From Spirochaetota bacterium (lineage in GTDB: Bacteria > Spirochaetota > Brachyspiria > Brachyspirales > JACRPF01), in contig JACRPF010000004.1 of the NCBI GenBank assembly GCA_016214035.1, positions 270,322 through 334,321 of the forward strand: DNA of 64,000 nt, written 5' to 3'. The translations under genes were made by a program, and so were the position numbers. The notes under the pieces are model-generated. The model saw only the letters and a list, made by a program, of their open reading frames with translations. It had not been told where the DNA came from and ran no database searches. Position 1 is the first letter of the stretch; each line of letters starts with the position of its first letter. Below, piece by piece: positions 1 to 64,000 of the stretch.

Positions 1-2
1 TG

Positions 3-599
3 ATCGTTGTCGCATCTGCGCTGTGCCTTGCGGCGGATCCCGTCGCTGACGCCGTGGCGCTCTATGAAGCGAAACGCTATCCGGAAGCAGCCGCACTGCT
101 CGAAAAAACAATCGCCGAAAGCCCCGGTATCCGTATGGATGCCTACGTCCATCTGCTTAAATGCTATTCGTATCTGTTCGATTATACCGCCATGCTCCGC
201 GTAAGCCGCCAGGCGCTGCGCATCAGCCGCAAGCAGTATGAGGTCTTTTATTTCAAAAGCTACGCGCATTATTACCGCGGGGAATACGACGCGGCATTCG
301 AGGAAATACAGAAGGCCATCGCGCTTAACAGCGAAAACGCATTCCTCTATAATTTCCTCGGGCTTATCCACCTGAAAAAAAACGAGCTCCCGCCCGCTGC
401 CGCCGCGTTCGCCAGCGCCACGCAGCGCGCCTCATGGAATCCGATATACCAGAACAACGCCGGCGACGTGTATGCACTCCAGGGCAATTATCAGAAAGCG
501 TATGAAGCGTATCTTAAAGCCGCGTCCCTCGACCCCGAGAGCAAAACAACCGCGCGTTCGAATGCCGCACGGCTTGCGGGGCTTCTGAAAAAGCAATGA
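3..599 (+). CDS. TPR-repeat protein, 5' end at or beyond the window edge
   Basis: The frame is open from the left edge, and the first visible residues (IVVASALCLAADPVADA) look like the end of a signal peptide, so the protein is probably exported. The two bases before position 3 are TG, so a start codon could lie exactly at the edge or further out. The body is built of tetratricopeptide repeats: the pattern A-L-Y-E-A-K...A-A-A-L-L-E-K, then Y-Y-R-G-E-Y-D-A-A-F-E-E-I-Q-K-A-I-A-L and Y-A-L-Q-G-N-Y-Q-K-A-Y-E-A-Y-L-K-A near the C-terminus. TPRs bind other proteins; no enzymatic motif is present and the partner is unknown. It ends five bases before the convergent gene at 604-1476. Confidence 0.85.
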   Translation: MVVASALCLAADPVADAVALYEAKRYPEAAALLEKTIAESPGIRMDAYVHLLKCYSYLFDYTAMLRVSRQALRISRKQYEVFYFKSYAHYYRGEYDAAFEEIQKAIALNSENAFLYNFLGLIHLKKNELPPAAAAFASATQRASWNPIYQNNAGDVYALQGNYQKAYEAYLKAASLDPESKTTARSNAARLAGLLKKQ

Positions 600-603
600 C
601 CGG

Positions 604-1476
604 CTATTGGACGTTCTTCAATTTCTTAACAGCAGTAACTTCATTACCGGGTTCGTTATACCGGAATTCATCGAAATAGCTCCGCGCAAGTGCGATACTG
701 TGACCGCCCGCGGCATCATCCCCGCGGTCAATTGCAGTGAACATAGCGCGCCAGTCGAACCCCGGACCGTTGTCGGCAATCGTAATGCATACCGCATCAT
801 TGCCGAGCACATACCGTGCGGTAACCGGTTTGCGTTTGCCTGAAGCACGCGCACGGTCGATGAGCTGGGCGAGCGTATCGCTTTCATAGGCTGTCATTAT
901 CTGAGCACTGGTGAGACCCAACGCGCCGTACAGCAGCGCATTCTCCAGAAGATTGTGTACACAATAGCGGAATATATGCTGCCCGTCTATGCGCGCGGGC
1001 AATGCGTAGGTCATATGCCGGACCAGTGAAATCAAACGGGCAAGGTCGTCCGGCACCGCGAACGTACGCTCCTCTGCCAACAGGAATTCATTTTCTTTTG
1101 TCTTACTTTCCAGCGCGGCAACCGTTTTAAACGTCTTGTTGCATACGAACCGCAGCCGATGAAGTTCTATGGGCATGCAGATGAAATTACAGACGCCAAG
1201 ACGGAACAGCTCCGGAAGTTCAGACATATATTCCTGCGGACAATAGATGACCGCGCAGGGCTGTGAACCGTTCACCGCGATTCGTTTCAAAAGCTTCTGC
1301 AGACGCACACGTTCGTCCGCGCAGGACACGATCAGAAATGACGGCTGCGCGGCATACGCATCCATAAGCTCATCGTCATTACGTACCGTGGCGACATCGA
1401 ATCCCCACGAGCTGAGCGTGACGCCGATCATCGTACGCTGCGCGTCGTCCGTATCGTAGAGTATGATGCGCTTCAT
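604..1476 (-). CDS. Pseudo-receiver domain fused to a GHKL/HATPase domain
   Basis: 290 residues. Residues 1-120 have a response-regulator-like fold with the acidic pair D10-D11. The strand that should end in the phospho-accepting Asp reads FLIVSCADE (Ser51 at that place), and the usual Lys-Pro near residue 101 is Met-Pro, so phosphorylation is unlikely. The C-terminal half has an ATPase N-box (HNLLENA, N175/N179) and a G1 box (IADNGPGF, D235-G239), as in histidine kinases and RsbW/SpoIIAB anti-sigma kinases. No phosphorylatable His or dimerisation helices are evident, so an anti-sigma or partner-switching role is more likely than a classical kinase. Its start lies three bases after the lon stop, so the two are probably translated together. 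Function is inferred from domains only. Confidence 0.75.
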   Translation of the reverse strand: MKRIILYDTDDAQRTMIGVTLSSWGFDVATVRNDDELMDAYAAQPSFLIVSCADERVRLQKLLKRIAVNGSQPCAVIYCPQEYMSELPELFRLGVCNFICMPIELHRLRFVCNKTFKTVAALESKTKENEFLLAEERTFAVPDDLARLISLVRHMTYALPARIDGQHIFRYCVHNLLENALLYGALGLTSAQIMTAYESDTLAQLIDRARASGKRKPVTARYVLGNDAVCITIADNGPGFDWRAMFTAIDRGDDAAGGHSIALARSYFDEFRYNEPGNEVTAVKKLKNVQ

Positions 1477-1479
1477 CGG

Positions 1480-3756
1480 TCAGCGGAACACTGCTTTGAT
1501 GACTTCGGGGTACGCCTCCACCGGGATGAACGTTATGCCTTTCTTGATGTATGAAGGAATCTCTTCGAGGTCCTTCTCGTTGAGCTTCGGGATGACGATA
1601 CGCCGGATGAAATTCGTCCGTTTTGCGGCGATGACCTTTTCCTTCAGCCCGCCGATGGGAAGCACTTTCCCGGTAAGCGACAGTTCACCGGTCATGGCTA
1701 TATCGTCACGCACCTTTTTACCCGTCGCCAGCGAGAACATCGCCGTTGCCATGGTGATTCCGGCGGACGGCCCGTCCTTCGGTGTCGCGCCCGCGGGAAT
1801 ATGCAGGTGCAGCATATTATCCTCGAAGAATTCCTCGCTCACTTTATAACTGGTGGCGATGCTGCGCACATAGCTATAGGCGATCTTGGCGGACTCCACC
1901 ATCACCTCGCCCATACGGCCGGTGAGATTGATATTCCCCTGTTGCTTCTTGCTCGGCGCCATGATGCACTCGATGGTCAGGGTAGACCCTCCGAGTTCAG
2001 TCCACGCGAGCCCTATGACGATGCCCGGTGCGGCAACCTTCGACGTCAGGTCGTCGTTGAATATCTCTTTCCCGAGATAGGTCTCGACATTCTTAAGATC
2101 GATGCGCACGGAAACGCCGCTGCCTTTTGTCGCCACTTCGGTAGCCACCTTGCGGCAGACCTTCTCGATATTCCGCTCGAAATTCCTGAGCCCCGCCTCT
2201 TTCGCGTAACCGGAGATGATGCGCGAAAGCGCGTTATTATCGAACGACAGATTTTTGGTCGAAAGTCCGTGACGCTCAAGCTGCCGCGGTATGATGTATT
2301 TCTCGGCAATCTTCATCTTTTCTTCGAGAATGTAACCCGACAGTCGTATCACTTCCATGCGGTCGAGCAGCGGACGCGGAATCGTGTCAATCGTGTTCGC
2401 CGTGGTGATGAAGAGGACATTCGACAGATCGAACGGCATGTCTATGTAATGGTCGCGGAACGCCACGTTCTGCTCCGGGTCGAGCACCTCGAGGAGTGCG
2501 CTTGACGGATCCCCCTGATAGCTTGAACCGAGCTTGTCGATCTCATCGAGCATGATGACGGGGTTCTTCGTCTTGACGATTTTCAGCGCCTGCATGATCT
2601 TTCCCGGCATGGCGCCGATGTAGGTGCGCCGGTGACCTTTGATCTCGGCCTCGTCGCGCATGCCGCCGAGCGAAAACCGGAAGAATTTCCGGTTAAGCGA
2701 ACCGGCTATGGATTTGCCCATTGAGGTTTTCCCGACGCCCGGAGGCCCCACGAGACAGATGATGGAACCCTTGGTCCCCGGTTTGAGCTTGCGCACGGCG
2801 AGGAATTCAAGTATCCGCTCTTTGACGTCCGTCAGTCCGTAGTGATCCTGATCGAGCAGCTTCTTCGCTTTTTTCAAATCAATCGCCTCGACGCTCTCCG
2901 TGTTCCAGGGGAGTGTGAGCACCGTGTCGAGATAACTGCGCGTGAGCGAGAACTCCGGAGAATGACTGTCGGTCATCTCGTACTTCTCAATCTCCTGCGT
3001 AATCTTTTCCTTCACTTCCTCGCCCACGGTAAGCTCGGCAAGCGCTTTCTTGAACCGCTCAAGTGTCTTCGACTTTTCATCGGTGGCGATACCGAGTTCC
3101 TTCTGTATCTCCTTAAGCTGCTCCTTGAGAAAATAATCGCGCTGCTGCTTCTGCACCGTTTCGTTGATCTTGCCCTGAATCTTGTGCTGAAGCTTGACGA
3201 TCTCCTTTTCCTTGCGGACGAGATCGAGCACGATGAGCATGCGTTCCTTCACGTCGAGCATCTCAAGCACGTCCTGCTGTTTTGCACGCTCGACGTTGAG
3301 CATGGAGGTGATGAAATCCGCCAGTTTGCCGGGCTCGTCGACGTTTACCATGGTCAGCCGCATTTCTTCGGTAAAGAGCGGATTGTCCTCGGACACTTCC
3401 TTAACCTCGGCGATAAGCGCGCGCGTGAACGCCTTCATTTCAAGCGCGTCCTCGTCGGTCTTCACGTTCGAGACTTCGGGAATATACATCGGCTCAACGC
3501 GGACGATGGGCGCCAATGACTCGAACCGAACGATGCGGTAGCGGCGTATCGAATTGATGAGTATATTGACGCCGTTATCCGGAAGATTGAGCTTCTTGAA
3601 TATCTTCGCAACGACACCGGTTTTGTAGATCATGCTTTCGGTGAGCTCGGAATCATCTCCGGTGTTCTCATCGATCAGCAGGTTCAGGCCGATGAACCCA
3701 TTATTGTTCTCGATGGCGTCGGTGATGGCGTCGATATGCCGTCCGGGACCAACCAC
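1480..3756 (-). CDS. lon: ATP-dependent Lon protease, N-terminus truncated
   Basis: Lon degrades misfolded and regulatory proteins in the cytoplasm. The AAA+ module has a Walker A motif (GPPGVGKTS) and Walker B (VIMLDEIDK). The protease domain has the catalytic Ser664 in DGPSAG and Lys707 in GGLKEK, 43 residues apart as in E. coli Lon. A long coiled-coil region precedes the ATPase. The start is abnormal: the first usable codon is the GTG at 3754-3756, but the same frame continues upstream through PFPGLYTPL, which matches the conserved N-terminal strand (FPG...PLFVG) of Lon. A stop codon at 3850-3852 then blocks the frame before any ATG. Roughly the first 30 family residues, the start codon and a ribosome site are missing, and the upstream MBL gene runs into it in another frame (see findings). 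The catalytic domains look intact. Confidence 0.93.
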
Positions 3757-4456
3757 CAGCGGCGTATAAAGACCGGGGAACGGCGATATCCAGAAGTTTT
3801 TTCGTGTCGGTGTTGCCGAAATGATACGGGTACGCTGTCTTCGGACGTATCATGCGCAGTGCGTTGAGCACCTGTTTAGGCGTCATCGTATATGGCTGAT
3901 TCATCGGCAGGAATGCGACATCGATATTCTTCAGGGCTTTCATCTCCGGAATATCCTCCGTGTCGCCGGCGATATACACGCGAAGTCCGTCAAACGTAAG
4001 CACATAGCCGTTGTCGCGTCCCTTGGGATGAAAGGTTATGGGTTTCCCGGGAAGATTATATGCGGGAACCGCCTCAATCATAATGCCCCTGATGTTCGTC
4101 ACAGCACCGTTTGACAATGCCGACCCGCCGCCGAGTTGACGCACCACCGCATCATTCGCCACGATAACAGTCCCCTGTTTCACGATATGACCGATTGCAT
4201 CCTTATCAAGGTGATCACTGTGTTCATGCGTAATGAGAATAAGATCGGCCTTCGGCATGACGGCAGAATAATCGGCATAACGGCCTACCGGATCAACATG
4301 GACAACAAGCTTCTGCCATCCGAGCATAAGCGTTCCATGACCGACGAATGTGATCGTCAGCGGACCGGATTTCGTCGAAAACGTGTCGTTCGTAAAATCG
4401 TTAGCGGCAGCGGAGAGCATGCATACCGCCGCCAGCATCATCAGAAATACCTTCAT
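3701..4456 (-). CDS. Secreted metallo-beta-lactamase-fold hydrolase (UPF0173/YtkL-like), 3' end replaced
   Basis: 251 residues beginning with a signal peptide (MKVFLMMLAAVCMLSAAA); the ATG is preceded by AGGAGGAATCT. The MBL metal motif is HEHSDHLD, followed by a second metal Asp in YIAGDTED and a late His in YPYHFGNTD, an arrangement typical of the UPF0173 family. The recognisable family sequence stops at about KKLLDI; the final 25 or so residues (from [11 protein letters not shown] to RRHREQ) are arginine-rich and are only the lon N-terminal coding sequence read in a different frame. The native C-terminal strand therefore seems lost at the junction near 3785. The substrate is unknown. It lies 48 bases downstream of glnN and probably shares its transcript. 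Confidence 0.8.
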   Translation of the reverse strand: MKVFLMMLAAVCMLSAAANDFTNDTFSTKSGPLTITFVGHGTLMLGWQKLVVHVDPVGRYADYSAVMPKADLILITHEHSDHLDKDAIGHIVKQGTVIVANDAVVRQLGGGSALSNGAVTNIRGIMIEAVPAYNLPGKPITFHPKGRDNGYVLTFDGLRVYIAGDTEDIPEMKALKNIDVAFLPMNQPYTMTPKQVLNALRMIRPKTAYPYHFGNTDTKKLLDIAVPRSLYAAGGWSRTAYRRHHRRHREQ

Positions 4457-4504
4457 AGATTCCTCCTGATATCATGTACTCGTTACACCAATATCTCACG
4501 CCGC

Positions 4505-6610
4505 TTACAGGTCAAACAGCATTTCGCTGTAGTACGGCACCGGCCACACATCCTTCGGCATGATGCATTCAAGAGCATCGACGTGCAAACGAAGTTCCGC
4601 AAGCAGCGGCATCATCGTATCGCGGAAAAACGATGCCTGCGCAACCGTGTCGCTCTGCTGCTTTGCCGTTTTGACGGCATCCTCGATCTTTTTCACCGCG
4701 GCAAATGCACCGTCGATAGAGATGCCGAGTGAAGCGAGCGTCTCACCTGCCGCAGCGGTTTTCAAGTCGTCGAGACTTGCTTTCAGTATTGAAACATACC
4801 CTATCGCCGCGGGAATGTAGAGCCGCCGCGCCATATGCACCGCTGTCTGCGCCTCGATGTTGATGTGCTTGGCGTACTGCTCGGTATATATTTCATAGCG
4901 CGAATGAAGTTCGGCCTTCGTGAGGATGCTGTATTTTTCAAAAAGTGCTTCCGATTTCGGGCTGATGAAGGCCTTCAACGCGTCAACGGCATTGCGGACA
5001 TTCGGCAGTCCCCGCTTCGTCGCCTCAGATACCCACGCCTCGGAATAATTGTTGCCGTTGAAAATGATACGCCCGTGCTTAGCCATGACGTCTTTCACAT
5101 ACGCCGCTATCTCCGTGCCGACGTCTTTTGCTTTTTCCAGACGTCCCGCAAGCGCATCAAGCGATTCCGCCACGATGGTATTGAGCACGACATTCGGACC
5201 CGCGACCGATGCTGACGAACCTACCATGCGGAACTCGAACTTATTGCCCGTGAATGCGAACGGCGACGTCCTATTGCGGTCGGAATTATCCTTGGGAAGC
5301 GGCGGCAGCGTGTCCACTCCCACGGCTACGAACACATTCCCGCCGGCGATGACCTTCTCGCCGCGCGATATTTTCGTGAAAACGTCGGTGAGTATCTCAC
5401 CGAGGAATATAGATATTATCGCCGGGGGTGCTTCATTCGCGCCGAGCCGATGATCGTTCCCCGAACTCGCCGTCGTTGCACGGAGTATATCCGCATGTGT
5501 ATCTACCGCCTGAATGACCGCCGCGCAGAACGCGAGGAACTGCTGGTTCTCATGCGGCGTCTGTCCCGGCTCGAGCAGATTGATGCCGTCGTCGGTTGAC
5601 AGCGACCAGTTATTATGCTTTCCCGAACCGTTGATGCCGGCATACGGTTTCTCATGAAGGAGGCACACGAAGTCGTGCCTGAGCGCCACTTTCTGCAGCG
5701 TTTCCATCACGAGCTGATTATGGTCGGTGGCGATGTTCGTCGTTGCGAATATCGGCGCTATTTCGAACTGTCCGGGCGCTACTTCATTGTGCTCGGTCTT
5801 CGCGCTCACGCCCATGCGCCAGAGTTCAATATCGAGTTCTTTCATGAACGCCGCAACGCGGTCCTTTATCGAACCGAAATACTGGTCTTCAAGCTCCTGC
5901 CCTTTCGGTGAAGGTGAACCGAACAGTGTCCGTCCGCACATGATGAGGTCAAGTCGTTCGCGATAATAAGACTTATCAATGAGGAAATATTCCTGTTCAG
6001 GGCCGACCGTTGAGGTAACGCTCCGTGAGGCAGTATTGCCGAGCGCCTTGATGACACGAAGCGCGTGTGTTGAAACGGCGCGCATGGAACGGAGCAGCGG
6101 CGTCTTTTTATCGAGCGCCTCTCCGTGATACGAACAGAATACCGTAGGGATGCAGAGCGTAACGCTCCCCGTCCCGTCGTTCTTGAGGAAGGCCGGCGAT
6201 GTGCAGTCCCATGCGGTGTAGCCGCGGGCCTCGAACGTGGCGCGGAGCCCGCCGCTCGGGAACGATGACGCATCCGGCTCACCCTGGATAAGCTGTTTGC
6301 CGGAAAATTCCATGATGACGCCGCCGTCATCCGTGGGCGATATAAATGCATCGTGCTTTTCCGCCGTCATGTTGGTGAGCGGCTGAAACCAGTGCGTATA
6401 GTGCGTGGCGCCGTGCTCTATGGCCCAGTCTTTCATCGCGTTGGCGACGACATTTGCGGTTGCCGCTTTGAGCGGCGCACCGGATTCTATCGTTTCCTTC
6501 AGCGACCGGTACGTCTCTTTCGGGAGGCGTTCCTTCATCAGTTTTTCACTGAAAACATTCGAGCCGAATAATTCCGTGATGTCGTGCATGTTTGAAAAGA
6601 CGTGTTCCAT
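4505..6610 (-). CDS. glnN: Type III glutamine synthetase
   Basis: 701 residues, the usual size of GSIII. It makes glutamine from glutamate, ammonia and ATP in the cytoplasm. The GSIII-type start [15 protein letters not shown] is followed by the catalytic barrel motifs: [26 protein letters not shown], and the ATP/glutamate region [10 protein letters not shown]. The start at 6608-6610 was chosen because AGGAG lies seven bases upstream and because the alignment begins there; the open frame further upstream adds 64 residues without family similarity. A good sigma-70 promoter (6666-6694) gives a leader of about 50 bases. GSIII is known from Bacteroidetes, spirochaetes, cyanobacteria and some Firmicutes. 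No other nitrogen-assimilation gene is adjacent. Confidence 0.95.
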
Positions 6611-6665
6611 ATGTGTACTCCTGCGTAATGCTTCTATTGTTGTTGAATTCGCGGGCAGAAATTGA

Positions 6666-6694
6666 ATTATAACTGTCTTGGGGATATATATCAA
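6666..6694 (-). promoter_or_regulatory. Sigma-70 promoter of glnN
   Basis: On the minus strand: -35 TTGATA (6689-6694), 17-base spacer, -10 TATAAT (6666-6671). It lies about 55 bases upstream of the glnN start. Confidence 0.7.
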
Positions 6695-6707
6695 GCAAAT
6701 GAAAAAA

Positions 6708-7568
6708 TCATGCCTCATTCCGCCGTTCACGATGAAACGCACGATATGCCGCCGGAGAATGTCCTGCATTTTTTTTGAAAAAACGGGAAAAATAAAGTTC
6801 ATCGCTGAAGCCTATCTCGCGTGCAATATCCTTTATTTTGGCGTCCGAGAACAAAAGCCGGGACTGTGCACGTTCGATGAGCACATCGCGTATGAACGCT
6901 TTGAGCGTCTTGCCCGTGTCCTCCCGGAACATCCTGACGAGCGAGCGTTCTTTCATCCGCATGAGCGATGCAAGCTCCGCCGTTGTCATCCGGGCGTTGA
7001 CGTTCGCCCTGATCTCCCTGAACAGATCGCGGTATTTTTCACCGACGGCGATATTCCGTTCAAGTCCGGCAGCATCGCCTTCGATAAAACCACAGACCAG
7101 CTCAAGCAGCATCGCCTTGGCACGGATGATATCGCCCGTACGGGGGCTCGTTACAAGCTGCATCAGCCGGATTAGGTCCGCCGGACGTTCTAGCGGTCTG
7201 ATGATGCAGCCCATGCCGTCGAACAGGTCACGTGTTGGAAACAGTTCAAGCCGGAAATGAATATACACATTCTCGAACATACGCTCGCAGACCTGACGGA
7301 AATCCGAATTGACCGGATTGAGCACCATATCGTTCCTGCGGAAGACATGACGCTTCCCCTGCTCGATGATAGCGCCGTCACCACGAGTCACGATGGTAAG
7401 CCTGTTCACCGGGAAGCGATGCAAATCTGACGTCCACCGCGGATATACCGGACCGTACCCGTGCTCAAGTATCGAGAACTGCACCCGTTCGGCGATGCGT
7501 TGAAATGCGGCCGCATGCCGTATGGGCCGGTAGAGCCGTCCATCTTTCCCGGTATTTTTATCCGGCAC
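6708..7568 (-). CDS. AraC-family transcriptional regulator
   Basis: 286 residues. The N-terminal part looks like a cupin-type ligand-sensing domain ([18 protein letters not shown]). The C-terminal 100 residues carry the two AraC helix-turn-helix motifs: [20 protein letters not shown] and [20 protein letters not shown] followed by [12 protein letters not shown]. The only in-frame start near the family N-terminus is GTG at 7566-7568, and no clear Shine-Dalgarno sequence precedes it. The gene follows the outer-membrane protein gene (7584-8357) by 15 bases on the same strand, so the two are probably cotranscribed. Its target is unknown; the barrel protein or the divergent GH29 gene is the natural candidate. 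Confidence 0.88.
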
Positions 7569-7583
7569 GCAGCAAATCCGCCA

Positions 7584-8357
7584 TCATAGCTTTACCGAAA
7601 TAAGCGCGAACACATCGTGCGTAAACTGGTTCCGTGTCGCGAGCACATCCCACGAGAACGTATACCGTGCGCCGAGGGTGAGGTTATCGGTCACCTTGAA
7701 TTCCACCGATGACTCCACCGGAATGGTGCAGTAGTTTATGTTTGGAATGAGCATCTGCAGATACAGGTTAAGCGCGCATCGCAGATTATCCATCGGCTGC
7801 AGCGAGAGCGAGGTGAACGGGATGACACCGGGAGAAAACATCGCCGCATGGCTGATGCTGTACCAGCCTGCAAATCCGAGAACGCCGACGTTCATGGTGA
7901 ATTTATCTGCCAGTTCCAGCGGAAGTATAATCCCCGCCCCGACGTCAGCGATATAATCGATATGGCTCTGCTCATTAAAATTACCGCCGATAAACGCCTC
8001 GCCGTACAGCCCGTCCATGATGCGATAATAATAACGCATATCCGCCGCGGCATCGTTCCTGGTCCGCACCGTATCGGCAAGTTCATAGTGTCCCGAACCG
8101 ACGACACCGGCGATATGCGGCCCGTCCTTGAACAGCATTTTCGTGTTGAGTCCGACGCCGATGTTATTGTACGACTGGTAGAAATACCGTGCGGTTGCGC
8201 TCGCTGAAAATGAGAACCCGTCCTTCAATGGTTTGAAAAACACCGTTTCCGGGTGCAGTATCTCCGCATAACTTGTCATTGAGCCAAGAATGGCGTACGA
8301 AAAAACAAGGAACAGTAATCGCGAAAAACGAACACACGCGCTATTTGGCCTGTTCAT
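7584..8357 (-). CDS. Putative outer-membrane beta-barrel protein
   Basis: 257 residues. The start at 8355-8357 has GGAG six bases upstream and begins a signal peptide (MNRPNSACVRFSRLLFLVFS...SYA). The mature part has alternating hydrophobic/polar stretches with many aromatics and glycines, for example FSFSASATARYFYQ, LYGEAFIGGNFNEQ and LGARYTFSWDV, which suggest transmembrane beta-strands. The last residue is Leu after Val-Lys rather than the canonical Phe. No conserved domain was recognised. It is divergent from the GH29-like gene and precedes an AraC gene, so a role in substrate passage is conceivable but unproven. Confidence 0.65.
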   Translation of the reverse strand: MNRPNSACVRFSRLLFLVFSYAILGSMTSYAEILHPETVFFKPLKDGFSFSASATARYFYQSYNNIGVGLNTKMLFKDGPHIAGVVGSGHYELADTVRTRNDAAADMRYYYRIMDGLYGEAFIGGNFNEQSHIDYIADVGAGIILPLELADKFTMNVGVLGFAGWYSISHAAMFSPGVIPFTSLSLQPMDNLRCALNLYLQMLIPNINYCTIPVESSVEFKVTDNLTLGARYTFSWDVLATRNQFTHDVFALISVKL

Positions 8358-8631
8358 ACAACTCTCCATGCGGATAATATCGCCGCTATGCATTTCGCGC
8401 CTTGAACAACACGAATGAATACGACGTAAACTACATATATGTTGAACAGTTCTTCTCTACTTTCGTGATGTTCTGTTTCACAAAGGGCAGTATCTCTTGC
8501 ACTGACAGCCGCCTGTCCAGCCGCAGTGTCACGTTGTCCATATCCCGCGGTAATTTCGTCCATTGTCCGTACTCATCATGACTGTTACTATATGCCGCAT
8601 TGGTATACAATGTCCGCTCAGGAGTATGACG

Positions 8632-9636
8632 ATGCAAACATCCACCGACTGGTTCCGTGACGCAAAATGGGGAGTCTTCTTCCATTACCTTGCCTCCCCC
8701 GCTTCGAGTACCGACGCGCCGGGCATGACTGTTGACGAATGGAACCGCCGCATCGACGGATTTGACGTTGACGCGCTTGCAGAGCAGCTTGCGGAAATCA
8801 AGGCTGGTTATTTTTTCATCACACTTGGGCAGAACTCGGGATTCTATCTTTCACCAAACGCGGCCTATGACCGCATCGTCGACCGGAAACCAAGCCGGTT
8901 GTCACGGCGTGACCTCGTAGCCGATCTTGCGGCGGCGCTTAACAAACACAATATCCGCCTCATGGTATATTTCACCGCACTCGGCCCAGCAATGGATGTT
9001 GAAGCGCTTGAAAAACTCAAATGCACGCCGCCGTGGAAGCCGCACTGCGCGCTCGCATCATCGAATTACCGCATACAGCCCGGTGTCGATGCCCGGCTTA
9101 CCGCGTTTCAAAAAAACTGGGAAGCGATAATCACCGAATGGTCAACACGCTGGGGCAACAACGTTCACGGCTGGTGGATAGACGGCGGATATTACGCGGA
9201 TCAACTCTACCGTTTTCCCGACGCGCCGAACTTCGGCAGTTTTGCCGCCGCGATGAAAGCGGGAAATCCTGATTCGCTTGTGTGCTTCAATCCCGGCGTC
9301 AAGGTACCGGTAATAAAACACGCAGACAATGAGGATTACACCGCGGGCGAGGTGGCGAACTCGCTGCCGGTATCGGTGGATAACGGCAAACCGGCGGCAT
9401 GGGCGCCCACGCTGTCGCGTTTCATCAACGGCGCGCAGTATCATCTGCTCACGTTCCTCGGCTATTATTGGGGCCGCGGCACACTGCGTTTCACCGAGGA
9501 TATGCTCATCGCATACACGAAATATGTCAATTCGTTCGAGGGCGTAATCACCTGGGATGTACCGCCCACGGAAAAGGGGCTCATCGATCCGGCATTCATG
9601 AAGACGCTCTCGGCGCTCGGAAAAGCGACACGGTGA
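8632..9636 (+). CDS. GH29-like alpha-L-fucosidase
   Basis: 334 residues without a signal peptide. The N-terminus TDWFRDAKWGVFFHYL matches the GH29 start in which the WGVF-H segment contacts fucose. The segment HGWWIDGGYY carries the Asp of the W-x-D-G-G motif that serves as nucleophile in GH29. Family members release terminal alpha-L-fucose with retention. The protein is shorter than classical GH29 enzymes (about 450 residues) and lacks their C-terminal beta-sandwich, so its specificity may differ. The start at 8632 was chosen because GGAG sits seven bases upstream; an ATG at 8626 lies too close to it. A long hairpin terminator follows at 9735. Confidence 0.75.
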   Translation: MQTSTDWFRDAKWGVFFHYLASPASSTDAPGMTVDEWNRRIDGFDVDALAEQLAEIKAGYFFITLGQNSGFYLSPNAAYDRIVDRKPSRLSRRDLVADLAAALNKHNIRLMVYFTALGPAMDVEALEKLKCTPPWKPHCALASSNYRIQPGVDARLTAFQKNWEAIITEWSTRWGNNVHGWWIDGGYYADQLYRFPDAPNFGSFAAAMKAGNPDSLVCFNPGVKVPVIKHADNEDYTAGEVANSLPVSVDNGKPAAWAPTLSRFINGAQYHLLTFLGYYWGRGTLRFTEDMLIAYTKYVNSFEGVITWDVPPTEKGLIDPAFMKTLSALGKATR

Positions 9637-9734
9637 CCCGCCCCTCCTGCTTCCCACACGCAGCATACAGATAACACACGCCTGTATACCGCCCCGAAAC
9701 ACGACCGCATGACAGGTCCGATCATCTCCCATCG

Positions 9735-9797
9735 CCCCGCATATCCGTCTGCTTCGGTGCACAGAAGCAGTAAGGATGTGCGGGGCTCTTTTTTTTT
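9735..9797 (+). terminator. Long Rho-independent terminator after the GH29-like gene
   Basis: An outer stem pairs CCCCGCATATCC with GGATGTGCGGGG (one wobble). An inner stem pairs CTGCTTC with GAAGCAG around an eight-base loop. A T-rich tract ending in nine Ts follows directly. Confidence 0.88.
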
Positions 9798-10267
9798 GTT
9801 GCATGATCCACATTCACACAATCAATCCCACAGCCCCACACAACCGGGGAATCGGTTCGGGCGGGCGGTCGGGGAATTCGTTCGGCGCTCGATCAAGAAA
9901 GCCGTCTGCTCGGACCGGGGCTGCTGAAGAATGGGATCGTGCAGGTGGCGAACGGGGTGCAGCAAGCTTCATCGGACATGCATCGCCGGACACATTGTCC
10001 TGTCAAGGCATGGTGTAAATTGTCAGAATCAGGATAGTCAGGATGAACGGGATAGACGGGATGTCTTTTCCCCTTAATCCTGCTCATCCTTTTATCCTGG
10101 ATATCCCGCTGTTTAGACTTTTCCCATGCATGTGCCGGTAAATGGATAATATGTCGCGTGCAGCAATTGCACGTCATTTGAATGAAAATGTATTTAACGC
10201 AGTGGTAATGTTACATTAAACTGTTTGCAATAATACGCGACGTAAAAGCAAAATACTTCTATCCTTT
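9798..10267. other. Intergenic stretch without a convincing gene
   Basis: Between the GH29 terminator and the convergent esterase gene. Apart from the GGAT-type inverted repeat at 10029-10111 it holds no promoter, RNA or coding signal that I can support. The short open frames lack ribosome sites and recognisable products. Confidence 0.6.
10029..10111. repeat. Nonamer repeats forming a long imperfect hairpin
   Basis: The left arm contains four units of nine bases of the form (A/G)GGATNNNN: AGGATAGTC, AGGATGAAC, GGGATAGAC, GGGATGTCT. The right arm contains the complementary pattern ATCCTNNNN/ATCCCNNNN with the same spacing. The arms (10029-10065 and 10076-10111) can pair over about 35 bases with mismatches around a C-rich loop. 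From memory, similar GGAT-periodic intergenic repeats occur in unrelated environmental bacteria; their role is unknown. Confidence 0.7.
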
Positions 10268-11386
10268 TCACTTCGCCGCACGCTTCTTGCTGAACAGCCA
10301 TTCCCACACGTCTGCGGTCTTGTCACATTTGTCTGATGCATACTTCGTCACCCGCCCCGGGCTATCACCTGTGTAACTAAGCGCCGCGTGCACCACACTG
10401 TGCCCCATGTTCGCCACTTCTGTGAATTTCAAATTATGCCCGAGTTGTTTCATCCACTCAAAGGTGGTATTCCCCAGTTGGACCTGTATTTCCTTGTCTT
10501 TGCCCCCCTGGAAGGCCCACATCGGCAAGTCCTTGATCGGGGCGACGTCGGCCCACGGCCCGATCCAGCCGGCCGAGGCGATCGCGGCGGCGAAACGGTT
10601 CGGTTGCTCGACCACCGCCGTCCACGTGCCGAACCCGCCCATCGAGTGACCCTGAACGTAAACGCGATCCGTGTCGATCGGAAACTCCTTCGCCAGCGCA
10701 TCGAGCAGCAGGAACACACGGTCGAGGTTGGCAAGTTCTGGATTCTCCAGGCGTTTACTTTCTTTACCCCCTAAGAAATCTTGCCAGACCTTGGGTAGCT
10801 TCGCGCGCACCTCCTTCGTTAAATTCGTCGTCGTGCCCGGTGTCTGCCACATGCCGGGCGACTGCGGCACCACCACGAAGCATGGATGCTTGCGACGCCA
10901 CGCTTCCTCCCCATAGATCGTGCCCCATTCTCTCACGTTCTTCACGTTGTCGTCTCCGACTCCAGCCGCACCATGCAGCGAGAGAAGCATCGGATATTTC
11001 TTGTCAGGATTATTTGGTAGATCGATCGGCCTAAGCAGGCGGTATTTCACACCCTTGAACTCGCGGGCCTCAAACAGAGCGAGCACTGCAGCGTCATCTG
11101 TTCCATTACCTTCGCCGTCCGATGTTGCGGCTGGTACGTTCGTAGGAGTCTGCGCAGCATCTTTCCCGCCCTTCGTTCCTTTTGTTTTCATTGTTGAACG
11201 ATATGCTTCAGCTTCTTTCATGGTGAGGATGCCGTCACCGTCAGCATCTGCGTCGGGGTGCTGTTCAAATGCTTTTTTAAGCTTATCGTTGTTTTGGGAT
11301 GTCTGCAGAGCGGCATCCTGCGGGAAAAGCATCGTTGCGGCGGCAATGCCGATGATGACAATGCGCGCGGGAAAATTGTTCTTCAT
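10268..11386 (-). CDS. Secreted EF-hand plus alpha/beta-hydrolase esterase
   Basis: 372 residues. A signal-type N-terminus (RIVIIGIAAATMLFPQDAAL) is followed by a calcium-binding EF-hand loop (DADADGDGILTMKEAEAY, near residues 44-62), a lysine-rich linker, and an alpha/beta-hydrolase domain of the PHB-depolymerase/feruloyl-esterase type. The oxyanion segment is LSLHGAAGVGD, the nucleophile Ser is in GHSMGG and the catalytic His is probably in GHSVVH. It likely removes ester decorations from polysaccharides outside the cytoplasm. It is the last gene of a four-gene minus-strand cluster starting at 15602. Its first 85 or so residues are nearly the same, in DNA as well as protein, as those of the esterase at 14514-15602, whose catalytic domain is unrelated. 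Confidence 0.82.
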   Translation of the reverse strand: MKNNFPARIVIIGIAAATMLFPQDAALQTSQNNDKLKKAFEQHPDADADGDGILTMKEAEAYRSTMKTKGTKGGKDAAQTPTNVPAATSDGEGNGTDDAAVLALFEAREFKGVKYRLLRPIDLPNNPDKKYPMLLSLHGAAGVGDDNVKNVREWGTIYGEEAWRRKHPCFVVVPQSPGMWQTPGTTTNLTKEVRAKLPKVWQDFLGGKESKRLENPELANLDRVFLLLDALAKEFPIDTDRVYVQGHSMGGFGTWTAVVEQPNRFAAAIASAGWIGPWADVAPIKDLPMWAFQGGKDKEIQVQLGNTTFEWMKQLGHNLKFTEVANMGHSVVHAALSYTGDSPGRVTKYASDKCDKTADVWEWLFSKKRAAK

Positions 11387-11391
11387 TACGG
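11153..11391 (-). repeat. Copy 1 of a duplicated leader/EF-hand coding segment
   Basis: This segment matches 15367-15607 almost base for base, with runs of 19 or more identical bases separated by single substitutions. It covers the region just before the ATG, the signal peptide, the EF-hand and the KTKG-KGG linker. Confidence 0.88.
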
Positions 11392-11439
11392 GGCTCCTCG
11401 ATGTATTTTCTGAGTAAGAGGTTTGGTTTTCATAGGGTG

Positions 11440-13524
11440 TTATTTGGTTCGACTCTTCGTTTTTTTGCCGGACTTCACCGTTACTTTCTCCGGAACTTGA
11501 TTTGTAATGGCTTCCCGGGGTGCCTCGGCCTTCTCAAGCACGGCCTTAATTGCATCCTTATCCGCAGGCAGCAGTGAGCAAGAATAGAAAGGCATATGGT
11601 AGTACGAAGGTGAAACGGGCAACTCCAACAGGGGTTTCGTCCGGGTCTTTCCGCCGTTACCTTCCCCGTCGTGCTGTTCCCATAAAAGCGTGCTCAGCGG
11701 AACGTCTCTCTTCTTAAAAACACCGCAGGATGCCACACTTATGTTTCCCCCGTAGCTCTTGATCATTCCGCCGCTGGGGCGATCCCCGGAATGATCTCCA
11801 CCCCCAGTATCCATGAAGCAGCTGAAAATCTCCAGGTGGGAGCCCATGTGAGCCGCAAGCCAGGTTTCCGGATGTATTTCGCCGCTGTTGATGCCGAACA
11901 ACCAAACGTCGGAGTTATAGGCGTGCAACTGATCGGATACTCCGGTCATATTGAGTCCCCGGCTCCAGACCTTCTGGTTTCTGAAAATAAGCTGCGGACC
12001 GGGTTCCAATGCCTTGTTGTTTCCTACGGGATTGAAGCTCTCCAGGAAGAGATCCCCCGGCTTCTCCGCAGCGGTTTCATAGCATGTGCGGAACGGATGC
12101 CTTAGCCTGAGCTCCCGGAGAACGACGGTCTTGCTCGATTGGTTTCGAATGCCGCCATTCACATTCTTGAACGTGTCGATCGATACCATGGGCCAGCCCC
12201 CGGTTTCGATGATGAACGCATACCTCGGATCGTCATCGGCATCAAACGAGACTTCCATCTTGGAGCCGTAAATTCTCCGTACTCCGCCCCGCACGTATAT
12301 GCTCTTGTCCAACTTCACGATTCCCGTGTTGTTTCGCGAGCGATCCACACCACTGAGAATCACGATCTCCTTTCCCGATTTGTCGATGGCATTCTGGATG
12401 GCATCCGAATCGTAGACCTGCTTTTCACAGTCGACGATAACGGACTTGGACAAGTCCCATGCCAAATCGGGGGTTTCCTTGATCGGCAGATTAAGTGTCC
12501 TGTCGGGGGCACGGTCCGACAGCTTGACCCCGTCGCCAGTGTGCCATTCATCGATATAGGTGCCTCCCGCAGGCGTTCCGTTGTCGGCGACGACGGATTT
12601 AAAGCCTTTAGCCGATACGTTGCGGACGAACAAGTGGCCCGACGTATGCCTGAAATCAATGCCGCAGGAGCCGCCGGCTCTGTCGTAGCTGAAGGCGCTG
12701 TCGATGATGGCCAGATTGGTTTCATCTTCGTTGTCCACGGGCTTATCGACATTGAAGGTCTGCAGGTCCCGGATACCGATGCAGCGTTTCTGGCAATAGA
12801 TGCCGATGTGGGCATTCCGCACGATGATATGCTCAAGCAGGATGTTGCTTTTTGCAGAGCGAATGGACAGATCAAAACCGGTGGAAAAACCTACCACTTC
12901 GACATTTTTCACGAAGTGCGTTCCCCCGTAATTGCGATTGAACGCAAACCCCAGGTATCCGTTGCCGTCGGCGGATTTAAGCAGGAGATTTTCCGAGACC
13001 CCGACATTGTTCGCATGCTGGTCCAGCGCGATGACTCCGGGGTTGTTCGACCCGGTATTGATCGTCAGATCGATCACGCTTTGATGCTGAAATGTAGCGC
13101 CTCCGGGTTGGGGGGTGGCCAACACTACCGCTTTGGGATTGTTGCGATCACCGAAGCCGCTTGCTTTGTCGGCAAGTCGTATCACCGTGCCGGTCATGGA
13201 CTCTCCCTGAAAGGTCATCCATTCGTTATCGGCACCCGTAGCGCAGAGCTGGATGGTATCCGACACCCGGTAGGTGCCGTTCGGAAGGTAGACCAGCGGT
13301 GCTTTAACGACGCGGGCGGCATTGACCGCGGCTTGAATGGCGGCAGTGTCGTCGGTTGTGCCATCGCCCTTTGCGCCGTAATCCCGGACGTTGAAAACAT
13401 TCGGGATGTTCGGCAGGGGAAAGGCATGAACAATGCCTGCGGGCAAGACAAGAATATTCATGATTGCCCACATGGCGATCCAGACGCTGCGTGGTAAGGC
13501 GCCCCTTTTGAAATGGCACTTCAC
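11440..13524 (-). CDS. Secreted pectate-lyase-3 type right-handed beta-helix protein
   Basis: 694 residues. The start is GTG, overlapping the upstream stop as GTGA, which implies translational coupling. A hydrophobic export segment (WIAMWAIMNILVLPAGIVHA) is followed by FNVRDYGAKGDGTTDDTAAIQ, the hallmark N-terminus of the pectate_lyase_3/GH28-like beta-helix family. Long stretches of short strands with Asn and Ser follow, and the C-terminus is Lys-rich. Relatives include pectate lyases, polygalacturonases and phage tail-spike enzymes; which chemistry applies cannot be decided from sequence. Its position between two esterases suggests attack on an esterified uronic-acid-containing polymer. Confidence 0.82.
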   Translation of the reverse strand: MKCHFKRGALPRSVWIAMWAIMNILVLPAGIVHAFPLPNIPNVFNVRDYGAKGDGTTDDTAAIQAAVNAARVVKAPLVYLPNGTYRVSDTIQLCATGADNEWMTFQGESMTGTVIRLADKASGFGDRNNPKAVVLATPQPGGATFQHQSVIDLTINTGSNNPGVIALDQHANNVGVSENLLLKSADGNGYLGFAFNRNYGGTHFVKNVEVVGFSTGFDLSIRSAKSNILLEHIIVRNAHIGIYCQKRCIGIRDLQTFNVDKPVDNEDETNLAIIDSAFSYDRAGGSCGIDFRHTSGHLFVRNVSAKGFKSVVADNGTPAGGTYIDEWHTGDGVKLSDRAPDRTLNLPIKETPDLAWDLSKSVIVDCEKQVYDSDAIQNAIDKSGKEIVILSGVDRSRNNTGIVKLDKSIYVRGGVRRIYGSKMEVSFDADDDPRYAFIIETGGWPMVSIDTFKNVNGGIRNQSSKTVVLRELRLRHPFRTCYETAAEKPGDLFLESFNPVGNNKALEPGPQLIFRNQKVWSRGLNMTGVSDQLHAYNSDVWLFGINSGEIHPETWLAAHMGSHLEIFSCFMDTGGGDHSGDRPSGGMIKSYGGNISVASCGVFKKRDVPLSTLLWEQHDGEGNGGKTRTKPLLELPVSPSYYHMPFYSCSLLPADKDAIKAVLEKAEAPREAITNQVPEKVTVKSGKKTKSRTK

Positions 13525-14402
13525 TTTTTGATCCAGCCAAGCTCAACCAGGAAAGCATCCGCCTCGGCGAGGGTCTTGGAATAGTATTCGCCGCCATTGA
13601 AGAAGCCATGGCCTGCGCCCTCGTACGGAACCAGCTTGCACGGTCGGCCGGCTCGCTTCATCTCGCTCTCGAATGCGACAACAGAATCGTAGGGGACTGT
13701 TTTATCAGCCGTGCCATGAAGGATGAGTGTCGGCGGCGTGTGGGGACCGATGTGATGGGCCGGCGAGATTGTCTCTGCCTCAACGCCGAATCGATTGCTG
13801 CTGAGCGCGGCACTGTCTGCTTTCACTGGTGAGGGTGACCAGCCCGCAATGGGAGCGAGCGTGCAGGCGGGGTTAAAGAGGATCATGGCGTTGGGACGTT
13901 CGTCGCTGTCGAAGCCGCTAATCGTGCCGGTGGCAGCGGCGAGATGGCCCCCTGCAGAGCCTCCAGATGCGGCAATTTTTTTCGGATCAATTCCGAGTCG
14001 TTGGGCATTTCCCCTGACCCAGGCGATGGCCGCCTTGGCATCCTTCACGCATTCCATCACCTGCACATTATTCCGGGACTTCACGCGATAATCGGCGGCG
14101 ATGGCGATCATGCCTCGTTTGGCGAAATGACGCGCTTGATCTTCGAATGCGGCAGGTGAGCCCTTATTCCAACCACCGCCGAAAAAGAACACGATCGCGG
14201 GTTTCGGCACCTTGGGATCTGACTCTCCGAAGATCCAAAGGTTCAAATTGATGGAGCCGATCGTTCGGTATGTCTCGACGCGAGTGTTACTCAATTGGGG
14301 TGGATAGCCTTTGTCCTCGGCTTCATCAGACGCGTTGCGGGCGTTCCGGGCAAACGCCATCGCCGCACTGATCGTGATGATTACACATAGAGTTTTCCTC
14401 AT
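13521..14402 (-). CDS. Secreted alpha/beta-hydrolase esterase (BD-FAE/acetylxylan-esterase-like)
   Basis: 293 residues. The ATG at 14400-14402 has GAGGA six bases upstream and starts a signal peptide (MRKTLCVIITISAAMAFA). The hydrolase domain has the oxyanion segment VFFFGGGWNKG, in which the family's usual His of HGGG is Phe. The nucleophile Ser is in GGSAGGHLA, the acidic residue in LILHGTADKTVPY, and the His in GAGHGFF. Relatives deacetylate xylan or cleave feruloyl esters. It is the second gene of the minus-strand cluster and overlaps the next gene by four bases. Confidence 0.85.
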   Translation of the reverse strand: MRKTLCVIITISAAMAFARNARNASDEAEDKGYPPQLSNTRVETYRTIGSINLNLWIFGESDPKVPKPAIVFFFGGGWNKGSPAAFEDQARHFAKRGMIAIAADYRVKSRNNVQVMECVKDAKAAIAWVRGNAQRLGIDPKKIAASGGSAGGHLAAATGTISGFDSDERPNAMILFNPACTLAPIAGWSPSPVKADSAALSSNRFGVEAETISPAHHIGPHTPPTLILHGTADKTVPYDSVVAFESEMKRAGRPCKLVPYEGAGHGFFNGGEYYSKTLAEADAFLVELGWIKK

Positions 14403-14513
14403 AGGATTTTCCTCATGGTTCAATTTTTTTTACAGAATCTTTCACCGATTCGCTGCCCGACGCGCACCCACTGTCTTTTTCTCCCTCGAAGGCTGCCCAT
14501 TCGGATCGCGACC

Positions 14514-15602
14514 CTACCGTTTCATGCCGAAGGAACGCAGGATGAAGTCAAACGCGGCATTTTTGGGCGCAGGTTTTGAACTGTAGTAGAAATGACATTC
14601 AATTCCGAGTGCGTCATATTCCTTCTTGAACAGCTCACCGAATTTCGGATGATGAATAAACCCCCCCGGGCCCGTGCCTTCGGGAAGCGGCGTCGCGCTC
14701 AGATCGTTCTTTTCATAATCAAAGAAGATCGGCGGGTCATCCTTGCTCACGAAGTTGATTGCCGATGCCTCATGCCCAAGCTTTTTTACTTTATCAGAAG
14801 TAAGTTCTGCCTCTGACGCGACTCCGAAAAACGCGAGCGTCGAGGGAAAAAGCGTGGTGCCGTTATAAATATGTTTCCGAACCATTTCAAGATCGTTGAA
14901 GGTCTGTGCTTTATAAGCGAGAACAAACGAAAGACGCGTGGATTCCCGCGCCACGGGATCTTTCGCGTTCGGGTCTGCAAAATCATCATGCGTTGCAAGC
15001 CAGACAGAGAGATTCGCGCCCGCGGAACTGCCGGTGGCTCCAATTCGTTTGGGGTCGATGTTCCACGCTTCTGCCTTTGATCGCAGGTACTGCACCACGC
15101 GCGCGCCATCGAGCATCGGTGCGGGGAAAGGATCGGTTGTCACGTAACGGTAACTCATCGTTGCGACAGATATGCCTGCATCAAGGCACTGTTTGACCAG
15201 CGGGTCATTGTAGTAAATCGACTTGTCGCCGCCGACAAATCCATGGCCGTGTATGCAGAGGAGCACCGGGGCGGGGGTTGACGATTTTGCTTTCCAGAAA
15301 TCGAAGACTTGCCGCTCGTGAGTTCCGTATTTCACATTTGCTGCGGTGAGCGGGATCGCAGGAGTCTGAGCAGCATTTTTTCCGCCCTTCGCTCCTTTTG
15401 TTTTCATTGTTGAACGAAATGCTTCAGCTTCTTTCATGGTGAGTATGCCGTCGCCGTCAACATCTGCGTCGGGGTACTGTTCGAATGCTTTTTTGAGCTT
15501 ATCGTTGTTTTGGGATGTCTGTAGAGCGGCATCCTGCGGGAGAAGCATCGCTGCGGCGGCAATGCCGATTATGACGCTGCATACAAAAAATTTGGTTTTC
15601 AT
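14514..15602 (-). CDS. Secreted EF-hand plus alpha/beta-hydrolase (HSL-like) esterase
   Basis: 362 residues. The start has AAGGAG seven bases upstream. Residues 1-85 are the same export signal, EF-hand (PDADVDGDGILTMKEAEAF) and KTKG linker as in the gene at 10268-11386. The catalytic domain is a different alpha/beta-hydrolase: oxyanion HGHGFVGGDK and nucleophile Ser in GATGSSAGANLS, near a BD-FAE or hormone-sensitive-lipase-like family. A catalytic His is not obvious near the C-terminus (CHFYYSSKPAPKNAAF). It is the first gene of the cluster, behind a promoter at 15752-15780, and divergent from the GntR/LacI-type regulator, which probably controls it. Confidence 0.8.
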   Translation of the reverse strand: MKTKFFVCSVIIGIAAAAMLLPQDAALQTSQNNDKLKKAFEQYPDADVDGDGILTMKEAEAFRSTMKTKGAKGGKNAAQTPAIPLTAANVKYGTHERQVFDFWKAKSSTPAPVLLCIHGHGFVGGDKSIYYNDPLVKQCLDAGISVATMSYRYVTTDPFPAPMLDGARVVQYLRSKAEAWNIDPKRIGATGSSAGANLSVWLATHDDFADPNAKDPVARESTRLSFVLAYKAQTFNDLEMVRKHIYNGTTLFPSTLAFFGVASEAELTSDKVKKLGHEASAINFVSKDDPPIFFDYEKNDLSATPLPEGTGPGGFIHHPKFGELFKKEYDALGIECHFYYSSKPAPKNAAFDFILRSFGMKR

Positions 15603-15607
15603 TACGG
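15367..15607 (-). repeat. Copy 2 of the duplicated leader/EF-hand coding segment
   Basis: Partner of 11153-11391. The similarity ends abruptly after the KGGKNAAQTP codons, where the catalytic domains begin. Confidence 0.88.
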
Positions 15608-15751
15608 GACTCCTTGTGTTGCAATGTTTTTAGGAAAAGTTAATTCGGGTCTCAGTTTGGTTGATGTATTTGCAGAAGGATAATGGGTTTCATTTGAAAT
15701 CTTTAAAACGGTATTTTTTAGGTACATTATAAACCGTCCTATGATGCTTAT

Positions 15752-15780
15752 AATATAATCAATAACAAACATAACGTCAA
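15752..15780 (-). promoter_or_regulatory. Sigma-70 promoter of the esterase/pectate-lyase cluster
   Basis: On the minus strand: -35 TTGACG (15775-15780), 17-base spacer, -10 TATATT (15752-15757). The predicted leader is about 140 bases. A perfect palindrome TGAACTGTTCA lies just upstream at 15789-15799. Confidence 0.6.
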
Positions 15781-15788
15781 GTAATAAG

Positions 15789-15799
15789 TGAACTGTTCA
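15789..15799. promoter_or_regulatory. Candidate operator palindrome
   Basis: TGAAC-T-GTTCA is a perfect inverted repeat nine bases upstream of the -35 box of the esterase cluster. It could bind the regulator encoded at 16091. This is inference from position and symmetry only. Confidence 0.35.
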
Positions 15800-16049
15800 G
15801 TGAAAATACCGGTGATGCGGGAGTCCTAAGTTCGGCATTATGTGTACCGATTTGGACTGCGGTGATAAAGTATATTTTGGCGTTTTCCTTAAAAAAAAGC
15901 TTCAGAAATTGCTCATATGCCTGTGGGCTGATGGAATCACAGCTGCTTATCAACTGATATTGACGATATAAACGGGATCGGTATCATGCGGCCATGGCGA
16001 TGATCTACGATAGTATCGACGAAAAAAAAAAACTCTTATCCATTTTTAC

Positions 16050-16078
16050 TTGACTTTTCAAGATATACCGGTTATATT
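16050..16078 (+). promoter_or_regulatory. Sigma-70 promoter giving a very short leader
   Basis: -35 TTGACT (16050-16055), 17-base spacer, -10 TATATT (16073-16078). The ATG is 12 bases after the -10 box, so the predicted leader is about five bases. The -35 box is covered by the dyad CTTGA-CTTT-TCAAG. Confidence 0.65.
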
Positions 16079-16090
16079 AATCATCATAGG

Positions 16091-17194
16091 ATGCATAAAA
16101 AAAAATCAACCGAATCAGATTTGCCGACGTATATCCGGATTTCAAATGAAATCCGTGAGAAATACATCCGCCATGCGTCTGCAGAGGAGATGCTTCCTTC
16201 CATAGTGGCGCTCGCAGAAGAGTTCTCGGTGAGCAAGGCCACTGCTGAACGTGCGGTTAAACTTCTTGCAAATGCCGGCGATCTCTATTCTCTCAATGGC
16301 AGCGGGACATATGTGCGGATGAAGCAGCAGGCGGTCGATGGAACCGCACTTTCACGAATTTGTGTCCTTGCGCCAATCAATTTTCATGACCCAGCAAACT
16401 GGTATTCGAATGCACTTTTCCGCGGCATCTCTGAGCGCGCCATGTCGCTTGGAATATCAATGCAGATCGTCGCAGGAAAAAAGAAAGCAGTCATGCAGGA
16501 GATAGCATCCGGAGGAATGCTTCAGTCTGAGTCGTGCGGATTCATCGTGCTTATTTCGGTGAAGGAGAATGCCGATCCGCTTATTGATACGCTCAATGAG
16601 TTTCAGCGACGTATTGTTCTTGTTGAAAGCACCGCGTATAAATCGAAGGTACTCACTGCGTCTGTAGATAACCGTACAGGGATCATTAATGCATGTAAAC
16701 ATCTCAAGTCGCTCTCGCGGACAAAAACAATTTTCATCGGTTCGTCAGCGGAATCAGGCGGGTTAATGCAGCGGAAAAATGCATTCATCGAAGCGTTCAG
16801 GAACACCGGCATAACCGCTCAAGACGAACGGATTATCCTTTCTGGGGTGAATGATTTCAGCCCGGATATCCGGCGCGGATATTTATTGATGGACGGATAC
16901 AGTAAAGCGCGTGGATTTTCTTTTGACAGCATCATCGCTGCTAATGACGGATTTGCTGCAGGGTGCATTCTCTCACTGAAAGAACGCGGTGTAAAGATTC
17001 CAGAGGACGTCGCTGTTATCGGGTTTGATGATCAGACGCGGCTTACCGAAGGGTTTGTACCAAGCATCACCTCGGTTCGCTTTGATGCGGTTGAACTTGG
17101 CCGCAAAGCGGTACGAACACTGGTTACCGGAATAGAGGAGAATATGATTCCAACTGAATTAATCTGCCGTGAGAGCGCGCCAAAGATAATTTGA
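16091..17194 (+). CDS. GntR-type HTH fused to LacI-type sugar-binding regulator
   Basis: 367 residues. Residues 15-80 form a GntR winged helix (LPSIVALAEEFSVSKATAERAVKLL) with the wing segment LNGSGTYVR. Residues 90-367 are a periplasmic-binding-protein-like ligand domain of LacI type (Peripla_BP_3), including SIIAANDGFAAGCILSLKERGVKIPEDVAVIGFDD and SITSVRFDAVELGRKA. Such AraR-like hybrids are usually repressors released by a sugar. It is divergent from the esterase/pectate-lyase cluster at 10268-15602 and probably controls it. The ATG lies only 12 bases from the -10 box and has no clear ribosome site. The dyad over its own -35 suggests autoregulation. Confidence 0.9.
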   Translation: MHKKKSTESDLPTYIRISNEIREKYIRHASAEEMLPSIVALAEEFSVSKATAERAVKLLANAGDLYSLNGSGTYVRMKQQAVDGTALSRICVLAPINFHDPANWYSNALFRGISERAMSLGISMQIVAGKKKAVMQEIASGGMLQSESCGFIVLISVKENADPLIDTLNEFQRRIVLVESTAYKSKVLTASVDNRTGIINACKHLKSLSRTKTIFIGSSAESGGLMQRKNAFIEAFRNTGITAQDERIILSGVNDFSPDIRRGYLLMDGYSKARGFSFDSIIAANDGFAAGCILSLKERGVKIPEDVAVIGFDDQTRLTEGFVPSITSVRFDAVELGRKAVRTLVTGIEENMIPTELICRESAPKII

Positions 17195-17689
17195 AATCGG
17201 TAAGAGATAGCGAATGAAACGAAAGACGATTATGTGCCGGTAAGGTGTGATATACAGCAATCATCACCGACGCAACGCACCTGACACTCAGATACTTTTC
17301 TATATAATGAGCGCACGAAGTGAGGGGAAAAATGTCTTTTGAGAAAGATATTTTTTGCCAACGCAGCATGCGAATGATCCTCTCCGGCCAACCGGTCGCA
17401 CACCGGCGTTCGAGCGATAGAGTGCAACAACCAGAATATACTCTACCATTATCCACATTACACCTCGCGTGAGGGCGAAGGGAAGAAATGTCTTTCTGAG
17501 CACCGTGCCTGCTATGTAGAAAGCAATAATCTATGTCATCAGGAATAATCCCGGTCCTGCATCAGAGCGGCACGATGCCGCGAATGCGACGAATCTGTCC
17601 AAGGAAGGACAGCTGAGTCGCGCATGGTGCGAAGAAAGACATTTCTTCTCGAGCTACTAACGCGTGCCTCCGGCCCGCTCGGCCCATCA
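17195..17689. repeat. Gene-free region with two copies of a repeat-plus-hairpin unit
   Basis: No gene is supported in these 495 bases. The segment AAAAATGTCTTTTGAG near 17328 recurs as AGAAATGTCTTTCTGAG near 17485, and again inverted near 17632-17650. Each direct copy is followed by a five-base-arm, five-base-loop hairpin: CCGGT-CGCAC-ACCGG at 17391-17405 followed by CGAGCGATAG, and GCGGC-ACGAT-GCCGC near 17554-17568 followed by GAATGCGAC. These resemble the hairpins at 30161 and 51307. The region may be a small tandem of structured repeats. Hairpin coordinates were counted by eye. Confidence 0.5.
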
Positions 17690-19750
17690 TCACTGCCTCC
17701 GCTTGAGATAGAGCGCCACGATGCTCTTTTCCGGCACGGTATACGCGGAGAAATCCGCCATTACCGGAGCATCATCCTTCACCATAATGCGTTTTTCATT
17801 CTCATCATTATAAGAATGCACCGACGGCGCGGTGAGCGTTACACTTCGGATCAAATCATAGCGCCCCTTGAATGAAAATACTGCGTCACGTTTTGTGATC
17901 TTTTCCCGGTTAACGATGATCAGATTAATCCCGTCCTTTGAGTCAGTCGCTGTAACGGTGCATGAGACATCATCCTTCGCCGGATCCGTCCAGTCGCCGG
18001 TAACCGTCGACGAAAGAACATTCGCTCCCATGGCGTCGTTGTACAGTCTGAACATATCGACAATACCGGTTGTATAAAGCGCTTTTGTTTGTTTGCCGCG
18101 ATAGACAAGTCCCCATGGACCGGCATTGAAGCAGTGATACGTCGCCAAGCCGATATCATCGCGTGCATAGAGCCGGTTGATGAACTGCGCGGTGGCGAGA
18201 CAGCCCATGAGCGCATGAGTCGTATACCATGTTTTCTCCCAGCGCTCACCCTGTTTCTGCGCCGGCCAGAGCCCGTGTTCTGAGATGTACAGTTTGATGC
18301 GGTCGCTGCCGGTGATGTTCTTTACATCGTCGCGGATCACATCGAAATAGGTCTCGATGACGCTCGTCGGATAACCATAGTAGTACGGATGAAATGCGAG
18401 ATATGAGATATCGTTCCCCAACTCGCGCAGCAGTGTGCGGTGCCAGTCGCGCCAGTCTTCGCCCTTGAAGCGGCTGTAACCCCACGGCGCGGTGGCGGCA
18501 TGCGGCGCGAATGTCGCTTTCGGATACACACTCCTGACGGCGGCTATCATTTTACGGCAGCGGTCAACGTAATCGCTGATGCTCATGCGGTTCGAACCGC
18601 TCACCCATTCCTCTTCATTGCCGAGCTCAAAGGTGACGATATCAACCGGCTGTTTCGCGCCGCCGTCGATGCGCAGTTTCGCCCAGTTCGTCGCACCGCG
18701 CGGAGATGAACCGTCTCCGGTGAGGAACTCCGCGAGATCGGCGGCATCTTCCGGTGTGTCATTACGCATATTCAGCGTCCAGATGAAGCGCGCAGGCGCA
18801 TATCCGCCTCGTACGGCACCAATAAGTTCCGCCGGACCGCATGCGGCTGTCAACGGCTTATCCCACGCGGTAAACTTTGCCGCTGTCCGCGACTCCATCG
18901 GTCCGACCGCATATTTCCACCGGAACGATTGCGGGTCCGCGCTCCCGACATACATGATGATGCGGTTGAGCGGTGCGGGTATCGTAGCGAGAACGTTCCG
19001 CATCTCGGCGGAAATCTCGGTTCGCTGTTCGTTCATGAAATATCCGTCGATAGGAAATGCACCGAGCACGAATCCGAGACAGCGCTTTCCGCCGGCTCTG
19101 AGTACTATTGATTCATCAATGGAAACCGTCACCGGCAGCCGCGCAGGTTTTGAGCCGTCATCAACATCATTCGTGATGATGATATTGTCATATTCGGTGC
19201 CCGCTCCCGCTTTCACCTCGGTCTTCGGCGCTTCCGGTGTAAATGCCTCAAAGCTCAGATTTCGTATCGCTATTTTCTTTCCGGCATTCTCTTTCATACC
19301 AACTCCGATGATGATGCGAAGCGTTGTATCATCCAGCACCGTATACCGGGCGCTTATATTTTTTTCAGCTGCACCGACGGTCTCCCATATATCAGGACCG
19401 ATGGTGTCTTTCGCAGGCGGTGTTGCCGCAATACGCGGACCGATGAACAGTTTCGCGCCGGCGTCACCGCCTATCGTCACCGTAATCCGGTACGAACCTT
19501 TTGCGACCGGCGTTTTCACCAAGGTAAAGCCGGTATCGTTGAACGCTCTCCCCGCGGACTGCACACTAATCTCAATGCCGCCGTCAATTCCGGTAACCGT
19601 CATCCTGTCGCCGCCGACGGTATCCCATCCGCGGATCTTTCCGTCCGCACCTGACGCAAAAATGCCATAATCGATGACCGACACGGCAGCGGATGACATT
19701 GCCGCCGTCATGAGCAATACCAGTGCAGTGAAAAAAAAGTTGCCGCGCAT
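17690..19750 (-). CDS. Secreted clan GH-A-like glycoside hydrolase (GH51-like), copy A
   Basis: 686 residues. A signal peptide (FFFTALVLLMTAAMSSAA) is followed by a beta-sandwich-like region (residues 25-175) and a TIM barrel. The likely acid/base Glu379 is in FELGNEEEW, and the likely nucleophile Glu491 is in LYISEHGLW. A beta-rich C-terminal domain ends the protein, as in alpha-L-arabinofuranosidases of GH51. The exact family and sugar cannot be fixed by eye. It is the last gene of the operon 25143-17690. The barrel shares wording with the next gene (RELGND/RELGDQ, DLAEFL, ELGNE), so the two are paralogues. Confidence 0.75.
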   Translation of the reverse strand: MRGNFFFTALVLLMTAAMSSAAVSVIDYGIFASGADGKIRGWDTVGGDRMTVTGIDGGIEISVQSAGRAFNDTGFTLVKTPVAKGSYRITVTIGGDAGAKLFIGPRIAATPPAKDTIGPDIWETVGAAEKNISARYTVLDDTTLRIIIGVGMKENAGKKIAIRNLSFEAFTPEAPKTEVKAGAGTEYDNIIITNDVDDGSKPARLPVTVSIDESIVLRAGGKRCLGFVLGAFPIDGYFMNEQRTEISAEMRNVLATIPAPLNRIIMYVGSADPQSFRWKYAVGPMESRTAAKFTAWDKPLTAACGPAELIGAVRGGYAPARFIWTLNMRNDTPEDAADLAEFLTGDGSSPRGATNWAKLRIDGGAKQPVDIVTFELGNEEEWVSGSNRMSISDYVDRCRKMIAAVRSVYPKATFAPHAATAPWGYSRFKGEDWRDWHRTLLRELGNDISYLAFHPYYYGYPTSVIETYFDVIRDDVKNITGSDRIKLYISEHGLWPAQKQGERWEKTWYTTHALMGCLATAQFINRLYARDDIGLATYHCFNAGPWGLVYRGKQTKALYTTGIVDMFRLYNDAMGANVLSSTVTGDWTDPAKDDVSCTVTATDSKDGINLIIVNREKITKRDAVFSFKGRYDLIRSVTLTAPSVHSYNDENEKRIMVKDDAPVMADFSAYTVPEKSIVALYLKRRQ

Positions 19751-19799
19751 AAATGCTCCGTTACCGTTGTGTTATTATGTCAGAAAAAAGTCCGCTGTC

Positions 19800-21380
19800 C
19801 TATAAACGTCTGAGCATCACGACCAGAATGCTCTTCGCCGGGATGCGCATTTTTTTGGTTACAGCGCCACCGGGCTGCCCTGTGTGCTGCTCCACGACGA
19901 TCTCCTTTTTTTTATCCTCGTTCCGTGATTCCAACGATGCCCCGCTGAGCGTCTGCCACGACTCGAGCGAATACTTCAGTTTTGTATTGACCGCAAGTTC
20001 CCGCTCGGATTCCGGGTCCCGGTTGACCAGGAACAGCGTCAAGCCGCCGCGTGTCTTTATGCAGCTGGCGATGAACGTTCCTTCTTTCGTTCTGCTGTCC
20101 GTGCTGTCGCCGGAAACGGTGAACGCAACCACCGACCGCGCATCAGCAGTACCCTGTTTTATCATCTTGAAAAGGTGATGAAGCCCGGTGAGATACGGGG
20201 CGCACGGGATGTACTTTCCCGATGCGTCGTTGTATGCGGATCGGTATACGCCCCACGGGCCGCTTGAGAAACAATGCATCGTGGCAATGGCGACATCGGG
20301 GTTGTTGATATTTCTGACTATCCAGTCACTCACCGCGAGGCATCCGGCAAGCGAATGCGTATCATGCAATGCCTGCTGCACGTTGCTCTGCCCCGGCTTC
20401 TTTTCCGGCATTACACCATACTCACTGTTGTATATCTTGATCCGGTTGGTTTTGGTTATGCTTTTAATATCATTGATGATGCTGTTCTGTCTGTTCTCCC
20501 ACTGGAATCCGGGCATATACGTACCGCCGGATTTTCCGAAATACGTGTGTGTGGTGATGTAATCGATCTGGTCTCCGAGCTCCCGCAACACCGTGCGGTG
20601 AAAATCCTGCCACGTCCCGCCGTATTTCTTCTGATAATCCGGTTTGTACACATGTCCCTGCATGCTGGACGCCTGTGCCGCAAACTTTGCGTTGGGCACT
20701 ACGGAACGGATTGCGTCAATCATGACCCTGCAGCGGTAGACATACGATTGAAAGCTCGGATAATCCGCGCTGTTCGCAATGTTGTCTGCCTCATTGCCGA
20801 GCTCCCAGATCACATCGAACGGCTCAACAACGCCGAGAAGCACCCTGCGGGCGGCCCAGTTGGTCTTTCCACGCGGCTTCGCGGTGGCACTTGCACACAG
20901 AAACTCCGCGAGATCAGCCACATCCTGAGGGTCATCCAGCAGATTCACGATCCATGCTATTTTTGTTTTTTTGTCGAGTGAACGTAAATAATACAGCTGT
21001 TCCACAAGGCCGAAATTCTTAGGCCCAAGCGTATCCCAGGGCGCCAGCTTCTGCGGCGGCCGCTGTCCGAGCGGCCCAATCCGGTCCTTCCACGGTATCG
21101 GCTTTCCGGTACTGATCGTACAACGGGCCAGATCAATCGGAAAACCGCTTACCAGCTCGATTATCTCATCGCGGAGCCCGCAAACCGGCGAATTGGTGTC
21201 CGTCGGCGAGACAAGCGACTGGTCGGCATTCTGGTCGAACGTTATCCCCAGAATACCCGCATCCCATGATTTGATCACCTTAGTCTCATCGATGTTCACT
21301 ACGACCGGTGACAGATCCTCCGCGACAAGCGTCGACAGAAATGTGAACAGAACTATGAGCAAACCTGAAAACTGTTTCAT
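19800..21380 (-). CDS. Secreted clan GH-A-like glycoside hydrolase (GH51-like), copy B
   Basis: 526 residues. The ATG at 21378-21380 has AGGAGG seven bases upstream and begins a signal peptide (MKQFSGLLIVLFTFLSTLVA). The TIM barrel carries acid/base Glu197 in IWELGNEADN and nucleophile Glu320 in IYNSEYGV, followed by a C-terminal beta-domain. It lacks the N-terminal sandwich of its paralogue at 17690-19750. It lies between that gene (49-base gap) and the larger GH at 21407 (26-base gap) in one operon under the regulator at 24040. Arabinofuranosidase or a related activity is a family-based guess. Confidence 0.75.
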   Translation of the reverse strand: MKQFSGLLIVLFTFLSTLVAEDLSPVVVNIDETKVIKSWDAGILGITFDQNADQSLVSPTDTNSPVCGLRDEIIELVSGFPIDLARCTISTGKPIPWKDRIGPLGQRPPQKLAPWDTLGPKNFGLVEQLYYLRSLDKKTKIAWIVNLLDDPQDVADLAEFLCASATAKPRGKTNWAARRVLLGVVEPFDVIWELGNEADNIANSADYPSFQSYVYRCRVMIDAIRSVVPNAKFAAQASSMQGHVYKPDYQKKYGGTWQDFHRTVLRELGDQIDYITTHTYFGKSGGTYMPGFQWENRQNSIINDIKSITKTNRIKIYNSEYGVMPEKKPGQSNVQQALHDTHSLAGCLAVSDWIVRNINNPDVAIATMHCFSSGPWGVYRSAYNDASGKYIPCAPYLTGLHHLFKMIKQGTADARSVVAFTVSGDSTDSRTKEGTFIASCIKTRGGLTLFLVNRDPESERELAVNTKLKYSLESWQTLSGASLESRNEDKKKEIVVEQHTGQPGGAVTKKMRIPAKSILVVMLRRL

Positions 21381-21406
21381 GGCCGTTCCTCCTGATCTCC
21401 CTATCA

Positions 21407-24037
21407 TCACTTCGATCCGTCCGCGTCTTTTGCAAATGCGATATCATCAAGAATAATCGATCCTTCACCGGATTTTATTCCGAAAATAAGCGCGCACGGC
21501 ATGGACGGCACATGGACAACTTCAAATGAATATTTCACCATGGCGAATTGATCTCCGGCAACTGCCGCCGGTACGCTTTCGATGATCTTATTGGCGCTCC
21601 GGTCAAAATAGCTCATATACACCTGCGGTGACCCGGAAGTATTTTTGAAATACCCGGCAACCGTGTACATCCCGGGCGCGGGAATCCGCACATCCTGGAA
21701 TGCATACACTGACCCTTTGCCCGAAGACGACATCTTCAGCGCAAATTTTCCGCTGCGTGCCGTATCGGACAATACTATCTTCCCTTCAGGATCTTTTGCC
21801 GTGTCGCGGAATGTCCATCCGAGCGGTTTACCCGCGGCAAGCCCGCCCATCGCGATGTCACCGCCGACATCCTCGAAACTCCCGTTCTGATACAGCGCAA
21901 TTGCAACGGTAGCCCGGCTTGATACGATGCGTAATGGTTCAGCGGTCATGATATAGGCGATAGTTTTCACCGGTATAACGGCCCGCCCGTCACGGACTTC
22001 CACCGCAATATTGTTTCCGTACAGATCACTTGCCGATAATACTGTAGTATCGGCAATAATCTCGTGTTCGCCAAGTTCGCTGCCGAGAACGCTCAGAAAT
22101 GTACCGTCACTCTTCTTCAGCATATGCCGGACTGAATAACCAGATGCGCCGTCGAATTTGACAAGACCGGCAAATGAGTCACAGGTCCGCAGCATGCTCT
22201 GAAAATAGCCCACCACCCAGTACTCTATCGACGGAGAGCTTGTCGTACGGTCAAAATAATATTCTGACATCCCCATGTAGTAGTACCGCTCAACACCTTT
22301 TTCCATAAACCAGAGTAACGAAGCAACGGAAAGATAATCACGCTTCGGCCCGCCGCTCATCTCATGCCACATATGTTCGGAATTCCAGGACGGCGCCCCC
22401 GGTTTCTTTTCGGAAATGAGTTCCTTGAGCGGCAGATAACCGGCAACACCCGCATATGCATGGAAATTGAATATATCGAAATATGCTCCGGCGCCTTTTG
22501 ACATGAGATCGCGCGGCATGTTCTTATCACCGAAAAGGCCGAAACCGCTGATAAGCACCTTGCATGAAGGGTCGGCGCGTTTCGCCTGTTGGTACGCCTC
22601 TTTCAGAAGCGCGAAATATTCCTCAGTACTGCCGGTGAATGAGAACGCCGGCGCGGGCGGGTGCCAATCCACTTCATTCCATATTTCCCAGTACGGAACC
22701 CGTCCCTTATACCGCGCCACGGCCTGATACACATAATTGCCGAACTCCTCCACTGATCGCGGCTTCCACGATGAACTGCCGTTCTTGTTCTGTATGGCAG
22801 CGGGATCGGCAGGCTCCACACCGGCCCATCGCGGTGTCCATCCGAGCAGTCCGAGCACTTCTATTTTTTCACGCTCCGCCGCGGCGACGAATTCATCGGC
22901 GAGGCTCCAGTCCCAGACGCCCTGCTCCGGTTCAACACGCGGCCACATGAAGGGATTCCTTCCGCCGGCCCTGAGCGTCATCAATGCCGCCTTGCGGTAC
23001 GCCACAAGATCGAATTGCTCTTCGTAATGCTGCCCAAGCCAGTGCGCCAGTTTACCGTCGCCGCCGGCCCGTGCGGGAAACACGGCGACAGTACTCCGGT
23101 ATTTCGCAGACTGACCGTCAGTTTCGAGCACGGCATTTATTTTGTAGTATCCGTGCTTTTTCAACGCCGGCACCGGCACATCATATTTCGTAAGTCCGCC
23201 TCCCGCCGGAAGCGCAATACGTGTAGTCACATCGGCGGCGGTTTTCCCGGAAACATCGGCGGCAGTGAGATGAAGCGGTATGGCAACAGCGCGTCCGGTG
23301 CCGTTAAACCCGATGAGCGGATATACCGGATCATCCGTTGTATCGAGACATGTATACCGCTCGCGAAACAGCGGCTTGAGCGTGGAATATCCGGCACTCC
23401 AGGGCGTTTCATACTGCTCCGTGCGTGTGAGATGCGCAGCTGCGATGAATGTCGTATCGGCACTCCGTGTGAAATCCCGGGACGTATCGGTCCAGAGTGT
23501 TGCCGCATCACATTCCACGGAAGACAGCCGCATCGACTCCACCGAGAACCTGTCCTGATCTACCATAAAACAGGTCGGCACCAGTGCGTCGGGAACGGAG
23601 CAGCGCTCGTTCAGTTCAGCCACCTTCCGTCCGTCAACATACAACCGCAGCGCCTTTCCCCAGGTAAGTGAAACCAGAAAAGGCTTTCCCTCAATCCAGC
23701 TAAAACCCGGATACGCAAGTGAGCGCGTGTTTGAACCGTCACGGAATATCGCGCGAAGACCCCTATCGGGTATCGGAGGCACATAGATACCGATTAGGGT
23801 TCTCGCATTCTTTGACAACTGCTGTCCTGGAATCATGGAAAAGATAAAATCCCAGGTATTCTGCGCCCGATCCATCGGGCGTTTCATATTCAGACGAAAT
23901 TCTATCGTCCCTTCATCGGCACGGAATATTCCCGGCGTATTCCCGTAGAAGATATTCGTCACCTGCGGCGTAACATCCAGCGCATGCACCGCGGCGGTGA
24001 TCATTACAAGCAGGACTATCGACAGTACATGTCTCAT
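21407..24037 (-). CDS. Secreted multidomain GH39/GH5-like glycoside hydrolase with LamG and CBM domains
   Basis: 876 residues. Signal peptide (LSIVLLVMITAAVHA); residues 30-180 are a LamG/concanavalin-like sandwich (GTIEFRLNMKRP...LRLYVDGRKVAEL). Residues 335-680 are a clan GH-A TIM barrel with acid/base Glu455 in YWEIWNEVDW and nucleophile Glu554 in SWNSEHMW. The C-terminal 150 residues look like a CBM4/9-type carbohydrate-binding sandwich (MYTVAGYFKNTSGSPQVY). The ribosome site AAGGAAG overlaps the end of the regulator gene, which stops two bases upstream. It probably cleaves a polymer backbone or side chain outside the cell; the substrate is unknown. Confidence 0.78.
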   Translation of the reverse strand: MRHVLSIVLLVMITAAVHALDVTPQVTNIFYGNTPGIFRADEGTIEFRLNMKRPMDRAQNTWDFIFSMIPGQQLSKNARTLIGIYVPPIPDRGLRAIFRDGSNTRSLAYPGFSWIEGKPFLVSLTWGKALRLYVDGRKVAELNERCSVPDALVPTCFMVDQDRFSVESMRLSSVECDAATLWTDTSRDFTRSADTTFIAAAHLTRTEQYETPWSAGYSTLKPLFRERYTCLDTTDDPVYPLIGFNGTGRAVAIPLHLTAADVSGKTAADVTTRIALPAGGGLTKYDVPVPALKKHGYYKINAVLETDGQSAKYRSTVAVFPARAGGDGKLAHWLGQHYEEQFDLVAYRKAALMTLRAGGRNPFMWPRVEPEQGVWDWSLADEFVAAAEREKIEVLGLLGWTPRWAGVEPADPAAIQNKNGSSSWKPRSVEEFGNYVYQAVARYKGRVPYWEIWNEVDWHPPAPAFSFTGSTEEYFALLKEAYQQAKRADPSCKVLISGFGLFGDKNMPRDLMSKGAGAYFDIFNFHAYAGVAGYLPLKELISEKKPGAPSWNSEHMWHEMSGGPKRDYLSVASLLWFMEKGVERYYYMGMSEYYFDRTTSSPSIEYWVVGYFQSMLRTCDSFAGLVKFDGASGYSVRHMLKKSDGTFLSVLGSELGEHEIIADTTVLSASDLYGNNIAVEVRDGRAVIPVKTIAYIMTAEPLRIVSSRATVAIALYQNGSFEDVGGDIAMGGLAAGKPLGWTFRDTAKDPEGKIVLSDTARSGKFALKMSSSGKGSVYAFQDVRIPAPGMYTVAGYFKNTSGSPQVYMSYFDRSANKIIESVPAAVAGDQFAMVKYSFEVVHVPSMPCALIFGIKSGEGSIILDDIAFAKDADGSK

Positions 24038-24039
24038 CG

Positions 24040-25143
24040 TTACACTTCCTTTTCCGGGCGTACCGGTGCTGTTGATTTGCCTATGAGCAGGACGGGCGAT
24101 ATACGTTCACTGAGAAGCCAGAATTTATCTCCCGGTGTACCGGCGAGTTCAAGCGCACGTTTCCCGATCATTGCCGGATGTGTGTCTACGGTGGTGAGTA
24201 CCGGATCGTTTTTCTGTGCCGACGTCGCGTCGCACCCTATGACGCTCACGTCGTCCGGAATACTGAAACCGGTCCGCTTGATGCCGGCACAAACCGTCTG
24301 CGCCACCTGATCGTTGATACATATCACCGCGGTGGGACGTTCCGGTAATGTCATGAGCCTGTCGGCGGCGTTGAGATGCGCCTCAAACGATGCATAATCT
24401 GTGTTGATGATATATGCCGGCGGTATCGTACATGAATGCGCCGCGGCGAAATCGTTCAGAACGCGGATTTTGATCTTCGTCCCGGCGTCATTCTCAAATC
24501 CGCCGATGAACGCGATGCGCCGATGCCCGAGCGAATAAAGATATTTGACCGCAATGAGCATCTCTATTTCACAATCGCTTGAAACACCTGCGATAAGTTC
24601 GGGGCCGGGGATGCCGACACGCACCATCGGCAGTGATTCCCGGCGTTCGGCAACATATCCTGTCAGCGCGGGGAATTCCCCGAGAAAGATTATCGAACTG
24701 TTGTCGCTGGTGATCTGTTCCTGAAGCATGAACTCATGTTGACGGCGCGAGTCTTCCGGCGGTATGATGAGCTTCAGCGCGAAACGATCATAGTCGAGTG
24801 CGTTGATGATACCGTCGTAAACGGCATCCCAATATTCCAATTTGCCGATGCGGAAATGCGGATTGGCGATGACATAGATATTTCTTTTTACCGTCCCCGT
24901 AGCCGTATAACCTTTTACGAATGTACCCTTGCCCTGAAGCTTGACTATCTTGTTCTCGGCGATGAGCCTCGCCTCTGCAAGCCGAACCGTAGTCTTACTC
25001 ACTTTCAACTCATCAACAAGTTTACTTTCTGTGGGGAGCTCCCCGTTCACAAACGTACCTTCAATGATACGTTTGTTCAAAAAGTCATATACATACTCTG
25101 TGAGCGGGCTATTTTTATTTCTTTGCTTTTTTAAGCCATTCAT
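24040..25143 (-). CDS. GntR-type HTH fused to LacI-type regulator, operon leader
   Basis: 367 residues, the same length and design as the regulator at 16091. The winged helix includes LPTESKLVDELKVSKTTVRL and LQGKGTFV. The ligand domain includes YSLGHRRIAFIGG, AVICINDQVAQTVCAGIKRTGFSIPDDVSVIGCD and TTVDTHPAMIGKRALEL. It is followed at two bases by three glycoside hydrolases and is presumably their sugar-responsive repressor. The promoter at 25150-25178 ends seven bases before the ATG, and no Shine-Dalgarno sequence exists, so the mRNA should begin at or within a base or two of the start codon. The dyad CTTG-A-CAAG overlaps the -35 box, suggesting autoregulation of the operon. Confidence 0.9.
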   Translation of the reverse strand: MNGLKKQRNKNSPLTEYVYDFLNKRIIEGTFVNGELPTESKLVDELKVSKTTVRLAEARLIAENKIVKLQGKGTFVKGYTATGTVKRNIYVIANPHFRIGKLEYWDAVYDGIINALDYDRFALKLIIPPEDSRRQHEFMLQEQITSDNSSIIFLGEFPALTGYVAERRESLPMVRVGIPGPELIAGVSSDCEIEMLIAVKYLYSLGHRRIAFIGGFENDAGTKIKIRVLNDFAAAHSCTIPPAYIINTDYASFEAHLNAADRLMTLPERPTAVICINDQVAQTVCAGIKRTGFSIPDDVSVIGCDATSAQKNDPVLTTVDTHPAMIGKRALELAGTPGDKFWLLSERISPVLLIGKSTAPVRPEKEV

Positions 25144-25149
25144 ACTTTT

Positions 25150-25178
25150 AATATAGTATAAATAATATGACTTGTCAA
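25150..25178 (-). promoter_or_regulatory. Consensus-like sigma-70 promoter for a leaderless regulator mRNA
   Basis: -35 TTGACA (25173-25178), 17-base spacer, -10 TATATT (25150-25155). Only six bases separate the -10 box from the ATG at 25143. The palindrome CTTGACAAG spans the -35 box and is a candidate operator. Confidence 0.8.
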
Positions 25179-25255
25179 GCTTATATAATACCTATTTTAT
25201 CGTTTTGCCAAGCTATTACCTGCCGAATGATGGGCGTATAAATGAAGTCACCTTT

Positions 25256-26071
25256 TCAGCCAAGCGCTACATCGAGCAGCATCATGACGGCAAATCCCAG
25301 CATAACACCCACGGTTGACAGGTCGGCACCGTCGCCGCGCTGAGACTCGGGTATCAATTCCTCGGCGACGACGAATATCATCGCACCCGCCGCAAAGGCC
25401 AGCGCATACGGCAGTATCGGCTGAACGCTCATCACCAGCAGCGCCCCGAGCACCCCGGCAATCGGCTCGACGATACCCGACATCTGTCCGAAAAAGAAGC
25501 TCTTGCGCCTCGAAAAACCCTCGCGCCGGAGCGGTATCGACACCGCGGCCCCCTCGGGGAAATTCTGAAGACCGATGCCGATGGCAAGCGCCACCGCACC
25601 CGCAAGCGAAGCCGATGGAACATGCGCCGCAAGCGCACCGAACGCGACACCGACCGCGAGTCCCTCGGGAATATTGTGCAGTGTTATCGCAAGAATAAGA
25701 AGAACGCTCCGGTGCCAGGATGTCTTAACACCCTCAGCGCTTTTTACGGGAAAGCCGATATGCAGATGCGGCAGGACTTTATCAACCAGAAAAAGAAATG
25801 CGCCGCCGCACAAAAAACCTACAACAGCGGGCAGCCATGCAATACCGCCGGCGGCCTCGCTCATCTCAATCGACGGCGCGAGCAGTGACCAGAAACTTGC
25901 CGCGATCATTACGCCGGATGCGAAACCGAGCATGACATTCAATACCCGCTTATTGATGCTCTTGAAGAAAAAAACCATCGATGCGCCAAGGGCTGTCACC
26001 ACCCACGTAAAAAGCGTTGCGAACAGCGCCATGACTACAGGATTGAATTTCGACAACCATTCCATGATCAT
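25256..26071 (-). CDS. ZIP-family divalent metal transporter
   Basis: 271 residues, about eight membrane helices, inner membrane. ZIP proteins import Zn2+ or other divalent ions. The transport-site motifs are present: [10 protein letters not shown] in helix [12 protein letters not shown] in helix V and [10 protein letters not shown] near the C-terminus. A His-rich cytoplasmic loop (LPHLHIGF) is short. The start at 26071 was chosen because GAGGTG lies five to six bases upstream; an earlier ATG overlaps the previous stop as ATGA but has no ribosome site. It is directly downstream of the GH71/99-like gene, an unusual neighbour for a metal transporter. Confidence 0.9.
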
Positions 26072-26079
26072 ACTACACC

Positions 26080-29000
26080 TCATCGTGAAAGCTGATATCT
26101 AGGATACGCCTCGGTATCCTTCGTTATCCCGATACCCGAACCGAATTCCAGAAATACTTTGCGCTCGGTCTTATCCGCATCGTTGGCAAGAGCGCTCACC
26201 GCAATGCGGTCGCCCGGGCGTGCACCGAAGAGATCAAGCGGTACTTTGAACGTATAGCGGACTATCATGCCGTCCTTCACCGCCGTACGTTTGATCCGGC
26301 TGTCGGCGTCGGCAACAGGTGTTTTCCATATATTGAACAGCACATTATCGCCCTTAATCGCAGCCCCGCATTCAAGCGCTTTGGAACCATCACGCGCCGC
26401 AATACCGAGCTGCACACTGTCGGCTTTCCATATCATGGCAGGGTCGTCCGGCGGGTCCACATGAACATCGTCGGTCACTTCCACCCCGACATACAGCGTT
26501 GTATCATCGTTCGCAAGAAACAGTCTGCCCGAAAGATCATTGGCGTTCACCCAAGTATCCCCGGCTGACGACAGGGTCTGTATGAAGCTCTTGTCATTCC
26601 GCACAAGTACAGGCTGCATTCCCGAGAACGAACCGTTCCATCGGGATAGCGGTAATGCGCGTTCCTGAATATCGAGAACGCTCGTTTCGGGTATCTTGTA
26701 CCGCTTCCGCCAGTTGGGTACACCCGCGGCGTCCTCGGCATATTCATCGGCAACAGGCACTTTCAGATCGCCGAATATCTCACGATACATCGCATCGCAT
26801 TTCGTGGAATAGGAATAGATGAGCCGGTCCGTGCGGTACGGCTTGTCGGTTATCCATTCCGGCGGTGTGAGCGTTTTCACGACGGCACCGTTCCGGCGAA
26901 TCTCCACTTTCACCTGACCAATTTCCATCGGTATCTGTACGTTGGTGAAACCCGCGTTTGCGGCAAGACGTTTTTTCCCGTTGACCCATATCTCACCCGG
27001 CGTTTTCAATATCGCCGCGACATCGATGATATCAAGCAGTTTTATATCGAGCGGTTCGCGCCCGAGATGCCACGACACCACTTCGGCCTTCATCGGGAAT
27101 ATCACCGGTTCTGCATTCACGGGATATTTATGGTAGAAGACCATGACAACATCTTCCGTTGGACGCGCATCCAGCTTTCGCCAGAGCTTCTCATAATATT
27201 CAGTAAGCACGGCAAAGGCGAAATTACGGTTCACTTCCGGCGCCAGATGATGACCCTCGGGATAATCATTCCAGGTGACATAGCTTATGAACGATGCGTC
27301 AAAATCCACAGCACGCTGCCAGAGCGTACGATACGGCACGGCACCCGGCAGCACGAGATACAGCATTTTCGTCTCGTTGAGCTTCAATGCCGGAAAGTCC
27401 GGTGCATTCGGCAGCTTGCCGTTCTTTTTGTACGTCTTCACGTAGTCGGTCATCACCGCCTGGCCGTAATTGCGTCCGCGTTTTTTGCATTCATCGCTCC
27501 AGCGCGCCCATTCCTTCGTCGTGTTCTCGTTCGCCGGATAATCGACGAAGCCGGTGACCGCCGGAAAATAACTCAGCACGGCGTCGATGTATTTCTCATA
27601 CTGCGAATCGAAATCGATGTCTTTCGAACGCGCATTCTTATACATCGTGTCCTGATCCCACACATGGTACACGAACGATGCCGGAATACCGATCATCTGC
27701 CGGACAGCCTCATAGCCCTCGGCAAGCGCTTTCACATTGGCCTCGATATCCTTCTTACGGAACAGGTCTCCGTAATTGAACACGCCGTCGCTGTAGCCCT
27801 CGGTGGCCCAGGTGAAAAATATAATGCGCCCGTCGGGTGCGCGCAGCCAATTCGGCGAATCCTTGAACTCGCGCAGAAGCTCGCTGATGCTCTGCGCGGC
27901 GGCACGGATCTTTTCCTTCGCCTCCACCTTCTGATTCGGATGTGATATACAGAGCGTGAGTTTGAAATCGATCTTCTTATCCTGAAGCACCTTGAAGAAC
28001 TGGCGTATTATCTGATTGTTCCGCGTGCCGATGGATGGATACGCATCCGGATCGGGCGACTGATAATAAAAATGAAAACCGTCAATGCCGAGCCGTTTGG
28101 CGGTGCGCACATCGAACTCTATCGCCTCCTCGGCGGTCTTGTTCGACAGCACCTCCGCAAATGTAGCGCGGTATGTATATGCGCCGCCGATATTGCTTGC
28201 CGGTCCGTCGGGCGTGCCGTACACCGGGTTCATGAAATAGCTTTTATCGGAACCAACCGTGCTCATCTGCGTCATATAATGCGCGATGACGGGCTTACCC
28301 TTGAACAACGGCAGCGACAGCTCCGGTCTGTTTTTCTCGAGCGTCACCGATGGCACCGGCTCTAGCCCGGGGACTACGGCAACGGCTGCAACAGCGTCCG
28401 ACAGCATGAGCGCCGCGATATCTTCACCGGCAAGTGCGCGGGTGTAGATACGGACCTCGTCGATGATTCCCTTGAACGCAAAAGCATTCTTTCCTGTTGC
28501 ACCGATGGATACTGCATCAGGATAATCGCGAAACTCGCCGGTGAACGTCCCGCGCTGTACCGCTTTTCCATCGAGATAAAGCGTTACCTTTCGGGCGTCG
28601 AAAACAGCGGCAAGATGATGCCATTCGGACACATCCGTGATCGCCGGCGTAAGCAGCGTACACGACCCGCCGGTTTTCGGCCATGCGGTAAAACCGAATG
28701 TGGTGATACCTTTTTCGGTGTGCGCCAGAAGCCCCGCATGGAAACCGGGTTTGCCGACTATCATCCGCTCGCGGCCGTCCTGTACATCCGCCTTTACCCA
28801 AACGGCGATGGTGAATGCTCCGTCTTCGGAACCGGTTTTCAGAACGGGCCCGGCAAAATCCGCCGACACCTGAACTCCGTTAAACTTCATGGCTCCGCCC
28901 ACGCGGCCCGTCACCCAGTCGTTCTCTTTGCCCCGCATCCGTGCGTGATTGGAATTCCCGGAGCTGTCATACACACCTTTACCGCTGCCGTCATTGAATG

Positions 29001-29106
29001 ACCACCATGCGGCGAGTCCGCTGTCGATATCGGCGGCGGAAAGTATTCCGGCGAATGCCGCAGCAGCCGACAGAAGGAAAATGGATTTTCTGATAATCAA
29101 GCGCAT
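26080..29106 (-). CDS. Secreted GH71/GH99-like hydrolase with LamG and CBM9-like domains
   Basis: 1008 residues. Signal peptide ([16 protein letters not shown]); residues 30-235 are a LamG/laminin-type sandwich ([20 protein letters not shown]...[11 protein letters not shown]). The central barrel resembles GH71/GH99, families that act on alpha-1,3-glucan and alpha-mannosides: [10 protein letters not shown] at the start, [10 protein letters not shown], and [14 protein letters not shown] near the end of the barrel, where these families carry W-N-D-x-x-E. The C-terminal 200 residues resemble a CBM9/DOMON domain ([19 protein letters not shown]). The start has GAGGTG five bases upstream and lies 24 bases after the AraC gene. 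Together with ZIP it forms a three-gene operon. Confidence 0.75.
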
Positions 29107-29130
29107 CGTTTCACCTCGTGATAAAATAGT

Positions 29131-30009
29131 TCACCCGGCACGCTGCCGGATATATGACTTCGGCGTACACTTATTGTATTTCCTGAACAGCCGGTTGAAA
29201 TTGGAGAGCGATGAAATACCGCACGCATGCGCGGCCTCGATAACCGCTGCACTGGTGGCAGACAGCATACGTGACGCCTCGTGGATGCGCGCCCTGTTCA
29301 CATATTCGACGAACGATTCACCGGTTTCCTTCTTGAATATACTGCTGAAATACGCCGGTGACAGACCCAATTCACGCGCGACATCGGCAAGGTACAGCGG
29401 CGTATCGAGATGTTTTCGGATATATTCTTTCGCCGATGCAATTTCGAGGCGTTCACGGCTGCGTGACGCATCCATGATCTGAAAACGGACTTCGATGACA
29501 TGCTCACAGAACAACGCAAGCATATCGACGAATGCCTTCCGCTGCCGCGGCGTCAGATAATGCGAGTTTCTGAACGCCGCACGAAGCTGTGATTCGGGCG
29601 CATGCACATCTGAAAATCGTCGGCGGATAGCCCCGAAATACCTGTCACTCCGGGGCTGCGCAAGAAGCTGACCGGTGATAAGCGTTGCCACATGAACACC
29701 GCGGTCGAACAGCGGGACGACGATATCATACAGTCCGGCATGACACCGGTAGGGAAAACCCTTGCGCCGCATGACCGACAGCGCCGCATGCTTTTTATCG
29801 CAGGCTATGCATTGTGCGTTTATCTTCGGTGACGACCTGATGACATCACAGACGAACGGCGCGCGGTCACGCCGCGGGTGATGCATATGAAGCTTTCCCG
29901 ACGGATCGATGAGGCGCACGGAAACGCCCATCAGGTCCGATACCTGATGAAAGAACCGCCGGTACACCGGTGATGCGGCAACAGCTTCAAAGGACATAAC
30001 ATCGTTCAT
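29131..30009 (-). CDS. AraC-family regulator with PocR sensory domain
   Basis: 292 residues. Residues 10-180 match a PocR-type domain with its Cys pair and downstream Cys (INAQCIACDKKHA, YRCHAGLYDIVVP) and ITGQLLAQP; such domains sense small hydrocarbons or sugars and may bind metal. The C-terminus has two AraC HTHs: LADVARELGLSPAYFSSIF and AAHACGISSLSNFNRLF, ending KCTPKSYIR. The ATG at 30007-30009 is seven bases after a TATAAT box and has no ribosome site, so translation is probably leaderless. It precedes the GH71/99-like gene by 24 bases and presumably activates that operon. Confidence 0.9.
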   Translation of the reverse strand: MNDVMSFEAVAASPVYRRFFHQVSDLMGVSVRLIDPSGKLHMHHPRRDRAPFVCDVIRSSPKINAQCIACDKKHAALSVMRRKGFPYRCHAGLYDIVVPLFDRGVHVATLITGQLLAQPRSDRYFGAIRRRFSDVHAPESQLRAAFRNSHYLTPRQRKAFVDMLALFCEHVIEVRFQIMDASRSRERLEIASAKEYIRKHLDTPLYLADVARELGLSPAYFSSIFKKETGESFVEYVNRARIHEASRMLSATSAAVIEAAHACGISSLSNFNRLFRKYNKCTPKSYIRQRAG

Positions 30010-30016
30010 GAACGCT

Positions 30017-30044
30017 ATTATATGTCAGTGGATGGAAGTGTAAA
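30017..30044 (-). promoter_or_regulatory. Sigma-70 promoter for the leaderless PocR-AraC gene
   Basis: -35 TTTACA (30039-30044), 16-base spacer, -10 TATAAT (30017-30022). The ATG begins seven bases after the -10 box. Confidence 0.72.
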
Positions 30045-30079
30045 CATAGCGCGGGACATATCCTATAGCCCAATAATTT
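30045..30079 (+). repeat. Dispersed repeat of the TAGCGCGG family
   Basis: Begins CATAGCGCGGGACATA and continues to a CCCA-A-rich end. The same start recurs at 37790-37826 (TTAGCGCGGGACATA, then CCCA-A), and the shorter core CATAGCGCGG recurs at 51194 and 51388. Confidence 0.55.
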
Positions 30080-30111
30080 TGATATGACGGTACACCAGAT
30101 CAAAATACGCG

Positions 30112-30200
30112 CATGGATGCGCGAAAACAAACTAAACTCCCGCACTACGCTAGCGCCAGCGGTGCCGGACGCACCGCGAGAGCGACAGAAAATATTACGA
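30112..30200 (+). repeat. Structured intergenic repeat, copy B
   Basis: Shares GGATGCGCGA...CGC-CTA-CGC...AGC, a hairpin, and GCGAGAGCGAC with copy A at 51249-51345. The hairpin is GGTGC-CGGAC-GCACC (30161-30175). Copy A has AACGC-TGGAT-GCGTT at the same place, so two arm positions differ in both strands yet still pair. Confidence 0.6.
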
Positions 30201-30296
30201 GATACTTTGCATATATAAGATTACAGATTATTTAAATATGCCATGGCACCCTTCAGTACATCGAAAAATATGATTCGTAGAATCTAAAAATATAGA

Positions 30297-30325
30297 TAGA
30301 CACGCCCGCGCCGATGCGTTATACT
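30297..30325 (+). promoter_or_regulatory. Sigma-70 promoter of the GH42-like gene
   Basis: -35 TAGACA (30297-30302), 17-base spacer, -10 TATACT (30320-30325). The ATG at 30364 has GGAG six bases upstream, giving a leader of about 32 bases. Confidence 0.65.
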
Positions 30326-30363
30326 GACAGACGTACGAATCATATCCTTTACCGGAGTTATCC

Positions 30364-32898
30364 ATGCGTGTCACCCATTGCATCATCGCCGCGTGTATCG
30401 CATGCCTCACCGCCGTCCCGACGCATCCCCGTTCGGTACGTATCGGCGTCACCAACGGCATTCCACGCATACTGGTGGACGGCACACCGGTACGCCCGCG
30501 TATGTTCTACGGATATACATCGGTCTCACGTCAGGGCAGCGCATCGCTCAGCAGTGAATGGCGGAACGTGACATTCGAGTTCACCGCCCCGTCGGACGAT
30601 GCACAGACGGCTGTTCACTTCCGTTTCGGTGAAAATCCGGGCGATATCTATTTCGACGATTTTACGATACGTGACATCACCGCGGACACAGAGACGGCTT
30701 CATCGGCATTCAACGACGGTGCATCGTTCTCCGCGCCGTGGGGATATTGGTGTACCGATAAGAACGGGCCGGTAACGTTTACGATAAACGACGGCAGCCT
30801 GAAGATACACCTTGAAAAGGACGCCCGGCTCAAGGGATTTCACATCATCTATTCACCGTTCAGCATTACCAAAAACCACCGTTACCGCGTATCAATGCGG
30901 GCGAAAGCATCCGATGTCCGTTCGCTGAAACTCGATGCAAAACATCAGGGCGGCGATTTCAGGACGTACGGGGGCCTGCCGACGCCGTTCGGCGATGAAG
31001 TGAAGCTTGCCGCAGCCCGCGGTGTTGACTTCATCAGTTTCGAAATACCGCTGTCATGGCCGGAACCGGGAAAAGCATACGACCACGCGGCAGCGATACG
31101 CGCCTGCCGCGAAGTACTTGCCAATAATCCGAAAGCGCTTCTCATCCCGCGCGTCAGCATGGATGCGCCGTCATGGTGGCGCAAGGCCTACCCCGATGAC
31201 ACCGTGCTCCGGGAAACCGGAGAGCGCATGCCCTATCCGTCGGTGGCGTCGTCACGTTACCGGAACGATGCCGCGTCCGCGCTCCGTGAGCTAATCCGCA
31301 CACTTGAACGCGAGTTCCCCGAAAGCATCGCCGGCTATTTTCCCTCGGGCCAGAACACCGGCGAATGGTTCTACCCCGAAGCGTGGGCGAGCAAACTCAC
31401 AGGCTTCGAAGGCGCCATGCGCGACGCGTGGAAAGCAGCAAGCGGCCTCCCGCTCCCCACCGCAGACGAGCGGCATGCGAACAGTCGCGGCGCATTCCGC
31501 GATCCATTGGCCGACAGGAATGTCATCGCGTTCGCACAGTTCCTGCAGGATATCATGGCGGATACCATCCTTGTCTTCGCACGATGCATCCGCGAAGAGA
31601 CCGCCGGAAACAGACTCACGCTTTTCTTTAACGGTTATACGTTCCAATGCGCAAGCTATTTCTCCGGCCCCGGCGTCACCGGACACTATGCGCTGCGGAA
31701 ACTGCTTAATTCTTCTGACGTCGACATCATCTGCGCGCCTATCGCGTACAACGACCGGAAGTTAGGCGGCAGCGCTTCGTGTATGGGGCCTGCGGAAAGC
31801 GCATTGCTCGCGGGGAAACTCTGGCTCAACGAGGACGATACGCGCACGTCGCTTGCCAAGCCGTTCCCGTTCGAATATCCCGGCTGGAAATCCGGCGTGG
31901 ACACGCGTGAGGAAACGATCGATATCCTGAAACGCAATGTCGCTCAGGCGTCATGCCGGAACATCGTGAGTTACTGGATGGACCTCGGCGCCACAGGATG
32001 GTTCAACGACGCTGACTATTGGGACGTGCTTGACCGGCTGAAACCGCTCGACGATTATCTCCTCGCCATGCCGTCGCCGGCAAACCCGCCGCTCGCACTC
32101 GTCGCCGATGAAAAGAGCATGATGTATATCGCCGGAAGCGGTGCATCAAAATATACGACAAGCACGCTTCTCTATGAAGGCCGTGAACATGCCGGACGCT
32201 GCGGCGTGCCGTACGGACAATATCTCATGGACGACGTCATGAACGGCAGGACGAAATCGTCATTCTACGCATTTCTCGGCACCTTCGCAATGAACGCCGG
32301 GGAACGGTCGAAGCTCAAGCAGGCTGTCAGCAACGCGAATGTATTGTGGTGCTGGGCTCCCGGATATATCGATGGTGAAACACGTTCGCTGGCGGCAGTT
32401 GAGGACCTCACCGGATTTGCAGTAACCGAGCTCACCGACATTTCAGCGCAGGTAACCGCCACAACACGCGGCAGAGAGCTTGGTATAACCGCGGCTTCGT
32501 TCGGACCCGATCAGAAAATAAAACCGCTCCTGACACCGAAGACATACAGCGCCGATGAAGTGCTGGCGGAATACGGCAACGGCGCTCCGGCCATTGTCAT
32601 GCGCAAAACCGGGAAAACATACTCGGTGTTCTGCGGCACAACGGGGCTGCATCCGTCACTGTTCCGTGCGATCGCCCGGCACGCGGGGCTGCATGTGTAC
32701 GCCGACACCGATGCGCAGATATGGGTGAATGGACCATTCATCGCCGTACATGCCGCCGCTGAGGGACCGATTGTTCTGCATACCGGTGCATCTCAGAACG
32801 TGTTTGATGTGGTCACGGGCAAGACCGTCGGAAAGGGTCCGGACATTTCGCTGACACTTCACCTCGGCGAGACTGTTGTCCTTCGGATGGACCGGTAG
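30364..32898 (+). CDS. Secreted GH42-like (beta-galactosidase-type) hydrolase
   Basis: 844 residues. Signal peptide (CIIAACIACLTAVPTHP). Residues 60-205 look like a CBM4/9-type sandwich (FRFGENPGDIYFDDFTIRDI, NHRYRVSMRAKAS). The rest is a GH42-like barrel and accessory domain: FEIPLSWPEPGKAYDH, LIPRVSMDAPSWW, GPAESALLAGKLWLNEDDTRT, then a trimerisation-like domain with NANVLWCWAPGYI and a small C-terminal beta-domain. The segment SIAGYFPSGQNTGEWFYP takes the place where GH42 has its N-E acid/base pair but reads Q-N-T-G-E-W, so catalytic assignment is uncertain. Family assignment is by eye. It is a single gene, convergent with the AraC gene ten bases away. Confidence 0.65.
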   Translation: MRVTHCIIAACIACLTAVPTHPRSVRIGVTNGIPRILVDGTPVRPRMFYGYTSVSRQGSASLSSEWRNVTFEFTAPSDDAQTAVHFRFGENPGDIYFDDFTIRDITADTETASSAFNDGASFSAPWGYWCTDKNGPVTFTINDGSLKIHLEKDARLKGFHIIYSPFSITKNHRYRVSMRAKASDVRSLKLDAKHQGGDFRTYGGLPTPFGDEVKLAAARGVDFISFEIPLSWPEPGKAYDHAAAIRACREVLANNPKALLIPRVSMDAPSWWRKAYPDDTVLRETGERMPYPSVASSRYRNDAASALRELIRTLEREFPESIAGYFPSGQNTGEWFYPEAWASKLTGFEGAMRDAWKAASGLPLPTADERHANSRGAFRDPLADRNVIAFAQFLQDIMADTILVFARCIREETAGNRLTLFFNGYTFQCASYFSGPGVTGHYALRKLLNSSDVDIICAPIAYNDRKLGGSASCMGPAESALLAGKLWLNEDDTRTSLAKPFPFEYPGWKSGVDTREETIDILKRNVAQASCRNIVSYWMDLGATGWFNDADYWDVLDRLKPLDDYLLAMPSPANPPLALVADEKSMMYIAGSGASKYTTSTLLYEGREHAGRCGVPYGQYLMDDVMNGRTKSSFYAFLGTFAMNAGERSKLKQAVSNANVLWCWAPGYIDGETRSLAAVEDLTGFAVTELTDISAQVTATTRGRELGITAASFGPDQKIKPLLTPKTYSADEVLAEYGNGAPAIVMRKTGKTYSVFCGTTGLHPSLFRAIARHAGLHVYADTDAQIWVNGPFIAVHAAAEGPIVLHTGASQNVFDVVTGKTVGKGPDISLTLHLGETVVLRMDR

Positions 32899-32908
32899 AG
32901 CAACCCGT

Positions 32909-33772
32909 TTATAATTTTGTTCTGAGTTTCGTCTTCACGAACCTGAGCGGTGTCACCTTCTGAAACCGTTTGAACGTCTCGATGAAGTAGGAAAGATCGT
33001 TGAACCCCGAGCCGAAACACGCGTCGGTGACCGAAGCACCCTGCTGCATGAGGCGTATCGATTCCTCAAGACGCAGATTCGTCAGATAGGTTATCCAGGT
33101 AGTGCCCGCGCGTTTTTTAAACGCACGGCAGAAATAGGTGCGGCTGAGACCCACCGCCCGCGCTACATCATCGAGCGTTATCATTTCACGGAAGCGTTTT
33201 GATGTGAACGCAATGACCTTGCGGAGGAAATCATCCGGTTTCATCACTGGTCCTCTGCGTTCAATCGCTGCTGGAAGCATGGCGAACACTGCGGCAAGTT
33301 CACGATAGACAGCGCCCGCCCCCGTACCCGGGGATGCCGCCAGACGTAAAAACACATCGCGATGTTTGTCATACCATCCGGACACCACGGGAAGATGCGA
33401 CCAATCCGCGCCCATCTCCGCGCCGAACGCAGTGATATCAAAAACGGACTGGGCCGCGTGCAGTGAAACCTGTATGGTAGTCACCGTTCCGGCACCGGGC
33501 AGTAACTGAAATCCATGAAGTTTGCCGGGAGTAAAAAGATAGACGGAGTGAACTCCGCTCTGCATCATACCGCCGTCCACCGTAAGCGTTCCGCGTGCGC
33601 CCTTCCAGATCTGTATTTCAAACATGGCGTGATAATGCAGCGGAGTAACAGGCCAGTTCCCGGAATTGACCGTATCGCTCCACACGGGATTTGCGGCGGT
33701 GAATATCCGCCCGGTTTCGTGCAGGGAATAGCGGATTGACGGGTTATGCGTCATTACATTTCGTACCGGCAT
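32909..33772 (-). CDS. AraC-family regulator
   Basis: 287 residues from the ATG at 33770-33772 (MPVRNVMTHNPSIRYSL); a TTG nine codons upstream is possible but less likely, and neither has a good ribosome site. The N-terminus is cupin-like (MFEIQIWKGARGTLTVDG, HSVYLFTPGKLHGFQLLPG). The C-terminus has the AraC HTH pair: LDDVARAVGLSRTYFCRAF and TDACFGSGFNDLSYFIETF, followed by QKVTPLRFVK. It is divergent from the operon beginning at 33918 (a GH-A-like enzyme and two esterases) and is its most likely activator. Confidence 0.88.
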   Translation of the reverse strand: MPVRNVMTHNPSIRYSLHETGRIFTAANPVWSDTVNSGNWPVTPLHYHAMFEIQIWKGARGTLTVDGGMMQSGVHSVYLFTPGKLHGFQLLPGAGTVTTIQVSLHAAQSVFDITAFGAEMGADWSHLPVVSGWYDKHRDVFLRLAASPGTGAGAVYRELAAVFAMLPAAIERRGPVMKPDDFLRKVIAFTSKRFREMITLDDVARAVGLSRTYFCRAFKKRAGTTWITYLTNLRLEESIRLMQQGASVTDACFGSGFNDLSYFIETFKRFQKVTPLRFVKTKLRTKL

Positions 33773-33917
33773 GGATAATATTACCGTATTTTGCGGCAAA
33801 ATTGCTGCAGAAAATAAATCATAAAAGCAGTATACTTAAGAATCAGGCGAAGTAAAGAAGCAGATTCCGCTGCTGGTACTGTCCGGCTGCCGTATGAACA
33901 CATTCCCGGGAGGCATT

Positions 33918-35768
33918 ATGAGACTTACATGCGTTATCATCGCACTATGTACGTGGTCCGTTTATGCGTTCGGTGCATCATTGCCGACGGGGGCCATACT
34001 CCTTGAAGCGGAACGATATATTTCCGATAAGCGTGTAACGACCGTTGAGGATGTGCAGGTGAGCGGCGGGGCATGTGCAATATGGAAAAAGGCCGGAACC
34101 CCGGATTACTTCAATGTCATATCGATGCCGTTTCCGTCGTCCGGCACCTACACGGTCTGGATCTGTCAATCCGGATCAGAATTCTGCCTCAAGAGTGACC
34201 GCAACAAAGAGATCAAATGGATTTTTGCCAAAGACAGGACATTCACCTGGAGAAGCTTCGGTTCTTTTTCCGCGAATGATCTCGGCACTAATTTTTCAGT
34301 CATGGTCTCTCCGAAAATGGTTGCCGGTGCCGATGAAGGGCGCATCGACGCGGTGCTCCTGTCGCCTGATGCGGGTTTCGTCCCCTCGGGCATCTACGGC
34401 GACTCGGTGACACGTGCCGAGGATACCGGGCAGATACCCGACGCGGCGGCTACGAACAGTGTAACGATAGATTTTTCCGCGGACGGCGGCGCGATAAGCC
34501 CCTGGCTTGCGTCGGCGAATATCAACAGCCCGTCGCGGCACCTTATCACCAACCGCGCCTGGGATGAGACGATGCGCGGTGTTTTCGGCGGGCGCATCGT
34601 ACGGGTGCAGGTTGGGCCGAGAAAGGAACCCGACGCAGCCGGTATCTGGTGGGATTTCGCCACGCTCGATGATTTCTTTTTCCGCGCAACGAACGTCTGG
34701 GGTGTAAGCGCCGTCCTCTGCTCTCCGAATTACCAGATAACAGGCTGGGACAAAAAAGCACCGCCGACCGACGAGATGCTTGCGAACACGGCAAAGAAGC
34801 TCGCGCAGCTTGTTGAACGGTACGGCACCGGAGCACGACCGGCGGCGGAATACTGGGAAACGGCAAACGAATGGTGGGGCGGATATTGGGAGAAAAATCC
34901 CGAGGAATTCTACCGATGTTATATCTACCTCAGCGAAGTCATCCGTGCGGTAAATCCGCGGCTGAAGATAGGCGGACCCACCGACGCGTACCCCACACAG
35001 GCACGTATCGAGACCCTGGCGAAACGATATACGAATCTCGCCTTCACAAGCTGGCATATGTACGCCACCGGACGGGCTGATACTCCCGAGGAAAAGATCT
35101 ATACAATGGCTAACAATATAAAAAAATCGGCTGAACAGGCGCGGACATTAGCACGCACCCTCGGCAGGGAACTGCCGCTTATCATCAGCGAATATCATAT
35201 CAACTACAAAGCATGGGATCCGCCCGACGCGCGCTGCGCCAACGGCACCGGCGGCGTGTGGAACGCATTTGTGTTAAGCAGACTCGCAACGACCGGCTGT
35301 CTTGCCGCTATGGTGCACGACGTCGCCCCCGGCGTCTACGGACTGTTCAGCCCGCGTGATTCGTTCAGCGCAAAACTCGGGCTCATCCCTCCGCTGCCTC
35401 CGTCGCCCGGCATCGATGACCCGGTGGCAATGCGTCCCATCGGCGCGGTGCACCGCTTCTTCGCCGACAATGTCGCCGGCGGGAAACTGGCGTCGGTAAC
35501 ACTGAAAGACGAATCGCCGTTCATCGATGTGCTCGCGGCTACAAGCGGCACAGGGAACCGTGTCGTCGTTGTGGTCAACGCCTCATCGGCAGTGCAGCGT
35601 TTCCTTCTTGAATCGCCGTCACTTTCAGGTTCAGGTACATATCTGCGCGCTACGAAGGACGGAGTTCAGAACGGGAGCGATACTTTTTTCAGAGACGGAA
35701 AAGCCGATATAACGCTGCCGCCGTATGCAGCGCTGATGATGATTGTGTTGAAAAGAGAAGTGAAATGA
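33918..35768 (+). CDS. Secreted clan GH-A-like glycoside hydrolase (GH39/GH51-like)
   Basis: 616 residues. The ATG at 33918 has GGGAGG four to five bases upstream and starts a signal peptide (MRLTCVIIALCTWSVYAFGA). Residues 25-155 are a beta-sandwich resembling a carbohydrate-binding module (ILLEAERYISDKRV...GRIDAVLLSPD). The barrel has acid/base Glu318 in YWETANEWWGG and nucleophile Glu425 in LIISEYHIN, followed by a short beta-domain. The first gene of a three-gene operon, it overlaps the CE7 esterase by four bases (ATGA), suggesting a shared substrate that is both glycosidic and acetylated. The precise activity is unknown. Confidence 0.75.
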   Translation: MRLTCVIIALCTWSVYAFGASLPTGAILLEAERYISDKRVTTVEDVQVSGGACAIWKKAGTPDYFNVISMPFPSSGTYTVWICQSGSEFCLKSDRNKEIKWIFAKDRTFTWRSFGSFSANDLGTNFSVMVSPKMVAGADEGRIDAVLLSPDAGFVPSGIYGDSVTRAEDTGQIPDAAATNSVTIDFSADGGAISPWLASANINSPSRHLITNRAWDETMRGVFGGRIVRVQVGPRKEPDAAGIWWDFATLDDFFFRATNVWGVSAVLCSPNYQITGWDKKAPPTDEMLANTAKKLAQLVERYGTGARPAAEYWETANEWWGGYWEKNPEEFYRCYIYLSEVIRAVNPRLKIGGPTDAYPTQARIETLAKRYTNLAFTSWHMYATGRADTPEEKIYTMANNIKKSAEQARTLARTLGRELPLIISEYHINYKAWDPPDARCANGTGGVWNAFVLSRLATTGCLAAMVHDVAPGVYGLFSPRDSFSAKLGLIPPLPPSPGIDDPVAMRPIGAVHRFFADNVAGGKLASVTLKDESPFIDVLAATSGTGNRVVVVVNASSAVQRFLLESPSLSGSGTYLRATKDGVQNGSDTFFRDGKADITLPPYAALMMIVLKREVK

Positions 35769-37063
35769 CCGCGAGAATAGATCATGCAATGGAAACCGGT
35801 ATAAATGTCGCCAAATATCTCACATGCTTTTTCATGCTCGGTACGCTGGCATTTGCAGGATCGTTCCGGTTTATGGGCTCAACGGATAAAAATCCTATCG
35901 CCTATGAGGCCGGTGAAACGATGATCTTTACCGTACAGCTGCTTGAAGACGGCAAGCCGGTGGCGGGAAAGAATCTCACCTGGAAACGCTTCGGCGATGA
36001 CGGCAGATCGAACGAGGGGAAAGCGGTATCGTCAGCCGATGAACCGCTCGTCATCACCACATCGATCGATCGGCCCGGATTCGTGCGCATCATCGTGACG
36101 GCATTCGATGAGAACGGGAAACGATTGATGAACGGCGGTAAGCCCATACCGAATTTCGACGGCGGCGCCGGTGTTGCACTCGACAAAATAGAAGGCTGGC
36201 CGGAACCCGCGGACTTCGATGCATTCTGGGCGAAACAGAAAGCGAGACTTGCCGCAGTGCCGATGCGTGCCGACATTGTTCCGGTGGAATCAGACCGCCC
36301 CGACGTTCTTCTCTTCGACATCAAAGTGGATTGCGCCGGCAAAATGCCCGTCTCCGGATACCTGAGCAGGCCCAAAGGAGCCGCACCGGGGTCGCTCCCC
36401 ATCAGGATGGGATTCCAGGGCTATGGTGTTAAGGGCGCCGCAAAACCGGCCGAGTTCACGACGAACGCACTTATCTTTAACATCAACGCCCACGGCATTC
36501 TCAACGGACAGCCGATAGAATATTATGCACAGCTTGAAAAAACAACGCTTAAGAATTACGCATTCATTGCGGAAGAGAACAAAGCTCCGGAAACAGCCTA
36601 TTTCAACGGCATGTTCCTTCGCGTAGTGCGCGCGTTGGAGTTCATCAAGTCGCAGCCGGAATGGGACGGCAAAAACATCACCGTGAGCAGCGGCAGTCAG
36701 GGTGCATTCCAATGTCTGGCCGCCGCCGCTCTCGACCGCGATGTGACCTTCTGTAAAATACTGATGCCGTGGAGCTGCGATCTCAGCGGCGCGGTCAAGC
36801 ACGATCGCCAGCCCGGATGGCTACCGCGATGGACCAATGCACTCGGTTATTACGACGGGGCGAATCTGGCAAGGCATATCAAATGCAGCATAAGTATCGT
36901 ATCAGGTCTGGGTGATTATATCTGCCCGCCGTCGACGCAGGCGGTCCTCTACAACAATATCACCGCGCCGAAAAAGATCATTTTCCAGCAGGGCAGCACG
37001 CATGAATATCAGATGCCGGGCGGTGCACGATACACGCTCTCCAGTAAAGACTGGGTCGAATAA
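35765..37063 (+). CDS. CE7 acetyl esterase (acetylxylan esterase / cephalosporin-C deacetylase type)
   Basis: 432 residues. An N-terminal hydrophobic segment (VAKYLTCFFMLGTLAFAG) suggests export. A beta-domain of about 100 residues follows, then the AXE1 alpha/beta-hydrolase domain. The catalytic triad is Ser311 in VSSGSQGAF, Asp384 in SGLGDYICPPST and His413 in GSTHEYQ. CE7 enzymes remove acetyl groups from xylo-oligosaccharides. The beginning of the domain (WPEPADFDAFWAKQKARLA) is family-typical. The ATG overlaps the stop of the upstream GH gene. The next esterase starts seven bases after its stop. Confidence 0.9.
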   Translation: MTARIDHAMETGINVAKYLTCFFMLGTLAFAGSFRFMGSTDKNPIAYEAGETMIFTVQLLEDGKPVAGKNLTWKRFGDDGRSNEGKAVSSADEPLVITTSIDRPGFVRIIVTAFDENGKRLMNGGKPIPNFDGGAGVALDKIEGWPEPADFDAFWAKQKARLAAVPMRADIVPVESDRPDVLLFDIKVDCAGKMPVSGYLSRPKGAAPGSLPIRMGFQGYGVKGAAKPAEFTTNALIFNINAHGILNGQPIEYYAQLEKTTLKNYAFIAEENKAPETAYFNGMFLRVVRALEFIKSQPEWDGKNITVSSGSQGAFQCLAAAALDRDVTFCKILMPWSCDLSGAVKHDRQPGWLPRWTNALGYYDGANLARHIKCSISIVSGLGDYICPPSTQAVLYNNITAPKKIIFQQGSTHEYQMPGGARYTLSSKDWVE

Positions 37064-37070
37064 ACATTCA

Positions 37071-37826
37071 ATGCCGCGTATCATACCCTATAAAATCTGC
37101 GATGAGCAGACATTATCACTTCATCTTTTCCAGCCGGAGTTAAAAAAGAAATGCACTCCTGTCATCGTATTCTTTCACGGCGGCGGCTGGGGCAGCGGTG
37201 CGCCTGATGTACATTACTATAATTGCGCACACTTCGCTTCACGCGGATGGACGGCAATATCGGTGCAATACCGGCTGAAGAATCCCATCAAAGCGGTGGC
37301 TGATGCAAAATCCGCGGTGCGCTGGATACGAATTCATTCCACCGAACTTAGCATCGATCCGGAGCGGTTGGTTGTCGGAGGCTCATCAGCGGGCGGTCAT
37401 CTGGCGGCGTGCACTCAGTTGGCGGTTACCGGCGACGACTCTTTGGATGACCTCAGTATCCCGGTTACCGCAGCGGCATGCATACTTCTCAGTCCGGTGC
37501 TGGATACCGGCACAACAGGATTCGGCAACAACATGTTCGCCGGCCGCGGTGAGGAGTTCTCTCCGTTGCATCTGGTCCGCCCAGGATTGCCGCCCATGCT
37601 CGTCATGCATGGAACTGCCGACGACACCATCCCTTTCGCTCAGGCGCAATCGTTCCACGACGCGATGATTTCATCCGGAAACCGATGCGAACTCAGGCCA
37701 TATCCCGGTGGCGACCACATCTTCTGGCGAAAGGATGCACAGACACAGTCTGCAATCCTCGGAGAAATTGAACAGTTCCTCTACCCTATCTTAGCGCGGG
37801 ACATAACCCGCAACCCAAAAGAATAA
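37071..37826 (+). CDS. Cytoplasmic alpha/beta-hydrolase esterase (BD-FAE-like)
   Basis: 251 residues, no signal peptide. The start (MPRIIPYKICDEQTLSL) is where family similarity begins; it has no clear ribosome site and lies seven bases after the CE7 stop, so reinitiation is likely. Motifs: HGGGWGSG oxyanion hole, nucleophile Ser in VGGSSAGGHLA, Asp in MHGTADDTIPF, His in YPGGDHIF. It may deacylate imported oligosaccharides after the secreted enzymes have acted. The last dozen codons (LARDITRNPKE) are contributed by a dispersed intergenic repeat (37790-37826) also found at 30045. Confidence 0.85.
   Translation: MPRIIPYKICDEQTLSLHLFQPELKKKCTPVIVFFHGGGWGSGAPDVHYYNCAHFASRGWTAISVQYRLKNPIKAVADAKSAVRWIRIHSTELSIDPERLVVGGSSAGGHLAACTQLAVTGDDSLDDLSIPVTAAACILLSPVLDTGTTGFGNNMFAGRGEEFSPLHLVRPGLPPMLVMHGTADDTIPFAQAQSFHDAMISSGNRCELRPYPGGDHIFWRKDAQTQSAILGEIEQFLYPILARDITRNPKE
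37790..37826 (+). repeat. Dispersed TAGCGCGG repeat forming the 3' end of a gene
   Basis: CTTAGCGCGGGACATAAC followed by CCGCAACCCA, ending at the TAA stop codon. It matches 30045-30079 over its first 14 bases and again at CCCA. GCGGG and CCCGC within it can pair. Confidence 0.55.
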
Positions 37827-37832
37827 AATACG

Positions 37833-40028
37833 CTATCTGCCAAGACCGAGACTGCGGTCTATCTTCGCCTTCGTCACCGAGAGTATTTCGCCGGTCTCCA
37901 CGTTGACAAGTTTGAGGAAAAGCTCATACTGCTCTTTACCGCCCGCAAAAAGCTGTCCGGTGATGAGCATCTGCGCACCGAGCAGTTTCCCCACTTTCGC
38001 GGCATTCTTCTCGTCGGTAAGCCCCGTCATGGTGAGTTCAAGCTCCTTCATTATCTTCTGCAGGTCTTTTCGCTCAACCTGCGTGAACACCGTGCTCCGC
38101 GAGAGCACCAGGCTGAGCTGTTCGCCGAAATATTCCGCGTCGGCGGCGAGCGCACGATCGGCGGTGCTGAACGGCATTAACGACACACGTACACGCCCGC
38201 GTATCGATATCGATGAGTAGTCCACGAGCTGTCCGAGCGCCATGCCGAAAAGTTTGCCCACGGTCTCATCACGTTTCTCATCGGTCTTGGTTGCGGCGAA
38301 GAACTCATCGTCGGCGGTAAGCGGTTTGTCGGCGAGAAAGGCGAGTTCCTCCCGCGCGAACTTCATGATAACCGTCTCGAGTTTGTCAGCGGTGAAATTT
38401 GCGCCGGTGTGATGGCTCACACTCTGCGCCGCGCCGCCATCGCTGTCACCGCGTTCACCGTAGGTGAGGAATATATACTTCGCGTACGTATACTGCGCCA
38501 CCTGCCTTAGTACGTATTCGCCTTCCACCGGAAGCCCGCCTGTACCGACGGTGAATATCTTGATGCCTTTACGGTTTGCGTCTACAGCCGCGTCGGCATA
38601 GGTATACTTCTGTCCGTAATCCAAATGCGAGGAAGCATCGGTGATGACAAAGGCAAGCCGGATGCCGGTCTTGTTCCACTCCATCGCGTTCACCGCATCC
38701 TTCAATGCGGACTGAAGGTCTTCAGGCTCATCGCCGCCGCCGCCGGCCTCAACCTTCGCAAGCTCCTTCTGAAATGCGTCGAGGTCCTCAGTAAGCGGTA
38801 TCACTTTCGTGACATAATCGTCGCCCTGATCGCGATAAAGCACCATACCGAAACGCACCTTAGGTTTTGACCCGAGCGCCGCGATATTAAGCCGGATAAT
38901 CTCGATGGTATCCTTGAGGCGCTGTATCTCCTCACCCATGCTGCCGGTGGTGTCGAATATGAAGACGATATCGAGCGGTACGGATGCGGGGATGACGCGC
39001 GGGGCATTGAGCGCTATCGCCACATCACGTTTCCCCGCACGGTCAAAGACCGCATCCTGACGAAGCTGATCCTTGATGACTACGGCTTTGTATGAACGGA
39101 TTCCGCTGTCGTAGCGGGTCGGAAAAAAGAGAAAGCTGCCGTCGGCATAGGTGGTACCGGAAGCGAGTGTTTTGCCGTCGGCGCCGGTAACGGTCACCGC
39201 CGCATTGGGAACACTGCGTCCATTCACATCCTTCACCGAGAGCTGGATACGCTCCTGAACGCCGAGATCATAATGACGCACGCTGTTATATTTTTCAAGA
39301 AAACCGATGAAGTAATTGAATTGTTTATTGTCGTCGGAGAAGCCCGCCTTCAGGCCCGATGCTGTCGGAGCGCTGCGCATTGCCGCCGCTTCCCGGGGCG
39401 CCTCTTCACGCATCATGCCGCCCACCCGGCCGCGACCGCTCTTCATCGCCGGTGACGTTGACGGCAGTCCCGCAAAACCGTCATCCTTGCGCTTCATCAC
39501 TTCGCTTTCATTGCGTTCCACCGCAAGGGCGCCGCCTTTCGGCGCAACCCGTTTATCGGCATCGTCCGCTGCTGCCATGCCGGCCTTGGCGCTATTTGCT
39601 TTTTCAAGATACAACCGCACAAGAGACGATAAGAATGTGCGAAGTCCGTCTGACTTAAGTTCAACGATAATCACACATCCGCCGCGATCGTCCCAAACGG
39701 CATCAACTACCGTTATAGCGTTCAACGTATCCGCGGCCTTTTCACGCAGTACTTTTTCCGCGAGCGCTGCATGAGCGCCGGTACCGGATTCAGGCAATGT
39801 GGCCGCTATCCGTGATGCAATTCTAGCCCGCGCATCGGCCAGCGCCGCCTGCCGTGCAGCTTCCTTTTTCCTCCCCGGATCTTTTTCATCCGCCGGAGCG
39901 GCTCCTTTTCCGATGATGCGAAACGTATTATCATCGATCCATCCCTCGGCAGTTGCGCCGAATGCCGGCAGTGCGAAAAATGCCGTGATAACGCAGGAAA
40001 GAATGACGGCGGGAATCCGATTGCTCAT
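37833..40028 (-). CDS. Exported VWA-domain protein with carboxypeptidase-regulatory and CsgG-like domains
   Basis: 731 residues from the ATG at 40026-40028, which has GGAG six bases upstream. A signal peptide (AVILSCVITAFFALPAFG) is followed by an LPP20-like alpha/beta region (residues 25-140; KKEAARQAALADARARIASRI) and a disordered linker rich in Lys, Ala and Met. Residues 255-345 are a carboxypeptidase-regulatory-like beta-sandwich (VPNAAVTVTGADGKTLASG). Residues 350-545 are a von Willebrand A domain with an intact MIDAS start D359-T-T-G-S363. The C-terminal 130 residues are CsgG-like (VFTQVERKDLQKIMKELEL, AKVGKLLGAQMLITGQL), as in curli-secretion and penicillin-binding-protein-activator proteins. 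It is probably periplasmic or outer-membrane-associated. The role is unknown; this fused architecture is unusual. Confidence 0.82.
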   Translation of the reverse strand: MSNRIPAVILSCVITAFFALPAFGATAEGWIDDNTFRIIGKGAAPADEKDPGRKKEAARQAALADARARIASRIAATLPESGTGAHAALAEKVLREKAADTLNAITVVDAVWDDRGGCVIIVELKSDGLRTFLSSLVRLYLEKANSAKAGMAAADDADKRVAPKGGALAVERNESEVMKRKDDGFAGLPSTSPAMKSGRGRVGGMMREEAPREAAAMRSAPTASGLKAGFSDDNKQFNYFIGFLEKYNSVRHYDLGVQERIQLSVKDVNGRSVPNAAVTVTGADGKTLASGTTYADGSFLFFPTRYDSGIRSYKAVVIKDQLRQDAVFDRAGKRDVAIALNAPRVIPASVPLDIVFIFDTTGSMGEEIQRLKDTIEIIRLNIAALGSKPKVRFGMVLYRDQGDDYVTKVIPLTEDLDAFQKELAKVEAGGGGDEPEDLQSALKDAVNAMEWNKTGIRLAFVITDASSHLDYGQKYTYADAAVDANRKGIKIFTVGTGGLPVEGEYVLRQVAQYTYAKYIFLTYGERGDSDGGAAQSVSHHTGANFTADKLETVIMKFAREELAFLADKPLTADDEFFAATKTDEKRDETVGKLFGMALGQLVDYSSISIRGRVRVSLMPFSTADRALAADAEYFGEQLSLVLSRSTVFTQVERKDLQKIMKELELTMTGLTDEKNAAKVGKLLGAQMLITGQLFAGGKEQYELFLKLVNVETGEILSVTKAKIDRSLGLGR

Positions 40029-40197
40029 ATGATTCTCCTTGACAGGAATGGATACCGGCAGAGGATTTTTAACCCCGGCCGGATGCTCTATATAACGTAC
40101 CAAAGCATAAAAAGTAACCGCCCGCACAGTATATCGTCTGAGGCGGGGAACGCAATCTGCCGCACGGCACTCCGGAACACCGTTCTGCAAAAAACGC

Positions 40198-40225
40198 TTG
40201 ACAGACGTTGCCGGTATGCTACAAT
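40198..40225 (+). promoter_or_regulatory. Sigma-70 promoter of the NuoG-like gene
   Basis: -35 TTGACA (40198-40203), 16-base spacer, -10 TACAAT (40220-40225). The ATG at 40272 is preceded by AAAGGCGG. Confidence 0.7.
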
Positions 40226-40271
40226 CATGAAACTTTGACGGTAATCACCACGAACGAATAAAGGCGGCATC

Positions 40272-41774
40272 ATGACCGATATAATCATCGACGATGAAAC
40301 AGTATCCGTCGACGAGAAAAAGAACCTGCTTCAGGCCGTGAATGAAACGGGCAGGCATTTCATACCCCACTTCTGTTTCCATCCCACGCTCAAAGTATCG
40401 GGCAGCTGCCGCATGTGCCTGGTCGAGATCGGAAGCATTGTGAAAGACCCGTCAGGCGCCGAATCGATACGCATGGTCCCGAAACTGCAGCCGGCCTGCA
40501 ACACCGCGGTACGCGAAGGGCTCATCGTCCGCAACGAAAAAAGCGACAAGGTTCGCGAGTTCAGAAAATCACTTATTGAATTGTACCTCACCAACCATCC
40601 GCTCGACTGCCCCGTGTGCGACAAGTCGGGCGAATGCACGCTGCAGGATTATGCGTACGAATACGGCGCCGGCAAAACACGTTATACGTTCCCGAAACGC
40701 CGCGCGCAGAAAAAGAAAATTTCCGAGAAGATAATCCGCGAACAGAACCGCTGCATCCATTGCGGACGCTGCCAGCAGTATTTCGAGACCTATACGGGCG
40801 ACACCCCGTATTTCCGCACCAACCGCGGCGGAAAGATGGAATTCGATATCTTCCCGGGACATGAATGGAGCGGCAATTATCAGGGCAACACCATCGATCT
40901 CTGCCCGGTCGGCGCACTTACCGCCGTTGACTTCCGCTTCAAGCGCCGTGTATGGTTCCTCGACAGGAAAGAATATCTCTGCCTCGGCTGCGCGAACGGA
41001 TGCAACATACACATTCATACGGACAGCAAACGCCCGGTTGACGGCATTATGCGCGTTACCCCGAGACGCAACGACAAAATCAACGGATTTTTCATGTGCG
41101 ACGAAGGCCGGTTCTCGCATCCGAAAACAGCGGCACCGCTCAAACGTCTCACCACGCCGCTCATCCGCGGCAGCGAAACGACATTCGATGCGGCACTCGC
41201 GGAATGCGACCGCGTTCTGAACGCACACGCGCCGGAACGTATCGCCGCTCTGGTCTCAGCCTACGCAAGCGTTGAAGACCTCGTCGCGATGAAAAACGAC
41301 CTCACCGAACGCGGCATCAAAGACATCGATTATCGTATCACCGACGCGCAAATCAGCGGGAATACCGACACCGGCGATGCATTCCTCCTGAGCGTCGACC
41401 GCCATCCGAACTCGCTCGGCGCGGTTGAAGCCGAATGCCGCGGCAGTGTCACCGCACGCGATATGGCATCCCGTCTCGGCACGACGTATGCTGCCGCCGT
41501 CATTGTTACCGACCCGATAGTCGACGCCGACGAAGCGCTCATCAATGCGCTTCTTGCGAAAGCATCGGACCTTATCGTTTTTGCGGCACACGAGAGCAGG
41601 CTTACGCACGCCGCTGCTGCAGCGCTTCCCATCGCGGCATTCGGCGAAATAGAAGGTACGTTCATCAATCGCACGGGTATACCGCAGTTCGTTACGCGGG
41701 CGGTCACACCGGCACATGAAGCACCGCAGATAAAAGACCTCGTCCACCGCATGGAACGCCGACTGGCTTTTTAA
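40272..41774 (+). CDS. NuoG-like iron-sulfur protein, short form
   Basis: 500 residues, against roughly 700-900 for full NuoG. Residues 1-78 are a 2Fe-2S ferredoxin domain (HFCFHPTLKVSGSCRMCLVE, PACNTAV). Next come the His-Cys3 4Fe-4S site (HPLDCPVCDKSGECTLQ), a 4Fe-4S site (CIHCGRCQQYF with DLCPVGALT), and the N-terminal 4Fe-4S part of the molybdopterin-type domain (CLGCANGCNIHIH, FMCDEGRFSH). After that only about 190 residues remain, so most of the molybdopterin-like domain is missing. No other complex I or hydrogenase subunit is encoded nearby. It could pair with NuoE/F-like partners elsewhere to pass electrons from NADH or ferredoxin. Confidence 0.87.
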   Translation: MTDIIIDDETVSVDEKKNLLQAVNETGRHFIPHFCFHPTLKVSGSCRMCLVEIGSIVKDPSGAESIRMVPKLQPACNTAVREGLIVRNEKSDKVREFRKSLIELYLTNHPLDCPVCDKSGECTLQDYAYEYGAGKTRYTFPKRRAQKKKISEKIIREQNRCIHCGRCQQYFETYTGDTPYFRTNRGGKMEFDIFPGHEWSGNYQGNTIDLCPVGALTAVDFRFKRRVWFLDRKEYLCLGCANGCNIHIHTDSKRPVDGIMRVTPRRNDKINGFFMCDEGRFSHPKTAAPLKRLTTPLIRGSETTFDAALAECDRVLNAHAPERIAALVSAYASVEDLVAMKNDLTERGIKDIDYRITDAQISGNTDTGDAFLLSVDRHPNSLGAVEAECRGSVTARDMASRLGTTYAAAVIVTDPIVDADEALINALLAKASDLIVFAAHESRLTHAAAAALPIAAFGEIEGTFINRTGIPQFVTRAVTPAHEAPQIKDLVHRMERRLAF

Positions 41775-41776
41775 GC

Positions 41777-41793
41777 GCGGATGTCGCATCCGC
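41777..41793 (+). terminator. Hairpin after the NuoG-like gene, no U-tract
   Basis: GCGGATG-TCG-CATCCGC is a perfect seven-base stem three bases after the stop codon. Without a T-run it is at best a weak terminator or an RNA-end stabiliser. Confidence 0.4.
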
Positions 41794-41845
41794 AGAACGC
41801 GCCCCGCACGCAGCATACCGAAGTGGCACAGAACGCATCGCTTCC

Positions 41846-41874
41846 TTGACAAACGCCATAAGCGCAAATATAAT
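41846..41874 (+). promoter_or_regulatory. Perfect-consensus sigma-70 promoter, leaderless GGDEF operon
   Basis: -35 TTGACA (41846-41851), 17-base spacer, -10 TATAAT (41869-41874): both hexamers match consensus. The ATG at 41883 is eight bases after the -10 box, so the transcript should start at the codon or one to two bases before it. Confidence 0.85.
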
Positions 41875-41882
41875 CGACGCAG

Positions 41883-42773
41883 ATGATGCGATATACAAAA
41901 TTGTTCGATGAACTGAAAACGATCGCCCACCCGTTCGCCATAGACCGTGTTGTGGCGCACATGGCGAAAATAGTAGAACATGAACTCCCCGCGCAATCCG
42001 TTGATGTTTTTTTCCAGCCGCCGCAGGCAAAAGAGATAGTCTGCTGGCACCGGAAAAGTCACGGCAAGGCATATGACAACAGTCATGCCGCTGCGCTGGC
42101 GGCGTTTCACCGCGGACAGAACAGAAACAGCGGCAATCTATTCGCCTACACGCTCCGGGCGCGGGCCATCCCGTTCGGCGTCATCACCGCGCATCTGACG
42201 AAAGACCACGTCTCCGTCGACGAACGGCTGCTCATGCTCATCGATTATTACGCGCTTCTCCTCTATAGCGAAAAGCTGTCATTCCTCGCCAACCGCGACC
42301 GGCTGACGCATTTGTACAACCGGGGATATCTCTTCCAGACGCTTGAACGCTGGGCGGAAACCGGCGACATATCGATCATCATGATGGATATCGACCATTT
42401 CAAGCATTACAACGACCGCTACGGTCATCAGACGGGCGACATGGTGCTGCGTAAACTTGCCGTCACGCTCCGCCGGGAATTCCGCGACGCGCTCATCGGC
42501 AGATACGGCGGCGAGGAATTCCTGCTTGCATTCAAAAACGGCAATGAATCCCAGGTTGCCGCGGTGATGGAACGCATCCGCTCGCTCGTTGCCATGACCG
42601 ATTTCTCGACAAAAGACTATTCGCTGCGCATCACGCTCTCACTCGGCGGCAGCATATACCGTCACGTGCGGGACGATATCAACGACTGTATCGGCCGCGC
42701 CGACAAGGCGCTCTACGAATCCAAACACGCCGGGCGTAATCGTGCGATGATGGCTCACGAGGCAAGCGCATGA
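41883..42773 (+). CDS. Diguanylate cyclase with GAF-like sensor
   Basis: 296 residues, cytoplasmic. Residues 1-135 look like a GAF-type sensor (FFQPPQAKEIVCWHR, LFAYTLRARAIPFGVITAHL, SVDERLLMLIDYYALLLYSEKL). Residues 140-290 are a GGDEF domain with the metal Asp in MMDIDHFKHYND and an intact active site RYGGEEF, so it should make cyclic di-GMP. The R-x-x-D inhibitory site expected just before the active site is not seen, so product inhibition may be absent. It starts directly at a consensus promoter with no ribosome site, and its end overlaps the next TPR gene by four bases. Confidence 0.92.
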   Translation: MMRYTKLFDELKTIAHPFAIDRVVAHMAKIVEHELPAQSVDVFFQPPQAKEIVCWHRKSHGKAYDNSHAAALAAFHRGQNRNSGNLFAYTLRARAIPFGVITAHLTKDHVSVDERLLMLIDYYALLLYSEKLSFLANRDRLTHLYNRGYLFQTLERWAETGDISIIMMDIDHFKHYNDRYGHQTGDMVLRKLAVTLRREFRDALIGRYGGEEFLLAFKNGNESQVAAVMERIRSLVAMTDFSTKDYSLRITLSLGGSIYRHVRDDINDCIGRADKALYESKHAGRNRAMMAHEASA

Positions 42774-44164
42774 AAAACATACTTTGCCTGCTCTGCACCG
42801 CAGTTGCCGTAACGCTTTATTCGCAGACATCGAACATGACACCGGTCACAGGTAACGCGGGCACGAACATAGCAACGCCGGTATCGTCGAACATAATTCC
42901 TGAAACAAACGCATCATCACCGACAAATGTGCTGCTTACGAACAGCATCGGCGAACCGTACCGCAACTCAATCGACGCGCTTGCGGCCGAGGCTTCGCAG
43001 ACGGCGTCCGGTCCCGAAGGCATCATCGAACGGCGCATGCGAATCGCGGCACTCTATTATGCAACCAATGATTTTCTCCAGGCGCTTTCATGGTACGCGT
43101 GGTGGCAGCAACAGCCGCTCGGTTCGAATGCCGTACTGCCGCCGGCTGTCCTTCCATCCGATCATACGGCGGCATGGAACGCATTCTCAAACAGCGCCGT
43201 CACCGTCAGCGATGTGTTCTTTGTGATCTCATCACGCGATCCGTCGCTGGGCGATACATTCGCCTCGCTGGCTGAAACGTTCTCACGCGTCTCATCACGG
43301 ATCGTGCCGGCCACAGATACCCTGCTGTATTTCCGCGGCATGCTTCACTATCTCTCCGGCGATTACGGCCCGGCGCTGGCATCTCTGAACGCCGTCACCG
43401 CGAAAAGCTCGTTCCCGCTCATGGACCTCATGCTCGGGCTCTCCTATCTTTCGTCACTCGACACCGCGAAGGCGTTCAGTTACCTCAGACGCGCCGCCGC
43501 CGAAAGCGACCGTGCCGCGCTCATGTATAACCGCGCGCTCATCCGCTACCGCGACGGCAAAACGGAAGCGGCCTACCGCGATCTCATCGATGCGGAACGC
43601 ATACGGGCAGGCGCACCGGAAATCTACTATAACATAGGCACCATCTACCGGCAGAACGCCGATATGCAGAAGGCAAAATACTATTTCGAGAAAGCGCTCG
43701 CGGCGGACAGCACCTATGCCCTTCCGGCATACGCACTCGGCGTCATTCATCTCGAGCTTGAACAGTATGAAACCGCGATGGCGTTATTCCAGCGCACCGA
43801 ATCGAACACGTCGGGACGCGGCATTCAGGGCGTCAAAAAACCGTATCTGTACAACAATATGGCGATATGCCGGCTCAAGTCAAAAAAGGCGGATACCGCC
43901 GAAGCGCTTGTTTTTGCGGAAAAAGCCGTAACCGAATATCCCGCCGCTTTTGCGTCCGCGAGCAATGAGACGCGCTTTGTCGACCCCCGCATTTACGAGA
44001 CAAAGGCGGTAATACTCGCCGCTCGCAAAGACTATACGAATGCCATAATCGCCATTGACGCGGCACTCGCCTCGATATCGAACATCGCAACCGTATCGCC
44101 GAACAATCCGTTACTAGGAGCATCCAATGATTACCTTCGTCAGCGCAAGGACTGGTCGCGTTAG
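42770..44164 (+). CDS. Exported TPR protein
   Basis: 464 residues. Signal peptide (MKNILCLLCTAVAVTLYSQ) with Cys residues that could be a lipoprotein site, then a Thr/Asn/Ser-rich segment. Several TPRs occupy residues 240-340 (ALMYNRALIRYRDGKTEAAY, IYYNIGTIYRQNADMQKAKY, YALGVIHLELEQYETAMALF). The start overlaps the GGDEF stop by four bases, and GAGG precedes it. It probably acts as a periplasmic or membrane-bound scaffold. The link to the cyclic di-GMP gene is by operon only. Confidence 0.82.
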   Translation: MKNILCLLCTAVAVTLYSQTSNMTPVTGNAGTNIATPVSSNIIPETNASSPTNVLLTNSIGEPYRNSIDALAAEASQTASGPEGIIERRMRIAALYYATNDFLQALSWYAWWQQQPLGSNAVLPPAVLPSDHTAAWNAFSNSAVTVSDVFFVISSRDPSLGDTFASLAETFSRVSSRIVPATDTLLYFRGMLHYLSGDYGPALASLNAVTAKSSFPLMDLMLGLSYLSSLDTAKAFSYLRRAAAESDRAALMYNRALIRYRDGKTEAAYRDLIDAERIRAGAPEIYYNIGTIYRQNADMQKAKYYFEKALAADSTYALPAYALGVIHLELEQYETAMALFQRTESNTSGRGIQGVKKPYLYNNMAICRLKSKKADTAEALVFAEKAVTEYPAAFASASNETRFVDPRIYETKAVILAARKDYTNAIIAIDAALASISNIATVSPNNPLLGASNDYLRQRKDWSR

Positions 44165-44906
44165 CATCGCGCTCGCGGCCGCCGTATTCCTCGCCGCAGC
44201 TGCAGCCGCGCCGCTTTTCACGGCAGCGGTCCCCGCTCATGAATACAAGCTCACCGACCCGGTGTGGGTATACCTCGGACGCGCAAAACGGTTCATGGCC
44301 GAACAGGAAAACGGCAAGGCCATGCAGCTCCTGCACGAAGTCATCGCCGCGGAAACGAACAACGCGGACGCGCATTTCCTGCTCGGCGTGCTCAACGCGG
44401 GCGAGAACCTTCCGGATCAGGCGATACGCCACTTCAATGCCGTCATCAAATACAGCAGCCGGCTCACCGTCCCCGCGCAGGAGGTTGAGGCGCGTTTCAT
44501 GATTCTGCGCATAACCGGTGAAAAGAATTCAAAGATAGAAGACAAAGATATCAGCGACATTATAGCGCTTGCCAAACGCAGGAAAGACCCCTATCTCGAA
44601 GGACGTCTGTATTTCATGCTCGCCGAATACTATGAAAAATTCTCGAACGAAGTGCAGGCTGAGATTTATTACGATCAGGCATATGCGAAGGAATATGAAC
44701 GCAAATTATGTCAGTACCGATGCTCACTCATCGCCCGGGCGAAGAAGGACGCGGCGCAGGAAAAGCGATTCCTTATTCGCGCAACGGAATATTCGTTCGA
44801 TCATCCGTCGAGAGAGAACGATCGTATTGAAATGCTCATTCAGAAGCGCCTTGATGAACTCAAATCGGTGTCGATATCGCGCCGGTCACTGCCGAAGGCG
44901 AAGTAA
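44127..44906 (+). CDS. Exported TPR protein
   Basis: 259 residues. The ATG has AGGAG six bases upstream, lying inside the end of the previous gene (38-base overlap). The N-terminus is a hydrophobic Ala-rich signal or anchor (ISLE-free stretch ALAAAVFLAAAAAAPLF). TPR-like repeats follow (WVYLGRAKRFMAEQENGKAM, AHFLLGVLNAGENLPDQAI, LYFMLAEYYEKFSNEVQAEI). The C-terminus is basic. It is the third gene of the GGDEF-TPR-TPR operon and probably acts with the preceding TPR protein. The gene ends nine bases before a convergent aminotransferase gene. Confidence 0.78.
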   Translation: MITFVSARTGRVSIALAAAVFLAAAAAAPLFTAAVPAHEYKLTDPVWVYLGRAKRFMAEQENGKAMQLLHEVIAAETNNADAHFLLGVLNAGENLPDQAIRHFNAVIKYSSRLTVPAQEVEARFMILRITGEKNSKIEDKDISDIIALAKRRKDPYLEGRLYFMLAEYYEKFSNEVQAEIYYDQAYAKEYERKLCQYRCSLIARAKKDAAQEKRFLIRATEYSFDHPSRENDRIEMLIQKRLDELKSVSISRRSLPKAK

Positions 44907-44915
44907 TCACCGCCG

Positions 44916-45773
44916 TCAGAACAGAACGCCCCGGTATTCATTATAGCGGCGCGATAATTCCGATGCGATTTTGCCCACGCTGAACGCCGTGGTGTTCACA
45001 CGGTTCACCGGCACGATGCCGCGCACCGAGCTTGATACGAACAGTTCGTCAGCGGCCCAGACTTCCTCCGACGCAATATCCTCAAGAACCACATCATACC
45101 CCATATCGCTGCCCATGAGCACAACGGCATTTCGGGTTATCCCCGGAAGCACATTCGCCGGCGGCGTATAGATGACACCGTTCTTCACCACGAACACATT
45201 CGCCGAGGTGCACTCCAGCAGTTTGCCGTCATGGACGAAGATGGCATCGTCAAATCCCTGTCGCCGCGCCTGGGTCCGGTAGATCACATTCGCCAGATAA
45301 TTCAGTGTTTTATGCTCGGCGAACGGATGGTACGCGGTCCGGTGCACCATGGTCAGCGCGATGCCCTTCTCATACAGTTCTTTTTCGACAACAGCCTCGC
45401 CGACGATCATATAATATGATGCGTCGTGATTATCATTGATCGCGAGGTCCGTGCGGGAGGAACCGTTTCGTGTAACGATGATTTTCGCATACGCATAACT
45501 GTCGGCAAGCGCGTTTTTCTCGACGAGCACGGCGATGAGATTTTCCACCGCCGACAGATCAAACGCGATATCAAGCTCGAGGAATTTACAGCCGTCTGCA
45601 AGACGGTTCAGATGCGTTGTTAGATCGATAATCCTGCCGCGGCTGATAAAAAACGTCTCGAAAACGCCGTCACCATAGTGGAGCCCGCGATCAAATACAC
45701 TCACCTGCGCCTCAGCGGCGCGCACCACGGTGCCGTTGATCGCGACGAATTGGTCCGCCGGTTTTGCTACCAT
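44916..45773 (-). CDS. Class IV PLP-dependent aminotransferase
   Basis: 285 residues from the ATG at 45771-45773 (AGGG five bases upstream); an ATG five codons earlier is possible. Fold-type IV motifs: FDRGLHYGDGVFE at the start, the PLP Lys in AEHKTLNYLANV, the cofactor-contact Glu in LECTSANVFVV, LPGITRNAV, and EVWAADELFVSSSVRGIVPV. Members include branched-chain aminotransferase, D-amino-acid aminotransferase and 4-amino-4-deoxychorismate lyase; the length and FSVGK-like end do not decide between them. It overlaps the upstream gene (45767-46924) by seven bases. Confidence 0.9.
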   Translation of the reverse strand: MVAKPADQFVAINGTVVRAAEAQVSVFDRGLHYGDGVFETFFISRGRIIDLTTHLNRLADGCKFLELDIAFDLSAVENLIAVLVEKNALADSYAYAKIIVTRNGSSRTDLAINDNHDASYYMIVGEAVVEKELYEKGIALTMVHRTAYHPFAEHKTLNYLANVIYRTQARRQGFDDAIFVHDGKLLECTSANVFVVKNGVIYTPPANVLPGITRNAVVLMGSDMGYDVVLEDIASEEVWAADELFVSSSVRGIVPVNRVNTTAFSVGKIASELSRRYNEYRGVLF

Positions 45774-46924
45774 TGCGCCCTGCACCATTCACGCACCGCC
45801 CTGCCGTTGAATGTGATGTCCTGACCATAGATACGAAGCGTCGCCGCGATCGATCCGTGCTGCGTAAGACTCTCGATCACCGGATACAGAGCGCCGGTCT
45901 TTTTATTCACCGTGTAATGCGGCGTAAATGCGATGACCGCCCCTTCATTTGTGGAGGTCACCGACGTAACTTTCGTATCGTCGTTGTGCGTTATCTCGAC
46001 ACCGGTTATCGGCGTCCACTGGCCGCGATAGTTATAGAACGCTTTTGCGGGAATGGCCCCGCCCGGACGCGCCGTGAACACGGAAAGAATGACCATACCT
46101 GCCGAGGGATGGAATGCGGTACCGATGATGCGCTCCGATGAGCATTTCACCGGCATGATACCGGTAATATAGGTGGTGGCAAAAAACGCATTTGACAGCA
46201 CGAATGAATCACCGGGGATGTTTATCCTGCCGTTCACCGTTCCCGTTGCAACCTGCTCGAGCATCCCTTTGTTGCGGTTCCAGTTCACCATAACGCCGAG
46301 CGGCGCGCTGGTGTATGCGCCGGAAAGATCGGCAACGGCTTTCCTGTCAAGTTTCAGCGCGCACATAAAATTCGTCGTCTCACGGTCGAACGAGAATGAA
46401 CCCGCCGCCGTTTTCATGGATCCGTGCGCCATCGCCTTTTCAAACGATATCCGGCGGCTGTATCGCTCCGCTTCCGTATGGTAGAACGATGTGTTATTCG
46501 GAAAATGATACAGCGTATAGCGGAACGATCGTACGCTCCCGATATTCATGAGATCGATGCTCATGATGACATTGCTCTGGATGAGATTTATCGAGAACAG
46601 TTCTTTATAGGTCGTGGTGCCGAGCACCGGCAGGAGATGCTTGATGCCGTATATCTTCGCGTCTTTGATGCTGATATTCTCAATATCGTTCGTAAACCAG
46701 CCGGAAGCGAACATCCTGTTCTCGTTCACCACGCGGCTGACGCGCGCCGGAAGCCGCACATCGCCTTTCGGCGGACTTACTTCCTCCACCGTGCGGAAAT
46801 TGAAGTAGATGAAATACAGAATGAAAAACGCAATGCCGGTGATAATGATCCATCGATACGGCGTTTTTCTCTGCCGAAGCCCTTTTTTATAGACGTAATA
46901 ACCGCTCGCGTTTTTTCCGCTCAT
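45767..46924 (-). CDS. Membrane-anchored protein of unknown function
   Basis: 385 residues. The N-terminus is basic (YVYKKGLRQRKTPYRW) followed by one membrane helix (IIITGIAFFILYFIYFNF), so the rest probably faces the periplasm. The body is beta-rich with many aromatics; it mentions no known catalytic motif. Its pattern of paired domains with W and G clusters faintly recalls the DUF2804 family, but I cannot confirm this. The promoter lies at 46951-46979 and AAGGA precedes the ATG. It is translationally linked to the class IV aminotransferase downstream; the functional connection is unknown. Confidence 0.7.
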   Translation of the reverse strand: MSGKNASGYYVYKKGLRQRKTPYRWIIITGIAFFILYFIYFNFRTVEEVSPPKGDVRLPARVSRVVNENRMFASGWFTNDIENISIKDAKIYGIKHLLPVLGTTTYKELFSINLIQSNVIMSIDLMNIGSVRSFRYTLYHFPNNTSFYHTEAERYSRRISFEKAMAHGSMKTAAGSFSFDRETTNFMCALKLDRKAVADLSGAYTSAPLGVMVNWNRNKGMLEQVATGTVNGRINIPGDSFVLSNAFFATTYITGIMPVKCSSERIIGTAFHPSAGMVILSVFTARPGGAIPAKAFYNYRGQWTPITGVEITHNDDTKVTSVTSTNEGAVIAFTPHYTVNKKTGALYPVIESLTQHGSIAATLRIYGQDITFNGRAVREWCRAQW

Positions 46925-46950
46925 TGCGTGTCCTTCTTCAGATTACATGC

Positions 46951-46979
46951 AGTATACCGCACGCAGATAAAACCGTCAA
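46951..46979 (-). promoter_or_regulatory. Sigma-70 promoter of the membrane protein gene
   Basis: -35 TTGACG (46974-46979), 17-base spacer, -10 TATACT (46951-46956). The leader is about 20 bases and contains AAGGA before the ATG at 46924. Confidence 0.7.
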
Positions 46980-47003
46980 GGCAACATGACCGGAAAAAAA
47001 ACG

Positions 47004-48365
47004 TCATTCCCGCGCTATGCCGTATTCTTTGATCTTCGCATAGAGCGTCTGCCGGGTGATATCTAGTACATCGGCGGCCTTCTGTTTGTTCCCGCCGCTG
47101 GCGATAAGCGCCTGGCGTATCGCGTCGCGCTCGATATCACAGAGCGTTTTACCGGCGAGCGGAAGCTGGGCCTCCCGCACCGCACCCGGCGAGGGAGACG
47201 CGTTGAACTCATCCGGCAGCACCGATGTCGTTATGTGTTCATGCAGTATGGTGAGCCGCTCGATGAGATTCTTCAATTCACGCACGTTCCCCGGCCAGCG
47301 ATACCGTTCAAGCCGCTCGAAAACGTCCTCGTCAACACGCACTTTGGTGCCGTGTATGCGCTCATTGAGCGTAAGAAACAGCGTCGCAAGCGGACGCACA
47401 TCGGTGGAACGTTCTCTGAGCGCCGGCACTTTCAGCGGCAGCACGGTAAGCCGGTAATAGAGATCCTCACGGAATGTACCGTTGGTAACCGCTTTTTTCA
47501 GGTCGCAGTTTGTTGCGGCGATGACACGCACATCGACGAAAATACGGTTCACCGACCCCACGCGGTCTATCTCGCCGTTCTCGAGCACCCGGAGCAGTTT
47601 CGCCTGCAGCGGCAGCGGCATCTCGCCAATTTCATCAAGGAATATCGTGCCGCCGTCGGCGACCTCGAACTTCCCCTGTTTCATCTTTATAGCGCCGGTG
47701 AACGCCCCGCGTTCATGCCCGAAGAGTTCGCTTTCCAGGAGATGTTCGCTTATCGCCGCGCAGTTCACCACGACAAGCGCTTTTTCCGCACGCTTGCTGT
47801 TACGATGCACAAAGGTGGCGATAACTTCCTTGCCCGTGCCGGACTCGCCCTGGATTATCACCGTGCTGTCCGTTGCAGCGACTTTTTTCGCCTCATCAAG
47901 CAGATGATGCATCATCGGACTTTCCGCCACCACCATCTCGGAGACATCGCGCAGTTTTGAAAGCTCTTCCTTCAGATAAATGTTCTGATGCTCGAGATTG
48001 ATCTTCTCTTCCGCTTTTTCGAGGACGGCGAACAATTCATCATAATTGATGGGTTTCAGCAGATAATAGAACGCACCTTCGGTCATCGCCTGCACCGCGC
48101 TCTGCACGCTGCCGTATGCGGTAAGGACTATGGCGGGGATCATGATCGAGTTTTTCTTCATCATCTTGATGAGTTCAATGCCGTTCTCTTTGCCGATGAG
48201 AAGGTCGGTTATGAGGATATCCACCCGTTCCTGATGGAGCATCGACAGCGCTTTGCCGATCTCGTCACAGCCAAGCACTTTATACCCTTTATCCGTAAGC
48301 GCAAAGGTCAATAGCCCGCGCAGCTCTTCTTCGTCGTCACAAATAAGTATTGTAGGCCGGCGCAT
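47004..48365 (-). CDS. NtrC-family sigma-54-dependent response regulator
   Basis: 453 residues from the ATG at 48363-48365 (GAGG five bases upstream). Residues 1-120 are a receiver with D10/D11, phospho-acceptor Asp54 in LITDLLIG, the Thr in VLTAYG and the Lys in YLLKPI. The AAA+ domain has GESGTGKE (Walker A), the sigma-54 contact loop GAFTGA and FLDEIGEMPL (Walker B). A Fis-type HTH ends the protein (GGNKQKAADVLDITRQTLYAKI). It activates sigma-54 promoters when phosphorylated. No histidine kinase lies beside it, so it is an orphan in this window. Confidence 0.95.
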   Translation of the reverse strand: MRRPTILICDDEEELRGLLTFALTDKGYKVLGCDEIGKALSMLHQERVDILITDLLIGKENGIELIKMMKKNSIMIPAIVLTAYGSVQSAVQAMTEGAFYYLLKPINYDELFAVLEKAEEKINLEHQNIYLKEELSKLRDVSEMVVAESPMMHHLLDEAKKVAATDSTVIIQGESGTGKEVIATFVHRNSKRAEKALVVVNCAAISEHLLESELFGHERGAFTGAIKMKQGKFEVADGGTIFLDEIGEMPLPLQAKLLRVLENGEIDRVGSVNRIFVDVRVIAATNCDLKKAVTNGTFREDLYYRLTVLPLKVPALRERSTDVRPLATLFLTLNERIHGTKVRVDEDVFERLERYRWPGNVRELKNLIERLTILHEHITTSVLPDEFNASPSPGAVREAQLPLAGKTLCDIERDAIRQALIASGGNKQKAADVLDITRQTLYAKIKEYGIARE

Positions 48366-48394
48366 GAGATCCTCTAAACTCAATGGATATTCGT

Positions 48395-48422
48395 ATCATA
48401 GTCCGTAATCCGATTTTGTCAA
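48395..48422 (-). promoter_or_regulatory. Sigma-70 promoter of the NtrC-type regulator
   Basis: -35 TTGACA (48417-48422), 16-base spacer, -10 TATGAT (48395-48400), in the gap just after the CHAT gene stop at 48442. Confidence 0.7.
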
Positions 48423-48441
48423 TCAGCGGTATGTCCGGTGC

Positions 48442-49764
48442 TCACGCCCGGCGGGCGAGACGTACGGTATGGTTGCCGAAAAAGCGGTATCGCAGAAAGG
48501 CGGAGCGCTCGCTTTCGATGACCGCAGCGCGATAGGCGACACCTGCGGGTTCTCCTGAGAATATATTCCGGTACAGTTCTCCCAAAAACGCTCCGTCGTG
48601 TGCGTCGGCAAGGGCTCCGTTCGCGGCGATGACCGTGGACGTACCCGCGTACATTATGGCGGGGATGATATGCCTGCGATCGTTGACCGGTACACGCGCC
48701 GTCTCGCAGACGTTTGCCACAACCAGCGCCGGCGCCGATGCGAGCGTAGGCACATCGCGGGCATAGAGATACTTTTTCGCCCCGATGGACCATGCGGTGA
48801 CACCCCGCTCGTTAATCCCGTGCGTGATCACATGCACAACATCGTGTGATGACAATATGCCGTGCATATCAAAGACTGAAAGCGGTCGCGAGATGCACGT
48901 ACAGTCGATATGAGAAAAACTCCGGGCGAGTTCTGCAAGCGCGGCGGATTCACGTTCAGCGTCCGGCAGATCACGATGCGGAATGGAAATCACCGCAAAC
49001 GAAATACGTTCCGGGGCTTTACGATGCCGGATGGGCGAATGCGGGGCGTGGGCCAACAGCGTTTCACGCGCTATAAAACGGCCGTTCGACGCTATTATCT
49101 CCCAGGGCAGTTCGGCGGCCTTCGCGTCAAGATCGAGATGTATGGTCTTCGAAGCATCGGCTACGAACCGCTGCATATTCACATCGGGAAACAGGAGCGA
49201 AAACAATGTGCCGCCGATAACCTCCAGCCGTTTACGCTGACGCAGCTCACCCATCGGCTGGGCCATGATATCACGCACTTCGCGGATAACGGCATTAACC
49301 GCCGACGGACGTACATCTGTTTTATGATCGATAATCGCGGTATCATGTCCAAGCTCGATGTACCGGCACGAAAAACGTCCCGAGGCGAATCGCGCCGACA
49401 TGAGCACGGACGGGGCTGTATTCTGCGCGGCGGAGAGCTTTTCATACAGACGCTTCGCCTGAGTATCGTCGAGTATCACCGCCTCACCGGCATTCATGAC
49501 CGCATCATGAAAACAACCCCGACGAAAACAGCGCTCCTGTGTGAGGGGCACGGCGTAGAGGCCGTTCTTTCTTTTTCGGATACGATCGACCGCGGCGCCG
49601 TACGGACCGAATACTTTTTTATGGTGAATATCGTATACAAATAGCGCATACTCCGCGCCCTTACGGAGCAGCGGCTTCACCGATCTATGCGACAGCAGGA
49701 GCGACGCCCCCGACGGGCGGAACAGAGCGGCATCACCTGCCGCCAATATACTCACCCCCCGCAT
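48442..49764 (-). CDS. CHAT-domain caspase-like protease
   Basis: 440 residues. Residues 1-160 have no recognised domain. From about 175 to 430 it is a CHAT (caspase HetF associated with TPR) domain: LPWEII (219-224), the catalytic His315 in DVVHVITHG and the catalytic Cys353 in VVANVCETA, followed by GTSTVIAANGALADA and FLGELYRNI. The His-Cys pair typical of active CHAT proteases is thus present. There is no TPR or signal peptide. The start (ATG at 49762-49764) lies ten bases after the stop of the CapD-like gene, so they share a transcript. CHAT proteases cleave partner proteins in defence or cell-death-like systems and in cyanobacterial differentiation; no obvious substrate such as a gasdermin is adjacent. 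Confidence 0.88.
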   Translation of the reverse strand: MRGVSILAAGDAALFRPSGASLLLSHRSVKPLLRKGAEYALFVYDIHHKKVFGPYGAAVDRIRKRKNGLYAVPLTQERCFRRGCFHDAVMNAGEAVILDDTQAKRLYEKLSAAQNTAPSVLMSARFASGRFSCRYIELGHDTAIIDHKTDVRPSAVNAVIREVRDIMAQPMGELRQRKRLEVIGGTLFSLLFPDVNMQRFVADASKTIHLDLDAKAAELPWEIIASNGRFIARETLLAHAPHSPIRHRKAPERISFAVISIPHRDLPDAERESAALAELARSFSHIDCTCISRPLSVFDMHGILSSHDVVHVITHGINERGVTAWSIGAKKYLYARDVPTLASAPALVVANVCETARVPVNDRRHIIPAIMYAGTSTVIAANGALADAHDGAFLGELYRNIFSGEPAGVAYRAAVIESERSAFLRYRFFGNHTVRLARRA

Positions 49765-49774
49765 ACGTCAGTTC

Positions 49775-51178
49775 TCACATCGCCGCAAGCGCGCGCATTC
49801 GGCGCATGAGCTTTTCTTCCGGTATCGTCCGCCATACATCAATCAGTTTATTGAGCTCGTTCTGATATTTCGCTGATGCAATTTTCGTGTTCACCACACG
49901 CCATATTTTTTTATGCGCTGTTTTTGCATGCGCTTCATTCCGGAAAAACAGCGCCTCATTGAGTTTTTCACCGTGTTTCGGCTTCACGAAACGTATGCCT
50001 ACAATATCCTGCTTTCCCTTGAGGCGTATCATTTCTGCGGCAAGGAGCGCGATACGCACCGGCTGGCCCATATCGAGTACGAATAGATCGTTACCCGACG
50101 CAAGCCGTGAAGCCTCAATAACGAGCGATGCCGCCTCACCGATGGTCATGAAATAGCGGCGCATATTCTTTCCCGTCACTGTAACCGGCCCGCCCTTTTC
50201 TATCTGGCGCTCGAATATCGGGACTACGCTGCCGCGGCTGCCGAGCACATTGCCGAACCTGACGGCGGCGATGGTCGTCTTTGTCCCCGCACGTGAGGCG
50301 AGATACCGTTCGACGATGCGTTTGCTCACGCCCATAATGCTCACCGGATATACCGCTTTATCGGTTGATATGGCGACGAATTTCTTCACTCCGTGTGCGA
50401 CAGCGGCATCGAGAACGTTACGCGTACCGATGACATTATTGACAAAGCACTCACGTACATTGGCCTCCATAAGTCCTACATGCTTATGCGCGGCCGCATG
50501 AAAAACAATATCGAATGCGTGCTGCGAGAAAAGGCCGTCAAGCTGCTCGCGCGAACGTATATCCATGATCACCGGACGTATCGCCGCATCGGGATATGCC
50601 TCCGTGAGCATGTTGCACGATTCAAAAATACTGTTCTCACCGTGACCGAGGAGAAACAGTTCCTTCGGCCCGTACGCGAGTATCTTTTTAGCAATCACAC
50701 TGCCGATGGACCCGCCGCCGCCGGTGACCAGCACGCGCCGGCCGCGTATGCTTTTCCGCGTGGCCGCGTTCTCGATATTCACCACCTCGCGGTGCAGGAG
50801 ATCTTCGATGCTGATGCTTCGTATCTCGTCGTAGGTAAAATCGTCGTTGGTGAGCTCAAGACTCGACGGCACCGTGCGTACGGCGATATTACGTCCCTGC
50901 ACCAGATGCAGGAGATATTGAAACTTCGCCGCGGCAAGATACGTGATGGCTACGATTATCTCGTCCACCTGATAATGCTTAAGCACAAACGGCAGGATCC
51001 GTATACCGCCGTTCACTTTCACGCCTTCAATATACGTCCCGGCGACCTTCGGATCATCATCGATAAGCGCGACAATCTCGTAGCAGTCAGGCTCTTTACT
51101 GATCTCGCTGATGATCTTTCTGCCCGAATATCCCGCGCCGTAGATAACGACACGTTTGATGTTTTGTATGGAGGACAT
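49775..51178 (-). CDS. CapD/FlaA1-family nucleotide-sugar epimerase/dehydratase, soluble form
   Basis: 467 residues. Residues 1-140 have a Rossmann-like CoA-binding-type fold (VVIYGAGYSGRKI, IVALIDDDPKVAGT), the part that follows the membrane helices in PglF/WbpM-like proteins. The four N-terminal membrane helices of those proteins are absent. The short-chain dehydrogenase part has TGGGGSIGS, the catalytic region STDKAVYPVSIMGVSKR (with Met in place of the usual Tyr, as in this family) and RFGNVLGSRGSVVP. It should convert UDP-GlcNAc-type sugars for envelope or capsule polysaccharide. The promoter lies at 51187-51214; the -10 box ends eight bases before the ATG, with no ribosome site. CHAT follows ten bases downstream. 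Confidence 0.92.
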   Translation of the reverse strand: MSSIQNIKRVVIYGAGYSGRKIISEISKEPDCYEIVALIDDDPKVAGTYIEGVKVNGGIRILPFVLKHYQVDEIIVAITYLAAAKFQYLLHLVQGRNIAVRTVPSSLELTNDDFTYDEIRSISIEDLLHREVVNIENAATRKSIRGRRVLVTGGGGSIGSVIAKKILAYGPKELFLLGHGENSIFESCNMLTEAYPDAAIRPVIMDIRSREQLDGLFSQHAFDIVFHAAAHKHVGLMEANVRECFVNNVIGTRNVLDAAVAHGVKKFVAISTDKAVYPVSIMGVSKRIVERYLASRAGTKTTIAAVRFGNVLGSRGSVVPIFERQIEKGGPVTVTGKNMRRYFMTIGEAASLVIEASRLASGNDLFVLDMGQPVRIALLAAEMIRLKGKQDIVGIRFVKPKHGEKLNEALFFRNEAHAKTAHKKIWRVVNTKIASAKYQNELNKLIDVWRTIPEEKLMRRMRALAAM

Positions 51179-51186
51179 GGAAGGGG

Positions 51187-51214
51187 ATTATATCATAGCG
51201 CGGCTCATTCGCAA
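51187..51214 (-). promoter_or_regulatory. Sigma-70 promoter for a leaderless CapD-like gene
   Basis: -35 TTGCGA (51209-51214, 4 of 6 consensus), 16-base spacer, -10 TATAAT (51187-51192). Eight bases separate the -10 box from the ATG at 51178. The spacer contains the TAGCGCGG repeat core. Confidence 0.65.
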
Positions 51215-51220
51215 TATCAG
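51194..51220 (+). repeat. TAGCGCGG-family repeat inside a promoter
   Basis: CATAGCGCGG followed by CTCATTCGCAAT. A near copy, CATAGCGCGG-TTCCTTCGCAAC, lies at 51388-51420. This copy forms the spacer and -35 of the CapD-like promoter. Confidence 0.5.
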
Positions 51221-51248
51221 CAAAAAGAACAACTACCCTCGGTCCGCG

Positions 51249-51345
51249 CACGATGCGCGACAATAACTATTATTGAATAGTACCCGCGCTAACGCCGAGC
51301 GCAAGCAACGCTGGATGCGTTGCGAAAGCGACGATAAATCTTAGC
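51249..51345 (+). repeat. Structured intergenic repeat, copy A
   Basis: CGATGCGCGA, then CGC-CTAACGC...AAGC, hairpin AACGC-TGGAT-GCGTT (51307-51321) and GCGAAAGCGAC (51322-51332). It aligns with copy B at 30112-30200, whose hairpin arms differ but remain paired. Confidence 0.6.
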
Positions 51346-51387
51346 ACAGCTGCATTCCCGGCTTGGCCATAATAACTGAAGTTTCAT

Positions 51388-51420
51388 CATAGCGCGGTTC
51401 CTTCGCAACCATCCAATAAA
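51388..51420 (+). repeat. TAGCGCGG-family repeat
   Basis: CATAGCGCGGTTCCTTCGC followed by AACCATCCAATAAATA. Fourth copy of the core, about 50 bases after the structured repeat. Confidence 0.5.
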
Positions 51421-51490
51421 TACGTCCGGTAAATGCGCATACTTATACGGCTGATGTGCAAAGTCAGTTCCGTAGATATGTAGTATATTC

Positions 51491-51505
51491 TTGTTAATTG
51501 AACAA
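51491..51505. promoter_or_regulatory. Candidate operator upstream of the dehydratase operon
   Basis: TTGTT-AATTG-AACAA is a perfect five-base-arm dyad about 70 bases before the start codon at 51575. The sequence TTGAAC within it may act as a -35 with TATGTT 18 bases later. Weak evidence. Confidence 0.35.
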
Positions 51506-51574
51506 TGTACCACTTTTTGTTTATGTTCATCGTTATGTTTTCAATTTTCGATACATCATCCGGGAGATGCATAT

Positions 51575-52735
51575 ATGAAGGTAACCGATGTAAAAACATT
51601 TGCAGTCGACTGCTTCAGAACGAATTGGGTATTCGTAAAGGTATACACCGATGACGGCATTGACGGCGTCGGTGAAGCCACGCTTGAATATAAGGAAAAG
51701 GCGCTCTTCGGCGCAATCGAGCATATCAAAGAATATCTTGTCGGTAAAGACCCGCTGACCATAGAGAAACACTGGCACGACATCTACCGTGACGCGTACT
51801 GGCGCGGCGGTGCAGTTCTCATGAGCGCACTCTCCGCCGTTGAGATGGCGCTCTGGGATATTCTCGGCAAGAAACTCGGTGTTCCGGTGTATCAGCTCCT
51901 TGGCGGCAAATACCATGACAAGGTCAGGATATATGTGAACGGCTGGTTTGCTGGCGCCAAAACGCCGGAGGAATTCGGTGATAAGGCGAAAATAGCCGTA
52001 CAGCGCGGCGTTACCGCGATGAAGTGGGACCCGTTCGGGAAGAGCTATCTCGATATTTCAAATCAGGACCTTGATACCGCACTTCGCTGCATCGACGCGG
52101 TACGTAAAGCGGTCGGTCCGGCGGTGGATTTGTTAATTGAAGGACATGGCAGGTTCAACATACCCACCGGGATAAAAATCGCGCAGGAGATTGCCCCGTT
52201 CAAACCGATGTTCTTTGAAGAACCCACACCGCCCGACAATCTCGACGCGCTCAAAGCGGTGCGTGACAAATCGCCGGTTCCCATATCCGCAGGCGAACGG
52301 CTGTATACCCGCTGGGATTACAGGAACATGTTCGATAAAATGGCAGCCGATTACATACAGCCGGACATCAGTCATGCGGGCGGCATTATGGAACTTAAAA
52401 AAATAGCGGCGGAAGCGGAAAGCCGCTACATACCGTTCGCGCCGCATAACCCGTCGGGACCTGTGGCGAACGCGGCAACGCTGCAGCTTGCGGCAAGCTG
52501 CCCCAATTTCTGCATACTTGAGATAATGTACAGTGATGTGGATTACCGGAAAGACATCACCGACGAATCACTCGTGTATAAAGACGGCTACATTACTATC
52601 CCCGACAAACCCGGCCTCGGCATTGAGCTCAATGAAGAAGCGTGCCGTGCGCATCCGTATCAGACGCATACACTCCGGCATTACACCGGAGCACTCACGA
52701 ATATACGTCCCGCCAAATCCGAATTTTATTTTTAA
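51575..52735 (+). CDS. Enolase-superfamily sugar-acid dehydratase (galactonate-dehydratase-like)
   Basis: 386 residues, cytoplasmic. The start has GGGAG eight bases upstream. It belongs to the mandelate racemase/muconate lactonizing subgroup. Barrel ligand regions: IEGHGR (E189-x-H191), FFEEPTPP (E215/E216), SAGERLYTRWD (E241), DISHAGG and PHNPSGP (H291), the arrangement of D-galactonate and gluconate dehydratases, though the first ligand is Glu rather than Asp. Such enzymes remove water from C5-C6 aldonates to give 2-keto-3-deoxy sugars. It begins an operon with an SDR and a cytoplasmic glycosidase. The exact sugar acid cannot be read from sequence. Confidence 0.88.
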   Translation: MKVTDVKTFAVDCFRTNWVFVKVYTDDGIDGVGEATLEYKEKALFGAIEHIKEYLVGKDPLTIEKHWHDIYRDAYWRGGAVLMSALSAVEMALWDILGKKLGVPVYQLLGGKYHDKVRIYVNGWFAGAKTPEEFGDKAKIAVQRGVTAMKWDPFGKSYLDISNQDLDTALRCIDAVRKAVGPAVDLLIEGHGRFNIPTGIKIAQEIAPFKPMFFEEPTPPDNLDALKAVRDKSPVPISAGERLYTRWDYRNMFDKMAADYIQPDISHAGGIMELKKIAAEAESRYIPFAPHNPSGPVANAATLQLAASCPNFCILEIMYSDVDYRKDITDESLVYKDGYITIPDKPGLGIELNEEACRAHPYQTHTLRHYTGALTNIRPAKSEFYF

Positions 52736-52755
52736 CATCTGACAGGAGCAGCATC

Positions 52756-53526
52756 ATGAACAGATCGGTTTTTGTAACCGGAGCCACGAACGGCACCGGA
52801 TATGCAATCGCATCGCGGTTTGCGAAAGAAGGTTATGATGTATTCATCACCAGCCGTACAAAAGAAAATGCCGATGAAGCGGCGGCAAAGCTTCAGCGTG
52901 AATATCCGGGCATAAAGGCATTCGGTGTCGGTCTTGAAGTGTGCGGTGAGGAAAGGATAAAAGAAGTATTCGGCGACATCCGTGGCAAGGGTTATCTCCT
53001 CGACACTATCGTGTTCAATGCCGCGAATCTCGGCATCAAGCAGCTGACGCTCGAGGTTGACATAAAGGACTTTATCGATGTATTCTACACAAACATCACT
53101 TGGAATTTCATGATGGCGCGGCAGGCGGCGCTGATGATGAAGGAAAAAGGCAAAGGATCGATAGTGTTCATCAACTCAAATACCGCATATCGTGCAATCC
53201 CCGACCGCGTGGCCTACTCCGCGTCAAAAAGCGGAGTGCTCGGCATGTCGCGGGCGCTTGCCGTCGACTTCGGGAAATACGGCATACGCTGCAACTGCGT
53301 GCTTCCCGGCATGATAAAAACCGAACGATGGGTAAACAATTACAATGACTGCAGAAACGCGATGTCGAACTACACACCCATCGGTGATATCGCCGAGTTT
53401 GAAGACGTGGCGAATGCGGCGTGGTATTTCGGAAGCGACGAATCACGCAACACCACCGGCGCCGAACTTATCGTTGATGGCGGCAATGCGATACAGCTGT
53501 ATCCGGTAAACATGCCGAAAAAATAA
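52756..53526 (+). CDS. Short-chain dehydrogenase/reductase
   Basis: 256 residues. CAGGAG lies eight bases before the ATG at 52756. The nucleotide motif is TGATNGTG (residues 8-15), and catalytic Ser141, Tyr154 and Lys158 lie in INSNTAYRAIPDRVAYSASK. The C-terminal VDGGNAIQ is typical of classical SDRs. Placed 20 bases after the dehydratase, it probably oxidises or reduces a sugar or keto-sugar intermediate in the same pathway, for example oxidising an aldose to the lactone used by the dehydratase. Confidence 0.92.
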   Translation: MNRSVFVTGATNGTGYAIASRFAKEGYDVFITSRTKENADEAAAKLQREYPGIKAFGVGLEVCGEERIKEVFGDIRGKGYLLDTIVFNAANLGIKQLTLEVDIKDFIDVFYTNITWNFMMARQAALMMKEKGKGSIVFINSNTAYRAIPDRVAYSASKSGVLGMSRALAVDFGKYGIRCNCVLPGMIKTERWVNNYNDCRNAMSNYTPIGDIAEFEDVANAAWYFGSDESRNTTGAELIVDGGNAIQLYPVNMPKK

Positions 53527-53555
53527 TTTGCGATATATTTAAAAGGAGCAGCAGC

Positions 53556-54971
53556 ATGGAACGACTCAAGAAGATAGGACAGATCAAGCCGAAAAGCGCG
53601 CGTGACATCAAAGAGTCAAAGCTCGGTATAGGATTTGAGAAACTTGACCGTGATGTTTTTGACCCACACAAGGCATACGACAAAGTGGCCGCACTCGGCG
53701 TCAAATGGATCCGCATACAGTCGGGCTGGGCAAAAACGGAAAAAGAAAAAGGCATTTATGACTTCGCATGGCTTGATGACATCGTGGATAATCTTATATC
53801 CCGCGGACTGAAACCGTGGATGTGCCTCTGCTACGGCAATGGAATATATGATGCCGATGCCGCAAAGGTGTTCGGCGCCGTAGGTTGTCCTCCGATTAAG
53901 ACACCCGAACAGGTGAAAGCGTGGGACGCCTATGTCCGGGCTGTTGCAAAGCATTTCAAAGGCAGAATCGGGTATTATGAAGTGTGGAACGAACCCGACG
54001 GCATCTGGTGCTGGAAACACGGTGTCAACGCAACTGAACTCGGCAACTTTACGCTCGCAACGGCTAAAGCGCTCAAAGAGACCGACGCAAGCCTCTATGT
54101 GATCGGCTGCGCCGTCTGCATCCGCAATCTGAAATATATGAACGAAGCGCTCAAAACCGGCATGGGTGAATATCTCGACGCGATCAGTTTTCATGAATAT
54201 ACACCCGATGAGCGGCAGGTTGCTGAACGCGTACGGGCCATGCGGTCGCTTGCGCATCTCTACAATCCCAGGCTCGAGATAATACAGGGCGAATCCGGAT
54301 CGCAGTCGCGCAGTGACGGGAACGGCGCGCTTAAGACCGGCGCATGGACGCCGAGGAAACAGGCGAAACAGCTTCTCAGGCACGCGTTCGCCGACATCAT
54401 CAGCGGCGTGAAATTCACATCATACTTTTCATGTATGGATATGATCGAAGCGCTCAACGGTGTCGCAGGTGATAAGGGCAGTTATCAGGACTACGGATAT
54501 TTCGGAGTGCTGGCGGCAGACTTCGATGAGAACGGCTTTGCCACCGGTGAATATAAACCCAAACCCTCGTATTATGCACTGCAGGCGATGGCATCGGCAT
54601 TCTCCGGCACCTACGAACAGGCCGAACTGCCGATACTGCATGCCCCGGCATATTCGAACCGCTACTTCACGATGGACCTTAAAGCCTGCATGATAACGGA
54701 CGCGGGATTTAAAAAACCGAACGGCACATATGCATACGTATATTGGAATCCATCTGATCTGATGACAACCGAATTCGAAGCCACCGTATCGATGGAAGTT
54801 GCAGCACTTACCGAAAACATGAAGCTCGTCGATCTCTATGACGGCGCGGTGTATACCATCCCCGAATCGATGATTACAAAAGACGCATTCGGCTGTGTGA
54901 AGATCAATGCCCTGCCGATCAAAGATTATCCGATGATGCTCACCTTCGGCGATTTTATCGAGCTCGCATAG
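53556..54971 (+). CDS. Cytoplasmic GH39/GH5-like glycoside hydrolase
   Basis: 471 residues with no signal peptide. AGGAG precedes the ATG. A clan GH-A barrel: RIQSGWAKTEKEKGIYDFAWLD near the start, acid/base Glu146 in YYEVWNEPDG and probable nucleophile Glu246 in IIQGESGSQ. A beta-domain follows from about residue 370 (YAYVYWNPSDLMTTEFE). Lack of export suggests it hydrolyses imported oligosaccharides to the sugars processed by the SDR and dehydratase upstream. It ends 13 bases before the convergent GH51-like gene. Confidence 0.82.
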   Translation: MERLKKIGQIKPKSARDIKESKLGIGFEKLDRDVFDPHKAYDKVAALGVKWIRIQSGWAKTEKEKGIYDFAWLDDIVDNLISRGLKPWMCLCYGNGIYDADAAKVFGAVGCPPIKTPEQVKAWDAYVRAVAKHFKGRIGYYEVWNEPDGIWCWKHGVNATELGNFTLATAKALKETDASLYVIGCAVCIRNLKYMNEALKTGMGEYLDAISFHEYTPDERQVAERVRAMRSLAHLYNPRLEIIQGESGSQSRSDGNGALKTGAWTPRKQAKQLLRHAFADIISGVKFTSYFSCMDMIEALNGVAGDKGSYQDYGYFGVLAADFDENGFATGEYKPKPSYYALQAMASAFSGTYEQAELPILHAPAYSNRYFTMDLKACMITDAGFKKPNGTYAYVYWNPSDLMTTEFEATVSMEVAALTENMKLVDLYDGAVYTIPESMITKDAFGCVKINALPIKDYPMMLTFGDFIELA

Positions 54972-54984
54972 GAGAAAAAGGCGA

Positions 54985-57024
54985 TTATTTTTTAACCGTG
55001 ATGAACGCTATCGAATGCGGCGGAAGCGTCATCGATATTCCCGACGCTTTTATGGTGACAGGTAATGCCGACACGAAATCCTCCGCGCGCTCAAGCAGCG
55101 GATGCGCATTGGTGTCGCCGCTCGACAGGACTATGCCGTCCGCCGACGCCGCCGTGAAGTCTTTCAGCGTAATCTCGGCGGGGACGGTCTGTGTCCACGA
55201 GGCGTTCACCGCCATAAGCTGCATGGTGCCGCCGTCTTCAGTTATCGACGCCATGATCGGTGTAGCGGGCACCGACGGCATACGTTCGTCGCCGGCAGTA
55301 TATTTCTTCGGGGTAAAGAACGGCGCGGTGCCGTTCATACCGAGCACCCAGTCGCCGAGACCGCGGTTGAAATAATAGTAAAGCCAGTAGATCATCGAAC
55401 GCTTCTCGGGCGACTGATGGAACAGCACACCGAAGCCGGGTTCATTGTTGCCGGAATATGATTTCCACGACGCTGCGCCGCGCACCACATCCTCGCGGGC
55501 GTAATAGAGCAGCCTCACTGCCCGGTACAGTGTGCCGATGATGTTTGCATTGCGCTTCTCATAATCAGCCGCTTTGCCGCTTTTCGGCATCGAATGCAGT
55601 CCCCACTCGGAATCATACTGATATACATCGAGTCCGGGATTATAGGCGGCTATGAGCGCATTGTATCTTCGCGCGCTGTTGAGCTTCGACATATTTTCAC
55701 CGAGAACGATCTCTTCAACATTATCAAGATCGCCGCCGCCGTACCAGTGCGGGCAGACGAAGTCGTAGCTCCCGCGCGCCGCATGGAGAAGATTATTGCC
55801 CCACTTCATGTGCGTTGGCGAGATTGACAATCCGATCTTCGCGTCCTTCTGCACCGCGCGTATGGCGGCGCTTACCGCTTTGATGTGCTCGGCATATATA
55901 TCGGGGGTCGGAAACGCTTTTCCCGCCTTGGTATTACCCCACGCGCCCATCATGTACGTTTCATTGCCGATCTCCCAATACTTGAACTTGTAACCCTTTG
56001 CAAGACAATACTTCACCGTGGCCGCCCATTCCTCCGGCGTAAACATGCTGTTCGCATGATAATCCTCAAGCTCGATGATCGTCGTTTCCTGCGGTATATT
56101 CACACGATCAAGGAAGTACACTATCTTATCCATGGATTCTTCGCGTGTCTTGAACGGTTCGTCCTGAATAACGCCGTAAAACCGCGTGAGCGGCATTCTG
56201 AGCCCGCGCATCTCATCTTCCATCTTCGGCGTCATCGCGTATTCGCCGGTCTTCGAATACGGAAATCCCGTCCAGCGGCCGAGGCTCAGCATCGAAACAC
56301 CGCCGACGAGTTTGTTCACCGGCCGTACGCGTTCTTTGGCATTCACCGTCACCGCGAATCTGTCGCCGGGCGTAAGCCGCAGCGGGATAGGATCATACGC
56401 GATGGTCGCGTCATTGACAAGCCCCGATGTGATGCCCGGTGTCTCAATGACAGATACATCATCAATCCACATCGTTTTCGGCGCGTTATAATTCGTTGTT
56501 ATGAAAAAGCCCAGATACACATACTGCGCGGCATCACAGAAAAACTCAACGCTTTCATTGACCGTGAATTCATAACGCTTCCATTCGGCACCGGTTTCAA
56601 ACCTGAACGACCCCACACCCGGACCGTCCACGAACGGATTCACCTTTTTGTATGAATACATCCCGAGTGTCGCGGCACCGGGCGAATCGGTGCGGGCCCA
56701 GAATGACACGGTGTAGCGCATGTTCTTTTTGGGACGAACGGCATTCTTATCCGGCGAGGTGACGACAAGGCCGAACCACGATCCGGGATTTGCGGGACGG
56801 AATATCCGGAGCGACGCATTGCCGCCGTGCGGATTGACCGTATCACGCGTGACATTTGAGGCGATCTTTCCCTCGTTGGGGCCCCAGTGCGTCCACGTTG
56901 ACGCCAGGTCGGCGATGGTAGTAAAATCGGTTTCAAAATCACCGTTTTGAATAAGGTTTTCGGCGGATCTTGCCGCCGCGGCGGTGATCAGTGTCAGAAT
57001 CAGGCAGATGATCGCGTATTTCAT
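54985..57024 (-). CDS. Secreted GH51-like alpha-L-arabinofuranosidase with N-terminal CBM
   Basis: 679 residues. GGAGG lies seven bases before the ATG at 57022-57024. Signal peptide (YAIICLILTLITAAAARSA). Residues 23-195 are a CBM4/9-like sandwich (NLIQNGDFETDF... and MWIDDVSVIE), where enzyme-linked modules bind glycan. The barrel has acid/base Glu355 in YWEIGNETY and nucleophile Glu473 in YQYDSEWGLH. A beta-domain with LMAVNASWTQTVPAEI follows, as in GH51. It is divergent from the AraC regulator at 57137, its likely activator. Confidence 0.82.
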   Translation of the reverse strand: MKYAIICLILTLITAAAARSAENLIQNGDFETDFTTIADLASTWTHWGPNEGKIASNVTRDTVNPHGGNASLRIFRPANPGSWFGLVVTSPDKNAVRPKKNMRYTVSFWARTDSPGAATLGMYSYKKVNPFVDGPGVGSFRFETGAEWKRYEFTVNESVEFFCDAAQYVYLGFFITTNYNAPKTMWIDDVSVIETPGITSGLVNDATIAYDPIPLRLTPGDRFAVTVNAKERVRPVNKLVGGVSMLSLGRWTGFPYSKTGEYAMTPKMEDEMRGLRMPLTRFYGVIQDEPFKTREESMDKIVYFLDRVNIPQETTIIELEDYHANSMFTPEEWAATVKYCLAKGYKFKYWEIGNETYMMGAWGNTKAGKAFPTPDIYAEHIKAVSAAIRAVQKDAKIGLSISPTHMKWGNNLLHAARGSYDFVCPHWYGGGDLDNVEEIVLGENMSKLNSARRYNALIAAYNPGLDVYQYDSEWGLHSMPKSGKAADYEKRNANIIGTLYRAVRLLYYAREDVVRGAASWKSYSGNNEPGFGVLFHQSPEKRSMIYWLYYYFNRGLGDWVLGMNGTAPFFTPKKYTAGDERMPSVPATPIMASITEDGGTMQLMAVNASWTQTVPAEITLKDFTAASADGIVLSSGDTNAHPLLERAEDFVSALPVTIKASGISMTLPPHSIAFITVKK

Positions 57025-57136
57025 GGCGAAACCTCCGTACGGAACTGCATCCATTGTACTGCAGTATCTTCATTCCTGTCAATGGAGCATTCTACGAAAA
57101 GATGTAATTTTCTCCGCAACATGATATTATTAAGGC

Positions 57137-58015
57137 ATGGCCGCCGTACAATTCCACATCGATATCGATACGCTTTCTCCGGTCGTTGAAAATGCTGACC
57201 GCATCCGCTATCCGCACGGTATCAGCATCGGGCCGCGGATAATCGACGCATTTGAAATAGTACTCATCACCGAAGGCACGGGGACGGTGACGATACTCGA
57301 CCATACTTTCACGTTCCAGCCGGGTGACCTGTTCATCATACCGCCCGGCATCCGGCACGCTTATCGCTCCGCGCAAGCGGTAACACATTACTACGTATAT
57401 TTTCATCTGTCTCAGACCGAACGCAGACAGCGTGCATCGGCCCGACGCATCGCATCAGCTGTATCGTTCAGCGACATTTCGCTGAGCGCCACGCATGTAT
57501 CAGACATCCCGTTCCGCATACCGGCGTTCCCCGCGGTAAAAACTGCTTTGTTTGAGGCGCTTGCCGCACGGCGTAAAAGCGCGGACCTGCGCTCGCTTGC
57601 TGCTGACACGCTGTCACTCAAACATCTGGCCGTCGAATTGCTCGCCGCCATTATCGAAACCGCCGCCGGAGGAGCCGCACACGCCCGCGCGCGCTTCTCA
57701 AAATCCACCGCATATATCAGCGCGCATCTCGCCGAACCGATACGCATTGATGAGCTTGCGGCGCTCGAAGGGATTACCCCCAACTATTTCACCACGGAAT
57801 TCAGCCGTCAGTTCGGCATGACGCCGGTAGAATATCTCTCACGCAAACGCGTTGCGCAGGCAAAAATGCTTCTTGCTGAAGACATGCCGATACACGCCGT
57901 CGCAGCGCGCACCGGATTCCGCGACCAGTACTATTTTTCAAATGTGTTCAAGAAGTACACCGGCTCATCACCCCGACGCTTCAGAGCGGCGGCTGTTTCA
58001 CGGGTTCCAGGGTAA
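57137..58015 (+). CDS. Cupin-type AraC regulator
   Basis: 292 residues. N-terminal cupin sensor (ITEGTGTVTILDHTFTFQPG, FIIPPGIRHAYR). C-terminal AraC pair: IDELAALEGITPNYFTTEF and VAARTGFRDQYYFSNVF, followed by KKYTGSSPRRFR. It is divergent from the GH51-like gene with a gap of 112 bases, so control of that gene is likely. A TATTAT box ends six bases before the ATG, but no good -35 accompanies it and no ribosome site is seen. Confidence 0.9.
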   Translation: MAAVQFHIDIDTLSPVVENADRIRYPHGISIGPRIIDAFEIVLITEGTGTVTILDHTFTFQPGDLFIIPPGIRHAYRSAQAVTHYYVYFHLSQTERRQRASARRIASAVSFSDISLSATHVSDIPFRIPAFPAVKTALFEALAARRKSADLRSLAADTLSLKHLAVELLAAIIETAAGGAAHARARFSKSTAYISAHLAEPIRIDELAALEGITPNYFTTEFSRQFGMTPVEYLSRKRVAQAKMLLAEDMPIHAVAARTGFRDQYYFSNVFKKYTGSSPRRFRAAAVSRVPG

Positions 58016-58159
58016 ATGATGGATAGATGGATAAAAATGGATAGTAGTTTTCTTTTTCGTCGCATATCATTATTTATAGTTTAACGCAACCTATCCACCG
58101 CGTCAAGCCGCATGTGCGGCCGGTCCGCTGATGTGATTTTTGTCCGTATCAAGTAATTG

Positions 58160-58330
58160 TCAATACTTTGCCCTATTTACACCTTCATCTACAATAGCGG
58201 GGCTGACAGGCGTGAGGAACAACTTTTCCCAAGGAACAATTTCATTCAGTTTTTCCAGCGGATCACCTTTCTGCGATATTTTATCCATACAGAACTCGTA
58301 TTCAAATAGGTTGCGTGTACGTCTCGGCAT
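58160..58330 (-). pseudogene. N-terminal remnant of an IS5-type transposase
   Basis: The frame reads FEYEFCMDKISQKGDPLEKL then NEIVPWEKL, matching the conserved start of IS5-family DDE transposases (…ISKKGDPLEKLN…IDWE.F). After this the family sequence stops and the frame ends within about 20 residues; no DDE domain remains anywhere nearby. It is a truncated fragment, not a functional gene. Confidence 0.75.
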
Positions 58331-58470
58331 TGCTAACTCCGACGAATTGATTACGTACGCCATATTTTATTATCTGTATGCCGTTTGTCAATTGTTGACC
58401 GAATTTTTCGAGGTGCCCTTTAATAAAAATAAGAATATCATGCTTCCGAACAAGCGGCTGGATTAAATCA

Positions 58471-58635
58471 GCACGGCATTCATCTTACTGCTTTTCAGTG
58501 AACGTGAACGGGAAGACCATGATGATATACCTCGGCAAGGAGCGTCTTAAGGAGGCTCGTCGCCTGAGGAATAACTACCTAAAAGTATGGGGTATTATTG
58601 AAAAAATGAAAGCGACGAGCCTTAAGATATTGTAG
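58471..58635 (+). pseudogene. Fragment of a mobile-element-associated small protein (DUF6788-like)
   Basis: The frame reads SVNVNGKTMMIYLGKERLKE and continues ARRLRNNYLKVWGIIEKM to a TAG at 58633-58635. The pattern of a beta-hairpin with G-K-T followed by a long helix resembles small proteins carried beside transposases, provisionally DUF6788. There is no start codon with a ribosome site, so it is a remnant. The assignment is from memory and tentative. Confidence 0.4.
58546..58626. repeat. Inverted repeat within the transposon graveyard
   Basis: CTTAAG plus GCTCGTCGC (58546-58551 and 58555-58563) is repeated in reverse complement as GCGACGAGC plus CTTAAG (58612-58626), enclosing about 48 bases and interrupted by three extra bases on the left arm. 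It lies inside the coding-like fragment 58471-58635. Confidence 0.55.
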
Positions 58636-58711
58636 AAAACGGAGGTTAAAGATAGGCACATGAGAGAATAGATTAACGCCATTGGGGCATACCCTGCTGT
58701 CCGTCTGGATA

Positions 58712-60211
58712 TTACCAGTTTTTCTTCACTACAGCATCGACATCGACGATGGAGTCGAGACCTTCAGGCTGCGGCAGAACGAAACGTATCTTCTGGATGC
58801 CGCCGTTCACATCCTTGGTGGCGCGGACGAATTTGCGTATCAGTATCGAATGCTCTATCGATACGCCGTCCTCGATGACCGACCCGAATATATAGCTCGT
58901 TCCTTTGATGATGACTCCCCTGCCGACGGAGACCGGATGCTCGTCGCTGCCGGTGATGTTCACCGAGCTCTCGATGCGCGCACCGTCTTTGATCGCAATA
59001 TTCCCCTTGATGATATTGCCCCAGAGTATCTCCACCTTGTCGCCGATATTCATGGTCTGATTGTCATAGCACGACAGATGCACGTTCGCCCATACGGTGA
59101 CGCCGCGGCCGAAGACCACCGCGCCGTCCACGAAAACGTTTTTCTGCAGATGCATGCCGTAGTTTATCTTCACGCGCTTGCCCAAATGTACGCCTTTGCC
59201 GATGACGATATCGAGCGGTTCGCCTTTGGTGTCGAGCGCGAGTATCTGCGCAATCACCTCGTCGGCGATGAAGAAGTCCTCCTCGTCGTCGATGGTGACG
59301 ATATCCTTTATCTTTTCATACACGCGTTCGCGCGCGATGTTATCCATCATCTTGAGCACGCTTTTATTATTGAAACCGAGCACGACGGTGTTTTCCTTCG
59401 GCGACACGGCGCCCACGGTGAGTCCGTGCTGGTTGAATATTGCGATGAGGTCGGTGATGTAAAGTTCGTGCTGAACGTTATTGCTTTTCAATTCGACGAT
59501 ATGCGACTGCAGATGCTCCATCGAAAACGCATACACGCCGGCGTTGAACTCGCGTATCGCAAGAAGTTCGTCTTTGGTGTACGAGAACGTCTCACCGGCG
59601 AGCGTCACGCGGTAATCACCGGTGAGCGCCATGATATCCTTATATTCTTTAATCTCGATGACCTTGCCCGCATGCGCTGATGCCTTGCCGTCGGCGGTGG
59701 TCTGTTTTGCACGGACAATGCGTCCGTAATAGTTCTCGTGAACCGGTCCCTCGAATATGCCGGTAAGCACCATCATATCGTTCTTCGAGGCTTTAAATGA
59801 CGCGCTGAAATCAGAAAGCGCCGCCGGATAGACAAGCCCCATATCGCCGGGAAGCACATAGCAGTGTTTCGCATGCTTTGCGGTGACCGCCGCAAGCGCC
59901 ACACGCACCGCATCGCCGGTACCGCGCTGTTCGGCCTGATACACGAACTGCGTCCGCTCGCGTTTACCGACGGCAACGGCGACATCCTCGGCTTTCACGC
60001 CCACGACGATGACGATATTCGCGTTATTGAGCCCCCGTTCAGCGGCGGCGTGCACACGCTCAACGGTTGATACGCCCCATATCTGATGCAGCATCTTCGA
60101 CTGCTCGCTTTTAATGCGCTTCCCGTGTCCGGCCGCAAGCACGACGACCGCATTTTCCGACGCCTCCGCGAACGGCGAGTTCAATCCTGCAAGTATGTCG
60201 GTGATGGTCAT
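58712..60211 (-). CDS. GlmU-like nucleotidyltransferase with left-handed beta-helix
   Basis: 499 residues. The N-terminal half is a sugar-phosphate nucleotidyltransferase: VVVLAAGHGKRIKSEQSKMLH, QAEQRGTGDAVRVAL, LPGDMGL, YGRIV and EFNAGVYAFS, as in the uridylyltransferase part of GlmU. The C-terminal third has hexapeptide repeats (GVHLGKRVKINYG, AVVFGRGVTVWANVHL, ARIESSVNITGSDEHPVSVG), but the acetyltransferase motifs of GlmU (the His and N-Y-D-G region) are not seen. It probably makes a UDP-sugar; acetylation may be absent or done elsewhere. It overlaps the small upstream gene by four bases. Confidence 0.85.
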   Translation of the reverse strand: MTITDILAGLNSPFAEASENAVVVLAAGHGKRIKSEQSKMLHQIWGVSTVERVHAAAERGLNNANIVIVVGVKAEDVAVAVGKRERTQFVYQAEQRGTGDAVRVALAAVTAKHAKHCYVLPGDMGLVYPAALSDFSASFKASKNDMMVLTGIFEGPVHENYYGRIVRAKQTTADGKASAHAGKVIEIKEYKDIMALTGDYRVTLAGETFSYTKDELLAIREFNAGVYAFSMEHLQSHIVELKSNNVQHELYITDLIAIFNQHGLTVGAVSPKENTVVLGFNNKSVLKMMDNIARERVYEKIKDIVTIDDEEDFFIADEVIAQILALDTKGEPLDIVIGKGVHLGKRVKINYGMHLQKNVFVDGAVVFGRGVTVWANVHLSCYDNQTMNIGDKVEILWGNIIKGNIAIKDGARIESSVNITGSDEHPVSVGRGVIIKGTSYIFGSVIEDGVSIEHSILIRKFVRATKDVNGGIQKIRFVLPQPEGLDSIVDVDAVVKKNW

Positions 60212-60519
60212 CGTGGCTCTCCTGTTTTGTCCGTGGACTCGTCATCTGAACGGAGCATTTTTCTGAATGCGAATATCATACGCTCAAATATCTCGTCGAC
60301 TTTTTTGTTCGTCCGTTCGCTTTTCACGATAAAATAATACCGCAATGCGATGAGCGGCTGACGCTCTTCGTAAAAATAGTGATCGCCGATCTTCTCGATA
60401 CCCGATTTGTAACCGGCGGTAAGATAGCAGCGGTGTGCATCGATCATCTTTCCCTGGTTATAGAAATCATTGCCCTTTCGCACGAGCGCGGCTTTTGTTG
60501 TTTCATCGAGGTCGGCCAT
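60208..60519 (-). CDS. Small conserved spirochaete-like protein
   Basis: 103 residues from the ATG at 60517-60519 (MADLDETTKAALVRKGNDFY). The ten-codon extension upstream lies inside a terminator hairpin (60535-60567), so it is unlikely to be coding. No ribosome site is obvious. The sequence is TPR-like (RKGNDFYNQGKMIDAHRCYL, IGDHYFYEERQPLIALRYYF). From memory, small proteins with the pattern KGN-x-x-(Y/L)-x-G...IGD-Y-(Y/F)-(Y/F)...A-(Y/L)-x-Y-Y occur in Treponema- and Borrelia-type spirochaetes; their role is unknown. Its stop overlaps the GlmU-like start. Confidence 0.65.
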   Translation of the reverse strand: MADLDETTKAALVRKGNDFYNQGKMIDAHRCYLTAGYKSGIEKIGDHYFYEERQPLIALRYYFIVKSERTNKKVDEIFERMIFAFRKMLRSDDESTDKTGEPR

Positions 60520-60534
60520 TGGATAAAAAACAGA

Positions 60535-60567
60535 AAAGCCCGCCGTCATTCAGCGACGGCGGGCTTT
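60535..60567 (-). terminator. Rho-independent terminator of the YHS-like gene
   Basis: AAAGCCCGCCGTC (60535-60547) pairs perfectly with GACGGCGGGCTTT (60555-60567) around a seven-base loop. On the minus strand TTTTCTGTTTTTT follows, so it ends the 60581-60988 transcript. Confidence 0.9.
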
Positions 60568-60580
60568 CACTGTACTTCGG

Positions 60581-60988
60581 TTATTTGGTTTTCGCGGGGG
60601 TCTTCACGGGTGCTTTCGCCGGGGCTTTGTCGTCAGTTTTCTTGACATCGTCGGCCTTAGCCGGGGTAAGATACTTTACCGCATCCTTTTTCATCGCCGC
60701 AACACAGTCTTTGCAGCAGACATAGATCTTCTTGCCCTTGTAGTCGACGAACAGTGACTTTGCGGTGACTTTGAAGTCCATCTTCATCACCGGGCAGACG
60801 ACCGTATCGCCCACTTTCGCTTCTTTCGACGTGAGCGTCTGCTCAAGTCCCTTCAATTCGGCCTTTGCAGCCATCTCGGTTTTTGCAGCCGTTGTCGCGG
60901 TTTTCGCCGCCGGCTTCGCGGTTTCAGCGGCAAATGCGGTCGTCAACGCGACAACACTTACTGCCACGAACATAAGAACTTTTTTCAT
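60581..60988 (-). CDS. Small exported YHS/TRASH-like metal-binding protein
   Basis: 135 residues. AGGAGG precedes the ATG. Signal peptide (MKKVLMFVAVSVVALTTAFA), then a Lys/Ala/Thr linker, a metal-binding-type domain (VVCPVMKMDFKVTAKSLFVDY... YVCCKDCVAAMKKD) with Cys65, Cys91, Cys92 and Cys95, and a Lys-Ala-Pro-rich tail. The C-P-V...C-C-x-x-C arrangement is that of YHS domains, which bind copper or other soft metals. It probably acts in the periplasm in metal handling. It is a single-gene transcript with its own promoter (61037-61064) and a strong terminator. Confidence 0.82.
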   Translation of the reverse strand: MKKVLMFVAVSVVALTTAFAAETAKPAAKTATTAAKTEMAAKAELKGLEQTLTSKEAKVGDTVVCPVMKMDFKVTAKSLFVDYKGKKIYVCCKDCVAAMKKDAVKYLTPAKADDVKKTDDKAPAKAPVKTPAKTK

Positions 60989-61036
60989 ACATGCCTCCTG
61001 GGCAATATACTTGGTAACGGAAAATCCGTTGTGAAT

Positions 61037-61064
61037 ATCATATGTCTAGCATGAAGTATGTCAA
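61037..61064 (-). promoter_or_regulatory. Sigma-70 promoter of the YHS-like gene
   Basis: -35 TTGACA (61059-61064), 16-base spacer, -10 TATGAT (61037-61042). The leader carries the dyad AACGGA-AAAA-TCCGTT (61015-61030) before the ribosome site. Confidence 0.75.
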
Positions 61065-61095
61065 GCGATATATTGAAATAACGCTGCATTTCAGT

Positions 61096-62127
61096 TCATT
61101 CTACCATCTTTACCAATGCCTGCTCAAGTACTGTCCCGCAATAGCCGCATCGATGGCACTGTTTGTCACAGGTTGTCACCCGATCGAACCAATCCTTCGG
61201 GATACGGTCATTTTCGATTATATACGGTGCAAATGCCGGACCGTAACCGGGCTCGCAGAGGTCGAGCAGATTACCGTGGAATTTCTGTTCCGCATATGCG
61301 GCGATAACCATGCGCGGACGTGAATGCATGCGGGTTGCCAGTTTCACCACGTCGAACAGCTCTTCATACCGTACAATATCCTCGGGTCGTACCCATGAGT
61401 TCTGAAGCACCGAAACGCGATGCGATTCATCCTGCGCGAGATAATTCCAGCAGGCGTGCGGCTTGAAGTCTTTCATAACGAGTGTTTCGACGATCTCCGT
61501 CTCATGCGCCACGCAATTATCATGGAACACCTGTCCGGAGCAGAAGTTCATGCAGCCGCTGTTCGCAAGCATCACAAGCTTTTTCCCGTTCGCATCCGCC
61601 CAGGTCTTCAGCTCCGCGATAAGAGCAGGATCGCGGTTATACTCGCGTTGTATATGGAATGAATCGAAATTCTTTGCCATATACTGCATGCCCTTGACGG
61701 TGCCGATGCGCATATTCACCGAGGCGCGGACCTCAACAGCCGGAAAATGTTTTTTCAGTATGAAAGCGACCGCCGGTGACGCCGTCGTCACAATGTCGAC
61801 GCCGCCGGTGCGTTCGCTGAGATATTCAATCGTCGATCGTATCTGATTCTCAAGGTACACCGAGTACGAATGCCTGCCGTAGCAGTTGCCGTTGATGAGA
61901 AGATCAAGCTTTACACCCATCGATTTTATGGCGATAAGATCCGCTTCGAGGTCCTGCTGCGCATGCCAGTCCACCTCGCCGTGCCGTTCCGCAACCGACG
62001 ACCGGCCCGTTGCGAAGTTCAGCCAGGGAAAGAACACCTCGCCGATGTGTTCGCGATAATCCGTGATGATATCGACGAACGACTCGCCTTCATCCGACGG
62101 CAGCTGATAGCCTACTGAGAATTGCAT
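61096..62127 (-). CDS. U32-peptidase-like Fe-S protein
   Basis: 343 residues, cytoplasmic. The TIM-barrel-like body has U32-type features: LLINGNCYGRHSYS, TTASPAVAFILKK, VEVRASVNMRIGTVKGMQYM, and the Cys set C192/C196 in SGCMNFC, C205 and C226. Unlike typical U32 proteins it also has C291 in LLDLCEPGYG and a C-terminal cluster CDKQCHRCGYC (C320, C324, C327, C330), enough for a second iron-sulfur cluster. U32 relatives (UbiU/UbiV, RlhA, TrhP) perform hydroxylations on RNA or ubiquinone precursors rather than proteolysis. The promoter at 62134-62161 ends six bases before the ATG with no ribosome site. Confidence 0.78.
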   Translation of the reverse strand: MQFSVGYQLPSDEGESFVDIITDYREHIGEVFFPWLNFATGRSSVAERHGEVDWHAQQDLEADLIAIKSMGVKLDLLINGNCYGRHSYSVYLENQIRSTIEYLSERTGGVDIVTTASPAVAFILKKHFPAVEVRASVNMRIGTVKGMQYMAKNFDSFHIQREYNRDPALIAELKTWADANGKKLVMLANSGCMNFCSGQVFHDNCVAHETEIVETLVMKDFKPHACWNYLAQDESHRVSVLQNSWVRPEDIVRYEELFDVVKLATRMHSRPRMVIAAYAEQKFHGNLLDLCEPGYGPAFAPYIIENDRIPKDWFDRVTTCDKQCHRCGYCGTVLEQALVKMVE

Positions 62128-62133
62128 ATACTT

Positions 62134-62161
62134 ACTATACTATTATTCCTGCGTGCGTCAA
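62134..62161 (-). promoter_or_regulatory. Sigma-70 promoter for the leaderless U32-like gene
   Basis: -35 TTGACG (62156-62161), 16-base spacer, -10 TATAGT (62134-62139). Six bases separate the -10 box from the ATG at 62127. Confidence 0.7.
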
Positions 62162-62174
62162 GCGATACTCCAGC

Positions 62175-64000
62175 TCACCGCGTGCGCTTCAGATACTCAA
62201 GATACGCCTCTATTTCTTTGCGGTATTCAGCGGGATATTTCTTCGACAACAGTGCCTCTTCAATCATCTTGACGCGGCGTATACGCTCAAGCTCGCTAAT
62301 GTCATCACCGGCACCAGCGCGCAAATCGTTCGTCGCCTGCTGCGCCTCACGCTCCCGGCTTTCCTCGTTCGATTTTTTCAATCCTTTCTCATACGTGAGC
62401 ATGCGATCGAGCAGTTTCTGCTGCCGTTGTATCAGCGCCTCGTGCTTCTTTTCATTATAGTTTTCAGCAAGCGCCTTTAATTCTTCTTTTATCTTCGCCA
62501 TTTGATCGGCCATGGCGTCAAGGTCACCGAGACCATCCTTTCCCGCCTTTCGCGTGCCGTCGCCCTCACCGCCGCTGCCGCCGCCGCGTTTTTGTTCCTT
62601 CGCCCCGTCGGCTAGCTTCTGCATCGCCTGCTGTATCATCTCCTGTTCGGCTGCAAGCTCGGAGAGATAATCGCCGAGACCTTCCATCGAGCGTTCCTTG
62701 CCGGACGACCCGAACATCGACTGCGTACGGCTGTTGATGGACTTCTGGCGTTCGGACATCGAGGACATCCCCTGTCCCGACGACTGCTGTCCCTCATTGT
62801 TGAAGTCATTTTTCAATTTCAGGAGCGTATATATCAGGCGGTTATTTTCGTTCATGATGGTTCCCGCGGTCTGCGGCAGTACCATCGGCGCAAAACGGTT
62901 ATCGACCGAGCTGGAGAATGTATCGATAGCGTTCACCACGGCGTCAAAGCGGGCTATGAGCGCGTCGATACCGATGACCTGCCCGGAAAGCGTCTCCCGC
63001 ATCTTATCCCTGAGTGCGCGGACCACCGTCTGAAAATGAGCGAGCTCCTTCGCTACGGCTACCGCGTCCTTCGTGCCTTTGCCGAAGCGGAACTGCGCCG
63101 TCTCAGCCGACAGACGCTCCAAAAGCGCCGCATAACGGATGGCCATGACATGAAGATTGAATAATGTCTCATCGATGACCGCGACCGCGGCCTGAGGTCG
63201 TTCCATGGACATCGAAGCAAGCATGGATTCCAGTTCGGTTGCCGCGCGATCAAGAGACCGTGCCATATCGTTCATCGCCGATTTCCGGTTTTCTTTCATC
63301 GTCTGCGACATGCGGTTGGCGAGCGATGCGACCGCTTCCTTTTTGAGGATATCCGCGACGGCATCTTTTTTCTCGGGCGACAATCCGAAGGTGTTTTCCA
63401 GCACACCGTTCACCACGTCCTTCAGCCGCTGCTCGAGCACGGCCTGCTCCTGCATCTGCGATGCGGTGGGCGGCGCCTCCCGCATCGACGCGGCGAGCGC
63501 CTGTTCACGGACGGCGATATCGCGCATTTCCTTGGCGAGAAAGCTCACGCGTTCAAGGTCTTTGAGGCTTTTAAGCATCGCCAGCAGATTGTCTATTTTT
63601 TTCGCGAACGTCTCGGCGTTCATCGCGGCGGCCTGTGCGTTCTTTGATTTTTCATTGCCGGGAACTTCCCGCATCATCGATTCGAAATTCTTCTGGAGTG
63701 CGGCAAGCGTTTCCTTCTGGAGGCCCTTCAGCGCCTCGCGCACCTCTTTGAGCTTCTCGATGACCTCGGTGCTCATGAGCTTGTTCACTTCAGCTTCGCG
63801 TATCGTGCGCGACATTTCTTCGGTGAGCGACGACAGCTTCTTCTGCATCATCTCCGTTTCATGTTTCATCGATTCAACCGCGCGCTCGCGGCTTTCCTGT
63901 TTCACTTTATCACCCAGTGCTTCCTTCCGCTGCGCGTCGCGGGCAAGCGCCTTCGTGCCTTCCGTGAGCGATTTGCCCTGCTCGCTCATATCCGACAATG
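62175..64000 (-). CDS. DUF4175-like coiled-coil protein, N-terminus beyond the window
   Basis: At least 607 residues; the frame is open to the right edge and the first start-like codon (TTG at 63996-63998) is probably internal. The sequence is almost entirely helical and charged, with long coiled coils (TREAE-type heptads, KLKEVREALKGLQKETLAAL), a Gly/Gln/Ser-rich linker (GGGSGGEGDGTRKAGKDGLG) and a C-terminal KKYPAEYRKEIEAYLEYLKR that is characteristic of DUF4175-type proteins found near BatA/MoxR genes in spirochaetes and Bacteroidetes. The missing N-terminus should hold two or three membrane helices. The function is unknown, probably envelope-associated. Confidence 0.72.
   Translation of the reverse strand, partial: LSDMSEQGKSLTEGTKALARDAQRKEALGDKVKQESRERAVESMKHETEMMQKKLSSLTEEMSRTIREAEVNKLMSTEVIEKLKEVREALKGLQKETLAALQKNFESMMREVPGNEKSKNAQAAAMNAETFAKKIDNLLAMLKSLKDLERVSFLAKEMRDIAVREQALAASMREAPPTASQMQEQAVLEQRLKDVVNGVLENTFGLSPEKKDAVADILKKEAVASLANRMSQTMKENRKSAMNDMARSLDRAATELESMLASMSMERPQAAVAVIDETLFNLHVMAIRYAALLERLSAETAQFRFGKGTKDAVAVAKELAHFQTVVRALRDKMRETLSGQVIGIDALIARFDAVVNAIDTFSSSVDNRFAPMVLPQTAGTIMNENNRLIYTLLKLKNDFNNEGQQSSGQGMSSMSERQKSINSRTQSMFGSSGKERSMEGLGDYLSELAAEQEMIQQAMQKLADGAKEQKRGGGSGGEGDGTRKAGKDGLGDLDAMADQMAKIKEELKALAENYNEKKHEALIQRQQKLLDRMLTYEKGLKKSNEESREREAQQATNDLRAGAGDDISELERIRRVKMIEEALLSKKYPAEYRKEIEAYLEYLKRTR

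Follow-up and report, generated by a model that had tools for sequence, protein, structure and literature searches.

Two genes for unrelated hydrolases in the 64,000-nucleotide stretch of DNA analysed here (the window) begin with nearly the same export signal and EF-hand, and the question this locus raises is how a common front end came to stand before two different enzymes. Gene A (10268-11386, minus strand, 372 amino acids) joins this leader to an alpha/beta-hydrolase, and gene B (14514-15602, minus strand, 362 amino acids) joins it to a BD-FAE-type esterase. The first-pass annotation treated the two as neighbours, but the order on the minus strand is B, C, D, A, with two further genes separating them. 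Gene C (13521-14423, minus strand, likely start ATG at 14402) encodes a BD-FAE-type esterase that lacks the leader, whereas gene D (11440-13524, minus strand), which overlaps gene C by 4 bp, is pectate-lyase-like (Pect-lyase_RHGA_epim; PF12708, 81.4 bits). The four genes are likely to form a single operon, and a divergent gene for a GntR/LacI-type regulator (16091-17194, plus strand; PF00392 and PF13377) lies upstream of gene B. Judged by their similarities, the genes found nearby, including an alpha-L-fucosidase-like gene, one for a GH10-like protein and two weakly similar to the arabinofuranosidase ArfA, appear in keeping with the use of plant polysaccharide. A 54-column near-palindrome (9734-9786, 85% identity) located 3' of the fucosidase-like gene is perhaps a terminator.

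When the sequence was compared with itself by BLAST, genes A and B were found to share one ungapped segment of 259 bp that is 89.2% identical (E 5e-96), spanning 11140-11398 in gene A and 15356-15614 in gene B, both on the minus strand. This match is the only long direct repeat between 9500 and 16500, and a profile search (E<=1e-4) recovers no leader copies in the source genome other than these two. The match begins at the ribosome-binding site (AGGAGyCCCGTA), 12 bp 5' of the ATG, and extends as far as codon 82; neither self-BLAST nor alignment detects similarity farther upstream than -12 or downstream of codon 82. Thus, the duplicated export and EF-hand module proposed in the first-pass annotation takes the form of one bounded repeat, although it stops at codon 82 rather than near codon 85, and it is not preserved almost base for base, because 27 of the 246 coding bases differ. 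These differences produce silent changes in nine codons and residue changes in 14. The resulting values (dN 0.083, dS 0.26, dN/dS about 0.31) suggest that both copies have some age and are still under constraint.

The differences are distributed unevenly. Identity is 67% over codons 1-12 and 93% over codons 13-82 (Fisher p 6e-5 for the contrast), with 12 of 36 bases differing in the first 12 codons (11351-11386 and 15567-15602) compared to 15 of 210 in the rest of the leader. This excess divergence may reflect either relaxed constraint or a mosaic origin. Over a core of 43 residues the leaders of A and B are 93% identical, while 14 other leaders are at most 57% identical to that of A. A second, much shorter likeness lies outside the repeat. 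The 12 bases that open gene B, ATGAAAACCAAA, are found exactly once more in the window, at 11422-11433 (minus strand), which places this copy 36-47 nt ahead of gene A's ATG; shuffled sequence gives an expectation of 0.00. The copy near gene A lies just 5' of that gene's ribosome-binding site and opens a frame of 15 codons that ends in TAATG at the start of gene A. It may be left over from an older start or from an earlier copying step.

Behind its ribosome-binding site, the leader has three parts: a helix resembling a signal peptide, a single EF-hand loop of canonical type and a flexible linker (KTKG). The loops occupy residues 47-58 in both proteins (DADGDGILTMKE in A, 11213-11248; DVDGDGILTMKE in B, 15429-15464; both minus strand), and each matches the 12-residue EF-hand pattern of acidic ligands at positions 1, 3 and 5 and glutamate at position 12. 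The side chains predicted to contact calcium (Asp47, Asp49, Asp51, Thr55 and Glu58) are identical in the two copies. An AlphaFold model of gene B (mean pLDDT 90.4) places a helix at residues 3-19, the EF-hand within residues 34-71, a poorly predicted linker at residues 70-75 and a well predicted hydrolase thereafter. Helices 34-42 and 56-71 flank the loop to give a helix-loop-helix (pLDDT 90-94 over residues 31-60), an assignment that rests on the gene B model, with a single-sequence model of A (pLDDT 33) left out. The Pfam EF-hand score of leader A is 11.9 bits, below the curated cut-off of 25.4; all 16 leaders examined match EF-hand_1 at E<=1 (best 0.0011). Calcium binding by the leader is a prediction.

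The enzymes that follow are unrelated in sequence, with no significant likeness detected between the two hydrolase domains by BLASTP (best E 0.083), just as the first-pass annotation had maintained. The domain of gene A (10268-11139, minus strand) is assigned by Pfam, alignment and tree to the Esterase/Abhydrolase_2/Peptidase_S9 clan, for which its scores of 29.5, 29.4 and 38.1 bits all exceed the respective cut-offs of 22, 23 and 22.6, and its Ser, Asp and His residues line up with those of its relatives. A more specific assignment as an extracellular PHA depolymerase (NF050058) was rejected, given a score of 47 against a curated cut-off of 150. The domain of gene B (14514-15355, minus strand) is carbohydrate-esterase-like and scores 91.5 bits against PF20434 (BD-FAE; cut-off 26.8), with Abhydrolase_3 also above its cut-off. 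Of a candidate Ser-Asp-His triad, its Ser193 is invariant and its His317 nearly so across 22 aligned rows. At Z 28.7, with 256 residues aligned at 3.0 A and 21% identity, the carbohydrate esterase 6tkx is the structure nearest to the gene B model, and we presume that 6tkx and 6xyc, assigned to a gut carbohydrate esterase, are the structures of the paper on BD-FAE. Gene B thus shares both the Pfam family and the fold of BD-FAE, and gene C is linked to it by Pfam. As described in that paper, BD-FAE is a feruloyl/acetyl xylan esterase whose N-terminal tail packs as a beta-strand on a neighbouring molecule in crystals (PMC8165983). Gene B resembles this enzyme by profile and predicted structure, but differs from it in having an EF-hand leader.

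If one of the two genes obtained its leader from the other, then the distribution of leaders among relatives should indicate which. We searched for leaders with a profile built from 16 leader cores (E<=1e-4). Only one of 296 genomes in the organism's own phylum has a match, namely the source genome with its two copies, compared to 13 of 149 sampled genomes of Planctomycetota and 10 of 145 of Verrucomicrobiota (the name that we take, after GTDB usage, for the phylum of the Lentisphaerae representative L055). This supports the link to Planctomycetes and Verrucomicrobia that the first-pass annotation drew. Most precede BD-FAE-type esterases (22 distinct B-type ORFs), and several of these proteins (L053, L055, L147, L134, L227 and others from the same two phyla) have the same order of parts as gene B, from signal segment through EF-hand and linker to BD-FAE-type domain. 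Their single EF-hand has the motif P-x-A-D-x-x-x-D-G-x-L-T-x-x-E-A. However, their hydrolases are only about 34-49% identical to that of B, and none was found to have an unrelated neighbour that holds a near-copy of the leader.

The same leader is also attached to other proteins. It precedes one A-type hydrolase (L187), one S15-type enzyme (L150) and a family of about 350-450 residues recognized by eye in eight ORFs (L132, L141, L142, L144, L151, L224, L231 and L243). The three members tested (L132, L142 and L151) gave no Pfam match. In this family the leader is followed by a GHS motif, and an H-P or H-containing motif stands close to the C-terminus; its members are perhaps SGNH-like hydrolases. 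Some sulfatases (L152 by Pfam; L153, L236, L238 and L247 by eye) end in a similar EF-hand, of the KHPEADTNKD type, as a C-terminal tail. Elsewhere in the source genome (C1:19209-20063), another esterase, L027, carries two EF-hands before a BD-FAE-type domain and has a counterpart, L006, in the same-family genome G147; this is a separate fusion of EF-hand and esterase. Literature searches on EF-hands in Planctomycetes or Verrucomicrobia with esterases or sulfatases returned no account of this module, as judged at the level of search results.

For gene B, a scan of genome contigs with a 58-residue piece of the protein as query gave 116 loci, of which 80 were kept, mostly from Planctomycetota, Verrucomicrobia or Lentisphaerae groups. 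Among the 86 B-like ORFs in these kept loci, an EF-hand precedes the domain in two, and these are also the closest to B (L053, 46% identical; L055, 49%). In a tree from searches that included the leader (after removal of copies, of short rows and of rows scoring below 140 bits), 22 of 25 rows in B's half carry it, a figure that is biased because leader-bearing rows were gathered with the leader. A control search of 91 + 89 genomes, in which the query had no leader, weakens it to nine of 33 relatives scoring 100 bits or more, with rows below this dropped from the tree, and to four of five rows, B included, in the smallest starred clade that holds B (96/88). The 34-row tree of the B family requires five changes in leader state, and so the leader appears to be labile within this family; moreover, L257, a close relative at about 50% identity, is without one. 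For these reasons leader ancestry in the B family is only probable.

For gene A, in a tree of 59 rows, from which matches under 95 BLAST bits and near-identical copies were dropped, 57 of the 58 rows other than A are leaderless, including its five nearest. The starred clade of A (100/100) has six rows, and the five besides A, all from Planctomycetota or Verrucomicrobiota, lack the leader. These searches used the full-length A protein, leader included, which favours leader-bearing matches, and thus the leaderless state of A's relatives is meaningful. The one exception, L187 (genome G350, same phylum as L053), bears a leader of this family on an A-type hydrolase only 30% identical to that of A, and is probably an independent fusion because it lies in a distant, different starred clade. 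We found no near-identical homologue of A in the state expected before copying, the nearest relatives being 45% identical, and the A-type hydrolases from a plasmid collection were all distant, each aligning over less than 80% of the query. Because leaders occur on B's nearest relatives but not on A's, the simplest reading is that copy B was the likely donor and copy A the likely recipient.

Taken together, these observations make it probable, in our judgment, that the unrelated hydrolase gene A acquired, at its start, a duplicate of a 259-bp cassette from the 5' end of gene B, which lies in the same likely operon. The repeat, its limits, the architecture and the distribution of leaders are directly established. 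We consider it unlikely that A and B each already had an EF-hand leader and that gene conversion later made the two alike. The uneven identity along the leader would fit a conversion tract, and L187, as an A-type enzyme with a leader, shows that an older leader of A's own may be conceivable, but the leaderless rows of A's clade and of the wider A family speak against it. Copying in the direction from A to B is highly improbable; the likeness of two copies alone gives no direction, yet it is B, not A, whose nearest relatives in two other phyla bear the leader.

The first-pass annotation favoured a related scenario, in which the hydrolase domain was replaced after duplication. Duplication of all of gene B and subsequent exchange of the domain in one copy would leave the same-looking end product, but no trace remains at gene A of the B hydrolase or of DNA from upstream of B, as the match goes no further than -12 on one side and codon 82 on the other, and the A-family tree gives the A domain a separate past without the leader. 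Consequently we rate this scenario as improbable. It had been thought that finding both full-length architectures to be old would count against the proposal. That of B is indeed old, given its relatives in two phyla, but that of A looks derived, and capture of the 5' end of B by gene A accounts better for this combination. Finally, although genome contamination is estimated at 4.65%, an assembly artefact or contaminating sequence is scarcely credible, since the window lies in a contig of 368 kb, the genes around the cluster have 70-79% matches in a same-family genome, and the two leader copies differ at 27 coding positions.

The cluster itself likely has a lateral origin and a Planctomycetes/Verrucomicrobia character, which the first-pass annotation had raised as a possibility. 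G147, the only same-family genome compared, matches the window at 70-79% over 1517-6570 (in pieces), 8620-9566 and 17802-19557, but has no DNA match at 9567-17801, the interval containing genes A to D and the regulator. Furthermore, the closest relatives of A (45% identical) and B (46-50%) are all in Planctomycetota or Verrucomicrobiota, with the best own-phylum relatives at only 34% (L031) and 37% (L005), respectively, and two Verrucomicrobia records, L060 and L077, have C-type genes (39-40% identical to gene C) next to genes of B type. It is this absence of a match between matching flanks, together with the placement of the nearest relatives of A, B and C, that makes transfer likely. The compositional evidence is mixed. 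GC content is ordinary, and codon bias is clearly raised only for D (z 6.4), C (5.4) and the regulator (6.7), compared to 2.6 and 2.2 for the A and B domains and 0.0 and 1.4 for the leaders; z for the remaining genes tested in the window lies between -0.7 and 6.6. We do not take composition as a principal argument for transfer.

If gene A did capture the start of gene B, then a gene located beyond two others downstream in the likely operon would have received a ribosome-binding site, a signal-peptide-like segment, one EF-hand and a flexible linker. The signal segment would direct export of both proteins, and the EF-hand, a small domain set apart by a flexible tether, would bind calcium outside the cytoplasm. 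The catalytic domains might then deacylate plant polysaccharide alongside the pectate-lyase-like partner. Single EF-hands tend to pair, and a more speculative idea, which we consider improbable, is that this one serves as a pairing tag through which A and B form a calcium-dependent heterodimer outside the cell, with the same tag on other enzymes and on sulfatase tails acting as a general, as yet unnamed, dockerin-like assembly element. Dockerin domains carry an EF-hand-like calcium loop on extracellular polysaccharide enzymes, and the loop is duplicated. The leader was not classified as a dockerin, as each copy has one loop motif where two repeats are required.

As an instance of module shuffling among bacterial proteins the locus is clear, though fairly ordinary, and its novelty is limited. 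Its value is as a bounded example, with both ends of the 259-bp segment visible, of how a bacterial gene for a secreted enzyme may obtain, in a single step and from another gene of its likely operon, a translation start together with an export signal and an accessory motif. The small EF-hand module recurs on unrelated enzymes in Planctomycetota and Verrucomicrobiota, and is thus a candidate calcium-dependent stabiliser or pairing element. Should the pairing idea prove true, one operon would encode a complex with two activities.
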